This document shows positions 1 through 64,000 of a stretch of 64,000 nt of DNA, one piece after another. The DNA is from Scytonema tolypothrichoides VB-61278. GTDB lineage: Bacteria; Cyanobacteriota; Cyanobacteriia; Cyanobacteriales; Nostocaceae. The stretch spans positions 836,948 through 900,947 of the forward strand of contig NZ_JXCA02000016.1 of the NCBI RefSeq assembly GCF_000828085.3. Direction: 5' to 3'. The notes under the pieces are model-generated. The model was given only the letters and a program-made list of their open reading frames with translations, searched no databases and was not told where the DNA came from. Position 1 is the first letter of the stretch. Each line of letters starts with the position of its first letter. The position numbers and the translations under genes are program-made.

Positions 1-537
1 GACAAACAAGGGAATTTGGCTGATATCATGAAAGTTACTTAAGGTGGGACCAATAACAGCATTAGCAGCGTAAAAGCTAGCAGTTATCATCACTGCTAGT
101 GGTGGTTCTAGATACTGTCGTGCTAGTACATACAAAACCAAACCCGCTGCGGTGATGAATATAACCTGTAAAACCCCTAAAGTTGCAGGAGATGGAAACA
201 GGGCATATATTGGTAGCCAAAGTAACAATGCAGGAGTAAAGTGTTGACCAAGACGGTGATAATAGACTGTAGCAATTTCTCCAGAATGAACAACATTAGT
301 AGAAAGACTTGAAGAAAGAGAACTTTGAAAGAATCGACCGTGAAGGTTATTCCAGAAAACTTGGTTAAAAATTCCTTGGTCAAAAGAGGCGTAAAAACTA
401 TAGTAACGATTCAGGGTAAGTATCAGACAAAGAACAAAGAATACTGTTGCCAATGGCAAAACAAAATTAATATCAGTGCGTCTTTTTGAGTTAAACTTTG
501 AAGTTATTCGCAGCTTGTTTCGTAATTTTGACAACAT
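1..537 (-). CDS. DUF2079-type membrane protein, 3' end off the window
   Basis: The reading frame is open from an ATG at 537 down to base 1, giving 179 codons without a stop, so the C-terminus lies outside the window. The N-terminus is basic, followed by a hydrophobic segment (FVLPLATVFFVLCLIL). Then comes SFDQGIFNQVFWN, the hallmark of the DUF2079 family of multi-pass membrane proteins, and later HRLGQHFTPALLLWLPIYAL and further hydrophobic helices. DUF2079 proteins resemble membrane glycosyltransferases in topology, but their substrate is unknown. The family call rests on remembered motif similarity. There is no neighbour on the left to give context. Confidence 0.75.
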   Translation of the reverse strand, partial: MLSKLRNKLRITSKFNSKRRTDINFVLPLATVFFVLCLILTLNRYYSFYASFDQGIFNQVFWNNLHGRFFQSSLSSSLSTNVVHSGEIATVYYHRLGQHFTPALLLWLPIYALFPSPATLGVLQVIFITAAGLVLYVLARQYLEPPLAVMITASFYAANAVIGPTLSNFHDISQIPLFV

Positions 538-577
538 CACTTATTAACCTTGATTTAAGAAAACGGGGGAAAATATT

Positions 578-688
578 TTAACAGTTATCAGTCATCAGTT
601 ATCAGTTATCAGTTACCAAGTACCCGCAGTACCAAGTACTCGCAGTACCAGTTATCAGTTCTCAGTCCCTGTTCACTGTTTACTGTTG
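578..688. repeat. Short tandem repeats (TTATCAG / GTACCAA types)
   Basis: Head-to-tail heptamer-like units (AGTTATC, then AGTACC/CGCAGTACC) end in the common CCCTGTTCACTGTTTACTGTT tail. These short tandemly repeated repeats are typical of Nostocales intergenic DNA. The 530-base gap up to the protease gene also holds a GC-rich dispersed block around 781-850 and then a very AT-rich stretch. I see no gene there. Confidence 0.8.
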
Positions 689-780
689 ACTTATTTAAAA
701 TACTAAATTATACAATTTTTTCCAAATAAAAAGAGTAGTTCTAAATAATTTGTCAGAACCTCTGTTTATGTCTTTTCTGC

Positions 781-850
781 CCAAAGATTGCGGTAAGCCG
801 CCCAGTGGGTACGGCCACGGCTGCGCCTAACGGGCGTCTACGTGTCTTTT
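781..850. repeat. GC-rich dispersed intergenic repeat
   Basis: This block (GGTAAGCCGCC, ACGGCTGCGCC, ACGTGTCTTTTGTGG) is far richer in GC than its surroundings. It shares words with other intergenic blocks near 15600, 43380 and 58170. I read it as a dispersed palindromic repeat, not a gene. Confidence 0.5.
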
Positions 851-1067
851 GTGGTTTGTCAAAAAACTCTCAAAACTAAAATGTAATTGTTATATAAAAT
901 ATCTATTTATAATTTTAAAAAAATGTAAAAAAATTATCTTTTTATGTTTTTAAAAACAGCAATTATTATATTAAGCAAATTTTTGGTTACGCAAAAACCT
1001 GAAAATGAGAAGGTTTTGGTAAGGATATTTGTCAAAAAATAAAAATTGACTGAGGAAAAAAATACTG

Positions 1068-2438
1068 ATGTTTAGTCCTATTAGTAGTAACAGTTCTCTT
1101 TTTAATCAAGGGAAAAATATCACTTCTCTATCCTCAGTAAATACCTTTGATTGTAACAACAACTATAACGTCAACCTTAACGGTCATAGTAGCTTTAACT
1201 CAGGGAGCAATGACCTAGAAGATAACGCTCAAGAACAGTTTTTCAATGACAATGGGTACAGCTTCACCTCCGGTTATGGCTTAATAAATGCAGCAGCAGC
1301 AGTGGCTAAAGCAGCTGGTCAAAGTGCTTTTGCTGATGTTCCTAACCTTGGTGGTAATAATTGGGGTGCCGACCTTGTGAAGGCTCCAGAAGCCTGGGCA
1401 AAAGGATACACTGGTCAAGGTATGGTGGTTGCTGTTCTAGATACTGGGGTTGACTTTAACCACGATGACTTGAAGGATAATATCTGGACAAATTCAAAGG
1501 AAATTGCTGGTAATAGCATAGATGATGATGGCGATGGCTATATAGATGATGTGCATGGTTGGAACTTTGCTGACAACAACAACGATGTCTTAGATAGATA
1601 CGGTCATGGAACCCATGTCTCTGGTACTATTGCAGGAGAAAAAAATGATATTGGTGTGACTGGTATTGCCTACGATGCCAAAATTATGCCAGTCAAAGTC
1701 CTTAATGATGAAGGTTCAGGCTCTTATACTTCGATTTCTAATGGCATTTACTATGCCGTGGATCATGGAGCTAACGTGATTAATCTTAGTCTTAGTGGTG
1801 GTTCTCCTGACAGTACTCTAGAGAAAGCTCTCGAATATGCCAGCAGCAAAGGGGTGATTGTTGTTATGGCAGCTAGCAATGATAGTGGATTTCAACCAGA
1901 TTATCCAGCCCGCTATGCAGACAAATGGGGAATTGCAGTTGGAGCAGTTAATAAAAATAATAACATGGCTGGCTTCTCCAACAAAGCGGGAATCAATTCA
2001 CTCACTTACGTGACAGCCCCAGGAGTTGATGTGTATTCTACACTTCCAGGTAATAAATATGCTTCCTATAGTGGCACGTCTATGGCGACTCCTCACGTTG
2101 CTGGTGTTGTTGCTTTAATGCTTAGTGCTAACCATAATCTGACTGATGCTCAAGTGCGTCAGATTGTCACAGAAACAGCAGTACACGATACACAAGTCCC
2201 AAGCCTTGGCTCGAGGGATTTCATGAGCAACAGCAGTGCTACAACCTCTAGCTTCAGCGTTATTGATTACCACGATGACTCTTATCGGTCACAAAATCGG
2301 TTGGATGACAGCAAGACTGTGCAATTCTCCAGCTTTAGTGTCAGTTCTACACTGGGGTCGCAATTCTCAAGCTACCAAACACTACTAAACAACCTTAACT
2401 ATAGTATCACTGATTATGATGACACCACTGTTTGGTGA
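1068..2438 (+). CDS. Subtilisin-like serine protease (S8 family)
   Basis: This 456-residue peptidase S8 protein has the full catalytic triad: Asp125 in VAVLDTGVD, His180 in GHGTHVSGT and Ser338 in SGTSMATPHVAG, with Asn271 as the likely oxyanion-hole residue. An acidic DDDGDGYIDD insertion (about 152-161) looks calcium-binding. No N-terminal signal peptide is visible. The first 70 residues are Asn/Ser-rich, and a GYGLINAAAAVAKA segment, usually seen after the catalytic domain, precedes it here; from memory this is seen in other cyanobacterial subtilases. The Ser-rich tail after residue 380 is of unknown role. The opposite-strand HlyD adaptor nearby could hint at type I export, but no ABC partner is present. 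Confidence 0.9.
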   Translation: MFSPISSNSSLFNQGKNITSLSSVNTFDCNNNYNVNLNGHSSFNSGSNDLEDNAQEQFFNDNGYSFTSGYGLINAAAAVAKAAGQSAFADVPNLGGNNWGADLVKAPEAWAKGYTGQGMVVAVLDTGVDFNHDDLKDNIWTNSKEIAGNSIDDDGDGYIDDVHGWNFADNNNDVLDRYGHGTHVSGTIAGEKNDIGVTGIAYDAKIMPVKVLNDEGSGSYTSISNGIYYAVDHGANVINLSLSGGSPDSTLEKALEYASSKGVIVVMAASNDSGFQPDYPARYADKWGIAVGAVNKNNNMAGFSNKAGINSLTYVTAPGVDVYSTLPGNKYASYSGTSMATPHVAGVVALMLSANHNLTDAQVRQIVTETAVHDTQVPSLGSRDFMSNSSATTSSFSVIDYHDDSYRSQNRLDDSKTVQFSSFSVSSTLGSQFSSYQTLLNNLNYSITDYDDTTVW

Positions 2439-2557
2439 AAATATACTCAAGAAACGCCAAGAAATGTTGGAGGAGAAGCACCCAATGATAAGTTAACACT
2501 AATGAATTGAAGGTGGATCGTAAGGCACACCGCCTTGCACCATCACACCCTCCAAAA

Positions 2558-4054
2558 TTACCTCACAGAAAACCCCTCACTAAATCGACGAGTAATTGGC
2601 TCAATTAAGAATGTCAAAACTGATTTCTTGCGAGTGACAATCTCACCATTAGCAGTCATTCCAGGAGTCAATGCAACTTCTTGTCCCTGCGCCATTATGG
2701 AGTGTTTATTCAGTTTAATTCTGGTGGGGAAAACTAACCCCATTTCTTTGTCAACAATCGCATTGGGACTGACTTGCACAACTTCACCATCAATGATGCC
2801 AAATTCTTGAAAGGGGAAAGTTGCCATCTTGACCTTTGCTTTCATTCCCTCGCGAATAAAACCAATATCTCGGTTGAGGACTTTCACCTCTAACAGAAGT
2901 TCTTCCCCTTCTGGTAATATAGATACTAACTCTTCACCCGCTTGCACTGGTCCTCTTGTTGCTTTGATTCTATAGATAGTACCTGTGACTGGAGCTTTGA
3001 TAGTTTCCATATCTTGCTGCTTCTGGGCTTGCTCAAGTTGACCTTGAACGGTGGTCAGTTCTTCTTTGCGTTTGTTGATCTGGGTGATAATTTCACTTTG
3101 ACGCTCGGATTCTAGACGCTGTGCTTGACTGCGAGCTGCTTGATATGCTTCTTGGGCTTGGCGAATTTCCTCTCCTTGAGCTGCAATATCCTTTTCTAAA
3201 GATGTGACTTTGTCTTGAGCCTCTGTCACCTTATTTTGGGAGTTTATCACCTCATCATTTGCGCGGGTAATTTCCGTAGTTACACGATTGAGTCTTTCTT
3301 GGGCGTCCAGGTAATCGAGTCGAGGAATAGCACCAGGAGTCACTAGGGTTTTGAGGCTTTGTTCCCTTTGTTGAGCAATTGCTAAGCCAGTTTCAACTTT
3401 CCTACGGATATTTTGGGCGTTAACCAAGTTTGTTTTGGCGTTGGTAAGGCTAGTTCTTGCGTTTACCAGATTTTCTTGCAACCGAGTCTGGCGCACTTTC
3501 GCCTGGTTAATCAGCGCCTGTTGGCGATTTGCTTCCGCAACGGAGGCTGCTTGACGCGCTTGATAATCTCGTAAACGAGAGTTTAACAGCTCATCTTGAA
3601 GTTGTGTGCCAGCAATTTTGCCACCCGTACGTTCTGCATCTAAACGTCGCAAATCTTCTTGAATTAATTTAGCAGATGAGGCTAAGCGAGTCACATCGAC
3701 TTTTTGCAAGTCTGGATCACGTTGAATCAGGGTTTGACCTTTGATGACGCGATCGCCTTCTTTAACATTAACCTTAACAATTGTTCCATTACCTATGGAT
3801 GTCACCGGTCGTACTTGTGTGGAAGCAATTAACTCTCCAGGGGAAGTCGCCACTTCATCAATTTTGGAAAAATTCGCCCAGGCGATTGTTCCCAGTACCA
3901 CTACACTCAGTGTTCCTGCTAACAATCTAGTGTACAATGGTGGCAATTCCTGTACTGCTTTACCCAGTTCATAGGATAATTGTTCATCAGGTTTTGCAAA
4001 TCGCTGTTTTGTTTTACGTGCTTGAGCAGCATTTGCAGCGAGGGAATATCTCAT
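2558..4054 (-). CDS. HlyD-family secretion adaptor (membrane fusion protein)
   Basis: This is a periplasmic adaptor of the HlyD type, which links an inner-membrane transporter to an outer-membrane channel. A single membrane helix lies near residues 42-61 (TRLLAGTLSVVVLGTIAWA). The N-terminal lipoyl half-motif (GTIVKVNVKEGDRV) follows, then a long Gln/Glu/Ala-rich coiled-coil hairpin (about 110-330), the second lipoyl half (IKAPVTGTIYRI) and a beta-barrel region. I start at the ATG at 4054 (MRYSLAANAAQ). The frame is open upstream to 4195, but that extension looks like translated intergenic DNA. No ABC transporter or TolC gene is adjacent, so its partner must lie elsewhere. Confidence 0.9.
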   Translation of the reverse strand: MRYSLAANAAQARKTKQRFAKPDEQLSYELGKAVQELPPLYTRLLAGTLSVVVLGTIAWANFSKIDEVATSPGELIASTQVRPVTSIGNGTIVKVNVKEGDRVIKGQTLIQRDPDLQKVDVTRLASSAKLIQEDLRRLDAERTGGKIAGTQLQDELLNSRLRDYQARQAASVAEANRQQALINQAKVRQTRLQENLVNARTSLTNAKTNLVNAQNIRRKVETGLAIAQQREQSLKTLVTPGAIPRLDYLDAQERLNRVTTEITRANDEVINSQNKVTEAQDKVTSLEKDIAAQGEEIRQAQEAYQAARSQAQRLESERQSEIITQINKRKEELTTVQGQLEQAQKQQDMETIKAPVTGTIYRIKATRGPVQAGEELVSILPEGEELLLEVKVLNRDIGFIREGMKAKVKMATFPFQEFGIIDGEVVQVSPNAIVDKEMGLVFPTRIKLNKHSIMAQGQEVALTPGMTANGEIVTRKKSVLTFLIEPITRRFSEGFSVR

Positions 4055-4289
4055 AAGATTTTTAATTTTGGATTTTAGATTATAGGTCAATACGGTTCGG
4101 ATAAGAAATTTGCTCTTGAAGGGAAGCACAGAGGCAAGAGGGGCACCCAGCGCAGATGTGAAAAAACTAATGGACGTTAAGTGTTTATCACACAAGCGGT
4201 TCTCATCTCCCCTACATCAGGTGCTATCTCAACGAATAAATATCTTAACTGAACCGTATTGGATTATAGGTGAGTAGTCAGTGCTAAAA

Positions 4290-4445
4290 AGTTATCAGTT
4301 ATCAGTTATCAATGAACAATAACTTGATAACTGATAACTGTTCACCCTATGGCTCTTGCCACGCCTGACGGCTATCGGGTATGCCTGCGGCACGCCCTCC
4401 GGTCTAACGCCAGATGCCTCTGTCGGGAAACCCTCATCAAGCACG
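4290..4445. repeat. Tandem repeats plus GC-rich dispersed repeat
   Basis: TTATCAG units face ATAACTGATAACTG units, giving an inverted arrangement, followed by a GC-rich block with TATGCCTGCGGCACGC. That word recurs near 43340, 43380 and, with one change, 58170. The gap between the reductase and the HlyD gene holds nothing else I can identify. Confidence 0.7.
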
Positions 4446-4464
4446 CTTACTCACTGTTTACTGA

Positions 4465-5340
4465 TTAAACCGCTAGATAACGTCGCAAAAAACTTTCTAG
4501 TGTTTCCAGCGAAAAATTGAAGGTGGTTTCCAATTTCGCAATTTCTTCTCTTGTACAGAAAAATTCGTTAGCTAGTAATGTACGAAACGTTCCCAAAGCT
4601 TTTTGTGCTTGGGGATTGAAAAAACCTAATGCACTTCGCACCCCATCTACTGCTAGCAGTGGCGGGTTAATTATCAGTGGGTCTCGGTTAAATATACGAC
4701 TCAAAATTCTGGGAATATCCTCTCGTGTTAGAATTTCTGGTCCCCCAACTGATAATATCTGATTACGAGCAGCTTCAACTGTCACAGAATCTACTATTAT
4801 CCTTGCCAAATCATCTGTACTAACAATAGAGCTACGGTTTTTGGGGTCGCCAACAAGCAGGTAAAACCCTGTTTCTCGAAAACGTTCTGCTAATGGTAGT
4901 AAGTCGGATGCTAATCCAGATGGGCGTAGAATAGTGTAATTCAAACCACTAGTTTCCAGATATCGCTCCACTGCTCGTTTTGCCTTAAACACAGGAGCAT
5001 CTTCGTATCCTCTGTCTGCTCCTAGCACGGAAATAAAAACAAAGTGCTGGACTTGATTAGCTTTTGCGGAGTCTATGAGTTCGATGTTAGCGCGATAGTC
5101 TAAAGCTAAGGCATCTCCATCAGAACCGTGAGCGCTGATAATGTATTGTACGCCCTGACAAGCTTTTTGAATATCTTTTTCTTGACGTAAATCACCAATA
5201 AAGATGTTAGCTCCTCGGTATTCTAACTCGCTGTAGCGCGAAGTGAGACGGACAAATGCTCGCACCTGTTTTTCCTGTTCACATAAAAGTCGCACAACTG
5301 TACGACCTATTCCCCCTGTGGCTCCAGTGACTAGAAACAT
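4465..5340 (-). CDS. NmrA/SDR-like NAD(P)-binding reductase
   Basis: This 291-residue protein opens with the Rossmann dinucleotide motif TGATGGIG (residues 5-12). It continues with FIGDLRQ, FVFISVLGAD and YTILRPSG, the pattern of atypical short-chain dehydrogenases (NmrA or Ycf39-like). These proteins bind NAD(P) and act as reductases, or as redox-sensing assembly factors in cyanobacteria. The classical YxxxK catalytic pair is not evident, as usual for this subgroup. The substrate is unknown. It sits 57 bases downstream of the exonuclease III gene on the same strand, so the two may be co-transcribed. Confidence 0.85.
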   Translation of the reverse strand: MFLVTGATGGIGRTVVRLLCEQEKQVRAFVRLTSRYSELEYRGANIFIGDLRQEKDIQKACQGVQYIISAHGSDGDALALDYRANIELIDSAKANQVQHFVFISVLGADRGYEDAPVFKAKRAVERYLETSGLNYTILRPSGLASDLLPLAERFRETGFYLLVGDPKNRSSIVSTDDLARIIVDSVTVEAARNQILSVGGPEILTREDIPRILSRIFNRDPLIINPPLLAVDGVRSALGFFNPQAQKALGTFRTLLANEFFCTREEIAKLETTFNFSLETLESFLRRYLAV

Positions 5341-5397
5341 ATCAATTTTGGATGTTAACTTATGGATTTTGGATTAGTCAAAATTCATGACTAAATT

Positions 5398-6180
5398 CTA
5401 AAATTCGACAATCACTGGTGCATGATCGCTGGGTTGAGGTAACTTTCTGGGAGCGACATCAATAGTGCAGCTTTTGGCACGCTCATACAAAGCAGGCGTA
5501 AGATAGTGATGGTCAATTCGCCAACCTAAATTACGGCGAAAAGATGCTGATCGATAGTCCCACCAGGTGTAGTGTCCCCCTTCCGAGGTAAATTTGCGAA
5601 AAGCATCAGCAAATCCTAATAACAGGATATCTCGCAACGCTTGGCGCTCTGGTTCTGATGCCATGATGTGATTTTCGCTCTTTGCACTCTGATGAATATC
5701 TTTATCTTCCAGAGCAATGTTAAAATCTCCACACACACAAATAGCAGCTTGTGATATAAGAAGCGATCGCAAATACTCCCGCAGCACTGCTAACCAGCCC
5801 AGCTTGTATTCATATTTCTCGCTTCCCACTGCTGAACCATTGGGTACGTAAAGATTAATAATTCTTATACCGTCTATCTTACCAGTAATCACCCGTTTTT
5901 GCTCATCCCAATCTGGTTGGATGTTCAATAAAGTCGGCGTAAAACCACAACTAACATCCTCTAGTGGTTGACGGCTGGCGATCGCAACACCGTTGTAAGC
6001 TTTTTGCCCTGATAGATAAAGGTTATAGCCCAATTCCTCGAAAGGTGCACAGGGAAATTGTGCGTCTATAACTTTAATTTCTTGCATGCATAGGACATCA
6101 ACGTCACTCACCCTCAGCCAATCAATGACGTGCCCTAAACGAGTACGAATCGAGTTGACATTCCAAGTAGCAATTTTCAT
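5398..6180 (-). CDS. xth: Exodeoxyribonuclease III
   Basis: This 260-residue member of the exonuclease III/AP endonuclease family cleaves DNA 5' to abasic sites and removes nucleotides from 3' ends during base-excision repair. Family motifs are all visible: WNVNSIR near the N-terminus, MQEIKV with the metal-binding Glu34, YVPNGS, CGDFNIA with the catalytic Asp/Asn, WRIDHHYLT, and the terminal SDHAPV with the catalytic His. Length matches the family. The start ATG at 6180 is the natural one, since MKIATWNVNS is the usual N-terminus. Confidence 0.95.
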   Translation of the reverse strand: MKIATWNVNSIRTRLGHVIDWLRVSDVDVLCMQEIKVIDAQFPCAPFEELGYNLYLSGQKAYNGVAIASRQPLEDVSCGFTPTLLNIQPDWDEQKRVITGKIDGIRIINLYVPNGSAVGSEKYEYKLGWLAVLREYLRSLLISQAAICVCGDFNIALEDKDIHQSAKSENHIMASEPERQALRDILLLGFADAFRKFTSEGGHYTWWDYRSASFRRNLGWRIDHHYLTPALYERAKSCTIDVAPRKLPQPSDHAPVIVEF

Positions 6181-6550
6181 TTTAGTCAGTCGTCATTCTC
6201 CAGGTGTTTGCGTCCTCTGATCACCCATCTCCTCCTCCTGCAACATTTTTAGAATTGATCCCGTTTCAGGGTTTTAGTACTTTTCGTTACAAAAATTTTA
6301 AGCCTTAATGAGCCCCAAGATAGATGAATCGTCATGTCAGCAAACAGTAATCTTAAAGTATACTCCCGCTATAGGAAGAATGGCTAGTATTAAATTAACC
6401 AACAACTATATCAGGGTAGGGTTAACCGAAATTGCACTCGGGTGAGTCAGTCAGGTTAACCTAAGAGACAGATGATTAAGTACAAATGCTCGATCATCAG
6501 ATATACGTCCTAGCAATGGGACTCTTTTACATGCTGAACCAAAACTACCT
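6181..6550. other. Intergenic region between divergent xth and glycosyltransferase
   Basis: Both flanking genes are transcribed away from this 370-base stretch, so it should hold two promoters. I see a small palindrome AGGTTAACCT near 6453 and a related GGGTTAACC near 6420, but no convincing -35/-10 pair, small ORF or RNA gene. Confidence 0.5.
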
Positions 6551-7618
6551 ATGAAAATCGCTCAAGTAGCCCCCTTGTGGGAACGAGTTCCACCTCCAAC
6601 ATATGGAGGAATAGAGCTAGTTGTGAGTCGCTTGACAGATGAACTAGTGCGTCGTGGTCACGATGTCACTCTGTTCGCATCTGGTGATTCGCAAACATTG
6701 GCGAAGTTAGAAGCAGTTTATCCTCGTGCATTGCGCTTAGACCCAGATGTCAAAGAGTACGGAGTGTACGAAATGCTGGAACTGAGCCAGGTTTACCAGA
6801 GAGCACAGGAATTCGATATCATTCATTCCCACGTGGGAATAACGGCGTTACCTTTGGCGAGTTTTGTACAAACACCTACTGTGCATACCGTGCACAGCAG
6901 TTTTACTACTGATAATCGTAACGTATACATCCACCATCATAAGCAACGATACGTCAGCATTAGTAACGCGCAACGCGAAATAAACCTGAACTACGTTGAC
7001 ACAGTCTACAACGGAATTAATCTAGAGGATTATCCTTTTGTTGCCCAACATCAAGAACCCCCATACTTGGCATTTTTAGGACGCTTTGCGCCAGAAAAAG
7101 GACCGCACCATGCGATCGCCATTGCCAAAAAAGCAGGCTGGCATCTAAAAATGGCAGGAAAGGTTGATAAAGTAGACTCTAAGTTCTTTGAACAAGAGAT
7201 CGCCCCACATATTGATGGAGAGCAAATTCAATATCTAGGCGAAGTTAACCACGCCGCGAAAGTTGAACTATTGGGTAATGCTGCGATCACTCTATTTCCG
7301 ATAGGCTGGCAAGAACCCTTTGGTTTGGTGATGGCTGAATCAATGGCAACTGGTACACCAGTTATTGCCATGAGTTTAGGTTCCGTACCAGAGGTTATTG
7401 CCCACGGTGTCTCAGGTTTCGTCTGCCAAAGTTACGATGAAATGGCGACAATGATTCCAGCTGCTTTGGAACTTAATCGTCAAACTTGTCGAGAACATGT
7501 AGAGAACAAGTTTAGCGTCAGCCAAATGGTTGATGGGTACGAGGCGGTGTATAGAAAAATCATACAAGGCCGCATTCATTCAAACGGTCGCCTTCATGAT
7601 GCAAAAATCAAAGTTTAA
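6551..7618 (+). CDS. Glycosyltransferase family 4
   Basis: This 355-residue GT-B fold retaining glycosyltransferase has an N-terminal acceptor-side segment PPTYGGIELVVSRLTDELV with a Gly-rich loop and HDVTLFASGDS. In the C-terminal half, FLGRFAPEKGPHHAIAIAKK and EPFGLVMAESMATGTPVIA (the EX7E nucleotide-sugar motif) are clear. Such enzymes transfer sugars from NDP-sugars to lipids, polysaccharides or small molecules. The sugar and acceptor cannot be told from the sequence. The start follows MKIAQVAPLWERVPP, typical of the family. No strong ribosome-binding site is seen. Confidence 0.92.
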   Translation: MKIAQVAPLWERVPPPTYGGIELVVSRLTDELVRRGHDVTLFASGDSQTLAKLEAVYPRALRLDPDVKEYGVYEMLELSQVYQRAQEFDIIHSHVGITALPLASFVQTPTVHTVHSSFTTDNRNVYIHHHKQRYVSISNAQREINLNYVDTVYNGINLEDYPFVAQHQEPPYLAFLGRFAPEKGPHHAIAIAKKAGWHLKMAGKVDKVDSKFFEQEIAPHIDGEQIQYLGEVNHAAKVELLGNAAITLFPIGWQEPFGLVMAESMATGTPVIAMSLGSVPEVIAHGVSGFVCQSYDEMATMIPAALELNRQTCREHVENKFSVSQMVDGYEAVYRKIIQGRIHSNGRLHDAKIKV

Positions 7619-7732
7619 GTAACGATTTTTTAAGCTGAGCGGCTTGCCCTGAGCGTAGTCGCAGGGAGTCGAAGCTTTAACGCATCTACTACATCTATAA
7701 AATCAATAGCTTTTCAAAAGGAGGACAACGAT

Positions 7733-7918
7733 ATGAGTATGAGAGCCAATGATTGCCCTTGCTGTGGCGGTTCCCTCCTACGTCATGTCCGTCATGGTGA
7801 ACTTTACTGGTTTTGCAAAACCTGCTGGCAAGAAGTACCAGTTTTAACTGTGAGTCAGATACCAAACTTGGAAGGAAGAAGTAAGGCATCTGTGCCTCAA
7901 ACAGCAGTAAAAGCTTAG
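7733..7918 (+). CDS. Small zinc-ribbon protein
   Basis: This 61-residue protein has two cysteine pairs, CPCC near the N-terminus and CKTC about 18 residues later, which would form one zinc ribbon. A strong ribosome-binding site (AAGGAGG, 7718-7724) lies nine bases before the ATG. Similar tiny zinc-ribbon proteins are common and uncharacterised in cyanobacteria. It is flanked by the glycosyltransferase and the alcohol dehydrogenase on the same strand with gaps of about 110-160 bases. Function unknown. Confidence 0.75.
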   Translation: MSMRANDCPCCGGSLLRHVRHGELYWFCKTCWQEVPVLTVSQIPNLEGRSKASVPQTAVKA

Positions 7919-8081
7919 TGTCAAAAGGCAGAAGACTAGAAGATCTATAAAATGGGGGTTTTGTAGATTTGGAACTGTCTAGTTCTTTCTGCTAGGCTGT
8001 ACTAGGTTTCTAGACCTTAAGATTCATTCTTTGATCGTAAAGTTCCCGTCTTCACCTGGTAAAATCAGGTGGAGCAAATTA

Positions 8082-9131
8082 TTGGTTAAAGCTCGTGTGT
8101 TAGCAGCGTTACTTTACGGCAAAGAAAATTTACGTTTAGAAGAAGTCGCTTCACCAACACCCGCAGTCGGTGAAGTTGTCATCCAAGTAAAAGCAGCAAC
8201 AACTTGTGGTACAGATTTAAAAGTTTGGCGTCGGGGCGGTCATGCTAAGATGCTCAAACCACCAACACTGTTTGGTCATGAAGCTGCTGGCGAAATTGTC
8301 GCTATCGGAGAGGGTGTCACGGGTTGGCAAGTGGGCGATCGCCTGGTAGCAAATAATTCTGCTCCCTGCATGAATTGCTTTTTTTGTCAACGTCAAGAAT
8401 ATTCCCTCTGTCCAAATTTGACATGGAATAACGGCACTTTTGCCCAATTTTTAAAAATTCCTGCACCGATTGTGCAACATAATATGTTGCCAATTCCTGA
8501 TGACTTGCCTTACGAATTGGCAGCAATGACAGAACCTCTGGCTTGTGTGCTACATGGAGTCGCCCGTTCCAACGTCAAACCAGGTGATTCTGTGGTGGTG
8601 TTAGGAGACGGGGCAATTGGGCTGATGTTTGTGGCTAAATTGGCTTATGATGTCAAAGCTGAAGTGTTACTCTTTGGAGGCAATCACCAAAGGCTAGAAA
8701 TTGGAGAAAAACTGGGTGCAGCAAAGACCTTTAATTATCATCAATTCCCAGAGATTCCTAGTTTAGTGAAAGAACTGACACAGGGATGGGGTGCAGATGT
8801 GGTGATTGAAGCAACTGGTGTACCAAGTGTCTGGGAAACCGCAATTGCTTGTGCCCGTCCTGGTGCAACTGTTAACTTATTTGGTGGTTGTCCACGAGAT
8901 ACGACTATTAGCGTGAATACAGAACAGCTACACTACAGCGAACTCACTCTCAAAGGGGTTTTTCATAATACTCCAGAGTATGTTCGGGCGGCGCTGTCAC
9001 TGATTGCAAGTCAGAAGATTCCCTTTGAGTTACTCATCAGCGAACAGCGTCCATTGCAGGATTTAGAACAGGTGTTTTGTGATATGAGAGATCGTAAGGT
9101 TATAAAAGTCGCAATGATTCCATCAGGCTGA
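8082..9131 (+). CDS. Zinc-dependent medium-chain alcohol dehydrogenase
   Basis: This member of the zinc alcohol/sorbitol/threonine dehydrogenase family oxidises alcohols with NAD(P). The catalytic-zinc ligands are seen in TTCGTDLK and FGHEAAGEI. The four-cysteine structural-zinc loop is present (CMNCFFCQRQEYSLC), as is the nucleotide motif VVLGDGAIGLM. The substrate is not predictable. The frame is open from a TTG at 8031. I prefer the TTG at 8082 because AGGTGG (8068-8073) precedes it at good spacing. A GTG at 8097 (then LAALLYGKENL) is equally like homologues, so the start is uncertain. Confidence 0.85.
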   Translation: MVKARVLAALLYGKENLRLEEVASPTPAVGEVVIQVKAATTCGTDLKVWRRGGHAKMLKPPTLFGHEAAGEIVAIGEGVTGWQVGDRLVANNSAPCMNCFFCQRQEYSLCPNLTWNNGTFAQFLKIPAPIVQHNMLPIPDDLPYELAAMTEPLACVLHGVARSNVKPGDSVVVLGDGAIGLMFVAKLAYDVKAEVLLFGGNHQRLEIGEKLGAAKTFNYHQFPEIPSLVKELTQGWGADVVIEATGVPSVWETAIACARPGATVNLFGGCPRDTTISVNTEQLHYSELTLKGVFHNTPEYVRAALSLIASQKIPFELLISEQRPLQDLEQVFCDMRDRKVIKVAMIPSG

Positions 9132-9144
9132 CTCTTAAGAAACA

Positions 9145-9235
9145 CACTTAACAGTGAACAGTGAACAGTGAACAGGGACTGATAACTGGTAACTGGTAAC
9201 TGATAACTGGTAACTGATAACTGATAACTGTTAAT
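9145..9235. repeat. Tandem heptamer repeats (AACAGTG / ATAACTG)
   Basis: Three AACAGTG units are followed by about eight ATAACTG/GTAACTG units. They run into the last codons of the gene encoded on the opposite strand, whose stop overlaps the repeat edge. This is a typical Nostocales short tandem repeat. Confidence 0.85.
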
Positions 9236-9578
9236 GTAAATTTTGCCACTGACCAGAAAAGATAGACTCAGTTGCAGTGGCGATTCTCAGCAAATCTTGC
9301 AGTAGTAAGGGCGACCATTGAACGCCCGCCTTGCGCCCTGCTGCAAAAAGTTGTTGAGTCCTAATGCTTAATAGATATAAGGCGTAAGCTAATTTTTTGT
9401 CTATAACAGTAGCATCTTTTACACCTTCAAACACCACTTTCAATGCCAACAAAATCGAGGTGATCTGACCAGGTATTGGTGGTTCTCCTCGCTGTAGACG
9501 CATCAACAAGGCATCTGAGTTTTCCTCGTTATAAAGTGTTTGGTCAATCAAAAATTTGCAAGCGGTTTCGTAATTCAT
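9231..9578 (-). CDS. Conserved cyanobacterial hypothetical protein
   Basis: The likely protein has 115 residues and starts MNYETACKFLIDQTL (ATG at 9578). The frame is open to 9641, but the N-terminal extension is unlike a protein core. It is helical and soluble, with the pattern PPIPGQITSILLALKVVFEGVKD and FAAGRKAGVQWSPLLLQDLLRIA. I recall similar short proteins in other filamentous cyanobacteria, but I cannot assign a function. No signal peptide, membrane helix or metal motif is visible. The stop codon lies at the edge of a tandem repeat. Confidence 0.65.
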   Translation of the reverse strand: MNYETACKFLIDQTLYNEENSDALLMRLQRGEPPIPGQITSILLALKVVFEGVKDATVIDKKLAYALYLLSIRTQQLFAAGRKAGVQWSPLLLQDLLRIATATESIFSGQWQNLH

Positions 9579-9752
9579 TTTCGAGGGGCATCCATCACAC
9601 CTTTGCCTACCTATTGCAACATTTGACTCACGAATTAACATTTTACCTTGATAGCCTTACAAACGCGTCATATAAAAAGAATTCCCTTACATTTTGCACC
9701 TGGAACAAATATGTCAAATTAATGACAGGCTGCTTGACTTTGTTCTCGTCCG

Positions 9753-9803
9753 CCTAGGACTGTAAGTCCCAGGCTAATAAGCAAAGTCCATTCCAATGGA
9801 CTG
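9753..9803. repeat. Paired palindromes, REP-like element
   Basis: Two hairpins stand side by side. CCTAGGACT/AGTCCCAGG (9753-9773, loop GTA, one mismatch) is followed by AGTCCATT/AATGGACT (9785-9802). Paired palindromes with an AGTCC core of this kind are recurrent intergenic repeats in Nostocales, resembling REP elements mobilised by IS200-like transposases. No transposase is nearby. The rest of the 380-base gap before tldD shows no gene. Confidence 0.5.
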
Positions 9804-9961
9804 AAAAAAGAATTTCATTTTTAGTACTGATAAACACTAGTGTTTAGAAAAAGTAATGGTTTATTCGTAATTATGCCAGATCTCAGTTCTCTCGTTCAGT
9901 GGCAGCTAATACTGGCATAATTGCACAATGAAGGCAGTTCCTCATTGTTCTTGTCCGACAA

Positions 9962-11359
9962 ATGCCGACTTTACTTACTGACGCTCAAAATTTACTTTCG
10001 GACTTACTCAAGCGCTACTCATACAGTGTAGATTATCTGATGATTCGCCTTGAAGAGGCTGAAGGGACTGATATCTTCTTGCGTGGCGACAAGGTAGAAA
10101 GCCTTAGTGAAGGTATCTCCATTGGTGGACAGATTCGTGCATGTTACAAGGGTGGTTGGGGGTTTAGTAGCTTTAACCAGCTTGAGACAATTCGCGATCG
10201 CATTGAAGAAGCCATCGCCGCCGCCAAAATTGTTGGTGAAGAAGAAACTGTCTTAGCTCCAGTTGACATAGTGCAAGCAGTGTGCGCCATACCATTAACT
10301 GGAAGCGATCCTCGGAAAATCTCGTTGAAAAAGAAAAAAGAATTGTGCGATCACTACACACAATTACTCAAAAGTGTTGACAGCCGGATTACCACCACCT
10401 CTGTCCGTTATGGAGACAGTGCTCAAAAAGTTATCGTCGCCACCAGTGAAGGGACTTTTATTGAGCAATCTTGGGTAGATATGGAAATGCGCTTCGCCGC
10501 CACAGCAAGAAACGGCGAAACTGTGCAAACTGGAAGAGAAACCACAGGTTCGCGCAAAGCCTTTGAAGATTTGACGGCTTTAGATGAACAAGTTAAAGAA
10601 GCAGCACAAAGAGCAGTTGCAGCGTTATATCTGCCATCGGTGAAAGGTAATACTTATACTGTGGTGATAGATCCGATTCTTTCTGGGTTATTTGTTCACG
10701 AAGCCTTTGGGCATCTTTCTGAAGCAGATATGGCATACGAAAACCCGGATTTGTTGGAAGTCATGACCATTGGGCGTCAATTTGGACCAAAAGAATTGCA
10801 GATTTTTGATGGTGCTGCGCCCCAAGGACATCGTGGTAGCTATTTTTATGACGATGAAGGCACACCTGCAACCACAACCCAACTGATTTCAGATGGAATT
10901 TTGACAGGACGTTTGCATTCCCGCGAAACGGCTGGCAAATTGGACGAAGCCCCAACGGGCAATGCACGGTGTCTTAGTTATCACTATCCTCCGATTGTAC
11001 GGATGACCAATACGTGGATTCAACCAGGTAAAACACCTGTTGGGGATTTATTTAGCGGTATAAAAGAAGGAGTTTACGCCCGTAATTGGTTGGGTGGAAT
11101 GACGAATGGGGAAATGTTCACCTTCAGCGCTGGGGAAGCGTGGATGATTAGAAATGGTAAGATTGCTGAACCTGTGAAGGATGTGACGCTTTCAGGGAAT
11201 GTTTTTCAGACTTTGGCGGATATTGAGGCGATCGGGGATGACTTTTACTGGGATGAGTCTGGCGGTTGTGGTAAAGGTGGACAAAATGGTTTGCCTGTAG
11301 GTTGCGGTGGTCCTAGTTTAAGGATACGTGATGTGGTGGTGGGAGGAGAAGCGGCTTAA
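9962..11359 (+). CDS. tldD: TldD/PmbA-family metalloprotease, TldD-type
   Basis: This 465-residue TldD-like subunit has the zinc motif HEAFGH (His246, Glu247, His251) in GLFVHEAFGHLSEAD, a late Cys in VGCGGPS and the conserved GYxYDDEG-like SYFYDDEGTPA. TldD pairs with TldE/PmbA to degrade unfolded or leader peptides, including maturation of some modified peptides. No partner gene is in the window. The N-terminal domain and overall length are normal. The gene is followed directly by a strong hairpin. Confidence 0.92.
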   Translation: MPTLLTDAQNLLSDLLKRYSYSVDYLMIRLEEAEGTDIFLRGDKVESLSEGISIGGQIRACYKGGWGFSSFNQLETIRDRIEEAIAAAKIVGEEETVLAPVDIVQAVCAIPLTGSDPRKISLKKKKELCDHYTQLLKSVDSRITTTSVRYGDSAQKVIVATSEGTFIEQSWVDMEMRFAATARNGETVQTGRETTGSRKAFEDLTALDEQVKEAAQRAVAALYLPSVKGNTYTVVIDPILSGLFVHEAFGHLSEADMAYENPDLLEVMTIGRQFGPKELQIFDGAAPQGHRGSYFYDDEGTPATTTQLISDGILTGRLHSRETAGKLDEAPTGNARCLSYHYPPIVRMTNTWIQPGKTPVGDLFSGIKEGVYARNWLGGMTNGEMFTFSAGEAWMIRNGKIAEPVKDVTLSGNVFQTLADIEAIGDDFYWDESGGCGKGGQNGLPVGCGGPSLRIRDVVVGGEAA

Positions 11360-11370
11360 AGTGAAAAACC

Positions 11371-11403
11371 AGATCCCCTACTTCTTAGAGAAGTAGGGGA
11401 TCT
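11371..11403. terminator. Long perfect hairpin after tldD
   Basis: AGATCCCCTACTTCT (11371-11385) and its exact complement (11389-11403) form a 15-bp stem with a TAG loop. There is no T tract, so it may be a dispersed hairpin repeat acting as a weak terminator. A close relative occurs at 61000-61030. Confidence 0.6.
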
Positions 11404-11474
11404 CTCGCTCCCATGCTCTGCGTGGGAGTGCCACACAGTGGCCTGCTGCCTCCTATAATTGAACTATCTACAAG

Positions 11475-11789
11475 TTAATTGCCTTCCTGGTCGTCTAACC
11501 AAGTTACTAAATCATCTATTGATGACATTAAGAGTGCAGGATTATTGAGAAATTGCACGGAATCTTGTTCCCACATCCGCAAAAAGCGATAGCGATGAGT
11601 TGTCGTTTCACTGCGATATTGTTAAGTGAAGGCAATTTCGTCATTTGTTTGTTGTAAAAAAATCACGAGTTGGGTTACAGGGACTTTATACTGACGTATC
11701 AACCTGACAGAATAATCCAACATCCGAAAATAAATCGGTGTTTTAGATCTTGTTATGGTTTGAAACTCAATGTGTAATATTATTTCCAC
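11475..11789 (-). pseudogene. Rpn/PD-(D/E)xK putative transposase remnant
   Basis: Reading leftward, the frame encodes ILHIEFQT, then FRMLDYSVRLIRQYKVPVTQ, then RFLRMWEQD. This is the core and end of the Rpn family (recombination-promoting nuclease, formerly 'putative transposase' or DUF4351-linked) that is abundant in cyanobacteria. An in-frame TAA at 11622-11624 interrupts it. The normal N-terminal third is missing, since a stop lies just upstream at 11790-11792. It is a truncated, inactivated copy. Its 5' remnant abuts the Zur-like site of the next gene. Confidence 0.7.
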
Positions 11790-11801
11790 CTATTTTAGCA
11801 T

Positions 11802-11821
11802 TAATAACGATTATCATTATT
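11802..11821. promoter_or_regulatory. Zur-box-like palindrome before the COG0523 GTPase
   Basis: The site TAATAACGATTATCATTATT is nearly palindromic. Read on the other strand, TGATAAT-C-GTTATTA matches the cyanobacterial Zur consensus TGATAATNATTATCA (recalled from Anabaena work) at 12 of 14 defined positions. It ends two bases before the ATG. A sister site lies before hemB at 14419-14438. The consensus match is knowledge-based; zinc regulation is inferred. Confidence 0.65.
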
Positions 11822-11823
11822 AT

Positions 11824-12600
11824 ATGACTATACCCAAAATTACTGTTGTCGCAGGTTCAGCAGGCGCAGGAAAAACCACTTGGATTACCCAACAAATAGC
11901 TTGTAGTGATGTCACTACGAGTCATATTTTGTATTTCAGTCCTGGAGTAGGGAATGTTGCCATCGACCAAACCCGCCTGAAAAGCGAATATCCTGCTGTT
12001 AAAGTCTTTAAAGATGGAGAAGAAGTTGAGTTCCTCAGACACTTACCCTCAGCAGATGCTGTTTATATCGAACTGGGATTTTATCTAGAACTGAATGCTA
12101 TAGCACCAATACTGGATAATCTATCGTACCGTGCGATTGCCATCTTGCCACCCCATCTCCAAAACTCTGAGTATCATGCTTGGGCAGATGAAATTATACT
12201 AGGTTCAGCCATAAATAGTAATATTACCACTACCCTATGGCGCGTTCCTACGACTGGTCAAGTTATTGACGAAGATAGTTTGGAAGAGTTGTGGTACGAA
12301 ATAACTCACGGTGCTTACGGTCAAGTCAGCCGCGCTAAGGGAATTTTTGATGTTGGAGATGGGCGATCGCTTTACGCTGATTTTGTCGCAGGCGTTCCAT
12401 CAACCGATTTTCTAGAATTAGACTTACCCCGCCACTTGGAAGGTAAACCCCAACGTTTCAGTGGGATAGAAGTGTCAGGACAAAACTTGGATGAAGCAGC
12501 GATGGGGCAAACTTTAGAAGATTGCTGTTTGTCAGACGCTGCAATTTGGCAATACCAACAACAGGTAAAACAAATTCTACTTGAGGAGATAGAAGCGTGA
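11824..12600 (+). CDS. COG0523/CobW-like GTPase, putative zinc metallochaperone
   Basis: This is a G3E-family P-loop GTPase with Walker A near the N-terminus (AGSAGAGKTTW). The C-terminal CobW-like half includes AYGQVSRAKGIFDV. COG0523 proteins act as metal chaperones or insertases, often for zinc. The CxCC metal motif of many family members is absent, so this is a divergent or shorter (258-residue) version. The frame is open from 11770, but I start at the ATG at 11824, since MTIPKITVVAG is a normal N-terminus. The upstream residues would be translated from the operator. Its stop overlaps the next start by four bases (GTGA). Confidence 0.85.
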   Translation: MTIPKITVVAGSAGAGKTTWITQQIACSDVTTSHILYFSPGVGNVAIDQTRLKSEYPAVKVFKDGEEVEFLRHLPSADAVYIELGFYLELNAIAPILDNLSYRAIAILPPHLQNSEYHAWADEIILGSAINSNITTTLWRVPTTGQVIDEDSLEELWYEITHGAYGQVSRAKGIFDVGDGRSLYADFVAGVPSTDFLELDLPRHLEGKPQRFSGIEVSGQNLDEAAMGQTLEDCCLSDAAIWQYQQQVKQILLEEIEA

Positions 12601-13409
12601 AAATAGCAGTTATGTCATGTATTCATAGCAACTATGAAGCCTTGAATGCTGTCTTGCTGGATATTGACAAACACTCATGCGAAAAAATTTATTGTCTTGG
12701 TGATTTGGTAGGATATGGTCCTTATCCTAACGAAGTGGTGGCGCAAATTCGTTCCTTAGAGATTCCTACCGTCGCTGGTTGTTGGGATGAGGATATTGTC
12801 GAAGGATTAAATTCTTGCGAGTGCAGTTTTCCTTCCCTTTTGGCTGAGAAGCGGGGAAAAATCGCTCACGAGTGGACAAACAAGGAAATTCTTCCAGAGA
12901 ACCGCGAATTTCTCGCCCAATTACCCGATACTTTCCGTGAAGGAAACATGGCGTTTGTTCACGGTAGTCCCCACAGCAACCATGAGTACTTGTTACCAGA
13001 ACTCGACGCTTTTGTGGCACTAGAGCGCGTACTTTCCACAAAGAGTGATGTGCTATTTTGCGGTCATACTCATGTCCCTTATGTCCGTACTTTGGATGCA
13101 GGAAGTTTACAGGTACGTACCAAAGGTGAAAATGGGGAAGAAGAGGAAAGGTTCTTTACAGCACCCTTGAAAAAGATTGTCAATGTGGGTTCGGTGGGAG
13201 AACCTCGACATGGAAGACCTCATGCAACTTATGTTATTTACGACACTGACACTCAAGCAGTGATGTTGCGGGAAGTACCCTACGATTATCAGAAAACTGT
13301 CAGAGGGATTATTGAAAAGGGTTTACCTGCTATTTTTGCTTGGCGTTTAGCGCAGGGAATGGAGTTTGCAGAACGTGCGGATGATCCAAGTCATGTGTGT
13401 ACGAGGTGA
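12597..13409 (+). CDS. Metallophosphoesterase-family protein with altered metal site
   Basis: This 270-residue calcineurin-like phosphoesterase fold starts at a GTG overlapping the GTPase stop. Motifs in order: SCIHSN (canonical D-x-H-G-N, with Cys8 replacing the metal-ligand Asp), GDLVGYGP (Asp36), AGCWDE (canonical GNHD changed), FVHGS (His122) and CGHTHVP (His157/His159). The substitution of a Cys and loss of the GNHD Asn/His suggest altered metal preference or a changed activity. Translational coupling to a COG0523 GTPase and the zinc-type operator upstream point to a role in zinc homeostasis. Substrate unknown. Confidence 0.85.
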   Translation: MKIAVMSCIHSNYEALNAVLLDIDKHSCEKIYCLGDLVGYGPYPNEVVAQIRSLEIPTVAGCWDEDIVEGLNSCECSFPSLLAEKRGKIAHEWTNKEILPENREFLAQLPDTFREGNMAFVHGSPHSNHEYLLPELDAFVALERVLSTKSDVLFCGHTHVPYVRTLDAGSLQVRTKGENGEEEERFFTAPLKKIVNVGSVGEPRHGRPHATYVIYDTDTQAVMLREVPYDYQKTVRGIIEKGLPAIFAWRLAQGMEFAERADDPSHVCTR

Positions 13410-13440
13410 TGGGGAGATATATGAAACGAACCGCAAAGAC

Positions 13441-13493
13441 GAGGCAGTGCGTTGCGGGGGTTCCCCCCGTTGTAGCACCTGCCGTGCAAAGAA
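13441..13493. repeat. Dispersed palindromic repeat (GTTGCGGGGGTTCCCCCC)
   Basis: The block contains TGCGTTGCGGGGGTTCCCCC and CGTTGTAGCA, forming a GGGGG/CCCCC hairpin. A second copy with the same core is at 43231-43271. It sits between the two phosphoesterase genes inside an otherwise compact cluster, so it is likely a later insertion. Confidence 0.7.
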
Positions 13494-13580
13494 CGCAAAG
13501 GTAAGAGATTTAAAAGCGTTTTTGCGTAAGTCCTAGGAAAGTTAAAAGTCAAAGGAAATCACTGTTTACGAAGAATTAAA

Positions 13581-14342
13581 ATGACTAAATGGGCAATTTT
13601 AAGTGGAATTGAAGGTAATTTGGCGGCTTATGAAGCGGTGATGGCAGATGTTAAGCGTCAGAGTCGTTTTGTGCAGGCATTATATATTCTCGGTGATTTG
13701 GTAGGACCAACGAAAGAATCTGAACAACTGGTGGAAAGAGTATGTAATCCCCGACTTGGTGAATTGGAACCGCTTGTGTGTAAGGGATGGTGGGAAGAAC
13801 AGTGTTTGATTTTGCATGGTGTTGGTGCAACTGGAGAACCAACGGAGTTAATGGCGAGGTATGGGGGAGAAACAGTGAAGTTGCTGTGGGATAGTGTGTC
13901 TCGTCAGACAGTACAATGGTTGCGAAACCTTGATTTTGGTTTTTTTGAGTTGGATTGTTTGTTAATTCATGGCACAACAGTATCTGTTAGTGAAGAATTG
14001 ACACCTCTAACTCCACCCATTCAAATGTTGGATAGGTTGTCGCGGATGCAAGCGAATAACCTATTTTGTGGTCGTTCTGGTTTGACTTTTCAATACCAAC
14101 TAGAAGCAGGTTCTATCACCACACAAGTTACAACCCTCGATAGTCAAACTTCTCCTAGAACTATCAACGTTTCGTCGCGTCAAGTGGTTGGGGTGGGAAA
14201 TGTGGGACGCACTCCTGGGGAAGCAACTTATACCCTCTACAACCCAAACACAAACCAAGTGGAATTTCGGACTGTCCGCTACGGGGAAAAAAAGGGTTTT
14301 GGAGTTAATAAGAAGGGGTATAGGGGTGTAGGGGGACATTGA
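13581..14342 (+). CDS. Degenerate metallophosphoesterase-fold protein
   Basis: This 253-residue paralogue-like partner of the previous gene keeps the fold pattern but has lost most metal ligands. SGIEGN replaces S-D-x-H-G-N (Gly9, Glu11), KGWWEE replaces the GNHD region and CGRSG replaces CGHTH. YILGDLVG (Asp39) and LLIHG remain. It is therefore probably not a phosphoesterase; it could be a structural partner of the upstream protein or bind something else. The last 20 residues (KKGFGVNKKGYRGVGGH) look like translated low-complexity DNA. It precedes hemB on the same strand. Confidence 0.8.
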   Translation: MTKWAILSGIEGNLAAYEAVMADVKRQSRFVQALYILGDLVGPTKESEQLVERVCNPRLGELEPLVCKGWWEEQCLILHGVGATGEPTELMARYGGETVKLLWDSVSRQTVQWLRNLDFGFFELDCLLIHGTTVSVSEELTPLTPPIQMLDRLSRMQANNLFCGRSGLTFQYQLEAGSITTQVTTLDSQTSPRTINVSSRQVVGVGNVGRTPGEATYTLYNPNTNQVEFRTVRYGEKKGFGVNKKGYRGVGGH

Positions 14343-14359
14343 CACCAAGATGATTTTAG

Positions 14360-15508
<1,149 letters not shown>

Positions 15509-15681
15509 CAACAGCCAGCTTTGACACCACAACACCAAATACCATTTCTTCGTCAGGCTGCGCCAAATTTTCTTGACTTCTTCTTTCTTTCTTTGTGTCC
15601 TACGCTGCGGGAAGCCACTAGCCCCTAAGGGGGCGCTGCGCAAACGTGTCTATGCGTTTTTTGCGGTTTGTTCCTCATATA

Positions 15682-15818
15682 GTATGGTAGTAGCGCGTCT
15701 AGTCTATTTTGTTGGGTAAAAGTTAATCGGCTGATTAGTTTGTTTTCCTTCTCCCTTGCGCCCTTGCACAAGAGCAGCCTCAACTCAACATTTTGGTGTG
15801 GACGCGCGACTACTATTC
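15682..15818. repeat. MITE-like element with imperfect terminal inverted repeats
   Basis: About 35 bases at the left (TAGTAGCGCGTC, then ATTTTGTTGGGT) are repeated inverted at the right (ACTCAACATTTT, then GACGCGCGACTA). They enclose roughly 70 bases without an ORF. The gap after hemB also has a GC-rich dispersed repeat around 15600-15660. Confidence 0.5.
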
Positions 15819-15850
15819 TGAACCAGATTGATTTATAAACGAGATAATTT

Positions 15851-16222
15851 TTAAAAAGTCAAAGCTCCTTTTTCTTGAAGTATTAGCTTTTTCCCTTGAT
15901 AAACTTCCAAAAAGCCGTTTTCTGTCACCCGATAAACATATTCGTTATTGCGGAATTGATAACCAAGGAATCGACCAGGCGTAACACCATCCGCACCAGT
16001 TGTGTGGATTGTTTTGCCAGTCAGACTAATCGATTTACCTGTTCTTAAATCTTTTCCAAAGTATGTAACATTGTTGCAACTTACATTTCCTTCTGGACAG
16101 TTTCTGGTAATTGTGACTTTGAAATTTTTCGTTTTTAAAGTTTCAGCATGCGCGGCTTGAGTCCACAAAGTAGCAACTGGTAACAAAGCAAGCAATGCAG
16201 CATATTTTTTGAAGTTTAACAT
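15851..16222 (-). CDS. Secreted hypothetical protein
   Basis: This 123-residue protein has a clear signal peptide: the basic start MLNFKKY, a hydrophobic core and a TQAAHA cleavage site before ETLKTKN. The mature part holds one Cys pair (CPEGNVSC) likely forming a disulfide, and beta-rich text such as FLGYQFRNNEYVYRV. I do not recognise the family. I start at the ATG at 16222; an upstream in-frame ATG (16282) would bury the signal peptide. It is probably periplasmic. It lies downstream of molbindin on the same strand, separated by a terminator. Confidence 0.7.
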   Translation of the reverse strand: MLNFKKYAALLALLPVATLWTQAAHAETLKTKNFKVTITRNCPEGNVSCNNVTYFGKDLRTGKSISLTGKTIHTTGADGVTPGRFLGYQFRNNEYVYRVTENGFLEVYQGKKLILQEKGALTF

Positions 16223-16321
16223 TTTAGGTTCTCTGTCAATAAATTTAGTAGTTGTTTGATAGATACACGTTGATTGAGCCAATTCCGAAAAAAAGATGCT
16301 CTCAAGATAATAAAAATGTTA

Positions 16322-16352
16322 AAAGCCCAATCACAATGACTGGGCTTTCTTT
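16322..16352 (-). terminator. Intrinsic terminator of the molbindin gene
   Basis: On the minus strand AAAGCCCAGTCA pairs with TGATTGGGCTTT (one G-T wobble) around a TTG loop, then runs into a T-rich tail. It lies about 40 bases after the molbindin stop and separates it from the secreted-protein gene. Confidence 0.7.
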
Positions 16353-16393
16353 ATAGGCTTTAGATTGTTGAGAACTCTCTCAAAAAAAACTTG

Positions 16394-16603
16394 CTAATCA
16401 ACAGCAACCATTACGTCTGATGATTTGATGATCGCGTATGCCTGTTTTCCTTCTTCCAGTTGAAGCTTTTGGGCTGAACCCTTGGTAATAATTGCTACTA
16501 CTTCGACTCCTGGCGCAACCTCTAGCGTTACCTCTGTGTTCACAGAACCTTCTATAACTTTTTTGACGGTCGCTTTGAGCGCATTACGAGCACTGACTTG
16601 CAT
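16394..16603 (-). CDS. mop: Molbindin (Mop-type molybdate-binding protein)
   Basis: This 69-residue single TOBE/Mop domain (MQVSARNALKATVKKVIEGS, then EVTLEVAPGVEVVAIIT, ending SSDVMVAVD) is of the kind that binds molybdate or tungstate as an oligomer in the cytoplasm and buffers or senses it. Length and sequence fit the family exactly. It is 275 bases downstream of the molybdate transporter gene modBC on the same strand, consistent with a molybdenum uptake and storage role needed for nitrate reductase and nitrogenase. Confidence 0.93.
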   Translation of the reverse strand: MQVSARNALKATVKKVIEGSVNTEVTLEVAPGVEVVAIITKGSAQKLQLEEGKQAYAIIKSSDVMVAVD

Positions 16604-16877
16604 CTTTTAATATCCCCTGTATCGTCTTAACTGACTCATCATAACACTATAGCACTATCATTTTAAATGGAAACTTTAAGTGCTGGCATGATAAAAATAG
16701 ATTTAAATATAACTAAAAAGTACAGTATATTTTCGGCTTTTTTCTGAAGGCTTACCGGGTACGATGCGAAAAACTTTTATTGTATAACAGTTGCCAGGTA
16801 GATTAGGACATGAACTAATGAGAAAATACGGGCACGACCATCAAGCCTATTCCCTATTCCCTGTTCCCTGCTATAGT

Positions 16878-18695
16878 TCATTGCATCAAAATCAGCCTTA
16901 AAGGATCTAAACGAACATACCACGGCATCGGTTGGTCTTTGAGAGTTGCCCATTTCTCCTTAAACACCTCCGCTTGCACGTGGTAATCATTGTTGTTGAT
17001 AGATGGATGATGAAGCTTAAGAAACAGCGTCATTCGGTGTGGAGTTTCACTCGTTCTTACCAGCCAGCAAGGAAAGGTATTTTGCTGATTCGGTTCGTCT
17101 GTAATAATGATTTGATGAGCACGAATTCCGATATTGGACAAAGCATCTGGGATAGGTTCAATCACGCTGAGAGTACAACCCCAATCACTTGCTTGCACTT
17201 GTCCTGATGTAGTGGCAGCAACAGCACTTGAGAAGTTTTTACATCCTGTTAATTGGGCAACAGCAACAGTGGCGGGGTGTTCAAAAATGTCGTACTTAGT
17301 GCCGTAATGAACAGCTTTTCCTTTCTCTAGAACGAGCAAATTAGGACAAATCCGATATGCTTCTTCCATATTGTGAGTGACAAATAAAGTCACACCTTCA
17401 TAATTCGCTAATGTTCCTACCATTTGTTGTTCCAGTTGACTGCGTAGGTGGCTATCCAGTGCAGAAAATGGCTCATCCAACAATAGTACTTCTGGTTGAC
17501 TTGCTAAGGCTCTTGCTAATGCGACTCTTTGCTGTTGTCCTCCCGAAAGTTGATGCGGGTAACGCTGTGAATATCCTTCCAACTGTACTGCGATGAGTTG
17601 GGTTTCAACAAGTTGTCGAATCGCTGTAGGAGAAAGTCCTTTTGGTAAGCCAAAGGCAATATTCTGTCCTACAGTCATGTGTGGGAAGAGGGCGTAATTT
17701 TGGACTAAAAAACCAATACGGCGATCGCGCGGTGGCAAATTAATTCCTTGTCGCGAGTCAAACAACACCCGCCCATTAAGCACAATCCTACCGGAACTTG
17801 GTGCTTCTATCCCAGCGATGCAGCGCAAAATCATGCTCTTACCAGCCCCAGATCCTCCCAATAATCCCAACGGTTGCTTATCTGCACTGAAAGACACTTT
17901 CAAGCTGAAACCAGAAAGCTGTTTTTCAATGTCAACAAATAATTCTGAACCTGGGGAGTGGTAATTAGATAAATGGGACAGAATATTATTTTCTCGTTTG
18001 GTCTCCTGCTTCCCTGCTTCCCCTACTTCCTTTCTCTTTCCCCGAGTTTCCTGCCAATAATTAACAGCTATAATCCCAAACAGAGAAATACCCATGATAG
18101 TTAAAGCCCAAAACCAAGCTTCCTCTATTGCTCCCCCTTCTACAGCAAAATAAATTGCCATTGGGATTGTCTGAGTTTGCCCTGGGATATTCCCTGCTAA
18201 CATCAAGGTTGCACCGAATTCACCCAAAGCACGAGCGAAAGCCAAGGTTGTCGCTGCTAAAATTCCTGGTACCGCCAGAGGTAAACTTATTCGCCAAAAT
18301 ATTGTAGATTCTTTTGCGCCTAGGGTTCTGGCGACTCGCAGAAGATTGCTGTCGATTTGCTCAAAAGCTCCTAAGGCAGTTTTATACATCAATGGGAAGG
18401 CTACTACGGTGGCGGCGATCGCCGCACCATACCAAGTAAAAACAATACTAAAGCCCAAAGGCTCCATGAGTTTCCCCACAGGACCATTTTTACCAAACAG
18501 CAGCAGTAACAAAAAGCCGACGACCGTAGGAGGTAAAATCAGAGGAGCAACAAAGATACCCTCAATCAAAGATTTCCCTTTCCCTCCGTATCCCAGCATC
18601 CAATAGGCAGCAGCAATACCAATAAAAAATGTAATAAATGTTGCAAGTAAGGAAGTTTTTAGGGATATCCACAACGGGGAAAGGTCAAAGGACAT
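16878..18695 (-). CDS. modBC: Molybdate ABC transporter, fused permease-ATPase ModBC
   Basis: This 605-residue fusion combines two ModABC subunits. Residues 1-215 are the ModB permease, with about five membrane helices and the EAA-type loop ALGAFEQIDSNLLRVARTLGAKE. A basic linker follows. Residues 255-480 are the ModC ATPase: Walker A LLGGSGAGKSM, signature LSGGQQQRVALARALA, Walker B LLLDEPFSALD, switch His in FVTHNMEEA. The C-terminal TOBE domain comes last. Such fusions are known in filamentous cyanobacteria. The substrate-binding protein ModA is not in the window. A dispersed element lies upstream. Confidence 0.95.
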   Translation of the reverse strand: MSFDLSPLWISLKTSLLATFITFFIGIAAAYWMLGYGGKGKSLIEGIFVAPLILPPTVVGFLLLLLFGKNGPVGKLMEPLGFSIVFTWYGAAIAATVVAFPLMYKTALGAFEQIDSNLLRVARTLGAKESTIFWRISLPLAVPGILAATTLAFARALGEFGATLMLAGNIPGQTQTIPMAIYFAVEGGAIEEAWFWALTIMGISLFGIIAVNYWQETRGKRKEVGEAGKQETKRENNILSHLSNYHSPGSELFVDIEKQLSGFSLKVSFSADKQPLGLLGGSGAGKSMILRCIAGIEAPSSGRIVLNGRVLFDSRQGINLPPRDRRIGFLVQNYALFPHMTVGQNIAFGLPKGLSPTAIRQLVETQLIAVQLEGYSQRYPHQLSGGQQQRVALARALASQPEVLLLDEPFSALDSHLRSQLEQQMVGTLANYEGVTLFVTHNMEEAYRICPNLLVLEKGKAVHYGTKYDIFEHPATVAVAQLTGCKNFSSAVAATTSGQVQASDWGCTLSVIEPIPDALSNIGIRAHQIIITDEPNQQNTFPCWLVRTSETPHRMTLFLKLHHPSINNNDYHVQAEVFKEKWATLKDQPMPWYVRLDPLRLILMQ

Positions 18696-18832
18696 AAGTC
18701 ACCTAAAGTCAGCAGTGTGAAGTATAAACGATATAGTCAAGTACCCACGGACACATCAGCAAGCTTTGTCTTTTACGAAATCACAAGTATAAATTTTTAT
18801 CTTTTATTTTTTGTTATTCCTTTATAATCTCT

Positions 18833-18862
18833 AATACCAACTTAATAGAAAAAGTTGGTATT
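18833..18862. repeat. Hairpin AATACCAACTT/AAGTTGGTATT
   Basis: An 11-bp perfect stem (18833-18843 and 18852-18862) encloses an eight-base loop in the gap upstream of modBC. There is no T tract, so it is probably a dispersed palindrome rather than a terminator. Confidence 0.55.
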
Positions 18863-18975
18863 GAACAATATGCACAGCAAAATAGTTTTAGGGGATACCC
18901 AAAACGCACAGAGGTTAACTATTGATTGTTAAAAAGCTTTCTGAAACTGGTTATAATACCAAATTGCGTTCAACA

Positions 18976-19122
18976 CCTCACCCCTGCCCTTTACTAACTA
19001 ACGTGTACACACATCTGCCTGAAAACCTCACCCTCGCTTTTTGCTACGCCAAAATCTTTCCCTTTCCTTTCTTTCCCTCTCCGAAATCGCGGAGAGGGAT
19101 GCCCGATAGGGCAGGGTGAGGT
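18976..19122. repeat. Dispersed repeat with GAAATCGC hairpin, copy 1
   Basis: The ends are inverted (ACCTCACCCCTGCCCT near 18977 and AGGGCAGGGTGAGGT near 19108). Inside, TCCCTCTCCG/CGGAGAGGGA form a stem with loop AAATCG, followed by TGCCCGATAG. A second copy with a different but still paired stem is at 30675-30765. No gene is seen here. Confidence 0.65.
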
Positions 19123-19148
19123 AAATACCTATATAAATTCTAAATCCA

Positions 19149-19565
19149 ATGAGTCAACCCATTATCTGGATACACGGAGACTGTCTAAGTCCGCGAAACC
19201 CCGCACTCGAAGAATATCCCGAAGCACCCGCTATCTGGGTTTGGGACGATGCTTTGATAGAAGAATGGCAACTGAGTTTGAAACGCCTTGCCTTTATCTA
19301 CGAATGCTTGCTAGAATTGCCCGTTGTCATTCGCCGTGGCGATGTCGCAAAAGAAGTTTTAGCTTTTGCCAAAGAGCATAATACCAACAAAGTCGTGACA
19401 GCAAACAGTCCTAGTCCCCGGTTTGATGCTATCTGTGATGAAATTGAGCGTTCTGTAGAACTGGAAGTGTTTGAAGTAGAACCGTTTTTTGATTACGACG
19501 GCTATATTGATCTCAAGCGCTTCTCCCGCTACTGGAAAGTGGCAGAAAAGTATGTATTTGATTAG
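19149..19565 (+). CDS. Stand-alone photolyase-like alpha/beta domain protein
   Basis: This 138-residue protein resembles only the N-terminal alpha/beta (antenna-binding Rossmann-like) domain of DNA photolyases: IIWIHGDCLSPRNPAL, APAIWVWDDALI, SLKRLAFIYECLLELPVVI and RRGDVAKEVLAFAKEHN. The FAD-binding helical domain is absent and the following DNA does not encode it. Short proteins of this type occur in other cyanobacteria, so it may be a real family rather than a truncation. Function unknown. It cannot photoreactivate DNA alone. Confidence 0.75.
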   Translation: MSQPIIWIHGDCLSPRNPALEEYPEAPAIWVWDDALIEEWQLSLKRLAFIYECLLELPVVIRRGDVAKEVLAFAKEHNTNKVVTANSPSPRFDAICDEIERSVELEVFEVEPFFDYDGYIDLKRFSRYWKVAEKYVFD

Positions 19566-19748
19566 ACTTGTTAGATAAAATTGGCAATTATTTTTAACAA
19601 GTTCTGGAACCTTTTGAGTTGAGTTCAACAGAACACGACTTGGTATTATTTGAAGCAATCAAGAACTTTTAAATTGAGTGCGAAAGCTTGATTCTTCTTA
19701 GTCAGTATTTTGATTGATCTCAACTTGTAAACCTCACCAATCCCATCT

Positions 19749-19964
19749 TTAATAGATACTCTGCTCAATCGCCACATCTAGAAAGTTGCCCGTATTTTCC
19801 CGTAAAGAAGTATCTACTCCTTTATCCATCAATGCAGTATCGCTCATGACACACATAGAACTTTCATAAAAGTTTTTAGTATGATAAATAACAACAATTG
19901 CCGCGATAGTTATGGATACAGTCGTTAGATATACAAATTTTATATTCAAAGCTTTGGAAAACAT
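19749..19964 (-). CDS. Small single-pass membrane protein, putative
   Basis: This 71-residue ORF has one N-terminal membrane helix (FVYLTTVSITIAAIVVIY) and a polar C-terminal half containing one Cys. An AAAGGA ribosome-binding site sits eight bases before the ATG, which supports translation. No family is recognised. The 340-base region upstream carries a 31-bp near-perfect palindrome (20006-20036) that could be its operator. It might be a chance ORF; moderate confidence. Confidence 0.45.
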   Translation of the reverse strand: MFSKALNIKFVYLTTVSITIAAIVVIYHTKNFYESSMCVMSDTALMDKGVDTSLRENTGNFLDVAIEQSIY

Positions 19965-20005
19965 TAAGAATGTCCTTTGAAGAGAAGAGTGTATATCGGG
20001 GAAAT

Positions 20006-20036
20006 TATGTTTTAGCTAATGTTACATTAGCTGAAA
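20006..20036. promoter_or_regulatory. 31-bp near-perfect palindrome
   Basis: TGTTTTAGCTAATGT and ACATTAGCTGAAACA flank a single central T with one mismatch. It lies 42 bases upstream of the small membrane-protein ATG (leftward) and far from the MATE gene. The near-zero spacer suits a dimeric repressor operator better than an RNA hairpin. The rest of the gap (19965-20304) shows no gene. Confidence 0.45.
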
Positions 20037-20304
20037 CATCGCCTAAGATGAATCGTGCTAAACATACATCATCTTATTAAATGACCCGATTGGATGATTT
20101 TTGAAAAATTTTTAAAATGCGGATATCAGAGCGATATAAGTAACAAACAGCTATTTGTAAAGTAGCTAATCAAATTTCTTGAAGCTAGAGAGAAAAGTCA
20201 TGATTTTGCTATGACTTTAGTCACATTTTCATGAGAAAATTATACTATACGCACAAGCGAAAGCGTTCGACTGAGCGTTCACGCCGAAGTCCTCTGGCTT
20301 ATCC

Positions 20305-21660
20305 CTACAGCTTGGGCAATTGACTAACGGCAGTAGAATGACTTTCAAACATCTCTGGCAACTGGACTCCAAGTACCACCACTCTTATTGCCATAAACGC
20401 TGATGTAGCCAACCATAAAAGATGGTTATTATGAATCGACCATGCCCAAAACGCCACAGGTGCAAATCCCAATAAAGCTGCCGCTAAGGCGGCGTTACGC
20501 AGGGATTGCCCTTTTGTTAATCCTGCAAAATACCCCTCCAGAATCCAAGCAATTGAAAAAAAACTCAAGACGATGAATAACCAAAGTACATAGTGTTTAA
20601 TTGGCTCAATCAGTTCGGCGTGATTGGTTAACAACCCAAATACAGTCTCAGGTAACAAAATGCACGCTCCTGAAGTGGCAACTCCCACCAGCAAACTAGT
20701 GAACAGCGAAATCTGCAATAGAGGGAGTAACTGATCATCAGCGGATTGACCTTTAAAATTTCCGGTTAAAGTCTCTGTAGTGAATCCTATTCCTTCAATC
20801 AAGTACGCGAGCAGAAATACTACCTGTTGGAGCAAAGCATTTTCTGTTAAGACATCTGTTCCAAAAGTGGCACTGAGATTGAAAAAAATTGTCCAAATGG
20901 ACATATAAACTAAAGATCTAACCAATAGGTCACTATTGAGGATAAAAGTAGCTTGAAAAGCCGACCATTCCCAAAACTTCTGGACTGCTGTTCGCAATTC
21001 TTGCCACTGGATAGAGCGAAACGCCAAGAGCATACCTACCAATAACGTCAAATACTCGCTAATCGCATGAGACAGTCCAGCCCCTGTACTTCCCAAATCC
21101 CACCGCATAATCGAGAAATAGGTCAGCACAATATTAGCGGCGTTGCCAACACCGGTTAACAGCAGCACTTTGCCATTTTGTTCCCGTCCCAGAAACCAGC
21201 CAATGATTACAAAATTGAGCAAAACTGCGGGCGCTCCCCAAATCCGGGCGTTAAAATAATCCAGTCCAATAGACTCAACCTCTGGAGAGCCGTTCAATAA
21301 ATTAAACCCTAGCACTCCTATAGGGTACTGCAACACAAAGATGAGAACACCCAGCACTAAAGCTATGAAGCCATTTCGCAGTCCTGCCAGTAATATCGCC
21401 TCTTGGTCGTCCTGTCCGACGGCTTGAGATGTCACTGCGGTAGTTGAGATCCGTAAAAAGAGCAAGTTCTCGTAGATGTAGTTGAAGAGAACTGTAGCTA
21501 AACTAACTCCTGCTAAATGACGGATTTCGGTGAGATGACCTAAGAATGCAATACCGATCAAACCTGCCAAAGGCTCTGTGAGATTGGAAAAAACATTGAC
21601 AACTGTCAGTCTGTAAAAACGACGGAACAGGTCATGGTTCGCTTTTACATAGTCAAACAT
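20305..21660 (-). CDS. MATE-family efflux transporter
   Basis: This 451-residue protein has about 12 hydrophobic segments and the MATE pattern: FSNLTEPLAGLIGIAFLGHL in the first repeat, TTAVTSQAVGQDD in the loop, and a second half-repeat with ENALLQQVVFLLAYLIEGIG. MATE proteins export cationic drugs or metabolites in exchange for sodium or protons across the plasma membrane. Its substrate is unknown; no biosynthetic cluster is adjacent. The start MFDYVKANHDLFRRFYRL is normal for this cyanobacterial subgroup. Confidence 0.9.
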   Translation of the reverse strand: MFDYVKANHDLFRRFYRLTVVNVFSNLTEPLAGLIGIAFLGHLTEIRHLAGVSLATVLFNYIYENLLFLRISTTAVTSQAVGQDDQEAILLAGLRNGFIALVLGVLIFVLQYPIGVLGFNLLNGSPEVESIGLDYFNARIWGAPAVLLNFVIIGWFLGREQNGKVLLLTGVGNAANIVLTYFSIMRWDLGSTGAGLSHAISEYLTLLVGMLLAFRSIQWQELRTAVQKFWEWSAFQATFILNSDLLVRSLVYMSIWTIFFNLSATFGTDVLTENALLQQVVFLLAYLIEGIGFTTETLTGNFKGQSADDQLLPLLQISLFTSLLVGVATSGACILLPETVFGLLTNHAELIEPIKHYVLWLFIVLSFFSIAWILEGYFAGLTKGQSLRNAALAAALLGFAPVAFWAWSIHNNHLLWLATSAFMAIRVVVLGVQLPEMFESHSTAVSQLPKL

Positions 21661-21823
21661 ATAGCAATTCTAAATATTCCTGTAAATTTTCTATGATTTA
21701 CCTGCTTATAAAAGCGAGTACTAAATATTGTTGGGAAAAATATATCAACTGTTATTTGCATTCAACCGTACAATCCGTTAAAAAAAATTATATAACAATG
21801 CGTAAGTCCTAAACCTATGGCAT

Positions 21824-22294
21824 TCAAGGTGTTATTTCGTATGTATTTATCAAAGGCTTCCAGTGATATTCAATATTGGGTTGCCCATTAATTTTATTGA
21901 CTGTCAGCTTACCAGGTTTAAAGCCATGCTTCTCGTAAAAGAGGCAAGCTCGTATATTCTGTTGTAATGTTAGAAGCATCAATCCTTGTGGACAAATCTC
22001 TTTAGCTTTGTTGAGTAGGGCTGAACCAACACCACAATTTTGATATTCCGGATTTACAAAAATCTGTGATAAATACTGTTCTTCTTTTACCACTACGACA
22101 AAGCCTACAATGTGATGTTCAACTTCGGCAACCCAAACTTCTCCTTGTACAGCAAAGTCATTAAGAAAGCGAGATTTCCATGCAGAATATGGCTGTGGGT
22201 GTTGAATATTAGGAAATGTCTGATGCCAAGTTCGATACCAAAGCTGAACAATTTTTTCTAAATCTTTTGGTTCATAGTGTCGAATTCTCACCAT
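21824..22294 (-). CDS. GNAT-family N-acetyltransferase
   Basis: This 156-residue single GNAT domain starts with MVRIRHYEPKDLEKIVQLW. It has the motif A/acetyl-CoA pyrophosphate loop QIFVNPEYQNCGVGSALLNKAKE (the Q/RxxGxG/A variant) and a late FYEKHGFKPG. It transfers acetyl groups from acetyl-CoA to an amine, with an unknown target. It is encoded downstream of lepA on the same strand, 125 bases away across a GC-rich dispersed repeat. Confidence 0.88.
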   Translation of the reverse strand: MVRIRHYEPKDLEKIVQLWYRTWHQTFPNIQHPQPYSAWKSRFLNDFAVQGEVWVAEVEHHIVGFVVVVKEEQYLSQIFVNPEYQNCGVGSALLNKAKEICPQGLMLLTLQQNIRACLFYEKHGFKPGKLTVNKINGQPNIEYHWKPLINTYEITP

Positions 22295-22419
22295 GTTCAG
22301 TCAATATTTTTGTTCTTGTTCCCAAGCAGAGTTTGGGAATGCATAACCGGAGGCAGAGTCTCCCTGAAGGCGTTACCAGGCTAAGCCTAGTAACGAGAAT
22401 CACAGGGAAGGGGATAGAG

Positions 22420-24231
22420 TTACCCCTGATCCAAACGCAGTACCGCCATAAAAGCTTCCTGCGGAACATCCACCGTACCCACAGATTTCATCCGCTTTTT
22501 ACCTTTGGCTTGCTTCTGCAAAAGTTTCTTCTTCCGGCTAATGTCGCCGCCATAGCATTTAGCGAGTACGTCTTTCCGCAATGCCGGAATGTGTTCACTG
22601 GCAATAACTTTACTGCCAATCGATGCTTGAATTGGCACTTTAAATTGATGGCGAGGAATTAACTCTTTGAGTTTTTCTGCCATTGACCGCCCGACGTTGT
22701 ATGCTTTATCTCTGTGGACAATCATCGCTAAAGAATCCACAGGATCGCCATTAATTAAAATATCGAGCTTGACGAGAGGATTTTCTCGATAGCCAATTAG
22801 GTGATATTCCATGCTGGCATATCCCCGAGAACGCGATTTCATTTGATCAAAGAAGTCCGTAACAACTTCTGCTAAGGGCAACTCGTAAGTGAGTGTGGTA
22901 CGTCCTTGAGTGAGATATTTCATGTCTTTGAAGACACCCCGGCGATTTTGCGCCAACTCCATCAAAGTGCCGACGTAAGTTTCCGGCGTAATCATATCCA
23001 CTTGGACGTAGGGTTCTTCAATTTTTTCCCGTTCGTTGGGAGAGGGTAGGTGACTTGGGTTGTCGATGTAAAGTTCTTCGCCTTTGAGAGTGTGCACCTT
23101 GTAAACTACAGAAGGAGCAGTAATGATTAAGTCGAGGTTGTACTCTCGCTCTAAGCGTTCTTGGACAATTTCCATGTGCAACAAGCCTAAGAAGCCACAG
23201 CGGAAACCGAAACCCATCGCGCTAGAAGTTTCTGGTTCAAAGTGCAGCGCTGCATCGTTGAGTCTCAGCTTATCCAAAGCTTCACGCAAGTCTTCAAATT
23301 GGTCAGCATCAATGGGGAACATTCCACAGAACACCATTGGGTTAGCTTCTGTATAACCTGGCAATGCTTCAGCAGCTTTGGCGTTAGATAAAGTCATTGT
23401 ATCTCCCACCCGTGCATCAGCCACAGCTTTGATTGCAGCTGCTAAATAACCGACTTCTCCAGCGTGCAGTTCTTCAACCTGCTTTTGAGTGGGAGAAAGC
23501 ACTCCTAACTCATCAATTTCGTATTCTTTGTCAGAAGCCAATAGGTAAATGCGATCGCCCTTCTTCACTGTGCCATCCATCACCCGGAAATAAACTATCA
23601 CACCCCGGTAACTGTCGTAGTAGCTATCAAAAATCAATGCGCGTAGGCGATCGCTCACCGTATTTCGTGGCGCTGGTATGCGTTCAACAATTGCCTCTAA
23701 AATATCACCAACACCAATTCCCTCTTTGGCAGAGGCGAGAATTGCACCACTACAATCTAAACCGATAATTTCTTCAATTTCCCCGATGACTCGGTCTGGT
23801 TCTGCTCCTGGTAAGTCGATTTTATTTAAAACCGGGATAATTTCCAAGTTATGCTCTAAGGCTAAGTAAACATTTGCCAGAGTTTGAGCTTCTACTCCCT
23901 GGGAAGCATCCACCACCAATAGCGCCCCTTCGCAAGCAGCAAGACTACGAGACACTTCATACGAAAAATCCACATGCCCAGGAGTATCAATCAAGTTCAG
24001 TACATACTCCTGACCATCCTTTGCCTTATAGTTCATTCGGGCAGCTTGCAGCTTAATTGTAATGCCGCGCTCCCGTTCCAAATCCATGTTGTCGAGAAAC
24101 TGTTCTTTCATCTCCCGCTGATCTACAGTGCCTGTCACTTGCAGCAAGCGGTCTGCTAGAGTAGATTTCCCGTGGTCAATGTGAGCAATAATACAAAAAT
24201 TCCGAATACGAGCTGCAGGAACGTCAGTCAT
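22420..24231 (-). CDS. lepA: Elongation factor 4 (LepA), ribosome back-translocase GTPase
   Basis: This 603-residue translational GTPase of standard LepA length has G1 [16 protein letters not shown]2 region [13 protein letters not shown]3 DTPGHVDF and G4 NKIDLP. It also has the LepA-specific C-terminal domain ending [22 protein letters not shown]. LepA binds stalled or mistranslocated ribosomes and assists initiation and assembly; plastids have a homologue. The start [21 protein letters not shown] is conventional. Nothing unusual. Confidence 0.97.
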
Positions 24232-24727
24232 ATAGTTCTTTGGTTTATCAGCAACAAAGGATAAAACAGCAATATACTTAACGTATTTTAATGCTTTCTG
24301 GGCTAAGACGGTGATATGGAGAGGTGAGGAGATGAGAGTGAGACAAGCAGGAAAGAAGAAATTTTGACTATTGACTAAGGACTAAGGACTATTGACTAAT
24401 GACTACTGACAAATGAATATTGACTTGTAGACTTCTTAATGAAGATATGAAGGTCTATGCATAGTTTATCGTATTTATCAGTTAGAGGCGTACAATAAAC
24501 AACAAGAAGGACAAAATACGGACTTCATGGGCAACGGCTACCCCCAATAGCCCGCTTATCTCGCGGCGAGGGTGTCCTCTTCTCCCTAAGGGGAGGGTGG
24601 AAAGCCGCCCCGCCGCTGAAATTAAAGCCCTATGCCTTAAAGTGGAGGTGCTTTACAGCTGCCCTACTGATGCGAAGAAAGCGACTTTACAAAGCCAAGG
24701 AAAAACAAGTTCAGAGTATATCATCCT
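24232..24727. other. Intergenic region with repeats
   Basis: This stretch holds GACTATTGACTAA-type tandem words (24366-24420) and a GC-rich block at 24530-24625 with GGCGAGGGTG and CTCCCTAAGGGGAGG hairpins. An open frame continues to the next gene (ending 24728) but is not recognisable. The GC-rich block might be an insertion-sequence end; I cannot support that. Confidence 0.4.
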
Positions 24728-24964
24728 ATGAATATGAAAGAAAAAACTACCGATGCGGAACAAAGACTTGCCGATAAGGTAGAGATTGCTATTCGCCTCG
24801 ACTCCGACTTACTAGAACAAATTCACCATCTCACCAATGATCCAAGCAAAGTCATTGAGGTGGCGATCCGGCAGTGGTTGAGGGGTGAAAGCCCAAGAGA
24901 CGATGAACTGACGCGTACACCTGTGCGTAAACCCTTACCATCCCGAGGAGAGTGGAACGATTAA
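24728..24964 (+). CDS. Small ribbon-helix-helix-like protein
   Basis: This 78-residue protein has a central segment EIAIRLDSDLLEQIHHLTND, then PSKVIEVAIRQWLRG. That has the beta-strand plus two-helix pattern of ribbon-helix-helix (CopG/MetJ/Arc) DNA-binding proteins. The C-terminus (LPSRGEWND) is polar and conserved-looking. There is no toxin gene next to it, so an antitoxin role is not supported. It may regulate transcription. The ORF has two possible starts (24728 and 24734). Call based on pattern only. Confidence 0.6.
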   Translation: MNMKEKTTDAEQRLADKVEIAIRLDSDLLEQIHHLTNDPSKVIEVAIRQWLRGESPRDDELTRTPVRKPLPSRGEWND

Positions 24965-25306
24965 ATTCACAAAAAGTTCAAAAATGTAAAAAGTAAGACA
25001 CATATGGAGGATGAAAAAATGTAAAATGTTCGATGCTAAATAGATGCTAAATATAAGCCTCCCCCCAGGCGGCGATTGCAGTCATAGCAACAGACGCGGG
25101 CATGCGTATGGCAGTGAAATATGTATCAGAGAAACAGTATTTCTCAAAATCCTTGCTATATAAGGACTTGAAAATGTGTTTTCTCGCAGAACAATCAAAA
25201 ATTGCCGCTAAGCCTGTGCTAAAGCCATAAAAATTTCTTCCCAACTAAGCCAGCGAATCGTAAAGCTTTTTTACTGGGTTGGCTTCTATGTTATCCAACT
25301 CGGGTC
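24965..25306. other. Intergenic region upstream of the histidine kinase
   Basis: This 340-base gap has no supported gene. A 65-codon minus-strand frame here looks non-coding. Short AAATG/AAAATGTAAAA words cluster around 24985-25025. No promoter is identified. Confidence 0.4.
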
Positions 25307-27064
25307 ATGAGTATTACTGCTAACTCCCAAAGGTCGAACATATTGTCAGAAAATCTAGAAGATATTACCAGTAACACTAATGGCTCATGGGCAAATTTAG
25401 GAGCTGAGTTGGTGTACACGCAAGATAGTACAGGACGCTATCTAAGTTTCTGGTGGCAACACAGCGAATGCCTAGGGTTAAATCCTGTGCAAATTCTTGA
25501 TGATCAAAGCGGGAAAGAATGTGCCTTCACCCCAGTAGATCAGGCTGCATATGTGGAAAAGTTGCAGCAAATTTTGATAAGTTTGATACCCCAAAGGTAT
25601 CAGTGCTGGTTTAGCTACGGTCAGCAGTTGTTCGAGTTGGAGTTGGTGATGAGTCCAATAATACCTTCGTTGGCAAGCACTCCAACAACAGTTTTGGTCA
25701 TGGGACGACTGCTGCAAACAGCACTTAGCAATGAAGTTAACAATTTGACATCTCAAACACCTGTACAGCTAGATTCAGCTACACGTTCACGGCGTCACCA
25801 TAAACTCATAAACCAAATTACCAGAAATATTCGGCGGACATTGGATCTGGATATGATTTGGCAACAAACGGTGGATAGTTTGGGGGAAGCACTGCAATTG
25901 AAACGCTGCATTATTTGTCCCTACCAGTCCCCTAGCACGAAAGTGCAGGTGATAGCAGAGTATCGCCAGCCATCTTTAAACTCTATGCTTGGCTTGGAAA
26001 TAGATATAGCTTCTGAGCCAAGTTTTGCTCACGCATTGGCAACTCTACAACCTATTTTGGCAGAAAACCCACAACATATTGAGTTCGACCAGCAGAAAAT
26101 GTTAGTGGTTGCGACTTCCCATCAAGACCAACCCAATGGATTGATTGCTGTTACTTTGGGCAAGAAATTTTGTGCCGTCAGCACAGAAGAACTTGAAATA
26201 GCAAAAGATGTGGCAGATCAGCTAGGAACAGCGATCGCCCACGCAATTTTATACAAAGAACTGGAAGACGCCCGTCAACAAGCCGAACAAGCCACTCGCC
26301 GCATCAGAGAGTTTCTTGCCAATGTCACCCATGAACTGAGAACACCACTTAACGGTATTATCGGATTTTTGAAGTTGATTTTGGAAGGCATGGCTGATGA
26401 CCCAGAAGAACAAAGACAATTTCTAGAAGAAGCTCATAAATCATCACTGTATCTGCTTGATATTATCAATGACATCTTAGACATTGCCAGAATTGAAGCA
26501 GACAAAATGGAACTGGAATTGCAATCAGTCAAATTAGATGAACTATTCAGTGATGTAGAAGGTTTTATGCGACCTCAAGCAGAGGCGAGAAACCTCAGCG
26601 TTCAAATTAATATGCCTGCTACCTCTGATGAAATTATCGTCTACGGTGATTACCAACGTCTTAAGCAAGTGATGCTGAATCTGGTTAGCAATGCGATCAA
26701 ATTCACTCATGAAGGCGGTATAACTGTGACCACCGATGTCGTTCGCAAAAAAGTGACATTTCAAGACCAACAATTTCCTGGTATGGTGAGAGTCCGCGTG
26801 GCAGACACTGGCATTGGTGTCTCTCTTGACAAACAAGAGAAACTGTTTCAATTATTTAGTCAGGTAGATAGCTCGCGCACTCGTCAATACGGTGGTACAG
26901 GTTTAGGACTAGCAATATCCCAAAAGCTGGTAGAGGCAATGGGAGGTCAGGTTAACTTTTATAGTTTGGGCGAAGGGCTTGGCTCAACAGTAACATTCAC
27001 TGTACCGCTTTATCAACAACCAGTTATGGTTTCGTCCTCAGATAGCGACTCCCAAGAGTTGTAG
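25307..27064 (+). CDS. Sensor histidine kinase (PAS-like, GAF, HisKA, HATPase)
   Basis: This 585-residue cytoplasmic kinase has an N-terminal PAS-like region (about 30-130) and a GAF domain (about 165-310, starting INQITRNIRRTLDLDMIWQQ). The HisKA dimerisation/phosphoacceptor box FLANVTHELRTPLNGIIGF has His342. The HATPase domain shows N-box NLVSNAIKF, G1 VADTGIGV, F-box LFQLFSQ and G2 GGTGLGLAIS. No transmembrane helix is visible, so it probably senses a soluble signal through PAS/GAF. No response regulator is adjacent. It is an orphan kinase of the type common in filamentous cyanobacteria. Confidence 0.93.
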   Translation: MSITANSQRSNILSENLEDITSNTNGSWANLGAELVYTQDSTGRYLSFWWQHSECLGLNPVQILDDQSGKECAFTPVDQAAYVEKLQQILISLIPQRYQCWFSYGQQLFELELVMSPIIPSLASTPTTVLVMGRLLQTALSNEVNNLTSQTPVQLDSATRSRRHHKLINQITRNIRRTLDLDMIWQQTVDSLGEALQLKRCIICPYQSPSTKVQVIAEYRQPSLNSMLGLEIDIASEPSFAHALATLQPILAENPQHIEFDQQKMLVVATSHQDQPNGLIAVTLGKKFCAVSTEELEIAKDVADQLGTAIAHAILYKELEDARQQAEQATRRIREFLANVTHELRTPLNGIIGFLKLILEGMADDPEEQRQFLEEAHKSSLYLLDIINDILDIARIEADKMELELQSVKLDELFSDVEGFMRPQAEARNLSVQINMPATSDEIIVYGDYQRLKQVMLNLVSNAIKFTHEGGITVTTDVVRKKVTFQDQQFPGMVRVRVADTGIGVSLDKQEKLFQLFSQVDSSRTRQYGGTGLGLAISQKLVEAMGGQVNFYSLGEGLGSTVTFTVPLYQQPVMVSSSDSDSQEL

Positions 27065-27160
27065 GGAACAGGGAACAAGGAACAGTGAACAGTGAACAGT
27101 GAACAGGGTTATGAGGAACAAATACTGATAACTGATAACTGATAACTGATAACTGGTTTC
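27065..27160. repeat. Tandem heptamers (GGAACAG, AACAGTG, ATAACTG)
   Basis: Two GGAACAG-like units, three AACAGTG units and four ATAACTG units follow the kinase stop without a gap. This is the same repeat family as at 9145, 27893, 46755 and 49350. Confidence 0.85.
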
Positions 27161-27219
27161 ACTGATTTACCGTGCTCAGTGAATTAAACTGGAGGAGTAG
27201 GTGAAGTCAAAATGGTTTT

Positions 27220-27870
27220 ATGACACATCCAACAACAGCCCGTCAGATATTCCAAACCGCTTACGAAAGTCGTTACACTTGGGATGAAAACTTTCCTGGC
27301 TACAGTGCAGATGTGCAACTAGTTCAAGGAGATGAAGTTCATACAGGTAAGATTCGCATCAACCGCGACTTAAGCGTAGAAGTTACGGGTGTTGCAGATG
27401 AGCAAGTAGAAGAAGGGATTTATACTCAATTGCGAGATATAGTCACCCACCGTAAACGTACAAGTTTTGAGGAGTCTCATGGAAACCACGAGTTTAGCCT
27501 TGGTCAACAAGACCCTGATGGTGCAATAGAAATCTTGGTCAATGGCGACTCTATGGGTTCAAATTATAAAGTCCGGGGCAATGATATTTGTCAGGTTAGT
27601 CGCGTCCTCGGTCGTATGGCTTTTATTATTAATACTCACGAAAATTTAGATACAGGTTCTGGTTACCTTGGAACTCGCTATGATGCGGTTTTTCGTAACT
27701 TGAAAACTAATGAAGTCACTAGCATTCTCAAATTTGAAGATTCTTATGAGAAGATAGACGGTTACTATGTAATGACTAAGCAAGTTGTGCAAGAGTATAA
27801 AGATGGCACTAGCACAACAACTGAGTTCGCTTATTTCAATATTAAATTACTAGAAGCAGCGGTTGTTTAA
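27220..27870 (+). CDS. DUF3386-family protein
   Basis: This 216-residue soluble protein (TARQIFQTAYESRYTWDENF, FPGYSADVQL, THRKRTSFEESHGNHEF) matches the DUF3386 family as I remember it, found in cyanobacteria and plants. No catalytic motif or signal peptide is visible. Text rich in alternating polar/hydrophobic strands suggests a beta fold. Function unknown. The ATG at 27220 is the first reasonable start; GGAGGAG lies rather far upstream (27191-27197). Confidence 0.75.
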   Translation: MTHPTTARQIFQTAYESRYTWDENFPGYSADVQLVQGDEVHTGKIRINRDLSVEVTGVADEQVEEGIYTQLRDIVTHRKRTSFEESHGNHEFSLGQQDPDGAIEILVNGDSMGSNYKVRGNDICQVSRVLGRMAFIINTHENLDTGSGYLGTRYDAVFRNLKTNEVTSILKFEDSYEKIDGYYVMTKQVVQEYKDGTSTTTEFAYFNIKLLEAAVV

Positions 27871-27892
27871 CTAGCTCATACCCAAAAAGCTT

Positions 27893-27966
27893 TAACAGTT
27901 ATCAGTTATCAGTTACCAGTTACCAGTTACCAGTTATCAGTCCCTGTTCACTGTTCCCTGTTCACT
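27893..27966. repeat. Tandem repeats (TTATCAG, TTACCAG, TGTTCAC)
   Basis: AGTTATC and AGTTACC units are followed by CCCTGTTCACTGTTCCCTGT. This is the inverse orientation of the AACAGTG/GGAACAG family. It separates the DUF3386 gene from a possible small RNA. Confidence 0.8.
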
Positions 27967-27967
27967 G

Positions 27968-28080
27968 AATAAAAAATGCCCCAGAGAATTCTCTAGGGCT
28001 TAACCAGGGTGCATCTACCAATACACTCTACTAGAAGGAGGGGTTCTATCCGGAAAGATACTGAGGAAATGCCAAAAAAT
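27968..28080 (-). ncRNA. Candidate small RNA with terminator, minus strand
   Basis: Read leftward, the region ends in an intrinsic-terminator shape: GCCCTAGAGAATTCTCTGGGGC (27977-27998, near-perfect 22-base palindrome) followed by ATTTTTTATT. Upstream of it is a C-rich single-stranded-looking word ACCCCTCCTTCTAG, which resembles anti-Shine-Dalgarno motifs of cyanobacterial small RNAs. No ORF occupies the region, and neither flanking gene is on that strand, so the terminator has no other obvious client. Family not assigned. Confidence 0.35.
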
Positions 28081-28135
28081 TTTTTGGACGAGTTGCTGTA
28101 TGTTGCTATATGGACGAATATACTAACAAGCGTGA

Positions 28136-28921
28136 ATGACAAAAAGTAATGATATACCTCTAAAATCTGGTGTTTACATCGTCGGTGCAGGTCCTGGAGA
28201 TCCAGAGTTATTGACCGTTAAGGCGCAAAAACTTCTAGAACTTGCCGATGTCGTTTTATTTGCTGATTCTTTAGTACCCCAACAGATTTTAGAGCTTTGT
28301 CGCGAGGATGCAGAAATTATTCCTTCTGTCAACAAGACTTTGGAAGAGATTTTGCCAATTATGATCGAACGAGTGCGATCGCACAAATCTGTCGTTCGTC
28401 TCCATTCTGGCGACCCCAGTCTTTATAGCGCTATCCATGAGCAAATGTATCTTTTGGCAGAAGCGCAAATCCCCTTTGAAGTGATACCAGGTATTAGTGC
28501 CTTTCAAGCAGCAGCCGCAAAACTCAAAGTAGAACTCACAGTTCCCGGTTTAGTCCAAACAATCATCCTCACCCGCATCAGCGGACGCACAGAAGTTCCC
28601 GAAACAGAAGAATTAACCACTCTCGCCGCCCATCAAGCTAGCCTATGTTTATATCTGAGTGCCCGTCACGTTGAAGCAGCCCAAGCCAAACTGCTGCAAC
28701 ACTACTCACCGGAAACACCAGTAGCTATTTGCTATCGCTTAGGATGGTCTGATGAAAAAATAGTGGTTGTTCCTCTCCAGGAAATGGCAGAATGTACTCA
28801 CACAGAAAAGCTCATTCGTACCACACTTTACGTAGTCAGCCCTGCACTTTCACAAGCATCAGCACGGTCTCGTTTATATCATCCCGAACATAGTCACCTA
28901 TTTCGCTCATCTCACAGTTGA
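28136..28921 (+). CDS. cobM: Precorrin-4 C11-methyltransferase
   Basis: This 261-residue SAM-dependent tetrapyrrole methylase of the CobM/CbiF type methylates C11 of precorrin-4 in corrin ring synthesis for cobalamin. The methylase hallmarks are the N-terminal YIVGAGPGDPELLTVKA, then LFADSLVP, VRLHSGDPSLYSA, EVIPGISAFQAAAA and the CobM-type LTRISGRTEVPE. Length is normal. No other cob genes are in the window and no cobalamin riboswitch motif was found upstream. Confidence 0.93.
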   Translation: MTKSNDIPLKSGVYIVGAGPGDPELLTVKAQKLLELADVVLFADSLVPQQILELCREDAEIIPSVNKTLEEILPIMIERVRSHKSVVRLHSGDPSLYSAIHEQMYLLAEAQIPFEVIPGISAFQAAAAKLKVELTVPGLVQTIILTRISGRTEVPETEELTTLAAHQASLCLYLSARHVEAAQAKLLQHYSPETPVAICYRLGWSDEKIVVVPLQEMAECTHTEKLIRTTLYVVSPALSQASARSRLYHPEHSHLFRSSHS

Positions 28922-29072
28922 AGACGACAAGGGGGAACTTGCTTCCTTGTCTCCCCACTCTCTCCTCTGCATCCTCTCTTGCCTCGTGCAGTTCGATAAA
29001 ATTACTTGAGTGATTGATATTATTAAGATTGATAATTTTGAATTTTGAATGAGCGAATTTTGAATTGTTATC

Positions 29073-29426
29073 ATGCCTTTAATTAAAGTCCAAACTTCTG
29101 TATCTCCTCCTCTTGGAGAAGAAGTGGAAGCATTGCTCAAAAGCCTATCAGCTAAATTAGCCAAGCATAGCGGAAAACCAGAATCCTACGTCATGACGGC
29201 TTTTGAAGCAGGAGTTTCGATGACATTTGGTGGTACGACTGACCCAGTATGTTACATTGAAGTTAAAAGTGTCGGTACAATGAAGCCAGACCAAACCCAA
29301 GCGATGAGTCAGGACTTTTGCCAGGAAATTAATAAAGCGCTAAAAGTACCTAAAGATCGTATATATATAGAGTTTGCTGACGCGAAGGGTGCGATGTGGG
29401 GCTGGAACAGTACTACTTTTGGTTAG
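29073..29426 (+). CDS. MIF/phenylpyruvate tautomerase-related protein
   Basis: This 117-residue protein of the macrophage migration inhibitory factor fold starts MPLIKVQTSV, so the mature N-terminal Pro2, the catalytic base of the tautomerase superfamily, is present after Met removal. KPESYVMTAFEAGVSMTFGGTT and the late RIYIEFADAKGAMWGWNSTTFG match MIF-like proteins. It should form trimers and tautomerise keto-enol substrates; the physiological substrate in cyanobacteria is unknown. It stands alone between cobM and rlmN. Confidence 0.9.
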   Translation: MPLIKVQTSVSPPLGEEVEALLKSLSAKLAKHSGKPESYVMTAFEAGVSMTFGGTTDPVCYIEVKSVGTMKPDQTQAMSQDFCQEINKALKVPKDRIYIEFADAKGAMWGWNSTTFG

Positions 29427-29561
29427 TTTATCAGATAGATTTTTCTAGATTCCAGTGTTGAAAACCACAATCATAAACTCAAACAACAAGAACAGCGATT
29501 GCCTACGGCAGAGCTACGCTTAACGCCTATCATAGAGATTCAAAGCAAATTCCTAACTACC

Positions 29562-30659
29562 ATGTCTGCTAAATCTGTCCCTGTACTCCCCTCCCCGAAA
29601 ACTAGTGTTGTTCAACAACCAAACATCTCTATTCCACCGCTTGTAGGAGCAAGTTTAGAGGAGTTAACGGGTTGGGTACAGCAACAGGGACAACCAGCAT
29701 ACAGAGGAAAGCAACTGCACGAGTGGATTTATCAAAAGGGAGTGCGATCGCTTTGGGATATCTCTGTCTTTTCCAAACAATGGCGTGCTGAAGTTGCAGA
29801 AATTTCCATCGGGCGCTCAAATATACATTACCGTTCTGTCGCCGCTGATGGTACTGTCAAATATCTTTTGCAACTGGCTGATAATCAAATTATTGAATGT
29901 GTGGGTATTCCCGCAGAAAAGCGCTTAACAGTTTGCGTTTCAACTCAAGTGGGTTGTCCGATGGCGTGCGATTTTTGCGCTACAGGTAAAGAAGGTTATA
30001 AGCGCAATTTGGGACGTCATGAAATTGTTGATCAGGTGTTGACGGTTCAGGAAGATTTTCAACAACGAGTCAGCCATGTGGTTTTCATGGGCATGGGTGA
30101 ACCGTTGTTGAATACAGATCATGTCATAGGGGCTGTCAAATCTTTAAATCAAGATGTGGGTATTGGACAGCGTAACTTGACTGTCTCTACTGTTGGAATA
30201 CGCGATCGCATTCGCCAGCTTGGTCAACACCAGTTACAAGTCACTCTTGCTGTTAGTCTCCACGCCCCCAACCAAGCACTCCGGGAACAACTTATTCCCA
30301 GCGCCCGTTCCTATCCTATAGAAGATTTGCTAACTGAATGTCGGGAATATGTGAAAATCACCGGACGGCGTGTGACTTTTGAATACATTCTTCTTGCTGG
30401 CGTGAACGATTTGCCAGAACACGCGTTGGAATTAGCACAACGCCTGCGAGGATTCCAGAGTCATGTTAATTTGATTCCATACAATCCCATCACAGAAGCA
30501 GATTACAAACGCCCTAACGAAAATCGAATTCTAGCTTTTGTCAAAGTCCTCAAGCAGCGACAAATTGCAGTTAGTGTTCGCTACTCCCGTGGAATAGATG
30601 CCGATGCTGCTTGTGGACAATTGAGAACAAAAAAAAATCCTGATATTAACTTCCCCTGA
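29562..30659 (+). CDS. rlmN: 23S rRNA (adenine-2503-C2) methyltransferase, radical SAM
   Basis: RlmN methylates A2503 of 23S rRNA and A37 of some tRNAs. The radical-SAM cluster motif CPMACDFC has Cys132, Cys136 and Cys139. Other family marks are [33 protein letters not shown] and the late [14 protein letters not shown] with the methyl-carrying Cys. The frame is open from a TTG at 29499, but those residues come from a GC-rich dispersed repeat (TACGGCAGAGCTACGC), so I start at the ATG at 29562, giving 365 residues. Confidence 0.95.
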
Positions 30660-30674
30660 TTACTTACCACAAAA

Positions 30675-30765
30675 CCCACCTCATCTCCATCCCCTCTGGT
30701 GAAATCGCACCAGAGGGGTGCCCGATAGCGTAGCGTGCCATTAAACATAGGGTGGGGTGAGGTTC
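30675..30765. repeat. Dispersed repeat with GAAATCGC hairpin, copy 2
   Basis: CCCCTCTGGTG/CACCAGAGGGG (30691-30701 and 30708-30718) enclose the loop AAATCG and are followed by TGCCCGATAG, with GGGGTGAGGTT at the right edge. It is the same family as 18976-19122, with a changed but still complementary stem. Confidence 0.65.
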
Positions 30766-30810
30766 TTCGTTCTTTACAAGTGTTTATCCAGACATGATAT
30801 TCACACTTAA

Positions 30811-30990
30811 TTAACGCTGTGCAAGAATACCTGGCGCATAAGCTTCAATGACTTTGCCAGTACGTGTACAACAAATCATTAAGTAGTCACAACTTGGACA
30901 TTGCGTCCGAGTCAGTTGACTATCAGGTAAATAATATCTTTCACCTTCACTACCACAATTTGGGCAGCGAATTTTTTGTACTATCTGCAT
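30811..30990 (-). CDS. Small zinc-ribbon protein
   Basis: This 59-residue protein has CPNCG and CPSC pairs (with CC soon after), a single rubredoxin-like zinc ribbon: VQKIRCPNCGSEGERYYL, then RTQCPSCDYLMICC. An AAGGA ribosome-binding site precedes the ATG at 30990. The frame is open to 31071, but that extension is not supported by a ribosome-binding site. It is probably a conserved cyanobacterial protein. Function unknown; it could bind nucleic acid or donate metal. Confidence 0.75.
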   Translation of the reverse strand: MQIVQKIRCPNCGSEGERYYLPDSQLTRTQCPSCDYLMICCTRTGKVIEAYAPGILAQR

Positions 30991-31684
30991 TTTAAAATCC
31001 TTAACTTTCGTGTTCTTTTGAAAAAACGCAAATTCAACCTGTAAATCTTCTCGATTTACAAACTTAAACAAATGAGAATTTATACTGATTACCTTAACAC
31101 AAAATGAACTGTTCTTTCTTTTTGTCTTTTTTTAATTATCTTCATCTTAAAGGTCTGTGTTATCCAACTCTGGATATATAAATCATTTTTCTTTTTTTCG
31201 CTCTACTTATAAATTTCATGATCCCAATAACTAAGACGTTGAGACTTCGTTTTTTGTTGCCAAATCAACTTTTTCTTTTTTACTATGATAACTAGAGCTT
31301 TTTGAGAAGTGGAATTGACCTGAACTAAGGGTGTAGGGGTATAGGGGGAAGAGGGGATCTTCTTTGTGGTACACTTCTACCCCAAATCCAGAGCGATTCT
31401 TAGCCACTTTTTGTCAGGCTCAAGCTCTCAAACGGTCTTATATGACAACCAATGACTGTGAGAGCATCTACAATTTCCTTGGAGGCTAAACAGTTAAAAT
31501 CTATAAGCCAATGAATCTAATCTGTAAATAGGCAGATGTAAAAAGTACTAGTTTCAAAATCACTGTACCTTTAGGATGAGTAACAAAATGTAAAATTTTA
31601 GCTTTTCTTCATTTTTGTTTACTATTCATAATGATATTTGCTTGTGAACAAAAAAATTAAGAAAAAATTCCAGTTATAGAGATT
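30991..31684. other. Long AT-rich intergenic region
   Basis: About 690 bases without a supported ORF on either strand. It is AT-rich with many T/A runs. A small GC-rich word block (GGTGTAGGGGTATAGGGGGAAGAGGGG) lies near 31330. I see no tRNA or recognisable RNA fold. Confidence 0.45.
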
Positions 31685-31715
31685 AACCAGATTGCCTATG
31701 TTTGCTAATCTGGTT
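31685..31715. terminator. Hairpin downstream of uvrC
   Basis: AACCAGATT (31685-31693) and AATCTGGTT (31707-31715) form a nine-base stem with a 13-base loop, between the uvrC stop and the empty region. It has no clear T tract, so its terminator role is uncertain. Confidence 0.4.
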
Positions 31716-31717
31716 GT

Positions 31718-31766
31718 TAGTAATGGGTAATGGGTAATAGGTAATGGGTAATGGGTAATGGGTTTT
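31718..31766. repeat. Tandem heptamers GGGTAAT
   Basis: About six consecutive GGTAATG/GGGTAAT units, with one GGTAATA variant, lie directly after the hairpin. This is a typical cyanobacterial short tandem repeat. Confidence 0.85.
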
Positions 31767-31820
31767 TCCAATTATCAATTACCCAACACTTTTTTGTAAC
31801 TAAAACAGTATTAGGTGATA

Positions 31821-33704
31821 CTAATTTCCAGAAGGATGGAAATAATCGTAAATTTCTTGAGCCAAGTGAGGACCAATACCCTGAACTTCAGCAAGCTGTG
31901 TAGGTGTTGCTTGTCGAATATAATCAACTGAGCGAAAATGTCCTAAAAGCTGCTTTTGTCGATGGTGTCCTAAACCAGGAATTTCATCTAAACGTGATCG
32001 CTTCAATTTATCACTACGCTGCTGCCTGTGAAAACTCACGGCGAAGCGATGCGCCTCATCTCGTAAACGCCGCAAAAGTTGTACTCCGGGTTGTTCTGAG
32101 TCTGTTTCCAGTGGTTCGGACTCTCCTGGTAAAAAGATTTCTTCTCGCCGTTTTGCTAAACTGACGACTCGCAAATCTTCCAATAAATTCATTTCTTGTA
32201 AGACAGCAACGACAGATGACAACTGACCTTTACCACCGTCTATCATAACGAGGTCAGGCCAATCAGGATTTCCCACTCGCGCTAAGTGCGGATCTTCGAT
32301 ATACTTGCGAAAACGACGCTGGATGACTTCCGCAAGACTGGCAAAATCGTCTGAGTGTCCTGTTGTGACTGTAGGATTTTTGATTTTGTAATGGCGATAG
32401 TGCTGCTTGGCGGGTAAACCGTCAATAAAGACGACTTGGGAAGCAACGGCGTTTGAACCTTGGATATGGGAAATGTCGTAACCCTCGATTCGGTGAGGTA
32501 ACTCGGGTAAATCGAGGATGCTGGCTAAGTCGTGCATCGCTTCGTGATTGCGATCGCTCAATTTTTGCGTTCTTTGCAACTCATATTGAGCATTTCGCTC
32601 TACCATTGAAATCAATTCTGCCTTGACTTGTCGCTGTGGATTGAAAATCGTGACTTTTCTGCCCTTGCGCTCAGTCAAGACATCCGCTAATATCTCCCCA
32701 TCAGGTAATTCGTATTGTACCAAAATTTCTGTGGGAATTTCCACCGAGTCAGCAGTTTGATAATGCTCTTCCAACACTCTTTGTAGGATAGCACCTGGTT
32801 CAGCGTGAGCATCCGCGACAAATGCTAAGCGTCCTACTAATTGCCCAGCGCGAATCTGGAATAATTGAATGCAGGCAAGTTGTTCGTCAGCAAAAAGTGC
32901 GATCGCATCACGAGAAACTGTATCATCTGGTAGAGACACTTTTTGGTCAGCAGTCAGTGACTTTAATCCAGTGATTTGATCGCGAATCCGCGCTGCTGAC
33001 TCAAAGTTTTCAGCCTCAGCTGCTTTGTGCATTTGCTCGGTTAAGATATCGATGAGTTCTTGACTTCGACCTTGGAAAACCATCGCCACTTTTTGCACAG
33101 TTTTGCGGTATTCTTCTGGTGAAACCAGTAACTGACACACACCTGGACAGCGTCCTAAATCGTAATTCAAGCAAGGACGATCTTTGAACAATGGCTGAGG
33201 ACGTTGTCGCAAAGGAAAGATACGCTTACACAAGCGCAATATCTCCCGCAAGAGGTGAGAATCGGTATAAGGACCGTAGAATTTATCTTTTTCTTTCCCT
33301 ATTTGGCGTTTGCGAGTGATAAAAATACGTGGATAATCTTCTGACCATGTTATGCAAACGTAAGGATATTTTTTATCATCCTTGAGTAAGACGTTGAAGT
33401 AGGGTAGGTGCTGTTTAATTAGGTTGGCTTCTAGCGCCAAAGCTTCAGTTTCGGTATCGGTGACAATGAATTCAATTTCACTCACCTGCTTAACCATTGT
33501 AGCGATGCGTTCGCTTAGCCTTTGTGAGTCTCGGAAATAAGAACGAACACGCGCACGTAACTTCCGGGATTTGCCTATGTAGATGATGCGATCGCTTCCA
33601 TCTCGCATCAAATAAACTCCAGGTTCTGGCGGAATTTCTTGTAGTCGGAGTTCTAGGCGTTCCGGTTCTTTGACGAGTGGTACTGTTTGAGCAGATGTTG
33701 TCAC
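31821..33704 (-). CDS. uvrC: Excinuclease ABC subunit C
   Basis: This is a 627-residue UvrC, the dual-incision nuclease of nucleotide excision repair. The N-terminal GIY-YIG nuclease domain is seen in [19 protein letters not shown] (residues about 29-47). A Cys cluster ([13 protein letters not shown]), the UVR domain ([17 protein letters not shown]), the RNase-H-like C-terminal nuclease ([24 protein letters not shown]) and a terminal HhH pair ([27 protein letters not shown]) follow. The length is normal. No other uvr gene is nearby. Confidence 0.97.
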
Positions 33705-34201
33705 AACCGGTGTTTGGTTATTCTACAAATTTACCTATCTCTATTTTAAGTAAAATTACTGTTTGTTTACTAAATTTAAGATTTTTTCCATTGCTAATAA
33801 TATATAACAGTCTTAAATGATTTGTGAAAAAACAAGAAGCCGGACTTACCCTTGAGAAATCGGGATTCTGAAGGGTTCTGAAGAGGAGTTAATTTTCACA
33901 ATAGTTTGTCAACAAAATCGGCGTTACAGAGAGTTGGTATTATACCCAACACTGATTTGCGCCGCTATTTTCAACTTAGCGAGGTTAAGTCTTGCCCATA
34001 GGTGCTTGAGGTTTTTTTCTATAATCTTTTGGAATATTTCCGTGAGTATAACTCAATTTTTTAGTGTCCAATGAGACAGAATTTGCTGCAACAGAGATAC
34101 TACCCTGATAAAGAATTAGTAAAATGTAACGGTGAACAGAGCTGTAGCTTAATTAAACTTGGCTCTAAAGACTCATATTTGAAACTAAGGAACAAGGAAC
34201 T
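33705..34201. other. Intergenic region upstream of uvrC
   Basis: A 497-base divergent gap that should hold the uvrC promoter and that of the following small gene. It is AT-rich. I see no ORF, RNA gene or repeat family in it. Confidence 0.45.
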
Positions 34202-34399
34202 ATGGCTGGAATGAAAACTTCTAAGGATTACCAATATAGTGCTGACAGTGAAATTTGGAATAGCTTAAAGTTGGCGATTGCAGCAAGTTCTGGTTTTAAG
34301 CGCTGGCTACTAGAACGTGATACTCAATTTCAGAAGCTACGCCTTGACGAACAAGTACAGGGTTATTTGCGCGAAACATTAGAAACATTAGCTTACTAA
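34202..34399 (+). CDS. Small conserved hypothetical protein
   Basis: This 65-residue soluble helical protein begins MAGMKTSKDYQYSADSEIW. SSGFKRWLLERD, LRLDEQVQGYLRETLETLAY follow, all amphipathic. An AAGGAAC ribosome-binding site occurs 5-8 bases before the ATG. I believe similar proteins occur in other filamentous cyanobacteria, but I cannot name a family or role. Confidence 0.65.
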   Translation: MAGMKTSKDYQYSADSEIWNSLKLAIAASSGFKRWLLERDTQFQKLRLDEQVQGYLRETLETLAY

Positions 34400-34497
34400 T
34401 GAGTGCGGGTGCGTCAATCAACATACCATTTAAGGAGAAGCGAAAAGCTTGCCATATAACCTAGGTTTTTGACTTTTGCTCCTTACAGGTATGCCTA

Positions 34498-34556
34498 TGG
34501 CTAACGCCCCTATACCCTTATACCCCTACACCCTTATACCCTTACAAGAAAGCCCG
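34498..34556. repeat. Tandem CCCCTATA/CCCTTATA repeat
   Basis: Units of CCCTTATAC and CCCCTACAC are repeated about five times. This matches, inverted, the GGGGTATAGGGG words near 31330. It is intergenic. Confidence 0.75.
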
Positions 34557-34606
34557 TAGGGTATTGACTTGCAGCTTTGTTTTTACAATACATCACTTAA
34601 CCTCAA

Positions 34607-34641
34607 AAATCAGGTTTCTCCAAGAAACCTGATTTCTTTTT
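34607..34641. terminator. Strong hairpin with T tract
   Basis: AAATCAGGTTTCT (34607-34619) and its exact complement (34623-34635) form a 13-bp stem with loop CCA, followed by CTTTTT. It could terminate the small gene at 34202, although it lies about 200 bases downstream. The AAATCAGGTTTCT palindrome also resembles a common cyanobacterial hairpin repeat. Confidence 0.6.
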
Positions 34642-34915
34642 GAGCTGTGTACGGATAAGTGGTATTAAGTCTAGAAGAAAGAATTTAGGATAACAGTTGC
34701 TTGGTGTAGGGAAGTATGAAATAGCCTTGCACCGAAAAATTCGCATCGATATGCAAACTATATGTGAAAAAGTGTAAAAATTTCTGTTTTTCATGCAGGA
34801 ACCCAGATGCCAATGTACTGGTCTTCAGCTATAGTTTGCATGAGTTTTACAGCAACTTTGCTGTTATCGGCACCATTATCAACTAACACTATTTCCGCAG
34901 ATCATTAATAATAAA

Positions 34916-36640
34916 ATGGCACCTCAGGGATTTGATACTCCGCAAAGGCAAAATTTTCGCATTAAAACTGGTAAACCCCTTGCATTTACCTTGTCTTTTC
35001 CAGCAGGACTAACTGCTTTATTAGTCATTTCTGGTGGGTTCATAATACCAGTATCTGAGGTCAATGCTGGTGCGATCGACACTAAAGGTATCACCTCAAC
35101 AGTTACGGCGCAAGCACCTGCAGTCCAAGCACCTGCAGTCCAAGCACCTACAGTAGCAAGCGTCATTTACGTTAATCCACAAACTGGTACAGACAGCACC
35201 AGTGCTGCTAACTCAGAAGCAGCCCCATACAAAACTATCACCTACGCTCTTAATCAAGCACAACCAGGTACAATTATCCAACTTGCTCCCGGTACTTATA
35301 ACCAAGAAAGTGGAGAAACTTTTCCACTTTTTATCAAACAAGGTGTGACGTTGCGTGGTGATGAATCGACTAAAGGTCAGGCAGTCTTAATTACAGGTAG
35401 TGGTGTTTACATTAGTCCTACCTTTGCTCGTCAGAATATGACTATTCGTGCTGATAAAGATAGTACTATCACAGGGGTAACAGTCACTAACCCAGAACAA
35501 CGTGGTACTGGTATATGGGTTGAATCAACTAATCCTATAATCACAAATAGTACGTTTACCAATAGTATACGAGATGGTGTTTTTGTTACAGGTCAAGGTA
35601 ATCCAAAAATAGAAAATAATGTCTTTGTCCAAAACAAAGGCAACGGGATTTCAGTTGCTAAGTCTGCTAGAGGGGAGATTCGGAATAATTTATTTCAGGA
35701 CACAGGTTTTGGTTTAGCAATCGGTGGTACTTCCACACCTTTAGTAGAAGGAAACCAGATTATTGGAAACCAAGATGGCTTGTTTATCTCGGAATCAGCC
35801 AAACCAATACTGCGTAAAAATATTATTCAAAAGAACAAGCGCGATGGCATAGTCGTGATCACTAATGCTGCACCTGATCTTGGCACTACTGAGAATCCCG
35901 GCGGTAACTTGATCCGCAGTAATACTGCTCATGATGTGAACAACAGCAAGGGTAATAATACTATTGTGGCGATCGGCAATGATATTGATCCCAAGCGCAT
36001 TCTAGGTAAAGTCGAATTTGTAGCCGCCACGGTTGAAGCACCTGCCGGTGGTCCAGTTGCGTTTAAGGATTTGCCAGCAAATTATTGGGCAAAAGGCTAT
36101 ATCGAAGCTTTAGCGTCTAAGAATATTATTGCTGGATTTCCCGACGGAACTTTTAAACCTGATGAACCTGTCACCCGTGCCCAATTTGCTGCTATTGTGA
36201 CCAAAGCCTTTGCACCAACTGCTCAGCGCCAAGCCATTAACTTCAACGATGTCACCCGCAATTTCTGGGGTTTCCAAGTGATTCAATCTGCCTACCAAGG
36301 TGGGTTTGTTTCTGGGTATCCGGATCGTACCTTTAAACCACAGCAACAAATTCCACGAGTGCAGGTACTAGTCTCCTTAGCAAGCGGTATGAACTTGTCT
36401 GTGAATAATCAGAATCTCCTTTCCGTATATAGCGACGCTGCCCAGATTCCTAACTATGCGACTAATTCAGTAGCAGCAGCCACTGCAAGGCAACTGGTGA
36501 TAAATTATCCCACAGTTAAGCAATTAAATCCCAACCGTCAGGCGACTAGGGCAGAAGTTGCAGCCTTTGTTTACCAAGCACTAGTAAGTAAAGGAAGCGC
36601 TCAAGCAATTCCTTCACCGTATTTGGTCAGAACTCCGTAA
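34916..36640 (+). CDS. DUF1565 beta-helix protein with three SLH domains
   Basis: This 574-residue exported protein has an N-terminal hydrophobic signal region (LAFTLSFPAGLTALLVISGG). A QAPAVQAPAVQAPTV linker follows, then a DUF1565/parallel beta-helix domain (VNPQTGTDSTS, then PYKTITYALNQAQPGTIIQLAPGTYN, residues about 85-350). Three S-layer homology domains come last (FKDLPANYWAKGYIEALA, FNDVTRNFWGFQVIQSA and YSDAAQIPNYATNSV). SLH domains anchor proteins to the cell envelope. The right-handed beta-helix is typical of carbohydrate-binding or cleaving proteins; no catalytic assignment is possible. Three near-identical linker units are a DNA-level repeat near 35110. Confidence 0.9.
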   Translation: MAPQGFDTPQRQNFRIKTGKPLAFTLSFPAGLTALLVISGGFIIPVSEVNAGAIDTKGITSTVTAQAPAVQAPAVQAPTVASVIYVNPQTGTDSTSAANSEAAPYKTITYALNQAQPGTIIQLAPGTYNQESGETFPLFIKQGVTLRGDESTKGQAVLITGSGVYISPTFARQNMTIRADKDSTITGVTVTNPEQRGTGIWVESTNPIITNSTFTNSIRDGVFVTGQGNPKIENNVFVQNKGNGISVAKSARGEIRNNLFQDTGFGLAIGGTSTPLVEGNQIIGNQDGLFISESAKPILRKNIIQKNKRDGIVVITNAAPDLGTTENPGGNLIRSNTAHDVNNSKGNNTIVAIGNDIDPKRILGKVEFVAATVEAPAGGPVAFKDLPANYWAKGYIEALASKNIIAGFPDGTFKPDEPVTRAQFAAIVTKAFAPTAQRQAINFNDVTRNFWGFQVIQSAYQGGFVSGYPDRTFKPQQQIPRVQVLVSLASGMNLSVNNQNLLSVYSDAAQIPNYATNSVAAATARQLVINYPTVKQLNPNRQATRAEVAAFVYQALVSKGSAQAIPSPYLVRTP

Positions 36641-37034
36641 GTTGAAAGTTAAAAGCGCCATGATTTGCAACTTGCTTGTCTGGCGCTTTGTACATTGTTA
36701 TTTCAATTAACATTGGGGTCTTTAAATTTATATGACCCCTTTTTAAAAACATTTCAGATTTATGTTCAGGGTCCTTATATAAGCTGACCCCGTTTGAACT
36801 ATACCTAGTATCTCAGTAAATTCGCTCTGTTTGAAATTTCCTAATATTTTTTTTATTTTTTATCGCTTTGTATTTCGCAAAGTGAATTAATATTAAATTA
36901 ATTGAAAATATTATATTAATCTCTAAAAAGACAAAAAGATAGAGTAAGAGTTAAAACACAAATTTTTTAGAAAACAATACAGTTTATCCTTCATTCGCCA
37001 GAATTTTTGTTGTTCGCCAAGATCCAAAACAGAG

Positions 37035-37274
37035 GCGATCGCCCTCGTATTCCTCGTCATCTTCATCTTTTTACAGGACTGGCGCACCACAATCATTCCC
37101 GCCATTGCCATTTTTGTATCGCTGATTGGCGCGATGGCATTTGCGTTTGTGTTTGAGTTTACTCTCAATCAGTAGAAAATATTCGGTATTATTCTGGCAA
37201 CAGGTTTCGTGGTGGATGACGATATTGTGGTTGTGGGAGCGATCGCTGCCAAGGCGAGCATTCAGTTTTATTAG
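37035..37274 (+). pseudogene. Remnant of an RND (AcrB/HAE1-type) efflux pump
   Basis: The plus frame reads VFLVIFIFLQDWRTTIIPAI, then IFVSLIGAMAFAFVFEFT, a stop (TAG, 37173-37175) in place of the usual LTLF-type text, then KIFGIILATGFVVDDDIVVV. This is the transmembrane segment around helix 4 with the VVDDAIVVVEN motif of RND transporters. Only about 80 of more than 1000 residues survive, with an in-frame stop, so it is a dead fragment. The rest of the 830-base gap (36641-37470) has no gene; 37285-37330 holds a GC-rich dispersed repeat. Confidence 0.8.
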
Positions 37275-37470
37275 CTTACTTTTCTAAAGGCATAAGACGC
37301 GATACGCGGATCGTCAAGCCTCCGGCTTATCGCAAAAGCTTGTCATTCATTTCATAAAAGGAAATTCTTAAAATTTTGTGCTCAAAATATTTTCAAATTG
37401 ATTATGAAAAATAATGAATCACTAAGTAAGAGAAGCTTCAAACACGTGAGAAGTAAACTGTAATCAATTG

Positions 37471-37743
37471 CTATTTGGGGCGTTGTTGTCTACGCTGGTC
37501 CCAACGCCAAAGAAAAACCATTAAAGCAACGACTCCTATCTGAAGTGCCAAGTTCGGCAAAGCGTTCTCAACATCACGTCCTGCAATTAGCTTAGAAAGA
37601 AAGATAACTACACCAATAAAACCAGAAGCACCACAAGTAATATAGATAAATTGCCGTAAGCCACGATAGGGGGCTGTGGCTTCTGCCTTGAGACGGGCGT
37701 ATTGTTCTGAATTAATACGACTTTTGTTATTTTGTTGTGTCAT
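37471..37743 (-). CDS. DUF3493 family membrane protein (LPA-type)
   Basis: This 90-residue protein has RLKAEATAPYRGLRQFIYI followed by two membrane helices (ITCGASGFIGVVIFLSKLI and LALQIGVVALMVFLWRW). It matches the DUF3493 family of cyanobacteria and plastids, which includes proteins linked to photosystem II accumulation (LPA type) in plants. It is probably thylakoid-located. The gene is divergent from the tRNA-Thr gene 23 bases away. Confidence 0.8.
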   Translation of the reverse strand: MTQQNNKSRINSEQYARLKAEATAPYRGLRQFIYITCGASGFIGVVIFLSKLIAGRDVENALPNLALQIGVVALMVFLWRWDQRRQQRPK

Positions 37744-37766
37744 AAGCTATAATAACCGGGAGGTAT

Positions 37767-37838
37767 GCCGATGTGGCTCAGTGGTAGAGCAGCTGATTCG
37801 TAATCAGCAGGCCACGGGTTCAAATCCCGTCATCGGCT
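37767..37838 (+). tRNA. tRNA-Thr (anticodon CGT)
   Basis: A 72-base cloverleaf. The acceptor stem GCCGATG pairs with CATCGGC, the D arm contains TGGCTCAGTGGTAGAGCA, and the anticodon stem GCTGA/TCAGC has loop TTCGTAA with anticodon CGT at 37799-37801. The T arm is CGGGTTCAAATCCCG. The discriminator base is T and CCA is not encoded. It reads ACG threonine codons. A T-rich stretch follows immediately. Confidence 0.97.
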
Positions 37839-37925
37839 TTTTTAAAAGGAGTTTGCGAAATTTTGGTGAAACTAATTGTTATTTTAATTGTAGTTTGATT
37901 ATTTCCAGTGTAAAGCTTGAGCAGC

Positions 37926-38936
37926 TCAACAGTTCACTTGCTTGAGTATGATACGATTGCGTCCCTGTGCTTTTGCTTGGTAAAGCGCCTTATCTGCTGC
38001 CAGAACCAAAGTTGTTGAAGAAGATTCAAAATTGGGGAACGTGGTGGCTACCCCTAAGCTTAAAGTGAGGTAATGGCTAACCTCAGATTCAGAATGATCC
38101 ATTTGTAATTCCCTGACTCCAGCTTGTATACTAGCTGCAACGTGAACTGCACCAGCAGCATGGGTGTTAGGCATGATCACAGCGAATTCTTCACCACCAT
38201 AACGCGCTACTAAATCCTCATTTCTTTGAGCTAAACGGTTCAAGACAGCAGCAACCTTTTGCAAACAGGCATCTCCAGCAGGGTGACCATATCTATCGTT
38301 ATAAAGTTTAAAATAGTCGATATCGCATAAAATCAGTGATAAAGGCAGTTGCTCCTGTGCTAAGTTCAACCATTTGGTATTTAAATAGTGGTCAAAGCGC
38401 CGACGATTAGCCACTCCAGTTAACCCATCTATATTGACAAGTTCCTGCAAAGCATGGGTAGCAGCCTCAAATTGTTTGTAGAGTTGTGCTTGTTGCAGCA
38501 ATCTTCGCACACGCTGACGCAAAACAGCCCAGTGAATAGGCTTGGTGACATAGTCGCTTGCTCCTGCTTCAAAAGCGCGATCCACTGACTCAGGATCGTC
38601 CAAGCCAGTAATCATTAATATGGGAGTACTATTCCAAAGTACTGAAATTGCACTGGTGTTCAATGAAGATTCCGTCACTGGATTAGCAAGTGTTGAGTTA
38701 CCAAAATTACTGGATATTTTGCTCAGTTGCTTACAGCATGTAAAGCCGTCCATAATTGGCATGACAGCATCTAGCAAAACTAAATCAGGTTTGACAGATG
38801 CGTATACATCTAGACACTGTTTCCCATCACTCACCTCGACGACTCGATAGCCTTCTTTTTCCATAGCTTCACGCAACAGCATTCGCATCGATTTGTCGTC
38901 ATCAGCCACCAGAATCACAGGAGTTTCTTTGGTCAT
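37926..38936 (-). CDS. Response regulator with GGDEF diguanylate cyclase domain
   Basis: A receiver domain (ILVADDDKSMR, phosphoacceptor Asp in LVLLDAVMP, Lys in DYVTKPI) is joined to a GGDEF domain. The active-site motif RYGGEEF is intact and an RNED I-site lies exactly five residues before it, so product inhibition by cyclic di-GMP is expected. It makes cyclic di-GMP from GTP in response to phosphorylation. An unusual Ser/Asn-rich insert (KISSNFGNSTLANPVTESSL) lies within the receiver after the CCKQL helix. I start at the ATG at 38936 (MTKETPVILVADDD); the frame is open to 39005. Confidence 0.92.
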   Translation of the reverse strand: MTKETPVILVADDDKSMRMLLREAMEKEGYRVVEVSDGKQCLDVYASVKPDLVLLDAVMPIMDGFTCCKQLSKISSNFGNSTLANPVTESSLNTSAISVLWNSTPILMITGLDDPESVDRAFEAGASDYVTKPIHWAVLRQRVRRLLQQAQLYKQFEAATHALQELVNIDGLTGVANRRRFDHYLNTKWLNLAQEQLPLSLILCDIDYFKLYNDRYGHPAGDACLQKVAAVLNRLAQRNEDLVARYGGEEFAVIMPNTHAAGAVHVAASIQAGVRELQMDHSESEVSHYLTLSLGVATTFPNFESSSTTLVLAADKALYQAKAQGRNRIILKQVNC

Positions 38937-39005
38937 GAAGAATGGGCTTATGCCTGACATGAGTTGCATTCCATAAGAGCCAAAAATACTAAACAACATA
39001 TACAT

Positions 39006-39621
39006 CAGGGCGTGAAATCATTAGGCAATTATCTAACACCGTGACTTGTATAAGTAAGTCAACATTGAAAAACATAAAATAGAGTCTTTGCGATTACACT
39101 AGTCCTAAAGGAATAGGTTACTTTGAAGTTGAAGACGTGCCATAGGAATGCCCGGAGGTATCATGAGTCATTTCGTACGCTTCGCCGATTTGAAATTGAG
39201 TTTTTAAAAATGGAAGGAAAATTTGGATTTTTAAGTTGGCGAAGATGGCAATCGCCCTATGCCCCAAAATACCAGATGCATCTTGCCCCTAGTTACATCA
39301 GGGAGAGAATTTCCCCAAAAGTTAACCCGTCAAAGAAGGACAGAACCGCCTTGGTGTTTGCCACGAGCGCTTGTCCCTTATAATAAAATATTGTTTAGGT
39401 AATCATATATTTTGTACACCTCAAACTCTGAACAAATCTAGATTTTTGCAATTGTTCTAACTCTCTTGAAAAAGAGCGAACTGGAAGTCATTTGTTACAA
39501 CTTTGGACAAGCATAGCCTATATAAAAGATTTCACTAATCATTTAGAATTGTTATATAGGATACTATTTTCCGGAATTTATACCCATCATTTATCTTAGA
39601 CTTGATTTGAGTCACTTACTT
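39006..39621. other. Intergenic region, no supported gene
   Basis: Over 600 bases between the diguanylate cyclase and crr7. A plus-strand 86-codon frame (39123-39383) and its complement look non-coding; a dispersed GC-rich word (AATGCCCGGAGGTAT) lies inside. An AT-rich promoter-like stretch precedes crr7. Nothing else is seen. Confidence 0.4.
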
Positions 39622-39882
39622 ATGCCAGATTCATTAATGTATCAGCAAGATTACTTTGTCGTTTTAGAAACAAATCAACCAGAACAGTTTCTTTCTGCTT
39701 TAGAGTTATTAGAAAAGCTCAAGGGAATTTTACACAAACTCAAATTTGAGGATTTGCCACCCGATTTACGATCTTTTGAGTCACAAGAAGCACAAGCAAA
39801 ATATCTCATCGATACGAGTTGCGAGTTAGATGTCGGTGCTGGGGAGTATTTACAGTGGTATGCAGTTCGTTTAGAAAAATAA
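39622..39882 (+). CDS. CRR7-type protein (chlororespiratory reduction 7)
   Basis: This 86-residue protein starts MPDSLMYQQDYFVVLET and ends CELDVGAGEYLQWYAVRLEK. That matches, from memory, the CRR7 family conserved between cyanobacteria and plant chloroplasts, where it is needed for NDH-1 complex assembly. It is soluble and small, with no cofactor motif. The frame is open from a TTG at 39607; the ATG at 39622 is the better start. No other NDH genes are nearby. Confidence 0.75.
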   Translation: MPDSLMYQQDYFVVLETNQPEQFLSALELLEKLKGILHKLKFEDLPPDLRSFESQEAQAKYLIDTSCELDVGAGEYLQWYAVRLEK

Positions 39883-39940
39883 ATATGATTCATTAGCTCT
39901 GAGTGATTACCAAACAACTCAGAACTAATGTGAATAACAA

Positions 39941-40489
39941 CTAATTTTTAATAGCAATCAGGGTCAAATCAATTTTTTCTGATTCTGGCTGTGTGACTTT
40001 TACCTCTACTCCTGGACCAAAAAAACTGGTCATTTTTTCCTGCTTTTGTTGCCAAACTTCGATTGGTACCGCTGGCGAATCAAATTTCAAAATCAAAGCA
40101 TAAGCTCCATTAATTTCTGTTTCTTGTAACTCTGTGACAGATGGTATATCATCATCTGTAGATCCAAGACCCAGAAATGAGAGCGCTTGGTATAAATGCA
40201 CGTCTTGACCGTAACGATATCGAGTAATGTCTTGGCGAATTTGATTTTGAGTAGGAGTTGCTTGCTCCTTTCTAAGTGTCAACACTTGTGGCGTCGTCGG
40301 TTGACTCAAGGGCACAGGCTTAAGCTCATTAGCTTTGAGTGCTAATCCTCCTAGTAGAAGAGGGATTCCGTAAAAAAATCCAATAAGATTGAGTGTGGCA
40401 TTGTCAGCAGCGTAGGCAGCAAAACCAATGATAGTCAAAACACCGCCGATGCTTGTACCTAGCGTTCCCAAGGAAATTTGACCTAACAT
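39941..40489 (-). CDS. DUF2854 membrane protein
   Basis: This 182-residue protein starts with two membrane helices (LGTSIGGVLTIIGFAAYAA and LNLIGFFYGIPLLLGGLAL), then a soluble domain (ITRYRYGQDVHLYQALSFLG and AYALILKFDSP). It matches the DUF2854 family, found in cyanobacteria and plastids and of unknown function. It is probably a thylakoid or plasma-membrane protein with a cytoplasmic tail. It converges with the CRR7-type gene (58-base gap). Confidence 0.8.
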   Translation of the reverse strand: MLGQISLGTLGTSIGGVLTIIGFAAYAADNATLNLIGFFYGIPLLLGGLALKANELKPVPLSQPTTPQVLTLRKEQATPTQNQIRQDITRYRYGQDVHLYQALSFLGLGSTDDDIPSVTELQETEINGAYALILKFDSPAVPIEVWQQKQEKMTSFFGPGVEVKVTQPESEKIDLTLIAIKN

Positions 40490-40930
40490 GATTTTAGTTC
40501 GTTATGTATTTTTAGTAGCTTAGTCTTTCTATCATCGGTGATAACGAACAAGTTAGGAAGAGCAGCAGTCCATTATCGTAGATTTCAGTAGAACACAGGT
40601 GAGATGTTATCACTAAAGGTTCGCAAAAAACTGTAAAAAATGGTACAATAACTACAATTTGCATAGTTATACCTGTCTAGCTTGTTGATCTGGAGTGCGG
40701 TTTTCAAAGCCCACTTCCAATGACATAGCAACGACAGCTTGGGCTGTAGCGAAGTTAAAAATTGAACTGTTTTTCAAAGTCCAAGATGAAAAGGCTTTGG
40801 CTTCGTCGAAGCTGAAACAACAGATACTTTTTGTGTCACCTGAAACAGTGACAGTGCTGTTTGTACCTTTTCGAGCGTTATGCCCAATTGTTATGATGTA
40901 AACCTATCAGTTGAAGACAGGAAAATAGCA

Positions 40931-41110
40931 ATGGATTCACAAATTATAAAAGAACGAGTGCTTAAAGTTCAAAGTCAACGAGACTATTTACTGAGTTTGT
41001 TGGAACAGCCAAACTTGGGAACTTTAAGAGTTGACGTGAATCAAGCTCTAGAAGAAATGGATGAGTTGATTGATGAATATAGACGCACCTTTCCACAAAC
41101 AGAAATTTAG
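40931..41110 (+). CDS. Small conserved hypothetical protein
   Basis: This 59-residue helical protein starts MDSQIIKERVLKVQSQRDYL, then SLLEQPNLGTLRVDVNQALE and EMDELIDEYRRTFPQTEI. It is all-helical and acidic. An AGGAAAA ribosome-binding site lies before the ATG at 40931. The frame is open upstream to 40880 without a good start. I recall similar short proteins in filamentous cyanobacteria. Function unknown. The 440-base gap upstream (40490-40930) shows no other gene. Confidence 0.65.
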   Translation: MDSQIIKERVLKVQSQRDYLLSLLEQPNLGTLRVDVNQALEEMDELIDEYRRTFPQTEI

Positions 41111-41259
41111 TTAAGTCACAAAGGATACAAATTACAAAAAAAGCGTCGTCAAACTCTAATTGACAGTTTGACCGACGCTGTTCAAAATCTCCATATTCTC
41201 CAGTTCCCAGATACCCAATTTTATATTTCCCAGGTTTCTTTGCTGTATCATTTATCCAG

Positions 41260-41667
41260 CTACCAATCATTGGATGAACTTTGTCCTAATTTTCTAACTA
41301 GAGCAATAAGTTCTGTTGTTGGGGTTTCTTTTTTGCAAAAAGCATCCAAGCTAGCCAATTCCCTTGTTTCCTGACATTTGTTGTCTTCCACTGAGGAGTA
41401 AGCAATGATTTGGGTATTTGGAGCAATAGCTTTTATATGACCAGAAGCACGCCAACCATCCATAACTGGCATATGTAAATCTAGTACTATCACATCAGGG
41501 TGATAGCGTTTAACCATTTCTACAGCTTCTTGACCATTGCTGGCTAAACCAACAACTTGAAGATTTTCCTGACCAGAAAAGGCTAACTTTAGGGTTAAAC
41601 GAGTTAGTTCGTGATCGTCAACCACTAGAACACGTAATGTAGAAGGCTCACAGGACAACATTAACAT
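41260..41667 (-). CDS. Single-domain response regulator
   Basis: This 135-residue CheY-like receiver has no output domain. The acidic pocket is in VLVVDDHELTR, the phosphoacceptor Asp in VIVLDLHMPVMDGW, Thr/Ser in IIAYSSVED and Lys in DAFCKKETPTTELI. It probably relays a phosphoryl group to an unlinked kinase or target. The text (LTLKLAFSGQENLQVVGLA) is like the receiver of NarL-type regulators whose helix-turn-helix has been lost or never existed. The start is M1 or M3; both are close together. Confidence 0.88.
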   Translation of the reverse strand: MLMLSCEPSTLRVLVVDDHELTRLTLKLAFSGQENLQVVGLASNGQEAVEMVKRYHPDVIVLDLHMPVMDGWRASGHIKAIAPNTQIIAYSSVEDNKCQETRELASLDAFCKKETPTTELIALVRKLGQSSSNDW

Positions 41668-41982
41668 CCACGTTTTCGTAAAGACGACTTATGATAACCT
41701 CTACAGTTTATGAGAATAGTTGGTTACACTTACTCTATCTAATGGTTGAATAACTTCATATTTCCTCATAGCAAAACATCGAATAATTAAGAAATACAAA
41801 ACTTTTTCAAACAATTTAGAATAAGTTATACCAATTTGAAAAAAGAATGCGACACTGTCTGCGTTGAGTCGCAAAAAATTAAGGAACGCATATCGATGCA
41901 CACCTCAACGATGGTTAGCAGATAACCAAATAGACAAATTGATGGGGTTGTAGAGTTTAGAATCAGCCCAGAATAGGCATGG

Positions 41983-42141
41983 GTGATACCAAACTGGGCA
42001 GTATTTCGCTTTAACAAACAACTCAACTTGCCCGAAGGGGGATTTCAATTGTACACAGAAATCCAACAAGCGCTTGAGTGGGACTTGAGAACTTTCAAAG
42101 AATTAAAAGTCCCTGAAAACCTATGTGGAAAAGGCAAGTAA
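41983..42141 (+). other. Unrecognised short open frame, possibly a remnant
   Basis: A 52-codon frame (GTG start) reads VFRFNKQLNLPEGGFQLYTE, then IQQALEWDLRTFKELKVPEN. It has more protein-like composition than its surroundings, but no ribosome-binding site and no family I know. It lies in the 586-base gap between the response regulator and psb28, which otherwise looks empty. Confidence 0.2.
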
Positions 42142-42253
42142 GCCAAAAGCGGTAAAAGTGTCTAAAACGCAGTTACGATAAGCGTATACACTCAACAATG
42201 GTCTTCTTTTTCTAGCTTTATACAGTCCGAGTTTGTGTTTGACTCATGACAGT

Positions 42254-42592
42254 TCAAGATTTCCCGCTGAATTCCAGACCGTTTTCTTCAGCATACCTCT
42301 CCATAAAGCGCATAAAGCGATCCCACTCATCTTTGGACCTCATCAGATAAGTGGCTTCTAATACTTCTGGTTTACCGTTGATGAATTTACCCTTGACTTC
42401 GCGAGTGACGATTTCTCCTTCTTCATCAATCATGTACATCCCAGTGATTTCTTCAGTACTCTTACTATCCAAAGCTTGGGGATTTTGGAAGATAAACGTT
42501 GCTGTTGAACTGTCACCAGTCTTTGATCGCGTCAGGCGCACCTGTGGAATGACTTCTTCGTTCTTACCTCTGGAAAACTGAATTTGAGCCAT
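42254..42592 (-). CDS. psb28: Photosystem II assembly protein Psb28
   Basis: This 112-residue protein has the full Psb28 pattern: [20 protein letters not shown], then [29 protein letters not shown] and [20 protein letters not shown]. Psb28 binds the cytoplasmic side of photosystem II assembly intermediates (with CP47) and is absent from the mature complex. It is soluble, as expected, and of normal length. Its presence confirms a cyanobacterial origin. Confidence 0.97.
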
Positions 42593-42696
42593 GATGAGTG
42601 AATTTAAAGTTTTATTATCGTTAGTTTAATATTCTCTCATCATTTCGTACATAGAAGTCTAACGGCTGCTGAGATTTTATTTTTCCGTATAAACCC

Positions 42697-43149
42697 TTAT
42701 ACTATCTCTCGCTCTAGTAACAAAGTCACCGGACCATCATTCTCTATCGAGACTTGCATCATTGCCCCAAACTCACCTGTTTCTACCCGTAAACCGCTTT
42801 CACGCAATTTATCAACAAAGCGATTATACAAATCTTGGGCTACTTTGGGAGTCGCTGAACGGTCAAAGGAGGGACGGCGACCTTTGCGACAATCACCATA
42901 AAGCGTAAACTGGCTGATGACTAGTAACTCGCCGCCGATCTCTTGTACAGATTTTTCCCAACGTGATTCTTGTTGTTGATCACCAAACACTCGCAGTTCT
43001 AAACATTTACGCACCATCCAATCAAGTTCAGCATCGGTGTCTGTATCGGCAATGCCCACAAGCAAGTTTAACCCTCGACCAATTTTACCAACAATTTCAC
43101 CGTTGACGGTCACTTGAGATGATTTAACTCGTTGGATAATAACGCGCAT
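42697..43149 (-). CDS. dtd: D-aminoacyl-tRNA deacylase
   Basis: This 150-residue DTD removes D-amino acids (classically D-Tyr) mischarged on tRNA. The signature motifs [17 protein letters not shown] (with the SQxTL active loop) and [10 protein letters not shown] (the Gly-cisPro pair) are both intact. The start is the ATG at 43149 ([13 protein letters not shown]). The frame is open to 43263, but the extension is the translated GC-rich repeat cluster upstream. Confidence 0.96.
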
Positions 43150-43179
43150 ATGTATTTTAGATTTTGAAGTTCTCAAAGA

Positions 43180-43545
43180 AGAATCCAGGAGGAGGCAGCG
43201 CCGTGGGCGGGTTTCCCGACTTGGGGAGCCACTGCGTTGCGGGGGTTCCCCCCGTTGTAGCAAGTGGCGTGCGACTGCCGTTCAGAAGCCAGAATAGGGA
43301 ACGCTTAACTCTCAACAGGGAACAAAACAATTCAAAGTATGCCTGCGGCACGCTGCGCTATCAAAATTCAAAGTATGCCCTATGCCTGCGGCACGGCTTG
43401 AGGCCGAACGGGCACGCTGCGCTATCAAAAAAAGAATTCTTAATTTTGCGAAAAGTTTGCGCGTCCGGTGAGACAGCGCTGCAGGAGGGTTTCCCGACCT
43501 AGGCGACTGCGAACCCGAAGGGGTTTCCCGGCGCAAAACTTTTCA
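43180..43545. repeat. Cluster of GC-rich dispersed palindromic repeats
   Basis: A mosaic of intergenic repeats: GGGTTTCCCGACTTGGGGAG, the TTGCGGGGGTTCCCCCC hairpin (second copy of 13441-13493), and twice the word TATGCCTGCGGCACG with CACGCTGCGCTATC. GGTTTCCCGAC recurs near 43488. These frames stay open on both strands (hence spurious ORFs), but no protein is recognisable. It is a hot spot of repeat insertion between dtd and mgtE. Confidence 0.75.
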
Positions 43546-43601
43546 AGACGAATTTTGAATTGATAATTTTGAATTTGAGCGCAGCGAGTGCTGAGTTCTT
43601 C

Positions 43602-45011
43602 TTACATTTTTAAAATAACTCGTGCCAAGTTAAAGTAAATCAACACACCCAAGACATCCACGGCTGTGGTGATAAAGGGTGCTGACATCAATGCTGGATC
43701 TAAACGGAGTAGGCGGAACAAAAACGGTAGTGCGGAACCGGAGACAGAGGCTAAAATAGAAATAGCTACAAGACTACTTCCGACTGCGATCGCCACTTCC
43801 AAATTCTTTTCCAAAAGGAAAGCCCAGAGGGTGGCGATCGTTCCCAGTATTCCTCCCAGCAACGCACCTGCAAGTGCTTCCCGTCCAACAACTTGCAATG
43901 GTCCTAAAGCACGAATTTCATCCGTGTTCATCCCGCGAATCACCACTGTGGAAGACTGCGCCCCAACATTACCACCAGTACCAGTTAGCAACGGGATAAA
44001 CGCTGCCAGCGTCACCACTTTGGACAAAATATCTTCTTGTGACTTAATAATAGTTCCTGTAACAGTGTTGGTTACAAGTAAGACTAACAACCAGACAACT
44101 CGCTTGCGAGCCACTGAAATTATACTCGATTGAAAGTAGCTGTCGCCTCCCGATTGTACCCCACCACCCAAGGTGTAGATATCTTCAGTTGTTTCTTCTT
44201 GTAAGATATCTATGATATCATCAACGGTGATAATACCAACAAGACGCTGTTCTCGATCCACCACCGGCACAGCAAGAAAGTCATATCGTTGTATCATCCT
44301 CGCAACTTCTTCTTGGTCTGTATCCGTATACACAAACACAGCGTCTTGAGTCATAACGTTGCCAATCTTTTGCTCAGGTTGAGAAGTGACCAACTCCCGT
44401 AGAGACAAAATCCCGGTCAAACGCCTTGCTGCATTCGTAATGTACAAATAATAAATCATCTCGGTCGCATGAGCAAAGCCGCGAATCCGCTCCAAAGCTT
44501 GAGTCACTGTAAAATCTTCTTTGAGCGAGATTAACTCTGGAGTCATGATCCGTCCAGCCGTTCCAGCTTCATAACCCAACAGTAGAGATGTCGCTTGGCG
44601 TTCGTTTGGGCTGAGTTGTTCTAGCAATCGATTAACGATTGTTGCTGGTAATTCGTCAAATAACCGAGCTCGGTCATCTGGCGACATTTTATCAACAATA
44701 TCAAGAACTTCCTGGCTTTTCAATTCCTCGATGAGTCGTTCTTGGACGCTGTAGTCCAGATATTCATAAACTTCGATTGCTTCTTGTTTAGAAAGCAAGC
44801 GAAATGCCAAAGCATGCATTGCTTCTGGTAAACCTTCAATCGCCTCTGCGATATCTGGTGCCTGTACAGGTACCAAAATAGCTTTTGCTCCCTGTAAATC
44901 CCCCGCTTCCAGCAGCATTTGCAATTGAATTCTAACTATGTCTCGCAATTCCCTGCGCGTTACGTCTTGGAGGGTAGATGTTACACCGTTTGGAGTTTGC
45001 ATAAGATACAA
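43602..45011 (-). CDS. mgtE: Magnesium transporter MgtE
   Basis: This 469-residue channel/transporter has the standard MgtE order: an N-terminal cytoplasmic superhelical domain (LSPNERQATSLLLGYEAGTAGRIM), two CBS domains (about 140-260, with PVVDREQRLVGIITVDDIID), a connecting helix and five membrane helices (AAFIPLLTGTGGNVGAQSST motif). The magnesium-sensing acidic residues are in the N/CBS region. It imports magnesium across the plasma membrane. The start could be M1 or M4 (MQTPNGV). No M-box riboswitch is seen upstream. Confidence 0.95.
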   Translation of the reverse strand: MYLMQTPNGVTSTLQDVTRRELRDIVRIQLQMLLEAGDLQGAKAILVPVQAPDIAEAIEGLPEAMHALAFRLLSKQEAIEVYEYLDYSVQERLIEELKSQEVLDIVDKMSPDDRARLFDELPATIVNRLLEQLSPNERQATSLLLGYEAGTAGRIMTPELISLKEDFTVTQALERIRGFAHATEMIYYLYITNAARRLTGILSLRELVTSQPEQKIGNVMTQDAVFVYTDTDQEEVARMIQRYDFLAVPVVDREQRLVGIITVDDIIDILQEETTEDIYTLGGGVQSGGDSYFQSSIISVARKRVVWLLVLLVTNTVTGTIIKSQEDILSKVVTLAAFIPLLTGTGGNVGAQSSTVVIRGMNTDEIRALGPLQVVGREALAGALLGGILGTIATLWAFLLEKNLEVAIAVGSSLVAISILASVSGSALPFLFRLLRLDPALMSAPFITTAVDVLGVLIYFNLARVILKM

Positions 45012-45567
45012 CCAGGGTAATGCGAGATAGTATATTGTACCTGATTTCTACGTGACAATAGGTTTTGTATAAATCTCCAAAAAGAGGGATTGAAAATTGG
45101 GAATTTCATGAAAGAGTTTTTTTTCAGAAATTTTCCAAAGAAATGAACAAATCAAGCGTTCAATCTGTTATTTTTATAATCAAGTGCATCTTTGTTTGCT
45201 TTCTAGCTAGAGATAGAAGCCCTATTTCAATTCTGTGGATTACTCTTCTTGTTAAGAAGTTTTCAAAAATGCTTGACACATTTAAGAAGAATGTATTTAC
45301 GAAGTGCCACAGTTTAACACTGTTGCTCAAAATATTGTAGATGATTGTAAACTGCCAAAAAAATTTTTAACATTGACTGAAAAAGTAAACTTACGTAATA
45401 GTTCTCGAGTATAAAAAATTATTGACTCACTTAGTAGCTTAGCGCCAAAGAGCAATTTTTGCAACCAATAGGTCTGTATATATTGTTAACTTAAATTCTA
45501 TCCCTCCTACACTTTACTTCGTTAGATTTTTTGTTCAACCTTTGAAACTGTGGAGAAGAAATCTCTC
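45012..45567. other. Intergenic region upstream of the PAS-CRP regulator
   Basis: A 555-base gap between divergent mgtE and the regulator. It is AT-rich with no supported ORF. The 91-codon plus frame at 45065 has no ribosome-binding site and looks random. Confidence 0.4.
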
Positions 45568-46746
45568 GTGAATATAGACAAATTAGAGATAGACAAATTT
45601 ACCAAACGCGTGCAAGGAATGCATCGGCGTTTAACAGATTTATACGTAAATCTAAGTACATTTCCTGTTATACCAGATGTATTACCGCAAGCTCTTGTCG
45701 AACTTGGTAGCGCCTCAGAAATAGTACATGTAGCCACAGAGGAACTTCATCAGCAGAATGAAGAACTCTTGCGAACACGAAACTTGTTAGAAAGAGAACG
45801 CCAACGCTATCTGGATTTATTCAATTTTGCACCAGACGCCTATTTAGTAACAGACACCTTAGGCATAATTCAAGAAATTAACCATACTGCGGCGACACTA
45901 CTGAACTTCTCACAGCAGTCTATGCAGGGCAAACCAATTGTTAACTTAGTAGCGTTTGGTGAGCGTCAAATCTTTCGCAGCTATCTAAGCCAACTATGGG
46001 AATCCAATAAAGTCAAAGAGTTAATCGTACATATTCAAAAACGCAATGGCGAGTTATTTGACGCCGCCATAACAGTGGGAGTTATCCGCACTTCTTCACA
46101 TGAGCCAATCGGACTTCGCTGGCTAGTGCGTGACATCACCGAACGCAAGCAAGTAGAATTAACACTGTTAAAAAATGACTCCGACTTAACTCAAAACCGC
46201 CTTTGGCACAAATGTCGCAAAGGAGACTTTATCCCTCTCAAACCAGGCATAATTTGGTATGTATGTCAAGGTAGTGTCAAGCTTAGTACACTGTGTGAAA
46301 CGGGAGAGGAACTTATCGTTGGCTTGGCAGGAGTTGGAATGGTTTTTGGTTCAAATCTAACTGTGCTACAGGCTTACCAAGCAACCGCTCTATCGGATGT
46401 AGAATTAGTGTCAATTGACTATGCAGAAATTGCAACTTCACCGACGTTGAGTCACACGCTGTTACCAAAAATTAATCAACGGTTACGGCAAACGGAATCT
46501 TTTTTGCTCATTGCAAGTAGACGACGGGTACAAGACCGCTTTCAGCAATTGTTACTGCTTTTAAAACAGGAAATTGGTCAAAGCGTGCCACAAGGAACTC
46601 GCTTGAGTATTCGCCTCACTCATGAAGAACTTGCCAGCGCTTGCTGCACAACCAGGGTAACAATTACACGACTCATGGGTAAGTTACAACAACAACGCAA
46701 AATTGGTTTTGACTCCAGACACCACATGATTTTGAAAGATATATAG
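45568..46746 (+). CDS. PAS-CRP/FNR fusion transcription regulator
   Basis: An N-terminal coiled-coil region (EELHQQNEELLRTRNLLERE) leads into a PAS domain (about 90-205: YLDLFNFAPDAYLVTDTLG, FDAAITVGVIRTSSHEPIGL, LVRDITERK). Then comes a shortened CRP-like cyclic-nucleotide-type beta region (KPGIIWYVCQGSVKLSTL) and a C-terminal CRP-type helix-turn-helix (RLTHEELASACCTTRVTITR, LMGKLQ). A PAS sensor replacing upstream allosteric input is unusual for CRP proteins. I choose the GTG at 45568, with GGAGAAG nine bases before it. The frame is open from a GTG at 45550. Confidence 0.85.
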   Translation: MNIDKLEIDKFTKRVQGMHRRLTDLYVNLSTFPVIPDVLPQALVELGSASEIVHVATEELHQQNEELLRTRNLLERERQRYLDLFNFAPDAYLVTDTLGIIQEINHTAATLLNFSQQSMQGKPIVNLVAFGERQIFRSYLSQLWESNKVKELIVHIQKRNGELFDAAITVGVIRTSSHEPIGLRWLVRDITERKQVELTLLKNDSDLTQNRLWHKCRKGDFIPLKPGIIWYVCQGSVKLSTLCETGEELIVGLAGVGMVFGSNLTVLQAYQATALSDVELVSIDYAEIATSPTLSHTLLPKINQRLRQTESFLLIASRRRVQDRFQQLLLLLKQEIGQSVPQGTRLSIRLTHEELASACCTTRVTITRLMGKLQQQRKIGFDSRHHMILKDI

Positions 46747-46754
46747 GAATCAGA

Positions 46755-46880
46755 AGAGGGAACAGGGAACAGGGAACAGGGAACAGGGAACAGGGAACAG
46801 GGAACAGTGAACAGGGAAAAGTGAACAGTGAACAATTATCAAGCAATTGATGATTGATAACTGATAACTGATAACTGGTT
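46755..46880. repeat. Tandem heptamers (GGAACAG)7 and relatives
   Basis: Seven perfect GGAACAG units (46758-46806) are followed by GTGAACA variants and ATAACTG units. This is the longest perfect array of the family in the window and lies directly after the regulator stop. Confidence 0.9.
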
Positions 46881-46952
46881 AACATAAACTGTACCAAGCT
46901 TCGCAAAAATCAAATAGGAAGCCTATATAGTTTTAAAGCAAAGGTGAAAAAG

Positions 46953-48497
46953 TCAAGAGAACTTTTTCACCCACGCTAATAATCTTTTGGTGTTTGGTGT
47001 GAATGCAGTCGAGAGATAATAGGCATCTGCAGCCTTCCTAATAGCTTCAGCCTGAGTTGGATAAGGATGAATCACTTGACTCAGTTTATTCAAGCCAATA
47101 TTACCGACAATTGCGGTTGTGATCTGTGAAATCATCTCACCTGCATGGCGGGCAACAATAGTAGCGCCCAAAATTTTATCAGACCCCTTTCGATGGTGAA
47201 TTTTGACAAATCCTTCCTCTTCTCCATCAGCAACTGCGCGATCTACATCAGTAAAAGGAATTTTAATCGTCACTACATCAATACCCATCTGTTGCGCCTC
47301 ATGTTCATACATTCCCACATGGGCAATTTCGGGGTCAGTATAAGTCACCCAAGGCATGATTAAACTACTGAGTTTTTGCCGTCCTAAACCAAAAGGAGAA
47401 AACAGCGCATTTCTAATCACGATCCGGGCTGCAGCATCAGCAGCATGGGTGAACTTCCACCTCATGCAAATATCACCCGCCGCATAAATTCTAGGATTCG
47501 TGGTTTGAAGGTAATCATTCACCTTCACACCCTGGCGTTGGTCGTATTCTACCCCCACGACATCTAAATTCAGACCTTCCACATTTGGGGCGCGTCCCGT
47601 ACCGACTAAAATTTCATCTACTGTGACCACATCTTGCTTACCATTGCAGGTAAAATAAATTGTTTTACCGTCTTGGGTCTTTTCCACATTTTGTATCTGG
47701 CAATTTAGCACCAAGCGAATGCCTTCTTGGACAAAGACTTTTTGAACAATATCGGCGGCGTCAGCATCTTCTTTATTCAAGATATGAGAATTTTTGTGAA
47801 AAAGTATCACCTCACAACCCAGGCGTCGAAAAGCCTGTGCTAATTCGCAACCAATTGGACCACCACCAATCACGACTAAACTTTGTGGTTTTTGAATCAG
47901 AGAAAAAACTGTTTCATTGGTCAGATAACCCGCCTCTTCAAGTCCTGGGATGGAAGGTTGTATGGGTCTGGTTCCCGTTGCAATAACCGCTTTTTTAAAC
48001 CGGAGAGTCTGGTCATCAACTTTTACAGTATCACTGCCAGAAAACTCAGCGTTCCCTAAGAAGACATCAACTCCCATCTTTTGAAACCGTTTTGCTGAGT
48101 CATTATGGCTGATTCGGGATCTGACTCGTCGCATCCGTTCCATGACTTGAGAAAAATCAACATCAACATATTTCGACGTACGAATTCCATATGCTTTGGC
48201 ATTCCACATTTCACCAACCACGCGAGAAGACCGGATCAGGCACTTGGATGGTACGCAACCAAAATTCAAACAATCCCCACCCATAAGGTGCTTTTCAATC
48301 AAGGCAACTTTTAAACCCCCACCCACAAGCGCTGCACCTCCAGCCGCCACTAATCCGGCTGTACCTGCACCAATGACCACTAAGTCATAACAATCAGCAG
48401 GTTGAGGATTGATCCAATCCAGTGGATGTACGTAAGAAACCAATGTCTGGTTATACTCATCTACTGGGCGAATTGTCACTCTTTGGAGTTCTGACAT
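46953..48497 (-). CDS. MerA-like FAD-dependent disulfide oxidoreductase
   Basis: This 514-residue class I pyridine-nucleotide disulfide oxidoreductase has the FAD motif VVIGAGTAGLVAA, the redox-active pair in GGDCLNFGCVPSKCL and the NAD(P) motif VVIGGGPIGCELA. A second FAD motif (IYAAGDI) and the C-terminal catalytic His-Glu (IHPYPTQAEAIRK) follow. It resembles mercuric reductase but lacks the N-terminal heavy-metal domain and the C-terminal Cys pair, so it is probably not a true MerA. Substrate unknown. It starts with a short extra N-terminal stretch before the FAD motif (about 38 residues). Confidence 0.9.
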   Translation of the reverse strand: MSELQRVTIRPVDEYNQTLVSYVHPLDWINPQPADCYDLVVIGAGTAGLVAAGGAALVGGGLKVALIEKHLMGGDCLNFGCVPSKCLIRSSRVVGEMWNAKAYGIRTSKYVDVDFSQVMERMRRVRSRISHNDSAKRFQKMGVDVFLGNAEFSGSDTVKVDDQTLRFKKAVIATGTRPIQPSIPGLEEAGYLTNETVFSLIQKPQSLVVIGGGPIGCELAQAFRRLGCEVILFHKNSHILNKEDADAADIVQKVFVQEGIRLVLNCQIQNVEKTQDGKTIYFTCNGKQDVVTVDEILVGTGRAPNVEGLNLDVVGVEYDQRQGVKVNDYLQTTNPRIYAAGDICMRWKFTHAADAAARIVIRNALFSPFGLGRQKLSSLIMPWVTYTDPEIAHVGMYEHEAQQMGIDVVTIKIPFTDVDRAVADGEEEGFVKIHHRKGSDKILGATIVARHAGEMISQITTAIVGNIGLNKLSQVIHPYPTQAEAIRKAADAYYLSTAFTPNTKRLLAWVKKFS

Positions 48498-48826
48498 TGG
48501 TGTATCTCCTTCAAGAATTGATCATGCAAAAGTCTTATGGGTGTTGCTTTTGCCTGCGAAAAATTTAGACTGCTAACTTCACAAGGATGACAACGTTTGA
48601 AATTGCTTCTCAGTTATAAAATTGACAAGCAGTTACAAAGAATTTCCCGATTAGACAAGGGAGGATGCAATTTTAATACTCTGATTCCAATTTAAGAATA
48701 CCTTTTAAAGGCACTATCTCCAATCACCACATCAAACTAAAATATGACATGATCAGCACCAAATTCAATCAAGCTCTATCGAAGCTAATATCTGAATTAA
48801 AGATGTATTTTGTAAGGTATCTATTA

Positions 48827-49345
48827 ATGAAGCGAAAAGATAAAGCTCGGTTACAGTCTATTGTCAGTGTCCTGCTCCTCTTTTTGTTGACTCTTTGCGG
48901 GTTGTTCTTGAATCCCACTGCTGTTTTAGCTCAGGATCATACTGTTAACTACACGTTTGCTGACTTACAACATCAAGATTTTTCCAATAAAGATTTACAT
49001 GGAACGTCCTTTGCAGGCGGAAATATGCAGGCGGCAAATTTCCGAGGGGCAAATCTCACTGGAACTATTCTCACCAAGGGATCGTTTCTGAAGGCAGACT
49101 TAAGCGGAGCCAATCTTGCAGAAACATTTGCTGATCGCGTCATCTTTAGTGAAGCTAATTTAACCAACGCCATCTTAACTGATGCCATTTTCAGCAGCAG
49201 TCACTTCTTTGAAGCGGTGATTACTGGAGCTGATTTCTCTGGTTCTATTGTTGATCCCTACGAAGTAAAGTTGATGTGCAAACGTGCTGATGGAGTCAAT
49301 CCCGTCACAGGTGTGTCAACCCGTGACAGCTTGGGATGTCGCTGA
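48827..49345 (+). CDS. Exported pentapeptide-repeat protein
   Basis: After a signal sequence ([10 protein letters not shown], hydrophobic stretch, NPTAVLAQD) come about ten pentapeptide units of A(D/N)LXX type ([32 protein letters not shown]). A Cys-containing C-terminal cap [17 protein letters not shown] follows. This is the layout of lumenal pentapeptide proteins of cyanobacteria and plastids (Rfr32/TL15 type), which form right-handed quadrilateral beta-helices of unknown role. I start at the ATG at 48827, with AAGG upstream; the frame is open from 48749. Confidence 0.85.
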
Positions 49346-49349
49346 ATGA

Positions 49350-49432
49350 TCAGTTATCAGTTATCAGTTATCAGGTTTCACTGCTCACTGCGGCTGGTAC
49401 TGCTCACTGTTTACTGTTCACTTTTCACTGAT
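49350..49432. repeat. Tandem repeats (TTATCAG, TGCTCAC, TGTTCAC)
   Basis: Three TTATCAG units plus TGCTCACTG and TGTTCACTT words fill the whole gap between the pentapeptide gene and mtnC. The mtnC frame remains open through it, which creates a false N-terminal extension. Confidence 0.85.
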
Positions 49433-49438
49433 TTCGTC

Positions 49439-50161
49439 ATGACTGCACGCTATTCTGATACCGCAGAAGTTATCCTCTTGGATATTGAGGGCACCACAAC
49501 CCCGGTTGACTACGTCTTCGGGGTGTTATTTCCATTTGCCCGTGACTATGTAGCTGATTTTCTCACAACTCATCAGCAGGATGCACAAGTGCAGGCTGAT
49601 TTGCAATGGTTAAGGCAAGAATACGAAACTGATTTGACACAGGGGTTGTCAGTACCTGATTGGCAGGAGGTGACAGGGGCTGTTCCTTATATCCACCATT
49701 TGATTGCTATTGACCGCAAATCGACAGGGTTAAAATCGTTGCAGGGTAAGATTTGGAATCAGGGGTATCGAGATGGTACGTTGCGATCGCAAATGTTTGC
49801 AGACGTAAAACCCGCATTTGAACGCTGGACAACTACTGGCAAACAACTGTTTATCTTCTCATCTGGTAGTGTTCAGGCGCAACAACTCCTGTTTCGCTAC
49901 AGTGAAATGGGAGACTTGACTGGTTTTATCAGTGGTTACTTTGACACCCAAACTGGTTCCAAAAGGGAAGCTGAGAGTTATTGTAAAATAGCCAATGCGA
50001 TCGGAGTCGCACCAGAAAAGATTCTCTTTATCTCAGACGTCACTGCTGAACTAAAAGCTGCTCAAGTTGCTGGAATGCAAACACTCTTTTCCATACGACT
50101 GGGAAATCATTCGTCAGATTCGGAAGGATTTGCAGCAATTCAGAATTTTGATGACGTTTGA
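49439..50161 (+). CDS. mtnC: Acireductone synthase (enolase-phosphatase E1)
   Basis: This 240-residue HAD-superfamily enzyme of the methionine salvage pathway enolises and dephosphorylates 2,3-diketo-5-methylthiopentyl-1-phosphate. The HAD nucleophile region is VILLDIEGTTTPVDYV. Motif II is in FIFSSGSVQAQQLL, the Lys in GSKREAESY, and motif III in ILFISDVTAELKAA. The start is the ATG at 49439 (MTARYSDTAEV); the frame is open from 49346 through a tandem repeat. No other mtn genes are in the window. Confidence 0.95.
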   Translation: MTARYSDTAEVILLDIEGTTTPVDYVFGVLFPFARDYVADFLTTHQQDAQVQADLQWLRQEYETDLTQGLSVPDWQEVTGAVPYIHHLIAIDRKSTGLKSLQGKIWNQGYRDGTLRSQMFADVKPAFERWTTTGKQLFIFSSGSVQAQQLLFRYSEMGDLTGFISGYFDTQTGSKREAESYCKIANAIGVAPEKILFISDVTAELKAAQVAGMQTLFSIRLGNHSSDSEGFAAIQNFDDV

Positions 50162-50167
50162 TGTCTT

Positions 50168-50344
50168 TTATTCTTGTTCTGATTTACCCTTGTCTTCCTT
50201 CCACCGTCCTGCTTTCTTCACAGCGTCAGTCAACAGATACTCAATCTGTGCATTGACGCTTCTGAGTTCATCTGCCGACCATTTCTCCACAATCTCGTAA
50301 AGTTTTTCATCCAGACGCAACAAAAATCGTTTTTTTTGTCCCAT
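50168..50344 (-). CDS. Arc-like ribbon-helix-helix protein paired with SPFH gene
   Basis: This 58-residue ORF reads [20 protein letters not shown], then [20 protein letters not shown]. That is the Arc-type ribbon-helix-helix pattern (strand FLLRL, two helices, with the typical [12 protein letters not shown]). The start is three bases after the stop of the upstream SPFH gene, so the two are probably translated as one operon. Short proteins with this pattern next to SPFH/prohibitin-like genes recur in bacteria as I recall. It might regulate the operon. It was too short for usual ORF cut-offs. Confidence 0.8.
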
Positions 50345-50347
50345 TTC

Positions 50348-51301
50348 CTAATTATAAAGGGTTCCAGCATTAATAACGGGTTGGGCGGTTTGCTCAGAGG
50401 TTAGGACAACCAACAGGTTATTAATCATAGAAGCTTTGCGCTCGTCATCCAAATCAAGCATTTGTTCTTGACTGAGACGATTCAACGCTTCATTTACCAT
50501 CCCCACTGCACCCTCGACAATCTGCCGTCGCGCATCAATTAAGGCTTTTGCTTGCTGTCGTCGCAGCATCATTTGAGCGATTTCTGGTGCATAGGCAAGA
50601 TGCGAGAGTCGTGCTTCAATCACTTCTACACCCGTTACTTCCAAACGGGCTTGGAGTTCTCTTTGCAGGGCGTGAGCGATTTCATCGGGAATTCCCCGCA
50701 GCGAAGGAGTTTGTGTTTCATCTGGACTGTCGTAAGGATATCGAATGGCTAAAGATCTAATGGCGGTTTCACTTTGAATAGCAACAAATTCTTCATAATC
50801 ATCGACTGCAAACTTTGACTTAGCTGAATCAAAAACCTGCCAAACGACAACCGCCGCAATTTCGATCGGACTTCCTTCAGCATCATTGACTTTGATGATT
50901 TTGCTGTTGAAGTTACGAACCCGCAGCGAAATTTTTTGCTTGCTAGCAAAGGGATTTGTCCACCAAAAGCCCGATTCGCGCACAGTTCCCATGTATTTCC
51001 CAAACAGCACCAACACCACCCCTTGATTAGGCTCAACGCTAAAAAATCCTGATAGCGATGGGATGATAATAACGAGGAGTGTAGCAGCCAACCAAGCAAT
51101 AAACTCTGCAACGGTATCGTCAGCACCGATAAAATCAGTAACTTTCAAACCTCTTGCCAGTAAAGCTTCTAATCCCTGCACGCTAGACCAAAGATACCAC
51201 CCTCCTAGGAGTGTGAGCGCGACTACTGCAGCCAAGATGATGAAGCCGTTGAGCTTGAACGCTGGAAATTCTTTGATTTTTTGTTCCATAGTTTTTATCA
51301 A
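50348..51301 (-). CDS. SPFH (stomatin/prohibitin/flotillin) domain membrane protein
   Basis: This 317-residue protein has two N-terminal membrane helices ([19 protein letters not shown] and [16 protein letters not shown]). An SPFH domain follows ([20 protein letters not shown], then [11 protein letters not shown]), then an Ala/Glu/Arg-rich coiled coil ([20 protein letters not shown]) typical of the family. SPFH proteins form large ring cages in membranes and organise or protect membrane proteins. The start is M1 or M5 (MEQKIKEF). It is encoded upstream of an Arc-like protein with a three-base gap. Confidence 0.88.
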
Positions 51302-51475
51302 CTAGAGTGATATCATGATGATACTACTAAAATATCAAACTTGCCAAAGTGCTGAGGTTCTTAGCTTCTGGCGTTCTCCCAGCCCAGGTATCTGTCCGTC
51401 CCACCCCGCGCGTGCAGTAGGCTTTCTGCTGCGATACTGTAAGCTGTTTATTTATGACATTTGTAACAAACTACT

Positions 51476-52711
51476 ATGGCAACAATTAACGACAACTACC
51501 TCAAACTCAAAGCAGGTTACCTATTCCCGGAAATAGCACGACGAGTCAATGCTTTTGCACAAGCGAATCCGGATGCTAAAATTATCAAGTTAGGTATTGG
51601 CGATGTTACAGAACCACTGCCGGAAGCTTGCCGAACAGCGATGATTAAGGCGGTTGAAGAAATGGGCGATCGCGCTTCCTTCAAAGGTTATGGTCCAGAA
51701 CAAGGCTATACTTGGTTACTAGAAAAAATAGCTGCCCAAGACTTTCAAGCGCGGGGATGTGAAATTGATGCATTGGAAATCTTCGTTTCCGACGGTTCCA
51801 AATGCGACACGGGCAACATTCTCGACATCTTTGGTAACGACAACATCATCGCCGTAACTGATCCCGTTTATCCTGTGTATGTGGATACCAATGTCATGGC
51901 GGGACATACTGGACCAGCAAACGATAAAGGCGAGTTTGAGGGCTTAGTTTATCTGCCAATTACTGCTGAAAACAACTTCACTGCTGAAATTCCTTCTCAA
52001 AAAGTCGATTTAATTTACCTGTGTTTCCCTAATAACCCCACAGGAGCAGTTGCTACGAAAGAACACTTAAAAGCATGGGTGGACTATGCGAGAGCAAATG
52101 GCTCCATCATTTTCTTCGACGCAGCTTACGAAGCCTACATCACCGATGCGGAACTTCCTCACTCCATCTACGAAATTGAAGGAGCAAGGGAATGTGCGAT
52201 TGAGTTTCGTTCTTTCTCCAAAAATGCAGGCTTTACTGGTACCCGCTGTGCGTTCACCGTTGTCCCGAAAAACCTGACAGCAAAAGCAGCCGATGGTTCC
52301 GATGTGGAACTGTGGAAGCTGTGGAACCGGCGCCAGTCTACCAAGTTCAATGGCGTGTCTTACATCGTGCAACGTGGAGCTGAGGCAGTTTACTCCCAGG
52401 AAGGACAAGCGCAAATAAAGGAACTGATTAGCTTCTATTTGGAGAATGCCAAAATTATTCGCGAGAAACTCACAGCCGCAGGATTAGCAGTTTATGGTGG
52501 TGTGAATGCACCGTACGTTTGGGTACAAACTCCAAATGGTTTGTCCAGTTGGGATTTCTTCGATAAGTTGCTGCACACTTGCAATGTTGTAGGTACACCT
52601 GGTTCTGGGTTTGGTGCAGCGGGTGAAGGTTACTTCCGCATTTCCGCTTTCAATAGTCGGGAGAATGTAGAGGAAGCGATGAAGCGGATTACAGACAGAT
52701 TCACGTCTTAG
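51476..52711 (+). CDS. dapL: LL-diaminopimelate aminotransferase
   Basis: This 411-residue PLP enzyme converts tetrahydrodipicolinate directly to LL-diaminopimelate, the lysine and peptidoglycan route of cyanobacteria and plants. DapL marks include [61 protein letters not shown] and the PLP-lysine motif [15 protein letters not shown]. The start [20 protein letters not shown] is canonical. No lysine riboswitch is evident in the 175 bases upstream. It marks the left edge of the accessory region. Confidence 0.97.
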
Positions 52712-52754
52712 TGTAAAATTCCCTACAATCGTACGTTGTTTCTAAAAACTGCTC

Positions 52755-53209
52755 ATGATTGTAGGGTATGCCCGTGTTAGCACCAACGCCCAAGCCGATG
52801 GGGAAGCTTTAGACCAGCAGATAGCTAGACTCAAGGCTGCTGGTGCAGAAGATATTTTTGTTGATGTCGAGTCGGGACGTAGTGTTAAGCGAAGCTCTGC
52901 CGTTAGCGGGGCGTGTCCGCAGGACATAGGCAATCGCCGTCCCCAGTTTAAAAAGTTGTTGGCGTTAGTTGAGACGGGTAAAGTCAAAGAGTTGATCATT
53001 GCCCGTATCGACCGCCTGGGGCGCAGCGTTATTTCCTTGCACAAAGCCATCAAACTAATTGAAGAGAACGGTGTCGAGTTACGGGTGCTAGATGCATCTG
53101 TAGATCCTAACTCGCCTTTTGGGTGGTTTAGCATCTCTAAACTTACGTATTTACCGATAATTTTGTGCATAATACTGTTACAATTTACCCTTAGACTAAA
53201 CATTTGTTA
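52755..53209 (+). pseudogene. Truncated serine recombinase (XisF/resolvase-like)
   Basis: The N-terminal resolvase catalytic domain is clear: MIVGYARVSTNAQADGEALD with the nucleophile Ser10, IIARIDRLGRS with the catalytic Arg pair, and GVELRVLDASVDPNSPFGWF. After GWF (about 53130) the text changes to a hydrophobic, unrelated tail (LPIILCIILLQFTLRLNIC), so the C-terminal DNA-binding domain is lost. A Ser/Gly-rich block (RSSAVSGACPQDIG, about 52880-52930) is encoded by an intergenic-type repeat inserted in frame. A fragment of the same gene type recurs at 55922-55953. Probably inactive. Confidence 0.75.
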
Positions 53210-53294
53210 AACATCTTTGGGAATGTTGAGGCTATTATTTGCTTTATATGGAGATTTAATTTAAATAAAAGTTAAAACTGAGTAGGAGGACGTT

Positions 53295-53870
53295 ATGACT
53301 GAGCTTAATACAGAGGAACTAATTTATCTGCTTTATGCTGATGCTTACTCAGAAGCAGGTACAGTAACAAAAAGCACTGTAAAATCATACCTACCGAACG
53401 AGTGGAAGGGAAAAGCAGAGAAAATCTATGATGCTTTACAGAGCCAGGAACTGATCAAGCCGACTAGTAAAGGGCGTTTTTCTGTGACGGAGCAAGGCGG
53501 AACAGTCCTAGTCACGAATCTGGCAACTACTGCTTACAAGTTTGATTCCATTAAAGGTCCTAAAGTATTGAATACTTTACTCAACTGTATTAGGAAGGCT
53601 GCTGAGGCTTATCCTCAAGTCACGTTCTCTAAAGATATGACTTTTGATGAATTTCAAGATAAATTCAAAACGCTCTACTTTGAGGAGAGAAAACAACAGG
53701 CATTACAAGGTGTTGTTGTAATCCGCAAACGAGAGATATCTAAGCACTTTATGGATCAAAATTCTATCCTTCAGCATCAGTTTGAGAAATATTTTGAGAT
53801 GCTGAAAACAAAAGGAGAGATATCTATGACTGAGGGTAGAGAAGATGAACTAATCGAATGGGTGGAGTAG
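53295..53870 (+). CDS. Winged-helix-like protein, first gene of a two-gene system
   Basis: This 191-residue soluble protein has a strong ribosome-binding site (AGGAGGA, 53284-53290). Residues about 5-67 have a winged-helix pattern (LNTEELIYLLYADAYSEAG, STVKSYLPNEW, IYDALQSQELIKPTSKGRFS then VTEQG), as in DNA-binding or protein-interaction adaptors. The C-terminal half (VLNTLLNCIRKAAEAYPQV, MTFDEFQDKFKTLYFEERKQ) is helical. I know no named family. It ends three bases before the ATPase-nuclease start, so they form one operon. It may recruit or regulate that enzyme. Confidence 0.75.
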   Translation: MTELNTEELIYLLYADAYSEAGTVTKSTVKSYLPNEWKGKAEKIYDALQSQELIKPTSKGRFSVTEQGGTVLVTNLATTAYKFDSIKGPKVLNTLLNCIRKAAEAYPQVTFSKDMTFDEFQDKFKTLYFEERKQQALQGVVVIRKREISKHFMDQNSILQHQFEKYFEMLKTKGEISMTEGREDELIEWVE

Positions 53871-53873
53871 ATT

Positions 53874-55718
53874 ATGGCTGAGGATGCAGGTAAAAAAGAT
53901 GATATCAGAGAATTTCTTGAACGTGTCAATCGTGGTGTGAGATTTATTGAAGATATTTGGATTGAACGCGATGTTAAACAGCGAGGTTCAGAAGGAAAAT
54001 TCAATGAAGCGAGGAGCCTTTCGGGGAGACCTATATCTAATATCACCGAGCTCCTCACTGATGACTTAAGGCATAGTTTTGATGATGGCTCCTTTACTTT
54101 TAGGTTTGTTGCTGCTGTCCCTGGTAGTGGTAAGACAACGCTGCTTGATTATCTACGTGAATTGATAGAGGTTGAACCTAGATACAGAAGATGTGCAATA
54201 GTAGTTCAGTTTCCGTTCAATGAATTGCTTTCAGAATCTGGAAATGAAAGTTTTGGCGTTAAATTTTATGCTTACACCTTGACTCAAACTTTCTGGGAAT
54301 TGATGAGAGATGATAATACAAGCTTATCCACTGATATTAAGGGAATAGCTGAAAAATTCCTCAGTAAGATTATTGGCAAAGAAAAAGTTGCTCACTTGAA
54401 ATTAACAACTGATTTTGAAATGGGTTTCATTGAGCAATTAAATGAATATATTTGCGAAAAAAAGACTAATTTCAAGAAGCTTTTTTTCAGTAGCATAAAA
54501 CATTTTTTACAGGCTGATTCTCAAGTAACCTTTGTTTACTTAATGGATGAGCTAGATGCATTACAGTCGCATCAGGATTATTTACAGGATGCTAGATCTA
54601 TCGTTAGAGACCTAATCAATGAAGCACTTGGTGGCGGAAAAATTCGTCTCATGATCTACATGGTTGGCGTGTCAGATGATGTAGAAACTTTTATCAAAGC
54701 AGATCATGCCCTGTACAGTCGTGTTTTCGATTCCGTTATAAATCTCGTTGCTTACCGTCGAGAGGAATGTGAAAAAATCAGATCAAAAATAGAAGAACGG
54801 ATTGAAGGTGCCTACAGTGGTTGCAAAGATTTTGATAAGGCTTGGCAAGAAATTAGGAATATAGAGCTTGAACCTGCACATGACTATAGTAGTTTAAGAG
54901 AATTCTGTAAAAAATTGTCAGGAAAAGTAATTGAGATACATGAAAGGTACTTCCACTTTTTCGATAAGTCTTTCAACAAATTTGAAGGAAAGGCACGTCA
55001 ATTAGTTGAAATACAAGCTAGAAAGAAATGGAGTGGATATCTTGGTGATTCCTTGACAGAGGAAACGAGTACGGAACAGCGTTTTGGGCATCTAGGTCAT
55101 ACAAAGTGGAAAAAATATAAAGGTAAAAATGGTTTTGTACTTTTAGTAGCGACAAGTACGACAATTATTAAAAATCATGCTGTAGATTGCTATGCAGAAT
55201 TATGGCATAACGGTCATGAAGTGGCGAAAGCATATGGAGAAGCTAAAAATTATTCTTTAACTAAAGAGCATATAGATACATTCCAACAGTGGTTAACTGA
55301 CTTTAAGTATGAGTCTATTTCTACAGATGGAAATCCACCTGATCTTGCATTTATAGTTTCGCCTTCTTGCACAGCTTTACAGCAAAGAAAATTAAAGATA
55401 AAGAGTATTGAATTTATTGAAGTAGAAAAAATTATTGAGCCGAACCCTCGTGAAATAGAAGTTCGTGAAATAAAAGGAAATGACTCAGTTGGGGAAGTAT
55501 CGGTTGTCCAACATGTGGTTAGCATAAATAAAGCCGATAAAAACTTGCTTAGCAACGCACTCAAGGGTACAGCAATTCGTAAACCAACCGTTGACAAGCT
55601 GATAAACAACAGACCTTATAATGATCTTGAAGATTTAGCTACCAAAATGAAGTTTACCAAGTCTGTCCAAGATAAACTTCAGGCTAAACTCAATAGTGGT
55701 GAAATTTGCTTTGATTAA
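53874..55718 (+). CDS. P-loop ATPase fused to a PD-(D/E)xK nuclease with C-terminal HhH
   Basis: A 614-residue protein. An AAA/ORC-like ATPase occupies about residues 75-330: Walker A AAVPGSGKTT (Lys87), Walker B VYLMDELDAL (Asp225, Glu226), a sensor-like LMIYMVGVSDD and an Arg-containing SRVFDSVINLVAYRREE. Residues about 405-500 resemble a restriction-endonuclease fold: NHAVDCYAEL (Asp438), then KAYGEAKNYS (Glu456-x-Lys458). The last 65 residues form a ComEA-like helix-hairpin-helix (SINKADKNLLSNALKG, RPYNDLEDLATKMKFTKSVQ). ATP-driven DNA cleavage is inferred. The nuclease call rests on motif and spacing alone. The pair is more AT-rich than its surroundings. Confidence 0.75.
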   Translation: MAEDAGKKDDIREFLERVNRGVRFIEDIWIERDVKQRGSEGKFNEARSLSGRPISNITELLTDDLRHSFDDGSFTFRFVAAVPGSGKTTLLDYLRELIEVEPRYRRCAIVVQFPFNELLSESGNESFGVKFYAYTLTQTFWELMRDDNTSLSTDIKGIAEKFLSKIIGKEKVAHLKLTTDFEMGFIEQLNEYICEKKTNFKKLFFSSIKHFLQADSQVTFVYLMDELDALQSHQDYLQDARSIVRDLINEALGGGKIRLMIYMVGVSDDVETFIKADHALYSRVFDSVINLVAYRREECEKIRSKIEERIEGAYSGCKDFDKAWQEIRNIELEPAHDYSSLREFCKKLSGKVIEIHERYFHFFDKSFNKFEGKARQLVEIQARKKWSGYLGDSLTEETSTEQRFGHLGHTKWKKYKGKNGFVLLVATSTTIIKNHAVDCYAELWHNGHEVAKAYGEAKNYSLTKEHIDTFQQWLTDFKYESISTDGNPPDLAFIVSPSCTALQQRKLKIKSIEFIEVEKIIEPNPREIEVREIKGNDSVGEVSVVQHVVSINKADKNLLSNALKGTAIRKPTVDKLINNRPYNDLEDLATKMKFTKSVQDKLQAKLNSGEICFD

Positions 55719-55921
55719 AAGGTAATCTCTTTAAGGTTTAAGGTGCCTAAAGTGAGCGATACTCATTGGAATTTTTTTTGCTTGAGCGTAGTTTAGTATG
55801 ATCGTCCAATCTTAACAGGCTAGATTGAACCTTTGTGAAACCTAGCATTTTTGTTACGTTATGTCTGTCCGTTCGCTCATTTTTTTTATAGATGCTCGAT
55901 TTTAAGCAATGCTATGTTTGG

Positions 55922-55953
55922 ATCGCCGTGCCCAGTTTAAAAAGTTGTTGGCG
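55922..55953. repeat. Fragment of a second recombinase copy (direct repeat)
   Basis: This 32-base sequence matches 52933-52964 inside the truncated recombinase at 31 of 32 positions and in the same orientation. It encodes RRAQFKKLLAL of a resolvase, with the rest of that copy missing. The two copies bracket the two-gene system at about 3 kb distance. The surrounding gap (55719-56058) has no other recognisable feature. Confidence 0.8.
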
Positions 55954-56058
55954 CTACATTAATCCTCTGCAAACATAAAAGTTCACCCTTGAGGTAGAAA
56001 AGAACAACAAATAATCTAATGTATAGTTCTGAGTGCATCTGTCTAGATTGCTTTGCCA

Positions 56059-56384
56059 TTGATTCCCGTCCTGCCCCTGCGCGGTACACCGGTCTTTCCG
56101 TTGGCAGTCGCCTCACTTGCTGGAGGTCGAACCGTCCGAAATGACACAGCAATGATTGGGGAAATTATGGTGCGAAAAAAGCGCTGCCCGTCGGTGGTAT
56201 CCCAGAGAAAGTATTAGCGGCTTATCGGGCTGGAGTGAAGACGGTGGTTATGCCACGACGCAATCAACAGGATGTGGAAGATGTGCGGCGCAAACTGCAA
56301 TTTGTGGTGGTTGATTTCACTGATAAAGTACTGGCAGCAACTCTATCCCAAGTAAAGCAAACGGAACCAATGTTGATTTGCTGA
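56059..56384 (+). pseudogene. Lon protease remnant, N- and C-terminal ends joined
   Basis: The frame starts LIPVLPLRGTPVFPLAV, the N-terminus of Lon-family proteins. It then jumps directly to SLAGGRTVRNDTAMIGEIMV and, after a frameshift in an A run near 56175, to ALPVGGIPEKVLAAYRAGVK, TVVMPRRNQQDVEDVRRKLQ, the C-terminus of the Lon protease domain. The AAA domain, most of the substrate domain and the catalytic Ser are missing. It is a decayed gene created by a large internal deletion. Confidence 0.8.
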
Positions 56385-56451
56385 TGTGTTTTTGAATATA
56401 AGTACTAGCTGTCTTGATGGGATAAGCGTTGAGCATAAAGGATAGGAATCA

Positions 56452-57893
56452 ATGAAATTTCAACAATGGCGCTCAATCATTTTTATACTTTTTTTGCTGG
56501 TTTTAGTAAGTATTATTGGCTATGCGGTCGAAGTTTCAGTGCCAACAAGAGCACCGAAGTTGAGCAATACCTACACGCCCTTAACTCAACCTACACCACA
56601 GAAGATTGGCTCCTATGATGTATTAGGTAACACCATTGATCGGGCGACGGCTGATCAACTATTACAAACTGAAGAAGGTCGAGTGCAACTCGCGCCTGAG
56701 AATGGAGCGATCGCCATCACCAAAGACTTAATTGACCTTGGTCGGGATGCTTTCTACCGAGAAACCTTTGGCAATGAATACTTCTTTGGAGTGGGTTTTC
56801 CTCGGTTAGCTGGTTTCATGGGCTGACGACACTCAACAATAATGTTCATGCCACTAACTCCGATCCCACAACAGGTTCTTACGCCAGTAAATACCTACTA
56901 GGAATAGATAAAGAAACGTATTTGGGAGTCATTCTCCAAAATTCAGCCAATCGCAAATTCCGTTTACCTGAAGGGGTGAAACCTTCAGAGTTTCTTCAAA
57001 AGAACGATCCTACACCGGGGGAACCTGCGATCAACGAGGTAATTAAAATGCCCGGATATCCCAAAGGGTCAATTTTTGTTTTGGATGGATTGATGGCAAA
57101 CTCTCCGGGGTTCCCGGTTGGAGTACAAATAAATGGCATGTCAGCCTATCAAAACACCCTGGCTCCTCCTCCTTATAAATCTAGGAACGTAGAGGCTATC
57201 CAACGTGGTGCAACCGTGTTTGAAAAAGCCAATTGTGCTCAGTGTCACAGTGGACGCTACTTCACCAATCACGATGTCATTCCGGTCTCGGAAATCAAAT
57301 CTCAACCGTCACGAGCGTCTGCGTTAGCAAAACTGCCGCAAACCTTTGTTCCTCCAGAAACCTATCCTGGTAATGTATCTGTGCCATTACCATCCGATCC
57401 GCCCGTGATCTCTGTACCGCTCAAAATTACGCCCGAGCGCGTGCGAGATTTAGCGTATGCCATCAGTAATCCCGCCGGAGGCTACAAAGTCCAGAATTTG
57501 ATCGGACTCTACCTCACTGCACCGTATTTGCATGATGGTGGAGTAGCAGCCAGTGCAGCAGCATTGCTTCCTGATGCAGACGGTTACTACACAGTTGCCA
57601 AGCCGGATCAAATAGGACTAGCAGGTACATGGATGCAACATATTGAACCCGATCCAGAGGCAAGTTTACGGGTGTTGGTTGATCGCGATCTGCGCGAGGT
57701 AGCGATCGCCACTAACCGAGCCAATCCCGACTTGCAAGCAATTAATGTAGACGGCAGTGGGCATGAATATTGGGTTGATCGAAAAGCGGGATTCACGCCG
57801 CAAGATCAGAGTGATCTGATTCAATTCTTACTTTCCATTGATGATGATCCAGCCGTGTTGCCAGCTTCTGCAAAAGTAGCAGCAGCAAACTAA
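56452..57893 (+). pseudogene. Frameshifted exported cytochrome c / di-heme peroxidase-like gene
   Basis: The first frame (56452-56826) has a signal/anchor (IIFILFLLVLVSIIGYAV) and the text IAITKDLIDLGRDAFYRET, typical of this cyanobacterial c-type family. It stops at TGA 56824. The second frame continues from GLTTLNNNVHATNSDPTTGS to 57893; one lost base in ATGGGC would join them. A heme motif CAQCH (57234-57248) and PYLHDGGVAA are present. Other proteins of this kind usually have two hemes; only one CxxCH is seen here, so a segment may also be missing. It could be a sequencing error instead. Confidence 0.7.
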
Positions 57894-57903
57894 TCGTTTA
57901 GCG

Positions 57904-57935
57904 TGGCGGTTGATGGTTAACCGCCAACTTTTTTA
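57904..57935 (+). terminator. Rho-independent terminator of the cytochrome gene
   Basis: TGGCGGTT (57904-57911) pairs with AACCGCCA (57919-57926) around a seven-base loop and is followed by CTTTTTTATTTT. It starts ten bases after the cytochrome stop codon. Confidence 0.85.
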
Positions 57936-58137
57936 TTTTGTATGTGTATATTACTGGAGTACTAGTCACGCGCAGGACTGATTCTTGTTGCTGACTTTTC
58001 CCGTTAAGTCTCAAAAAGCTTGCTCACAAAGGATTCTGGAGAAAGTACAGTATATACGGTACAGTCGTTGAAATCGGGTGTTAAAGGTGACAGGTGATGT
58101 TGGACTGGTGGGAGAAAAATTTTGCAACCTGTACCTG

Positions 58138-58278
58138 ATGCGATAAGCCGGAGGCTTGACGCTGAGTCCTATGCCTACGGCACGGCTGCGCCAAACGGAC
58201 AGGCTGCGCGTATCTCCTGCGGAGACGCTACGCTAACGCCCTCTGGACGTGCGCTTGCGCTTACGCGTATCGCCGATT
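58138..58278. repeat. GC-rich dispersed palindromic repeat cluster
   Basis: A mosaic of GATAAGCCGGAGGCTTGACG, TATGCCTACGGCACGGC, CTCCTGCGGAGACGCTACGC and TGCGCTTGCGCTTACGCG, each self-complementary. Similar words occur near 37310, 43380 and 4380. It lies in the 520-base gap between the terminator and the next gene, which is otherwise empty. Confidence 0.75.
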
Positions 58279-58453
58279 GAATGAGCGTGCAATGTCAATG
58301 TCAGGTATGACACAATTACTTATTTCCTTCTGCTTTTTTAGTACTTTTGTTACTTTATTACTTGAGATAGATATAAAAAAATGTAATAATTTTTACTGTG
58401 AAACGAAGAGTATTCTCAACAAAGTTAATTTTCTTCCTCTGGGAGGTAGTTAA

Positions 58454-59230
58454 ATGCCTAATTTAACAAAATTTACATTTACAGATATGGTTGAATGTGG
58501 GTTCGACCTCTGCCAACTCGGTTTAGGCGTCGAAAGTATGGAATCTGCCAGTAACAAAATTGTTCAGTATTTATACGAGTCTTTAATAGACGAGCAAACT
58601 GGTGCTCCAGCCTGCGCTCTCATTCGCTGTTTTAAGACGCATTCTTATGACGAGCTTGATGCAGAATTGAGCGAATCTGTCCGTAGTCAGTTGGACTATA
58701 CGCCGTATTTGACTATGAAGTGCTTGACTATGCTGGCAACTATTGGCGAAAAAGCGGAATGGAACTCAAGACATACTTCGGTTGGACATAAGGTTATCCC
58801 CTTGGTTAGCGAAGATGTGGTCGCACAGTTTCCAATGATTTCACAACTGCTCAAACAGTTCGGCTTAGATGTCAGTACGGTCATCAGACCCTCTCGCGAA
58901 CTTATGGTAGGGACTGAGGAGAAGAAACTTAACGTATTTCATGTGCCCATAGCACCAGAAAGCCCCTACATTCCTGCCCAAAAGTCATTTGTGATTCCAT
59001 TTGGCATCCAGTCTGTGCTGGGTTTTGGTGGTTTGTTGCCTTCGGGCAATTTGTTTGCTATAATTATGTTCTCAAAAGTCTTTATTCCCCGTAGCACGGC
59101 TGAAATCTTCAAATCCTTGGCACCGAGTGTCAGATCAGCCTTATTGCGCTTTGATGGAAAAGCTATCTTTGACCAGATGGGGCTGGTGAATCTTGCAAAA
59201 TCAGAAATACCTTCTTTGGCACGTTACTGA
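58454..59230 (+). CDS. Stand-alone sensor domain related to histidine-kinase N-termini
   Basis: This 258-residue cytoplasmic protein begins MPNLTKFTFTDMVECGFDLC. CALIRCFKTHSYDELDAEL, TMLATIGEKAEWNSRHTSVG, SPYIPAQKSFVIPFGIQSVL and GGLLPSGNLFAIIMFSKVFI follow. I recognise this as the domain that precedes PAS and kinase modules in many multi-sensor histidine kinases, resembling a GAF fold. Here it ends after the domain with no kinase, so it is either a free sensor or a truncation. A good GGGAGGT ribosome-binding site precedes the ATG. Confidence 0.75.
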   Translation: MPNLTKFTFTDMVECGFDLCQLGLGVESMESASNKIVQYLYESLIDEQTGAPACALIRCFKTHSYDELDAELSESVRSQLDYTPYLTMKCLTMLATIGEKAEWNSRHTSVGHKVIPLVSEDVVAQFPMISQLLKQFGLDVSTVIRPSRELMVGTEEKKLNVFHVPIAPESPYIPAQKSFVIPFGIQSVLGFGGLLPSGNLFAIIMFSKVFIPRSTAEIFKSLAPSVRSALLRFDGKAIFDQMGLVNLAKSEIPSLARY

Positions 59231-59442
59231 TACTGTTGGGGAAATATAACTTAATACTTCAAAACCTTGTTTTTTCGTAGGTTGGAGAGGACGACGCACT
59301 TATGTGCAGGTTTTCCCAAAGGATCAAAACAAAGGATTTATCAAATATTCCAATGTGTTTTGAAATATTTCGCCAACAGGATCCGCCACTTGCACCGACT
59401 GTCGGCAAAGCGCTTTCTAAAGCAGTGGTTCATCTGCCTTCT

Positions 59443-59562
59443 TCATAGATTAGTTGAAATTGCCTGCACGGGACAAGTGGGAATACACTGTTCGCAGACA
59501 ATGCAGCGCGATCGCGTAAACATCAGCTTATAACTTTCGGGATCGACGATTTTTCGTCGAGG
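59443..59562 (-). pseudogene. 4Fe-4S ferredoxin-like fragment
   Basis: A leftward frame reads RRKIVDPESYKLMFTRSRC, then IVCEQCIPTCPVQAIS: one complete CxxCxxCxxxCP iron-sulfur motif followed by a stop. Upstream the frame runs into stops within a long hairpin, and a second cluster motif is missing. From the ATG at 59523 only 26 residues would be made. It is probably the tail of a decayed ferredoxin gene. The flanking 59231-59442 shows no recognisable gene. Confidence 0.55.
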
Positions 59563-59630
59563 TTATCAAAAAGCGCGGGTTTTCTCGATATTATTGAGAA
59601 TATTTTCAAGAACCCCGCGCTTTTTGATAA
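59563..59630. repeat. Long hairpin with 17-bp perfect arms
   Basis: TTATCAAAAAGCGCGGG (59563-59579) and CCCGCGCTTTTTGATAA (59614-59630) are exact complements around 34 bases that contain an inner TCTCGATATT/AATAT-type palindrome. A smaller TCGACGA/TCGTCGA hairpin abuts it at 59543-59560. It lies just downstream of two tiny leftward ORFs and could terminate them. Confidence 0.6.
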
Positions 59631-59645
59631 GGTTTGTTGCTTGGG

Positions 59646-59717
59646 TCAAAATGTGCTTTTAACTGGGGCGTATGTAAGAGCAATGATGATTGAGATGATA
59701 ATTGGCATAGCAATCAT
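59646..59717 (-). CDS. Candidate 23-residue membrane peptide
   Basis: The ORF reads MIAMPIIISIIIALTYAPVKSTF, a single hydrophobic helix with a short basic tail (more than 20 residues, so quoted only in outline here: MIAMPIIISI start, PVKSTF end). An AGGAC word lies just before the ATG. It follows a second tiny ORF on the same strand by 27 bases. Translation is unproven and it may be chance. Confidence 0.3.
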   Translation of the reverse strand: MIAMPIIISIIIALTYAPVKSTF

Positions 59718-59744
59718 AAGTCCTGTTTTGCCAAACCGAATTTC

Positions 59745-59843
59745 TTATCCATCCATTTTTAAGATAGCTATCACGCCTGCGGTTGCCATTAAAATCCATA
59801 TAGTTCCAAAGACAATAAAGATAACGAATGATGAGTCATTCAT
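59745..59843 (-). CDS. Candidate 32-residue single-pass membrane protein
   Basis: The ORF begins MNDSSFVIFIVFGTIWILMA and ends TAGVIAILKMDG: one transmembrane helix with short polar ends, in the size range of photosynthetic or oxidase small subunits. AAAGGA sits eight bases before the ATG, a good ribosome-binding site. I cannot assign it to a known small subunit. The plus-strand reading of the same DNA is a shadow. Confidence 0.45.
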   Translation of the reverse strand: MNDSSFVIFIVFGTIWILMATAGVIAILKMDG

Positions 59844-60095
59844 GTTTTTTTCCTTTAAGTAAGTTTGGGGTTGGGAGCCATTCGACCTTCTCTATCCTCC
59901 CTCACCCATCGCCTCCTCACCCTCCTCCCCAAACGAACAAGCGCTCAACTGTCATTATCACAACCGTTAATGATCGCGATTTTGATGCTAAAATCCAAGC
60001 TGCAATTCGTCAGCAGATGAGTGATAGTGGTTAATTTACAGCGATTTTCAAAAAAACTTATTATATACATAGGCTTAAACTTTTAAAGTTGCGCA

Positions 60096-60965
60096 ATGAG
60101 TAACTTCCACCGTAGGCAATCACGTCATACCTCTAGAAAGGCAAACATACCGTCGTTTTTAAAAACACTGCAAGAACTTGGCGGAACTATAAGTGAAGTC
60201 AGTTCTCAAATCAGTGAGGATATGGTTAGCGAGGTCACAAAGTTAAAGCGAGATATTGTCAAATCAGTTAAGTCAGCTACAGAACTTGGACAAGACGTAG
60301 CGCAATCTGCGATTGAACGAGGGAAAGCAGCACAACAGGAAACACGTCAGTTTTTTGGAGATAAGCTAGAACAGAATCAAGAATCTCTGAGGAAAAAACT
60401 AGACGAGAACCAAACAGCAAAGGAAGCTGCTGCAAGGGCACATATTGAACAGATTGATTTAGATGCAGTTGAGAAATTTGTCACTCTTCTTTTAACAAAA
60501 TTTCCAAACGCAACGCCTGAGCAAATTACTCAGCGTCTGCTTCGCCGACAGCTTTTCCGCGTCAGCAGAACTTCTGTAGTCATGAGTGTTGTTCCGTCCA
60601 AAATGGCAGAGTCTGTCGGGGTTGATTATGTTGAAATTGCTCTGATCCAAGCTGAAATTATTTTTCAGATTGCAGTCGCTTACGGTTTTGAACTACAAGT
60701 TCCAGAGTGTAAAAATGAAGCGTTTGCAATTCTTGATCGCGTACTGAGAGCCAATAGATTAGCCAGAATAGGTTTAAGTGCAACACAAATGATTCCAGTT
60801 GCAGGAGGATTTATTAGTACAGGAACTGACACCTATTTAGTTTATAAAATTGGAAATACGGCTCAGCAGTTTTATAAATCTTTAACTGAAGAAGAGGTTC
60901 CGGGAGAAATTTTAGAGAATTTTATAGAAGAGACCCAAAGGCGATACAAGCAACGCTTATGGTAG
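60096..60965 (+). CDS. EcsC-like / coiled-coil protein
   Basis: In this 289-residue protein, residues 1-115 are basic at first and then form a long Gln/Glu/Lys coiled coil (ATELGQDVAQSAIERGKAAQ, LEQNQESLRKKLDENQTAKE). Residues 125-289 form a compact, partly hydrophobic domain (VDYVEIALIQAEIIFQIAVA, YGFELQVPE, then ATQMIPVAGGFISTGTDTYL), reminiscent of EcsC/DUF697-type domains of unknown role. No signal peptide is seen. Start at the ATG at 60096. It is followed by a strong hairpin. Confidence 0.65.
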   Translation: MSNFHRRQSRHTSRKANIPSFLKTLQELGGTISEVSSQISEDMVSEVTKLKRDIVKSVKSATELGQDVAQSAIERGKAAQQETRQFFGDKLEQNQESLRKKLDENQTAKEAAARAHIEQIDLDAVEKFVTLLLTKFPNATPEQITQRLLRRQLFRVSRTSVVMSVVPSKMAESVGVDYVEIALIQAEIIFQIAVAYGFELQVPECKNEAFAILDRVLRANRLARIGLSATQMIPVAGGFISTGTDTYLVYKIGNTAQQFYKSLTEEEVPGEILENFIEETQRRYKQRLW

Positions 60966-60999
60966 GAGGAACTTAATTGGATTGTAACGGATTGTATAA

Positions 61000-61030
61000 G
61001 ATACCCGACTTCTTTAAGAAGTCGGGTATC
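61000..61030. terminator. Long hairpin, relative of the one after tldD
   Basis: GATACCCGACTTCTT (61000-61014) and AAGAAGTCGGGTATC (61016-61030) form a 15-bp perfect stem. It shares the ACTTCTT/AGAAGT inner part with 11371-11403 but has a different, still paired outer part. It lies 35 bases after the EcsC-like stop and may terminate it. Confidence 0.6.
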
Positions 61031-61110
61031 TGGCTTATGAAAAAAGTCGAGGAGTCTGGCTTAAGTTGAAACAAATAACTCTAAGCCTACCCCACAAGAT
61101 GTGATTGCAC

Positions 61111-64000
61111 TCAAACGAGAACCGCTATATCTGCTATCTCAAAACCAATACTCTTAAAATTTGCCAACATCAACTCATCACGCTGATGCCAAACAGCAAA
61201 TATTTGTTGTCTACCATCATAGAGTGTTGCAGGGTCTATTTGATAAACCGCATTATTTACCCGCTTCAGCTTTAACCCTAATAAACTCAACACTTGCTTA
61301 AGTATTTTTATCGGTGAAATATACTCTTTTTTCTGCAAGAAATTAATACCAATGGCTCTTTGGATGTGTTTACTACATTGAAAAGCAATATTTCTCAACA
61401 ACAACAAATCTGGATCATTTTCGGTAAACTTTCGTTTTGGTTCGAGATACTGAAGTATACCTAATGCTTTTAAAGCTTCTACTTTCAGCGTATAAGTCTT
61501 TAAATCTGGCAGAAAAACTTTGCCTTCACCCCAAGTCAATTGCTGATGCCATTCTTGCTTTTCTCTGAGGCAGAGATACTCGCTTTCATGAGTGAGATAG
61601 TAATGTATTAACAGTTGGTGATAATATCCTTTGTCGTCACGTAATTTTAGCAGGGGACTTACTTCTATACCATACTTTTGTCTCAGAAGATATTTTTTAG
61701 TTTGGTTACGTTCCTCTTCAGTCAGCGAGTGTTTAACCAATAGCTGCTCGTATTCTACATAATCAATATCTTTAGCATTGGCTACAGTAGTTGCAGATGC
61801 TAATTGATTTCGTTGCTTAATCTCTCTTATTTTGCCGTCAATATCTTTTGATTGTTTACGGCTTTTCGCCCAATCTTTTTGAACTTTAAATATTTCTAAG
61901 ATTAGTCTTTTCCGGGTTGTTATGTCACTAGGTTCAGTTGCTATAAAAGCAAGCCGTAAGTCTCGGATAATATTCTTTGGAACATCATTACCTCGCACAT
62001 GAATTTGATGTCCATCAGATATCAAACCGTCTTTCATAGATTTACGGTAAAGCGTAATAGAAGCATTCACCCTAGCAGACAATTTTGCCCAAGTTCGTAA
62101 ATGAATAGGATCATACACCAACGGTAAATCTACATCAACTTTATGTAGTGGACTCAGTAAAGCTATGTTTTCCTTTTGATTTTCTTGATACCAATAAGAC
62201 AATGAACGATAATTTGTACTACCACTACCAATTAACCCAATTCCTCGCTTCGCACACCAAACAATACGCGGTACATCATCGCGTACTCTTGCTAATGCTT
62301 GTCGTGCTTCCGAGTCAGGAATAACGCCTTGAAAAATACCATAAACGCGGTCAAAATGTTGAACATCAATACTAATGCCTGTACCAAGGCTAGGAGTCAC
62401 AAAAACAGTGTTGTATTCAGTTACTTTTTGATTGATCGCAGCAACAAAATCAACAGCTTCATGACCAGGTGTATTTGTTGTGTGACTACTAACAACCAAA
62501 GTTTTTGGAAACTGCTTTTGTAATCTTTCTAAACGCTCTTGAAGATAACGTTCAATCGTTTCACAACTGTAACGTCCAGAGCGACTATCAGTCGTAACGT
62601 AACATTTATGTCCCGTGATTAAATCTAGTTCCAATTGATGAATTAAGGGAGTTGGGTTAGGAGAATCATAGAAAGTCACATCCCAACCTTGCTGAGGTTT
62701 CCACTGGTTCACAACAACCCAAGGAATGATTTGAATACCTGCTAATCCCTGTAAATATTCTATGGAAACATCTGATAAATCAGCATCTTGGGCAATCACT
62801 AATCCTCCACTTATCAGTACGGTAGAAATAAGTTGCTGGAATACTTTTAAAATTTTGACGCGTTTATCTTTACAAGTGTTGCTGTTAAGTAAATGCCATA
62901 AAGACTGTTCTACTTCGTCCAAAATTATGATTGCCCCTCGCCAATCCTCAGGATTTAGCTTCCAAATGGAATCGACGCATAATCCAAAAGAGTGAGGAGA
63001 TGGAGCAATAGGAAGATAGGGAGATAAGGAAACGGGGTAACAAGGGAGTAATTTTTCTCCGTTGTCTTCTTGTCTTCTTGTCTCCTTGTCCTTTTTTCCC
63101 ATTCCCCACTGAATGCCGATTTTTTCGCATAAAAAACGTCCCAGTTGGATTCTGTGAGTAATGAGTAATACGGGTTTGTTTCTGCTTTTGGCTTGATTGA
63201 CAACAGTTTGCAGTGTTGTGGTTTTCCCTGTTCCTTTTGCGGAGTTCACTGCAACTAATCCAGAGGAGGGAAACGGTATTTCTCCTAAATAGCGGCGGTT
63301 GAGGGTGAGTGCAGCCCGAATGGTTAACTCGGTGTGAGGCTTGGTTTGAGCGAGGTAAACTTCTAAATCAACACTTTGACGGTAGACTGTCTCGAAAACA
63401 CTTGCACCTTTTGCGACGAGAAAGTCATCAATCCCTTTTTCTATTCCTGGAAGTTTGATGACTCGGACGGGACAATTTTTTTCTTGAAATAGAAATCCTA
63501 GTTGGGAAATCGCATTAGTGACTGCTGCAATTTTCTTAGGTTCAGTTTCAAAATCAAAGCAAATGTAAAAGATACGCTTAGTGTTCGCAAATGCTGCTAA
63601 ATCTGGGATAAGTTGGCGACTGATAACTTTGCCAAAATCATCTTTGATAACGCGGTAACCACTGGTAATTCCAGGGATAGCAAGACCTGCATATCCTTGT
63701 GTCAACAGTGCTGCAGCTTTCTTAACACCCTCGCAAATAATGATCGGGATGTTCCGTTCCATCACCCATTGCCAAAAGCCTTCAGCTTCACCATTGCCAG
63801 CAATGTTGATACTGTGGGGCATGGGTACATTGTAACGTTGAGCCACTTGCTGCCAAATATCCAGTGATACTCGCAGACAAAATACTCGCGTTGGCGTGCT
63901 AGGGGGATGTTCGTACTTTATCAACTTGGCATTTTCATTTAATCGGGGTTGGTTGGGCTTAAAGCACCCCCACTCCATCTCTTGCCAATGATTTAGGGAG
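61111..64000 (-). CDS. CyRepA1-type plasmid replication protein, 5' end off the window
   Basis: The frame is open to the right edge of the window, and residues before the first internal ATG (LNHWQEMEWGCFKPNQPR) match family text, so the N-terminus is missing. A DUF3854/Toprim-like domain (IIICEGVKKAAAL, IFYICFDFETE) is followed by a helicase-like P-loop domain (SAKGTGKTTTLQ near 63225; IIILDEVEQSL near 62920; TPSLGTGISIDV). This layout fits the cyanobacterial CyRepA1 family that replicates plasmids such as pSYSA. A 37-codon low-complexity block (62990-63100) between Walker A and B looks like an in-frame repeat insertion. Confidence 0.8.
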   Translation of the reverse strand, partial: SLNHWQEMEWGCFKPNQPRLNENAKLIKYEHPPSTPTRVFCLRVSLDIWQQVAQRYNVPMPHSINIAGNGEAEGFWQWVMERNIPIIICEGVKKAAALLTQGYAGLAIPGITSGYRVIKDDFGKVISRQLIPDLAAFANTKRIFYICFDFETEPKKIAAVTNAISQLGFLFQEKNCPVRVIKLPGIEKGIDDFLVAKGASVFETVYRQSVDLEVYLAQTKPHTELTIRAALTLNRRYLGEIPFPSSGLVAVNSAKGTGKTTTLQTVVNQAKSRNKPVLLITHRIQLGRFLCEKIGIQWGMGKKDKETRRQEDNGEKLLPCYPVSLSPYLPIAPSPHSFGLCVDSIWKLNPEDWRGAIIILDEVEQSLWHLLNSNTCKDKRVKILKVFQQLISTVLISGGLVIAQDADLSDVSIEYLQGLAGIQIIPWVVVNQWKPQQGWDVTFYDSPNPTPLIHQLELDLITGHKCYVTTDSRSGRYSCETIERYLQERLERLQKQFPKTLVVSSHTTNTPGHEAVDFVAAINQKVTEYNTVFVTPSLGTGISIDVQHFDRVYGIFQGVIPDSEARQALARVRDDVPRIVWCAKRGIGLIGSGSTNYRSLSYWYQENQKENIALLSPLHKVDVDLPLVYDPIHLRTWAKLSARVNASITLYRKSMKDGLISDGHQIHVRGNDVPKNIIRDLRLAFIATEPSDITTRKRLILEIFKVQKDWAKSRKQSKDIDGKIREIKQRNQLASATTVANAKDIDYVEYEQLLVKHSLTEEERNQTKKYLLRQKYGIEVSPLLKLRDDKGYYHQLLIHYYLTHESEYLCLREKQEWHQQLTWGEGKVFLPDLKTYTLKVEALKALGILQYLEPKRKFTENDPDLLLLRNIAFQCSKHIQRAIGINFLQKKEYISPIKILKQVLSLLGLKLKRVNNAVYQIDPATLYDGRQQIFAVWHQRDELMLANFKSIGFEIADIAVLV

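Follow-up and report, generated by a model that had tools for sequence, protein, structure and literature searches.

Two adjacent genes of the cyanobacterium Scytonema tolypothrichoides VB-61278, here called A and B, form a real two-gene unit. On balance, we favour the interpretation that they encode a nuclease which targets DNA in an ATP-dependent manner, owes its specificity to a wHTH subunit and probably acts against invaders, and we lean to the same extent towards a compact two-gene machine of the ORC/Cdc6-like AAA+ kind. The evidence comprises the conserved pairing of both genes, invariant catalytic-type residues, structure models, and the homology of A to the first proteins of two larger operon types. 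The features are listed in Table 1; the window denotes the whole analysed stretch of 64,000 nucleotides.

Table 1. Features of the A+B locus (positions within the window).
Feature	Position	Strand	Basis and remarks
Serine recombinase, truncated (resolvase N-terminal domain only)	52755..53210	+	Pfam Resolvase 8.4e-23, residues 2-125
Direct repeat ~35 bp, left copy, recombinase-derived	52933..52967	.	94% identical to 55922-55956
Ribosome-binding site AGGAGG	53284..53289	+	Sequence; 5 nt ahead of the ATG of A
Gene A	53295..53870	+	ORF, 191 aa; protein with two winged helices in tandem, a putative adaptor to DNA or a target
A, first winged helix (residues 6-78)	53310..53528	+	AF2 secondary structure
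A, second winged helix (residues 145-189)	53727..53861	+	AF2 secondary structure
Gene B	53874..55718	+	ORF, 614 aa; AAA+ ATPase - PD-(D/E)xK-like nuclease - HhH-like
B, AAA+ ATPase domain (~residues 56-355, approximate limits)	54039..54938	+	Pfam, AF2, Foldseek
Walker A GSGKT (residues 84-88)	54123..54137	+	G84, G86, K87, T88 in 34/34; S85 in 30/34
Walker B D225-E226	54546..54551	+	D in 34/34, E in 33/34
B, PD-(D/E)xK-like nuclease core (residues 412-520)	55107..55433	+	AF2 helix-strand order; invariant residues
Asp438 codon	55185..55187	+	34/34
Glu456-Ala457-Lys458 codons (ExK)	55239..55247	+	34/34
B, helix-hairpin-helix-like tail (residues 546-614)	55509..55715	+	HHH_3 in 8/34; AF2 helices
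Direct repeat ~35 bp, right copy	55922..55956	.	94% identical to 52933-52967

The first-pass annotation had described two genes three bases apart behind a strong ribosome-binding site; the reading frames, their 3-nt spacing and the ribosome-binding site (AGGAGG) were found as stated. The pairing recurs across genomes: in all 36 GTDB loci with a readable B start, A lies immediately upstream of B, the gap being 3 nt in 30 loci and 4-16 nt in six. Between the window and Rhizonema copies, dN/dS (Nei-Gojobori) equals 0.25 for A as well as for B; hence, both genes are under purifying selection. An intact pair is present in 7 out of 386 cyanobacterial genomes, and copies at three loci (L061, L063, L064) are shortened or split. 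This patchy presence, together with the damaged copies, fits defence genes. Phages, plasmids and IMG/VR contain no copy detectable with B, nor do plasmids with A; the lack of phage or plasmid copies counts against the favoured interpretation. Look-ups in Pfam, PADLOC, NCBIfam and PHROGs revealed no family above cut-off for either protein: in PADLOC 2023, B has no match at E≤1 and the best model for A is PDC-M11B (E 0.0097), and in NCBIfam 2026 neither protein comes near any cut-off.

The AlphaFold2 model of A (pLDDT 87.9, pTM 0.55) contains two winged helices, and a Pfam Mrr_N-like match is found in 20 of 37 A members at E≤0.1 (best 8.4e-4), in accordance with the earlier description of A as a winged-helix-like protein. 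Foldseek yields weak matches to wHTH proteins, among them winged-helix regulators and DpnI (E 0.018-0.023); the aligned part of DpnI is presumably its winged helix.

For B, AlphaFold2 (pLDDT 85.4, pTM 0.76) predicts three parts, namely an AAA+ ATPase, a nuclease core of PD-(D/E)xK-like type and, at the end, helices that resemble HhH; this agrees with the domains that the first-pass annotation had assigned. The motif residues were also placed correctly: K87, D225, D438, E456 and K458 are invariant in all 34 aligned B proteins (window copy counted), and E226 is conserved in 33. The PDB structures that Foldseek matches to B at E≤0.001 belong to AAA+ proteins, mostly ORC subunits but also TnsC, BrxC, RdrA, HslU and Tip48; MuB is among the Foldseek matches as well. 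B thus possesses an ORC/Cdc6/TnsC-like AAA+ module with intact Walker motifs, according to the Foldseek matches and the conserved Walker residues. TM-scores by query are low among the 50 matches listed (0.21-0.29); they speak for the AAA+ class without pointing to a close relative or a particular sub-clade. A sequence search of solved structures gave weak matches only, and Pfam BrxC_BrxD is matched by 7 of the 34 B proteins at E≤0.1 (best 7.6e-5).

The tentative nuclease assignment relies on the predicted fold and on the invariant residues. Helices and strands follow the order helix-strand-strand-strand-helix-strand, which fits PD-(D/E)xK; a nuclease core order is predicted for residues 395-516, where a different fold would have spoken against a nuclease, and a preceding helix (369-385) bears the invariant E371. 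In profile searches, the region in the window protein has no PD-(D/E)xK match (Pfam), no Mrr_cat match to the window B was obtained at E≤1 (Pfam), and for the 34 relatives no PD-(D/E)xK profile appears among the best 25 of 88 families. The HhH tail suggested earlier agrees with the predicted helices and with Pfam HHH_3, which 8 of the 34 B proteins match at E≤0.1; the window protein alone reaches E 0.38, under the cut-off. In one of the 34 relatives (L058), WD40 repeats (1e-43) take the place of the tail.

A links the pair to two sister operon types. Type II consists of three genes, encoding A', an AAA+ protein and a DUF1802/Mrr_cat nuclease (an operon in 12 of 13 fetched matches), and type III, with 18 loci, has the order A''-AAA+-[exonuclease-PDDEXK-FtsK]. 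A is homologous to A' (hhalign P 1.3e-12), and A' to A'' (P 1e-14); A compared with A'' gives P 3e-4. The ATPase of B resembles the sister ATPases weakly (P 1.7e-4 and 0.006; 0.0047 for the bare P-loop comparison), and when its nuclease region was compared with the Mrr_cat-like and PDDEXK_1 nucleases that these operons encode, no homology was detected. We therefore claim homology for the adaptor only; the idea that B is the fused form of the sister ATPase and nuclease is not supported. Compared with the sister operons, the pair has a more compact layout: its nuclease is fused to the ATPase, and it has no third gene.

All three operon types are present in the window genome, and A' occurs in 60 of the 386 cyanobacterial genomes. 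Of the 7 genomes with the window-type pair, 6 also have the type II adaptor (Fisher P 7e-5), but the test ignores kinship and is for this reason not used as evidence. Among plasmids, a type II ATPase retrieves one partial match (Pseudanabaena) and a type II adaptor nothing. Nine type II proteins have no convincing match in PADLOC or NCBIfam (none above cut-off in the latter); for type III proteins, the scan covered Pfam alone. For operons fitting types II and III, a counter-invader or anti-selfish-element role has been proposed in silico (PMC10853773, section 22).

This adaptor homology also bears on the idea that B is a self-targeting nuclease held back by A until infection, as in toxin-antitoxin or abortive infection systems. 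A small first gene, a larger nuclease-like gene and their strict coupling would suit such a system, and CR-ATPase-REase relatives have been described as toxins or effectors. We nevertheless consider it very improbable: in two further operon types, the gene ahead of the AAA+ gene encodes a wHTH homolog of A, which suggests a machine subunit rather than an antitoxin, even if gene order alone cannot decide.

The surroundings of the pair were surveyed with PADLOC and Pfam for 127 neighbouring proteins, up to two per side per locus, at carrier loci only; L063, L064, L066 and masked proteins are omitted, and one entry is no real gene but a minus-strand ORF that overlaps the recombinase fragment of the window. 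As the first-pass annotation had supposed for the window, there is no third gene, and none is common to the A+B loci in the neighbour clusters of 41 loci. The largest recurring cluster is a loose response-regulator-like grouping at 11 of the 41, with varying distance and strand. The closest recurrent neighbour on the same strand, a gene of ~260 aa located 0.6-1.4 kb upstream, occurs at six loci, all of them in one Okeania/Trichodesmium/Microcoleaceae group. Defence-model matches among those listed are mad2 (3), PD_DExK (2), mad3 (2), PDC-S03 (2) and single ones to MTase_II, REase_II and PDC-S02, beside four to Pfam Uma2; among the best 25 of 97 models at these carrier loci, the commonest PADLOC model has three matches at E≤1e-10. 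By eye and by Pfam, the neighbours are mostly metabolic or housekeeping genes, some being defence-like. An argument from defence islands was dropped: the survey covers carrier loci only, with the best 25 of 97 families in the PADLOC scan and in the Pfam scan, so that it neither supports nor contradicts an enrichment of defence genes.

The metabolic and housekeeping neighbours would suit a role in genome maintenance, in which A+B recognizes and trims aberrant DNA (stalled forks, ends, transforming single strands) and has no immune function. Repair and competence proteins often contain HhH, AAA+ and wHTH parts. The wide distribution of A' makes a maintenance role possible for the whole group, and several groups of relatives carry A+B at a common chromosomal site. 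One such group comprises Nostoc L032, L033 and L038, with L063 and L064 holding shortened copies; the shared sites suggest that the pair has resided in these places for a long time. We regard maintenance as rather unlikely, however, in view of the patchy occurrence of the window-type pair, its shortened or broken state in some relatives, the WD40 tail of one copy, and the published reading of sister-like operons as anti-invader systems (PMC10853773).

The immediate setting in the window raises the question of mobility. The pair is flanked by the direct repeats and adjoined by the recombinase fragment, which stops at 151 aa and is part of the setting, outside the A+B system. A position between broken recombinases had been claimed; this applies to the left side, with its Resolvase N-terminal fragment, but not to the right, where there is just the recombinase-like repeat. 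In a same-genus genome (G002), A+B is absent, and 67 bp stand where the window has 3,044 bp. The label of a horizontally acquired cargo suits the window locus, absent from that genome and adjoining a recombinase fragment, but the chromosomal site shared within several groups points to long residence. It is conceivable that the pair serves the transposition or mobility of a small element, B being an ATPase-nuclease fusion of the TnsC/TnsA type that mobilizes itself in the manner of transposon-linked prokaryotic relatives of the CR-effector ATPase-REase proteins, whose ties to transposable elements are described in PMC5289972; the absence from G002, the repeats beside a truncated recombinase, and TnsC and MuB among the Foldseek matches would all accord with it. 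Yet both repeats derive from recombinase sequence, and one is also found at the matching place in G001; the window genome has a single copy of B, and several groups of relatives share a chromosomal site. Neither a transposase gene nor terminal inverted repeats were noticed at the pair in an incidental look. We thus judge self-mobilization improbable.

The first-pass annotation had matched the pair to no named defence system, and the comparison with known systems is in agreement: by sequence, A and B match none in the libraries searched, neither in PADLOC nor in NCBIfam, and the nearest match is an operon class already in print (PMC10853773), itself no named system. Rakesh, Aravind and Krishnan 2024 (PMC10853773) describe ORC/Cdc6 AAA+ operons that also encode a DndG-like wHTH protein and a REase fused to ASCH; these correspond to our type II if, as we infer, DUF1802 is equated with ASCH. 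They share with the pair a first gene homologous to A, followed by AAA+ and a PD-(D/E)xK-type nuclease; they differ in having three genes and a separate DUF1802-fused nuclease, whereas the window pair holds the nuclease within the ATPase polypeptide and ends in an HhH-like tail. The HerA/FtsK capture systems of the same study (our type III) likewise place a wHTH protein, linked to A via A', before an AAA+ gene. In these systems, an inactive REase separates the AAA+ core from a C-terminal wHTH, while B keeps catalytic-type residues, its last domain is HhH-like, and the pair lacks a HerA/FtsK motor, an exonuclease and a third gene. Membership is rejected, as no HerA/FtsK gene recurs beside the pair and the adaptor family alone fits. 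CR-effector ATPase-REase proteins, together with prokaryotic relatives that are linked to transposons, are described as combining an ORC/Cdc6-clade-like ATPase and, after it, a REase-like domain in one protein (PMC10853773, PMC5289972, PMC11342252), an arrangement predicted for B too; B differs from these descriptions in its wHTH partner gene and in its tail, which is HhH-like or consists of WD40 repeats.

BREX also combines an ORC/Cdc6-like AAA+ protein with a multi-wHTH protein (BrxC, BrxA), and BrxC is among the Foldseek matches, but with 1200-1300 residues (PMC12839542), BrxC is about twice as long as B; BREX is rejected, PglZ and a methyltransferase not having been noticed in the recurring neighbour clusters. 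Mrr (Type IV restriction) resembles A in its Mrr_N but carries the nuclease on the wHTH protein, as L120 seems to do; it is rejected because A shows an Mrr_N-like match only and the window B no Mrr_cat match at E≤1. McrBC likewise follows an ATPase plus PD-(D/E)xK logic, with motor and nuclease on separate proteins. Restriction-modification is rejected for want of a recurrent cognate DNA methyltransferase beside the pair: the MTase_II models listed have one match each among the 127 neighbours, and a C5-methyltransferase-like gene was noticed by eye after the pair at one locus only (L030).

In the mechanism we propose for a nuclease guided by its wHTH subunit, the two winged helices of A probably recognize target DNA by structure, modification or an exposed site, and A would load or license B. 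Through its AAA+ part, B probably binds ATP and forms a ring or filament on DNA, in a TnsC-, MuB- or ORC-like manner, and this assembly would put the PD-(D/E)xK-like nuclease and the HhH-like tail on the duplex for cutting. Because no methyltransferase partner recurs, targets would be told apart in a Type IV-like way, by structure or by a foreign modification, or else in dependence on a trigger. Counter-invader defence is the most likely role. More tentatively, the pair may be a minimal two-gene ATP-driven restriction machine without a modification enzyme, in which a single ATPase-nuclease core has its own tandem winged-helix reader and bears a tail that can be exchanged, HhH-like in most copies and WD40 in one, and may represent one branch of a larger, mostly unnoticed cyanobacterial wHTH-AAA+-nuclease group; we hold this fuller picture to be possible rather than probable.

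If the interpretation is true, the pair would be a small, testable addition to the conflict systems built from an ORC/Cdc6 ATPase plus a nuclease, whose published descriptions, as far as consulted, rest on comparative genomics. Two genes with a combined length of 2.4 kb are easily moved to a laboratory strain, and, since a related adaptor joins three operon types with different nucleases, work on the smallest could model the rest. In cyanobacteria, the pair is probably a small guard against foreign DNA.

The two-gene unit is real: gene A, encoding a tandem winged-helix protein, lies directly upstream of gene B, encoding an AAA+ ATPase with a PD-(D/E)xK-like nuclease region and an HhH-like tail, in the same orientation at 36 out of 36 loci with a readable B start. 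The first-pass annotation had proposed such a unit, and its gene positions and spacing as well as the placement of all residues it named proved to be correct.

Positions of the A+B pair and of other features (L, fetched loci of relatives; G, genomes; C, contigs)
Feature	Position	Strand	Remarks
Gene A	window 53295-53870	+	191 aa
Gene B	window 53874-55718	+	614 aa; 3 bases after A
AGGAGG			5 bases upstream of the start of A
Recombinase piece	window 52930-52977; G001:C74:124762-124809
Cytochrome-c-like protein (by eye)	window 56452-57893		apparently split over two frames, 124 + 323 aa
A' gene of the window genome (L152)	C3:759371-760006
A'' gene of the window genome (L153)	C3:491301-491852
B with WD40 repeats	L058:10001-12451		816 aa
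DUF1802-like protein gene (by eye)	L034 ~4963-9997
Second AAA+-like ATPase gene (by eye)	L109:5551-7386
PIN-like gene (by eye) and small partner gene	L041:16195-21644

A pattern-based scan of the GTDB collection, which may miss distant relatives, yielded 41 loci with relatives of B, and every record title carries a cyanobacterial name. These are loci rather than independent genomes: two are from Nostoc mirabile, and one assembly supplies both L029 and L059, as separate contigs. A lies directly 5' of B on the same strand at 36 of the 41; of the remaining five, L029 and L062 start mid-gene, and L063, L064 and L066 hold the C-terminal piece only. The gap between the genes measures 3 nt in 30 loci, 4 nt in one, 5 nt in three and 16 nt in two. 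In whole genomes, B is present in 4 out of 59 sampled near relatives (window genome counted) and in 8 out of 386 sampled across the phylum, some matches being partial; according to a profile search with A, 7 of the 386 possess an intact pair. No match was found for B in plasmids, phages or IMG/VR, nor for A in plasmids. The dN/dS ratio between the window copies and those of Rhizonema (L027) is 0.25 for both genes, and 0.09-0.16 for three more distant copies, where dS is saturated; for a fifth copy it was not computable. The distances of A and B correlate over 34 shared loci (r = 0.84, without a control pair), as expected for jointly inherited genes.

In an alignment of 34 B proteins, including the window copy (L029, L059 and L061-L066 were excluded as partial or split), the residues G84, G86, K87, T88, D225, D228, E371, D438, G455, E456, A457, K458 and H466 are invariant; position 85 is S in 30 proteins; at position 226, 33 carry E and one carries D. 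AlphaFold2 models built with these relatives reach a mean pLDDT of 85.4 for B and 87.9 for A. The model of A shows winged helices at residues 6-78 and 145-189 with helices linking them, the mutual arrangement of the two halves being uncertain (pTM 0.55). In B, the AAA+ domain extends to about residue 355 and is followed by a helix (369-385), three strands (421-426, 435-445, interrupted at 438, and 448-457), a helix (464-476) and a strand (491-496). This helix-strand-strand-strand-helix-strand order is that of the PD-(D/E)xK core; D438 lies inside the second of the three strands, and E456-x-K458 ends the third. Because no nuclease-family profile match was seen in this region, motif invariance and predicted topology are the basis on which we call it a putative nuclease. 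The tail (546-614) is predicted to be helical, and HHH_3 matches it in 8 of the 34 members at E<=0.1 (E 0.38 for the window copy alone). With B, Foldseek retrieves AAA+ proteins at E<=0.001, mostly ORC subunits, plus TnsC, BrxC, RdrA, HslU and Tip48, with low TM-scores (0.21-0.29 by query, among the 50 matches listed); with A, it yields weak matches only, winged-helix regulators, cullin complexes and DpnI among them. Out of 37 A proteins, 20 match Mrr_N at E<=0.1, the best at 8.4e-4. That A and B form a toxin pair is the least probable of the readings we weighed.

In L058, a metagenome assembly of an uncultured cyanobacterium, WD40 repeats (1e-43) occupy the position of the HhH-like tail, the one such case among the 34 B proteins. 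Judging by this single example, the tail may be a recognition module that can be exchanged.

In the 386 genomes, the A profile matched not only the seven true pairs but also, more weakly, 20 further regions (E 3e-9 to 1e-3), of which 13 were fetched. One (L120) resembles Mrr endonuclease; the other 12 share a second operon type, i.e. an A-like gene (A'), an AAA+ ATPase gene (B'; broken into pieces in L111 and L117) and a gene of about 480 aa. Each of three third proteins scanned against Pfam matches DUF1802 above the cut-off and Mrr_cat below it (E 0.0017-0.0043), and G-G-x-G-G-x-D and E-C-K are invariant in 12 out of 12. Of the 386 genomes, 71 have a match to the A' profile, and in 60 the match reaches E<=1e-25 (a few partial), the operon itself having been examined in 13 loci only. 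Via this profile, a third type emerged with A'' (~280 aa), an AAA+ gene (B''; ~610-720 aa) and a protein of about 860 aa. A'' occurs in 20 of the 386 genomes; at the 18 loci fetched, A'' and B'' are always adjacent, and the third gene was found at 16, all but L154 and L157; it is short in L161, L165 and L166. Both third proteins scanned contain a 3'-5' exonuclease, PDDEXK_1, FtsK_alpha and FtsK. Profile comparison, whose P values are single-pair values and not database E-values, gave 1.3e-12 for A-A' (3.6e-13 and 9.4e-13 with other settings), 1e-14 for A'-A'' and 3e-4 for A-A''. For the ATPases, it gave 3e-29 for B'-B'', 1.7e-4 for B-B'' and 0.006 for B-B' (0.004 and 0.028 in other runs), with 0.0047 for a bare P-loop comparison as reference. 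Judged by these values, A and A' are homologous and the adaptor is common to all three operon types; B' and B'' are clearly related to each other, and B only suggestively to them. Comparing the nuclease region of B with the sister-operon nucleases gave nothing. The window genome holds all three types and is, by these counts, the only one of the seven pair-bearing genomes with the third. Three side observations concern neighbouring genes: in L034, about 4.5 kb separate the DUF1802-like gene from the A+B pair downstream of it, in genome G301 A' and A are about 7 kb apart, and the second ATPase gene in L109 lies upstream of A'.

In the window, the pair is located downstream of a gene that we take to be a dapL-like aminotransferase and adjoins a truncated recombinase; the recombinase pieces at this place are a decayed mobile-element site. 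Another genome of the genus (G001) carries a piece of the same recombinase at the corresponding site. A repeat of about 35 bp derived from the recombinase flanks the pair. In G002 (same genus, 89% complete), the flanks at window positions 52891 and 55936 are separated by 67 bp versus 3,044 bp in the window; in the window, the recombinase frame continues beyond 52891, a hint of loss in G002 rather than of gain in the window. Three Nostoc copies occupy the same site as two shortened copies (L063 and the Brasilonema copy L064); a common site is also shared by six copies of the Okeania/Trichodesmium/Microcoleaceae group, with one further shared upstream gene, and copies within further relative groups. 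Hence, not every copy of the pair is mobile cargo of recent date. A role in mobility is rather improbable. A same-strand gene of about 260 aa lies 0.6-1.4 kb upstream of A in this Okeania/Trichodesmium/Microcoleaceae group alone (L048, L050, L051, L053, L056 and L061). Recognised neighbours at other loci are, by eye, largely metabolic or housekeeping; a few defence-like matches occur among 127 near neighbours. Within the best 25 of 97 families of each scan, and without a control set, the commonest PADLOC model accounts for 3 and the commonest Pfam families for 4 of the 127 (E<=1e-10), figures that speak neither for nor against an enrichment of defence genes. A maintenance role for the pair seems unlikely, though less so than mobility. 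Individual loci show further features. In L030, the only locus where we noticed such a neighbour, a gene that by eye resembles a DNA cytosine methyltransferase follows the pair at a distance of about 188 bp. L041 holds near-identical copies of the PIN-like gene and its partner (three and two seen) with repeats of a C-terminal piece of B next to them, the result of tandem duplication or an assembly artefact. In the window, the cytochrome-c-like gene appears split and is possibly frameshifted.

Section 22 of PMC10853773 describes operons combining an Orc/CDC6 ATPase and inactive REase with active REase, HerA/FtsK and multi-wHTH proteins, the HerA/FtsK partly with FtsK-alpha and partly with a fused 3'-5' exonuclease; the third operon type fits these. 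Section 26 mentions prokaryotic relatives of CR-effectors in which an ATPase of this clade is followed by a C-terminal REase, which is the architecture of B. PMC12839542 treats BREX and BREX-related capture systems. The word 'cyanobacteria' is absent from the main texts of both papers, as are 'HhH' and 'helix-hairpin-helix' from that of PMC12839542. We noticed no paper on the exact A+B pair in the literature searched, and none of the named systems tested fits it.

The pair is a new variant inside the published ORC/Cdc6-REase-wHTH class. It would work like DNA loading of the TnsC/ORC type, coupled to a restriction-type nuclease; on balance, we favour a DNA-targeting nuclease that depends on ATP and has the winged-helix protein as its specificity subunit, probably directed against invaders.
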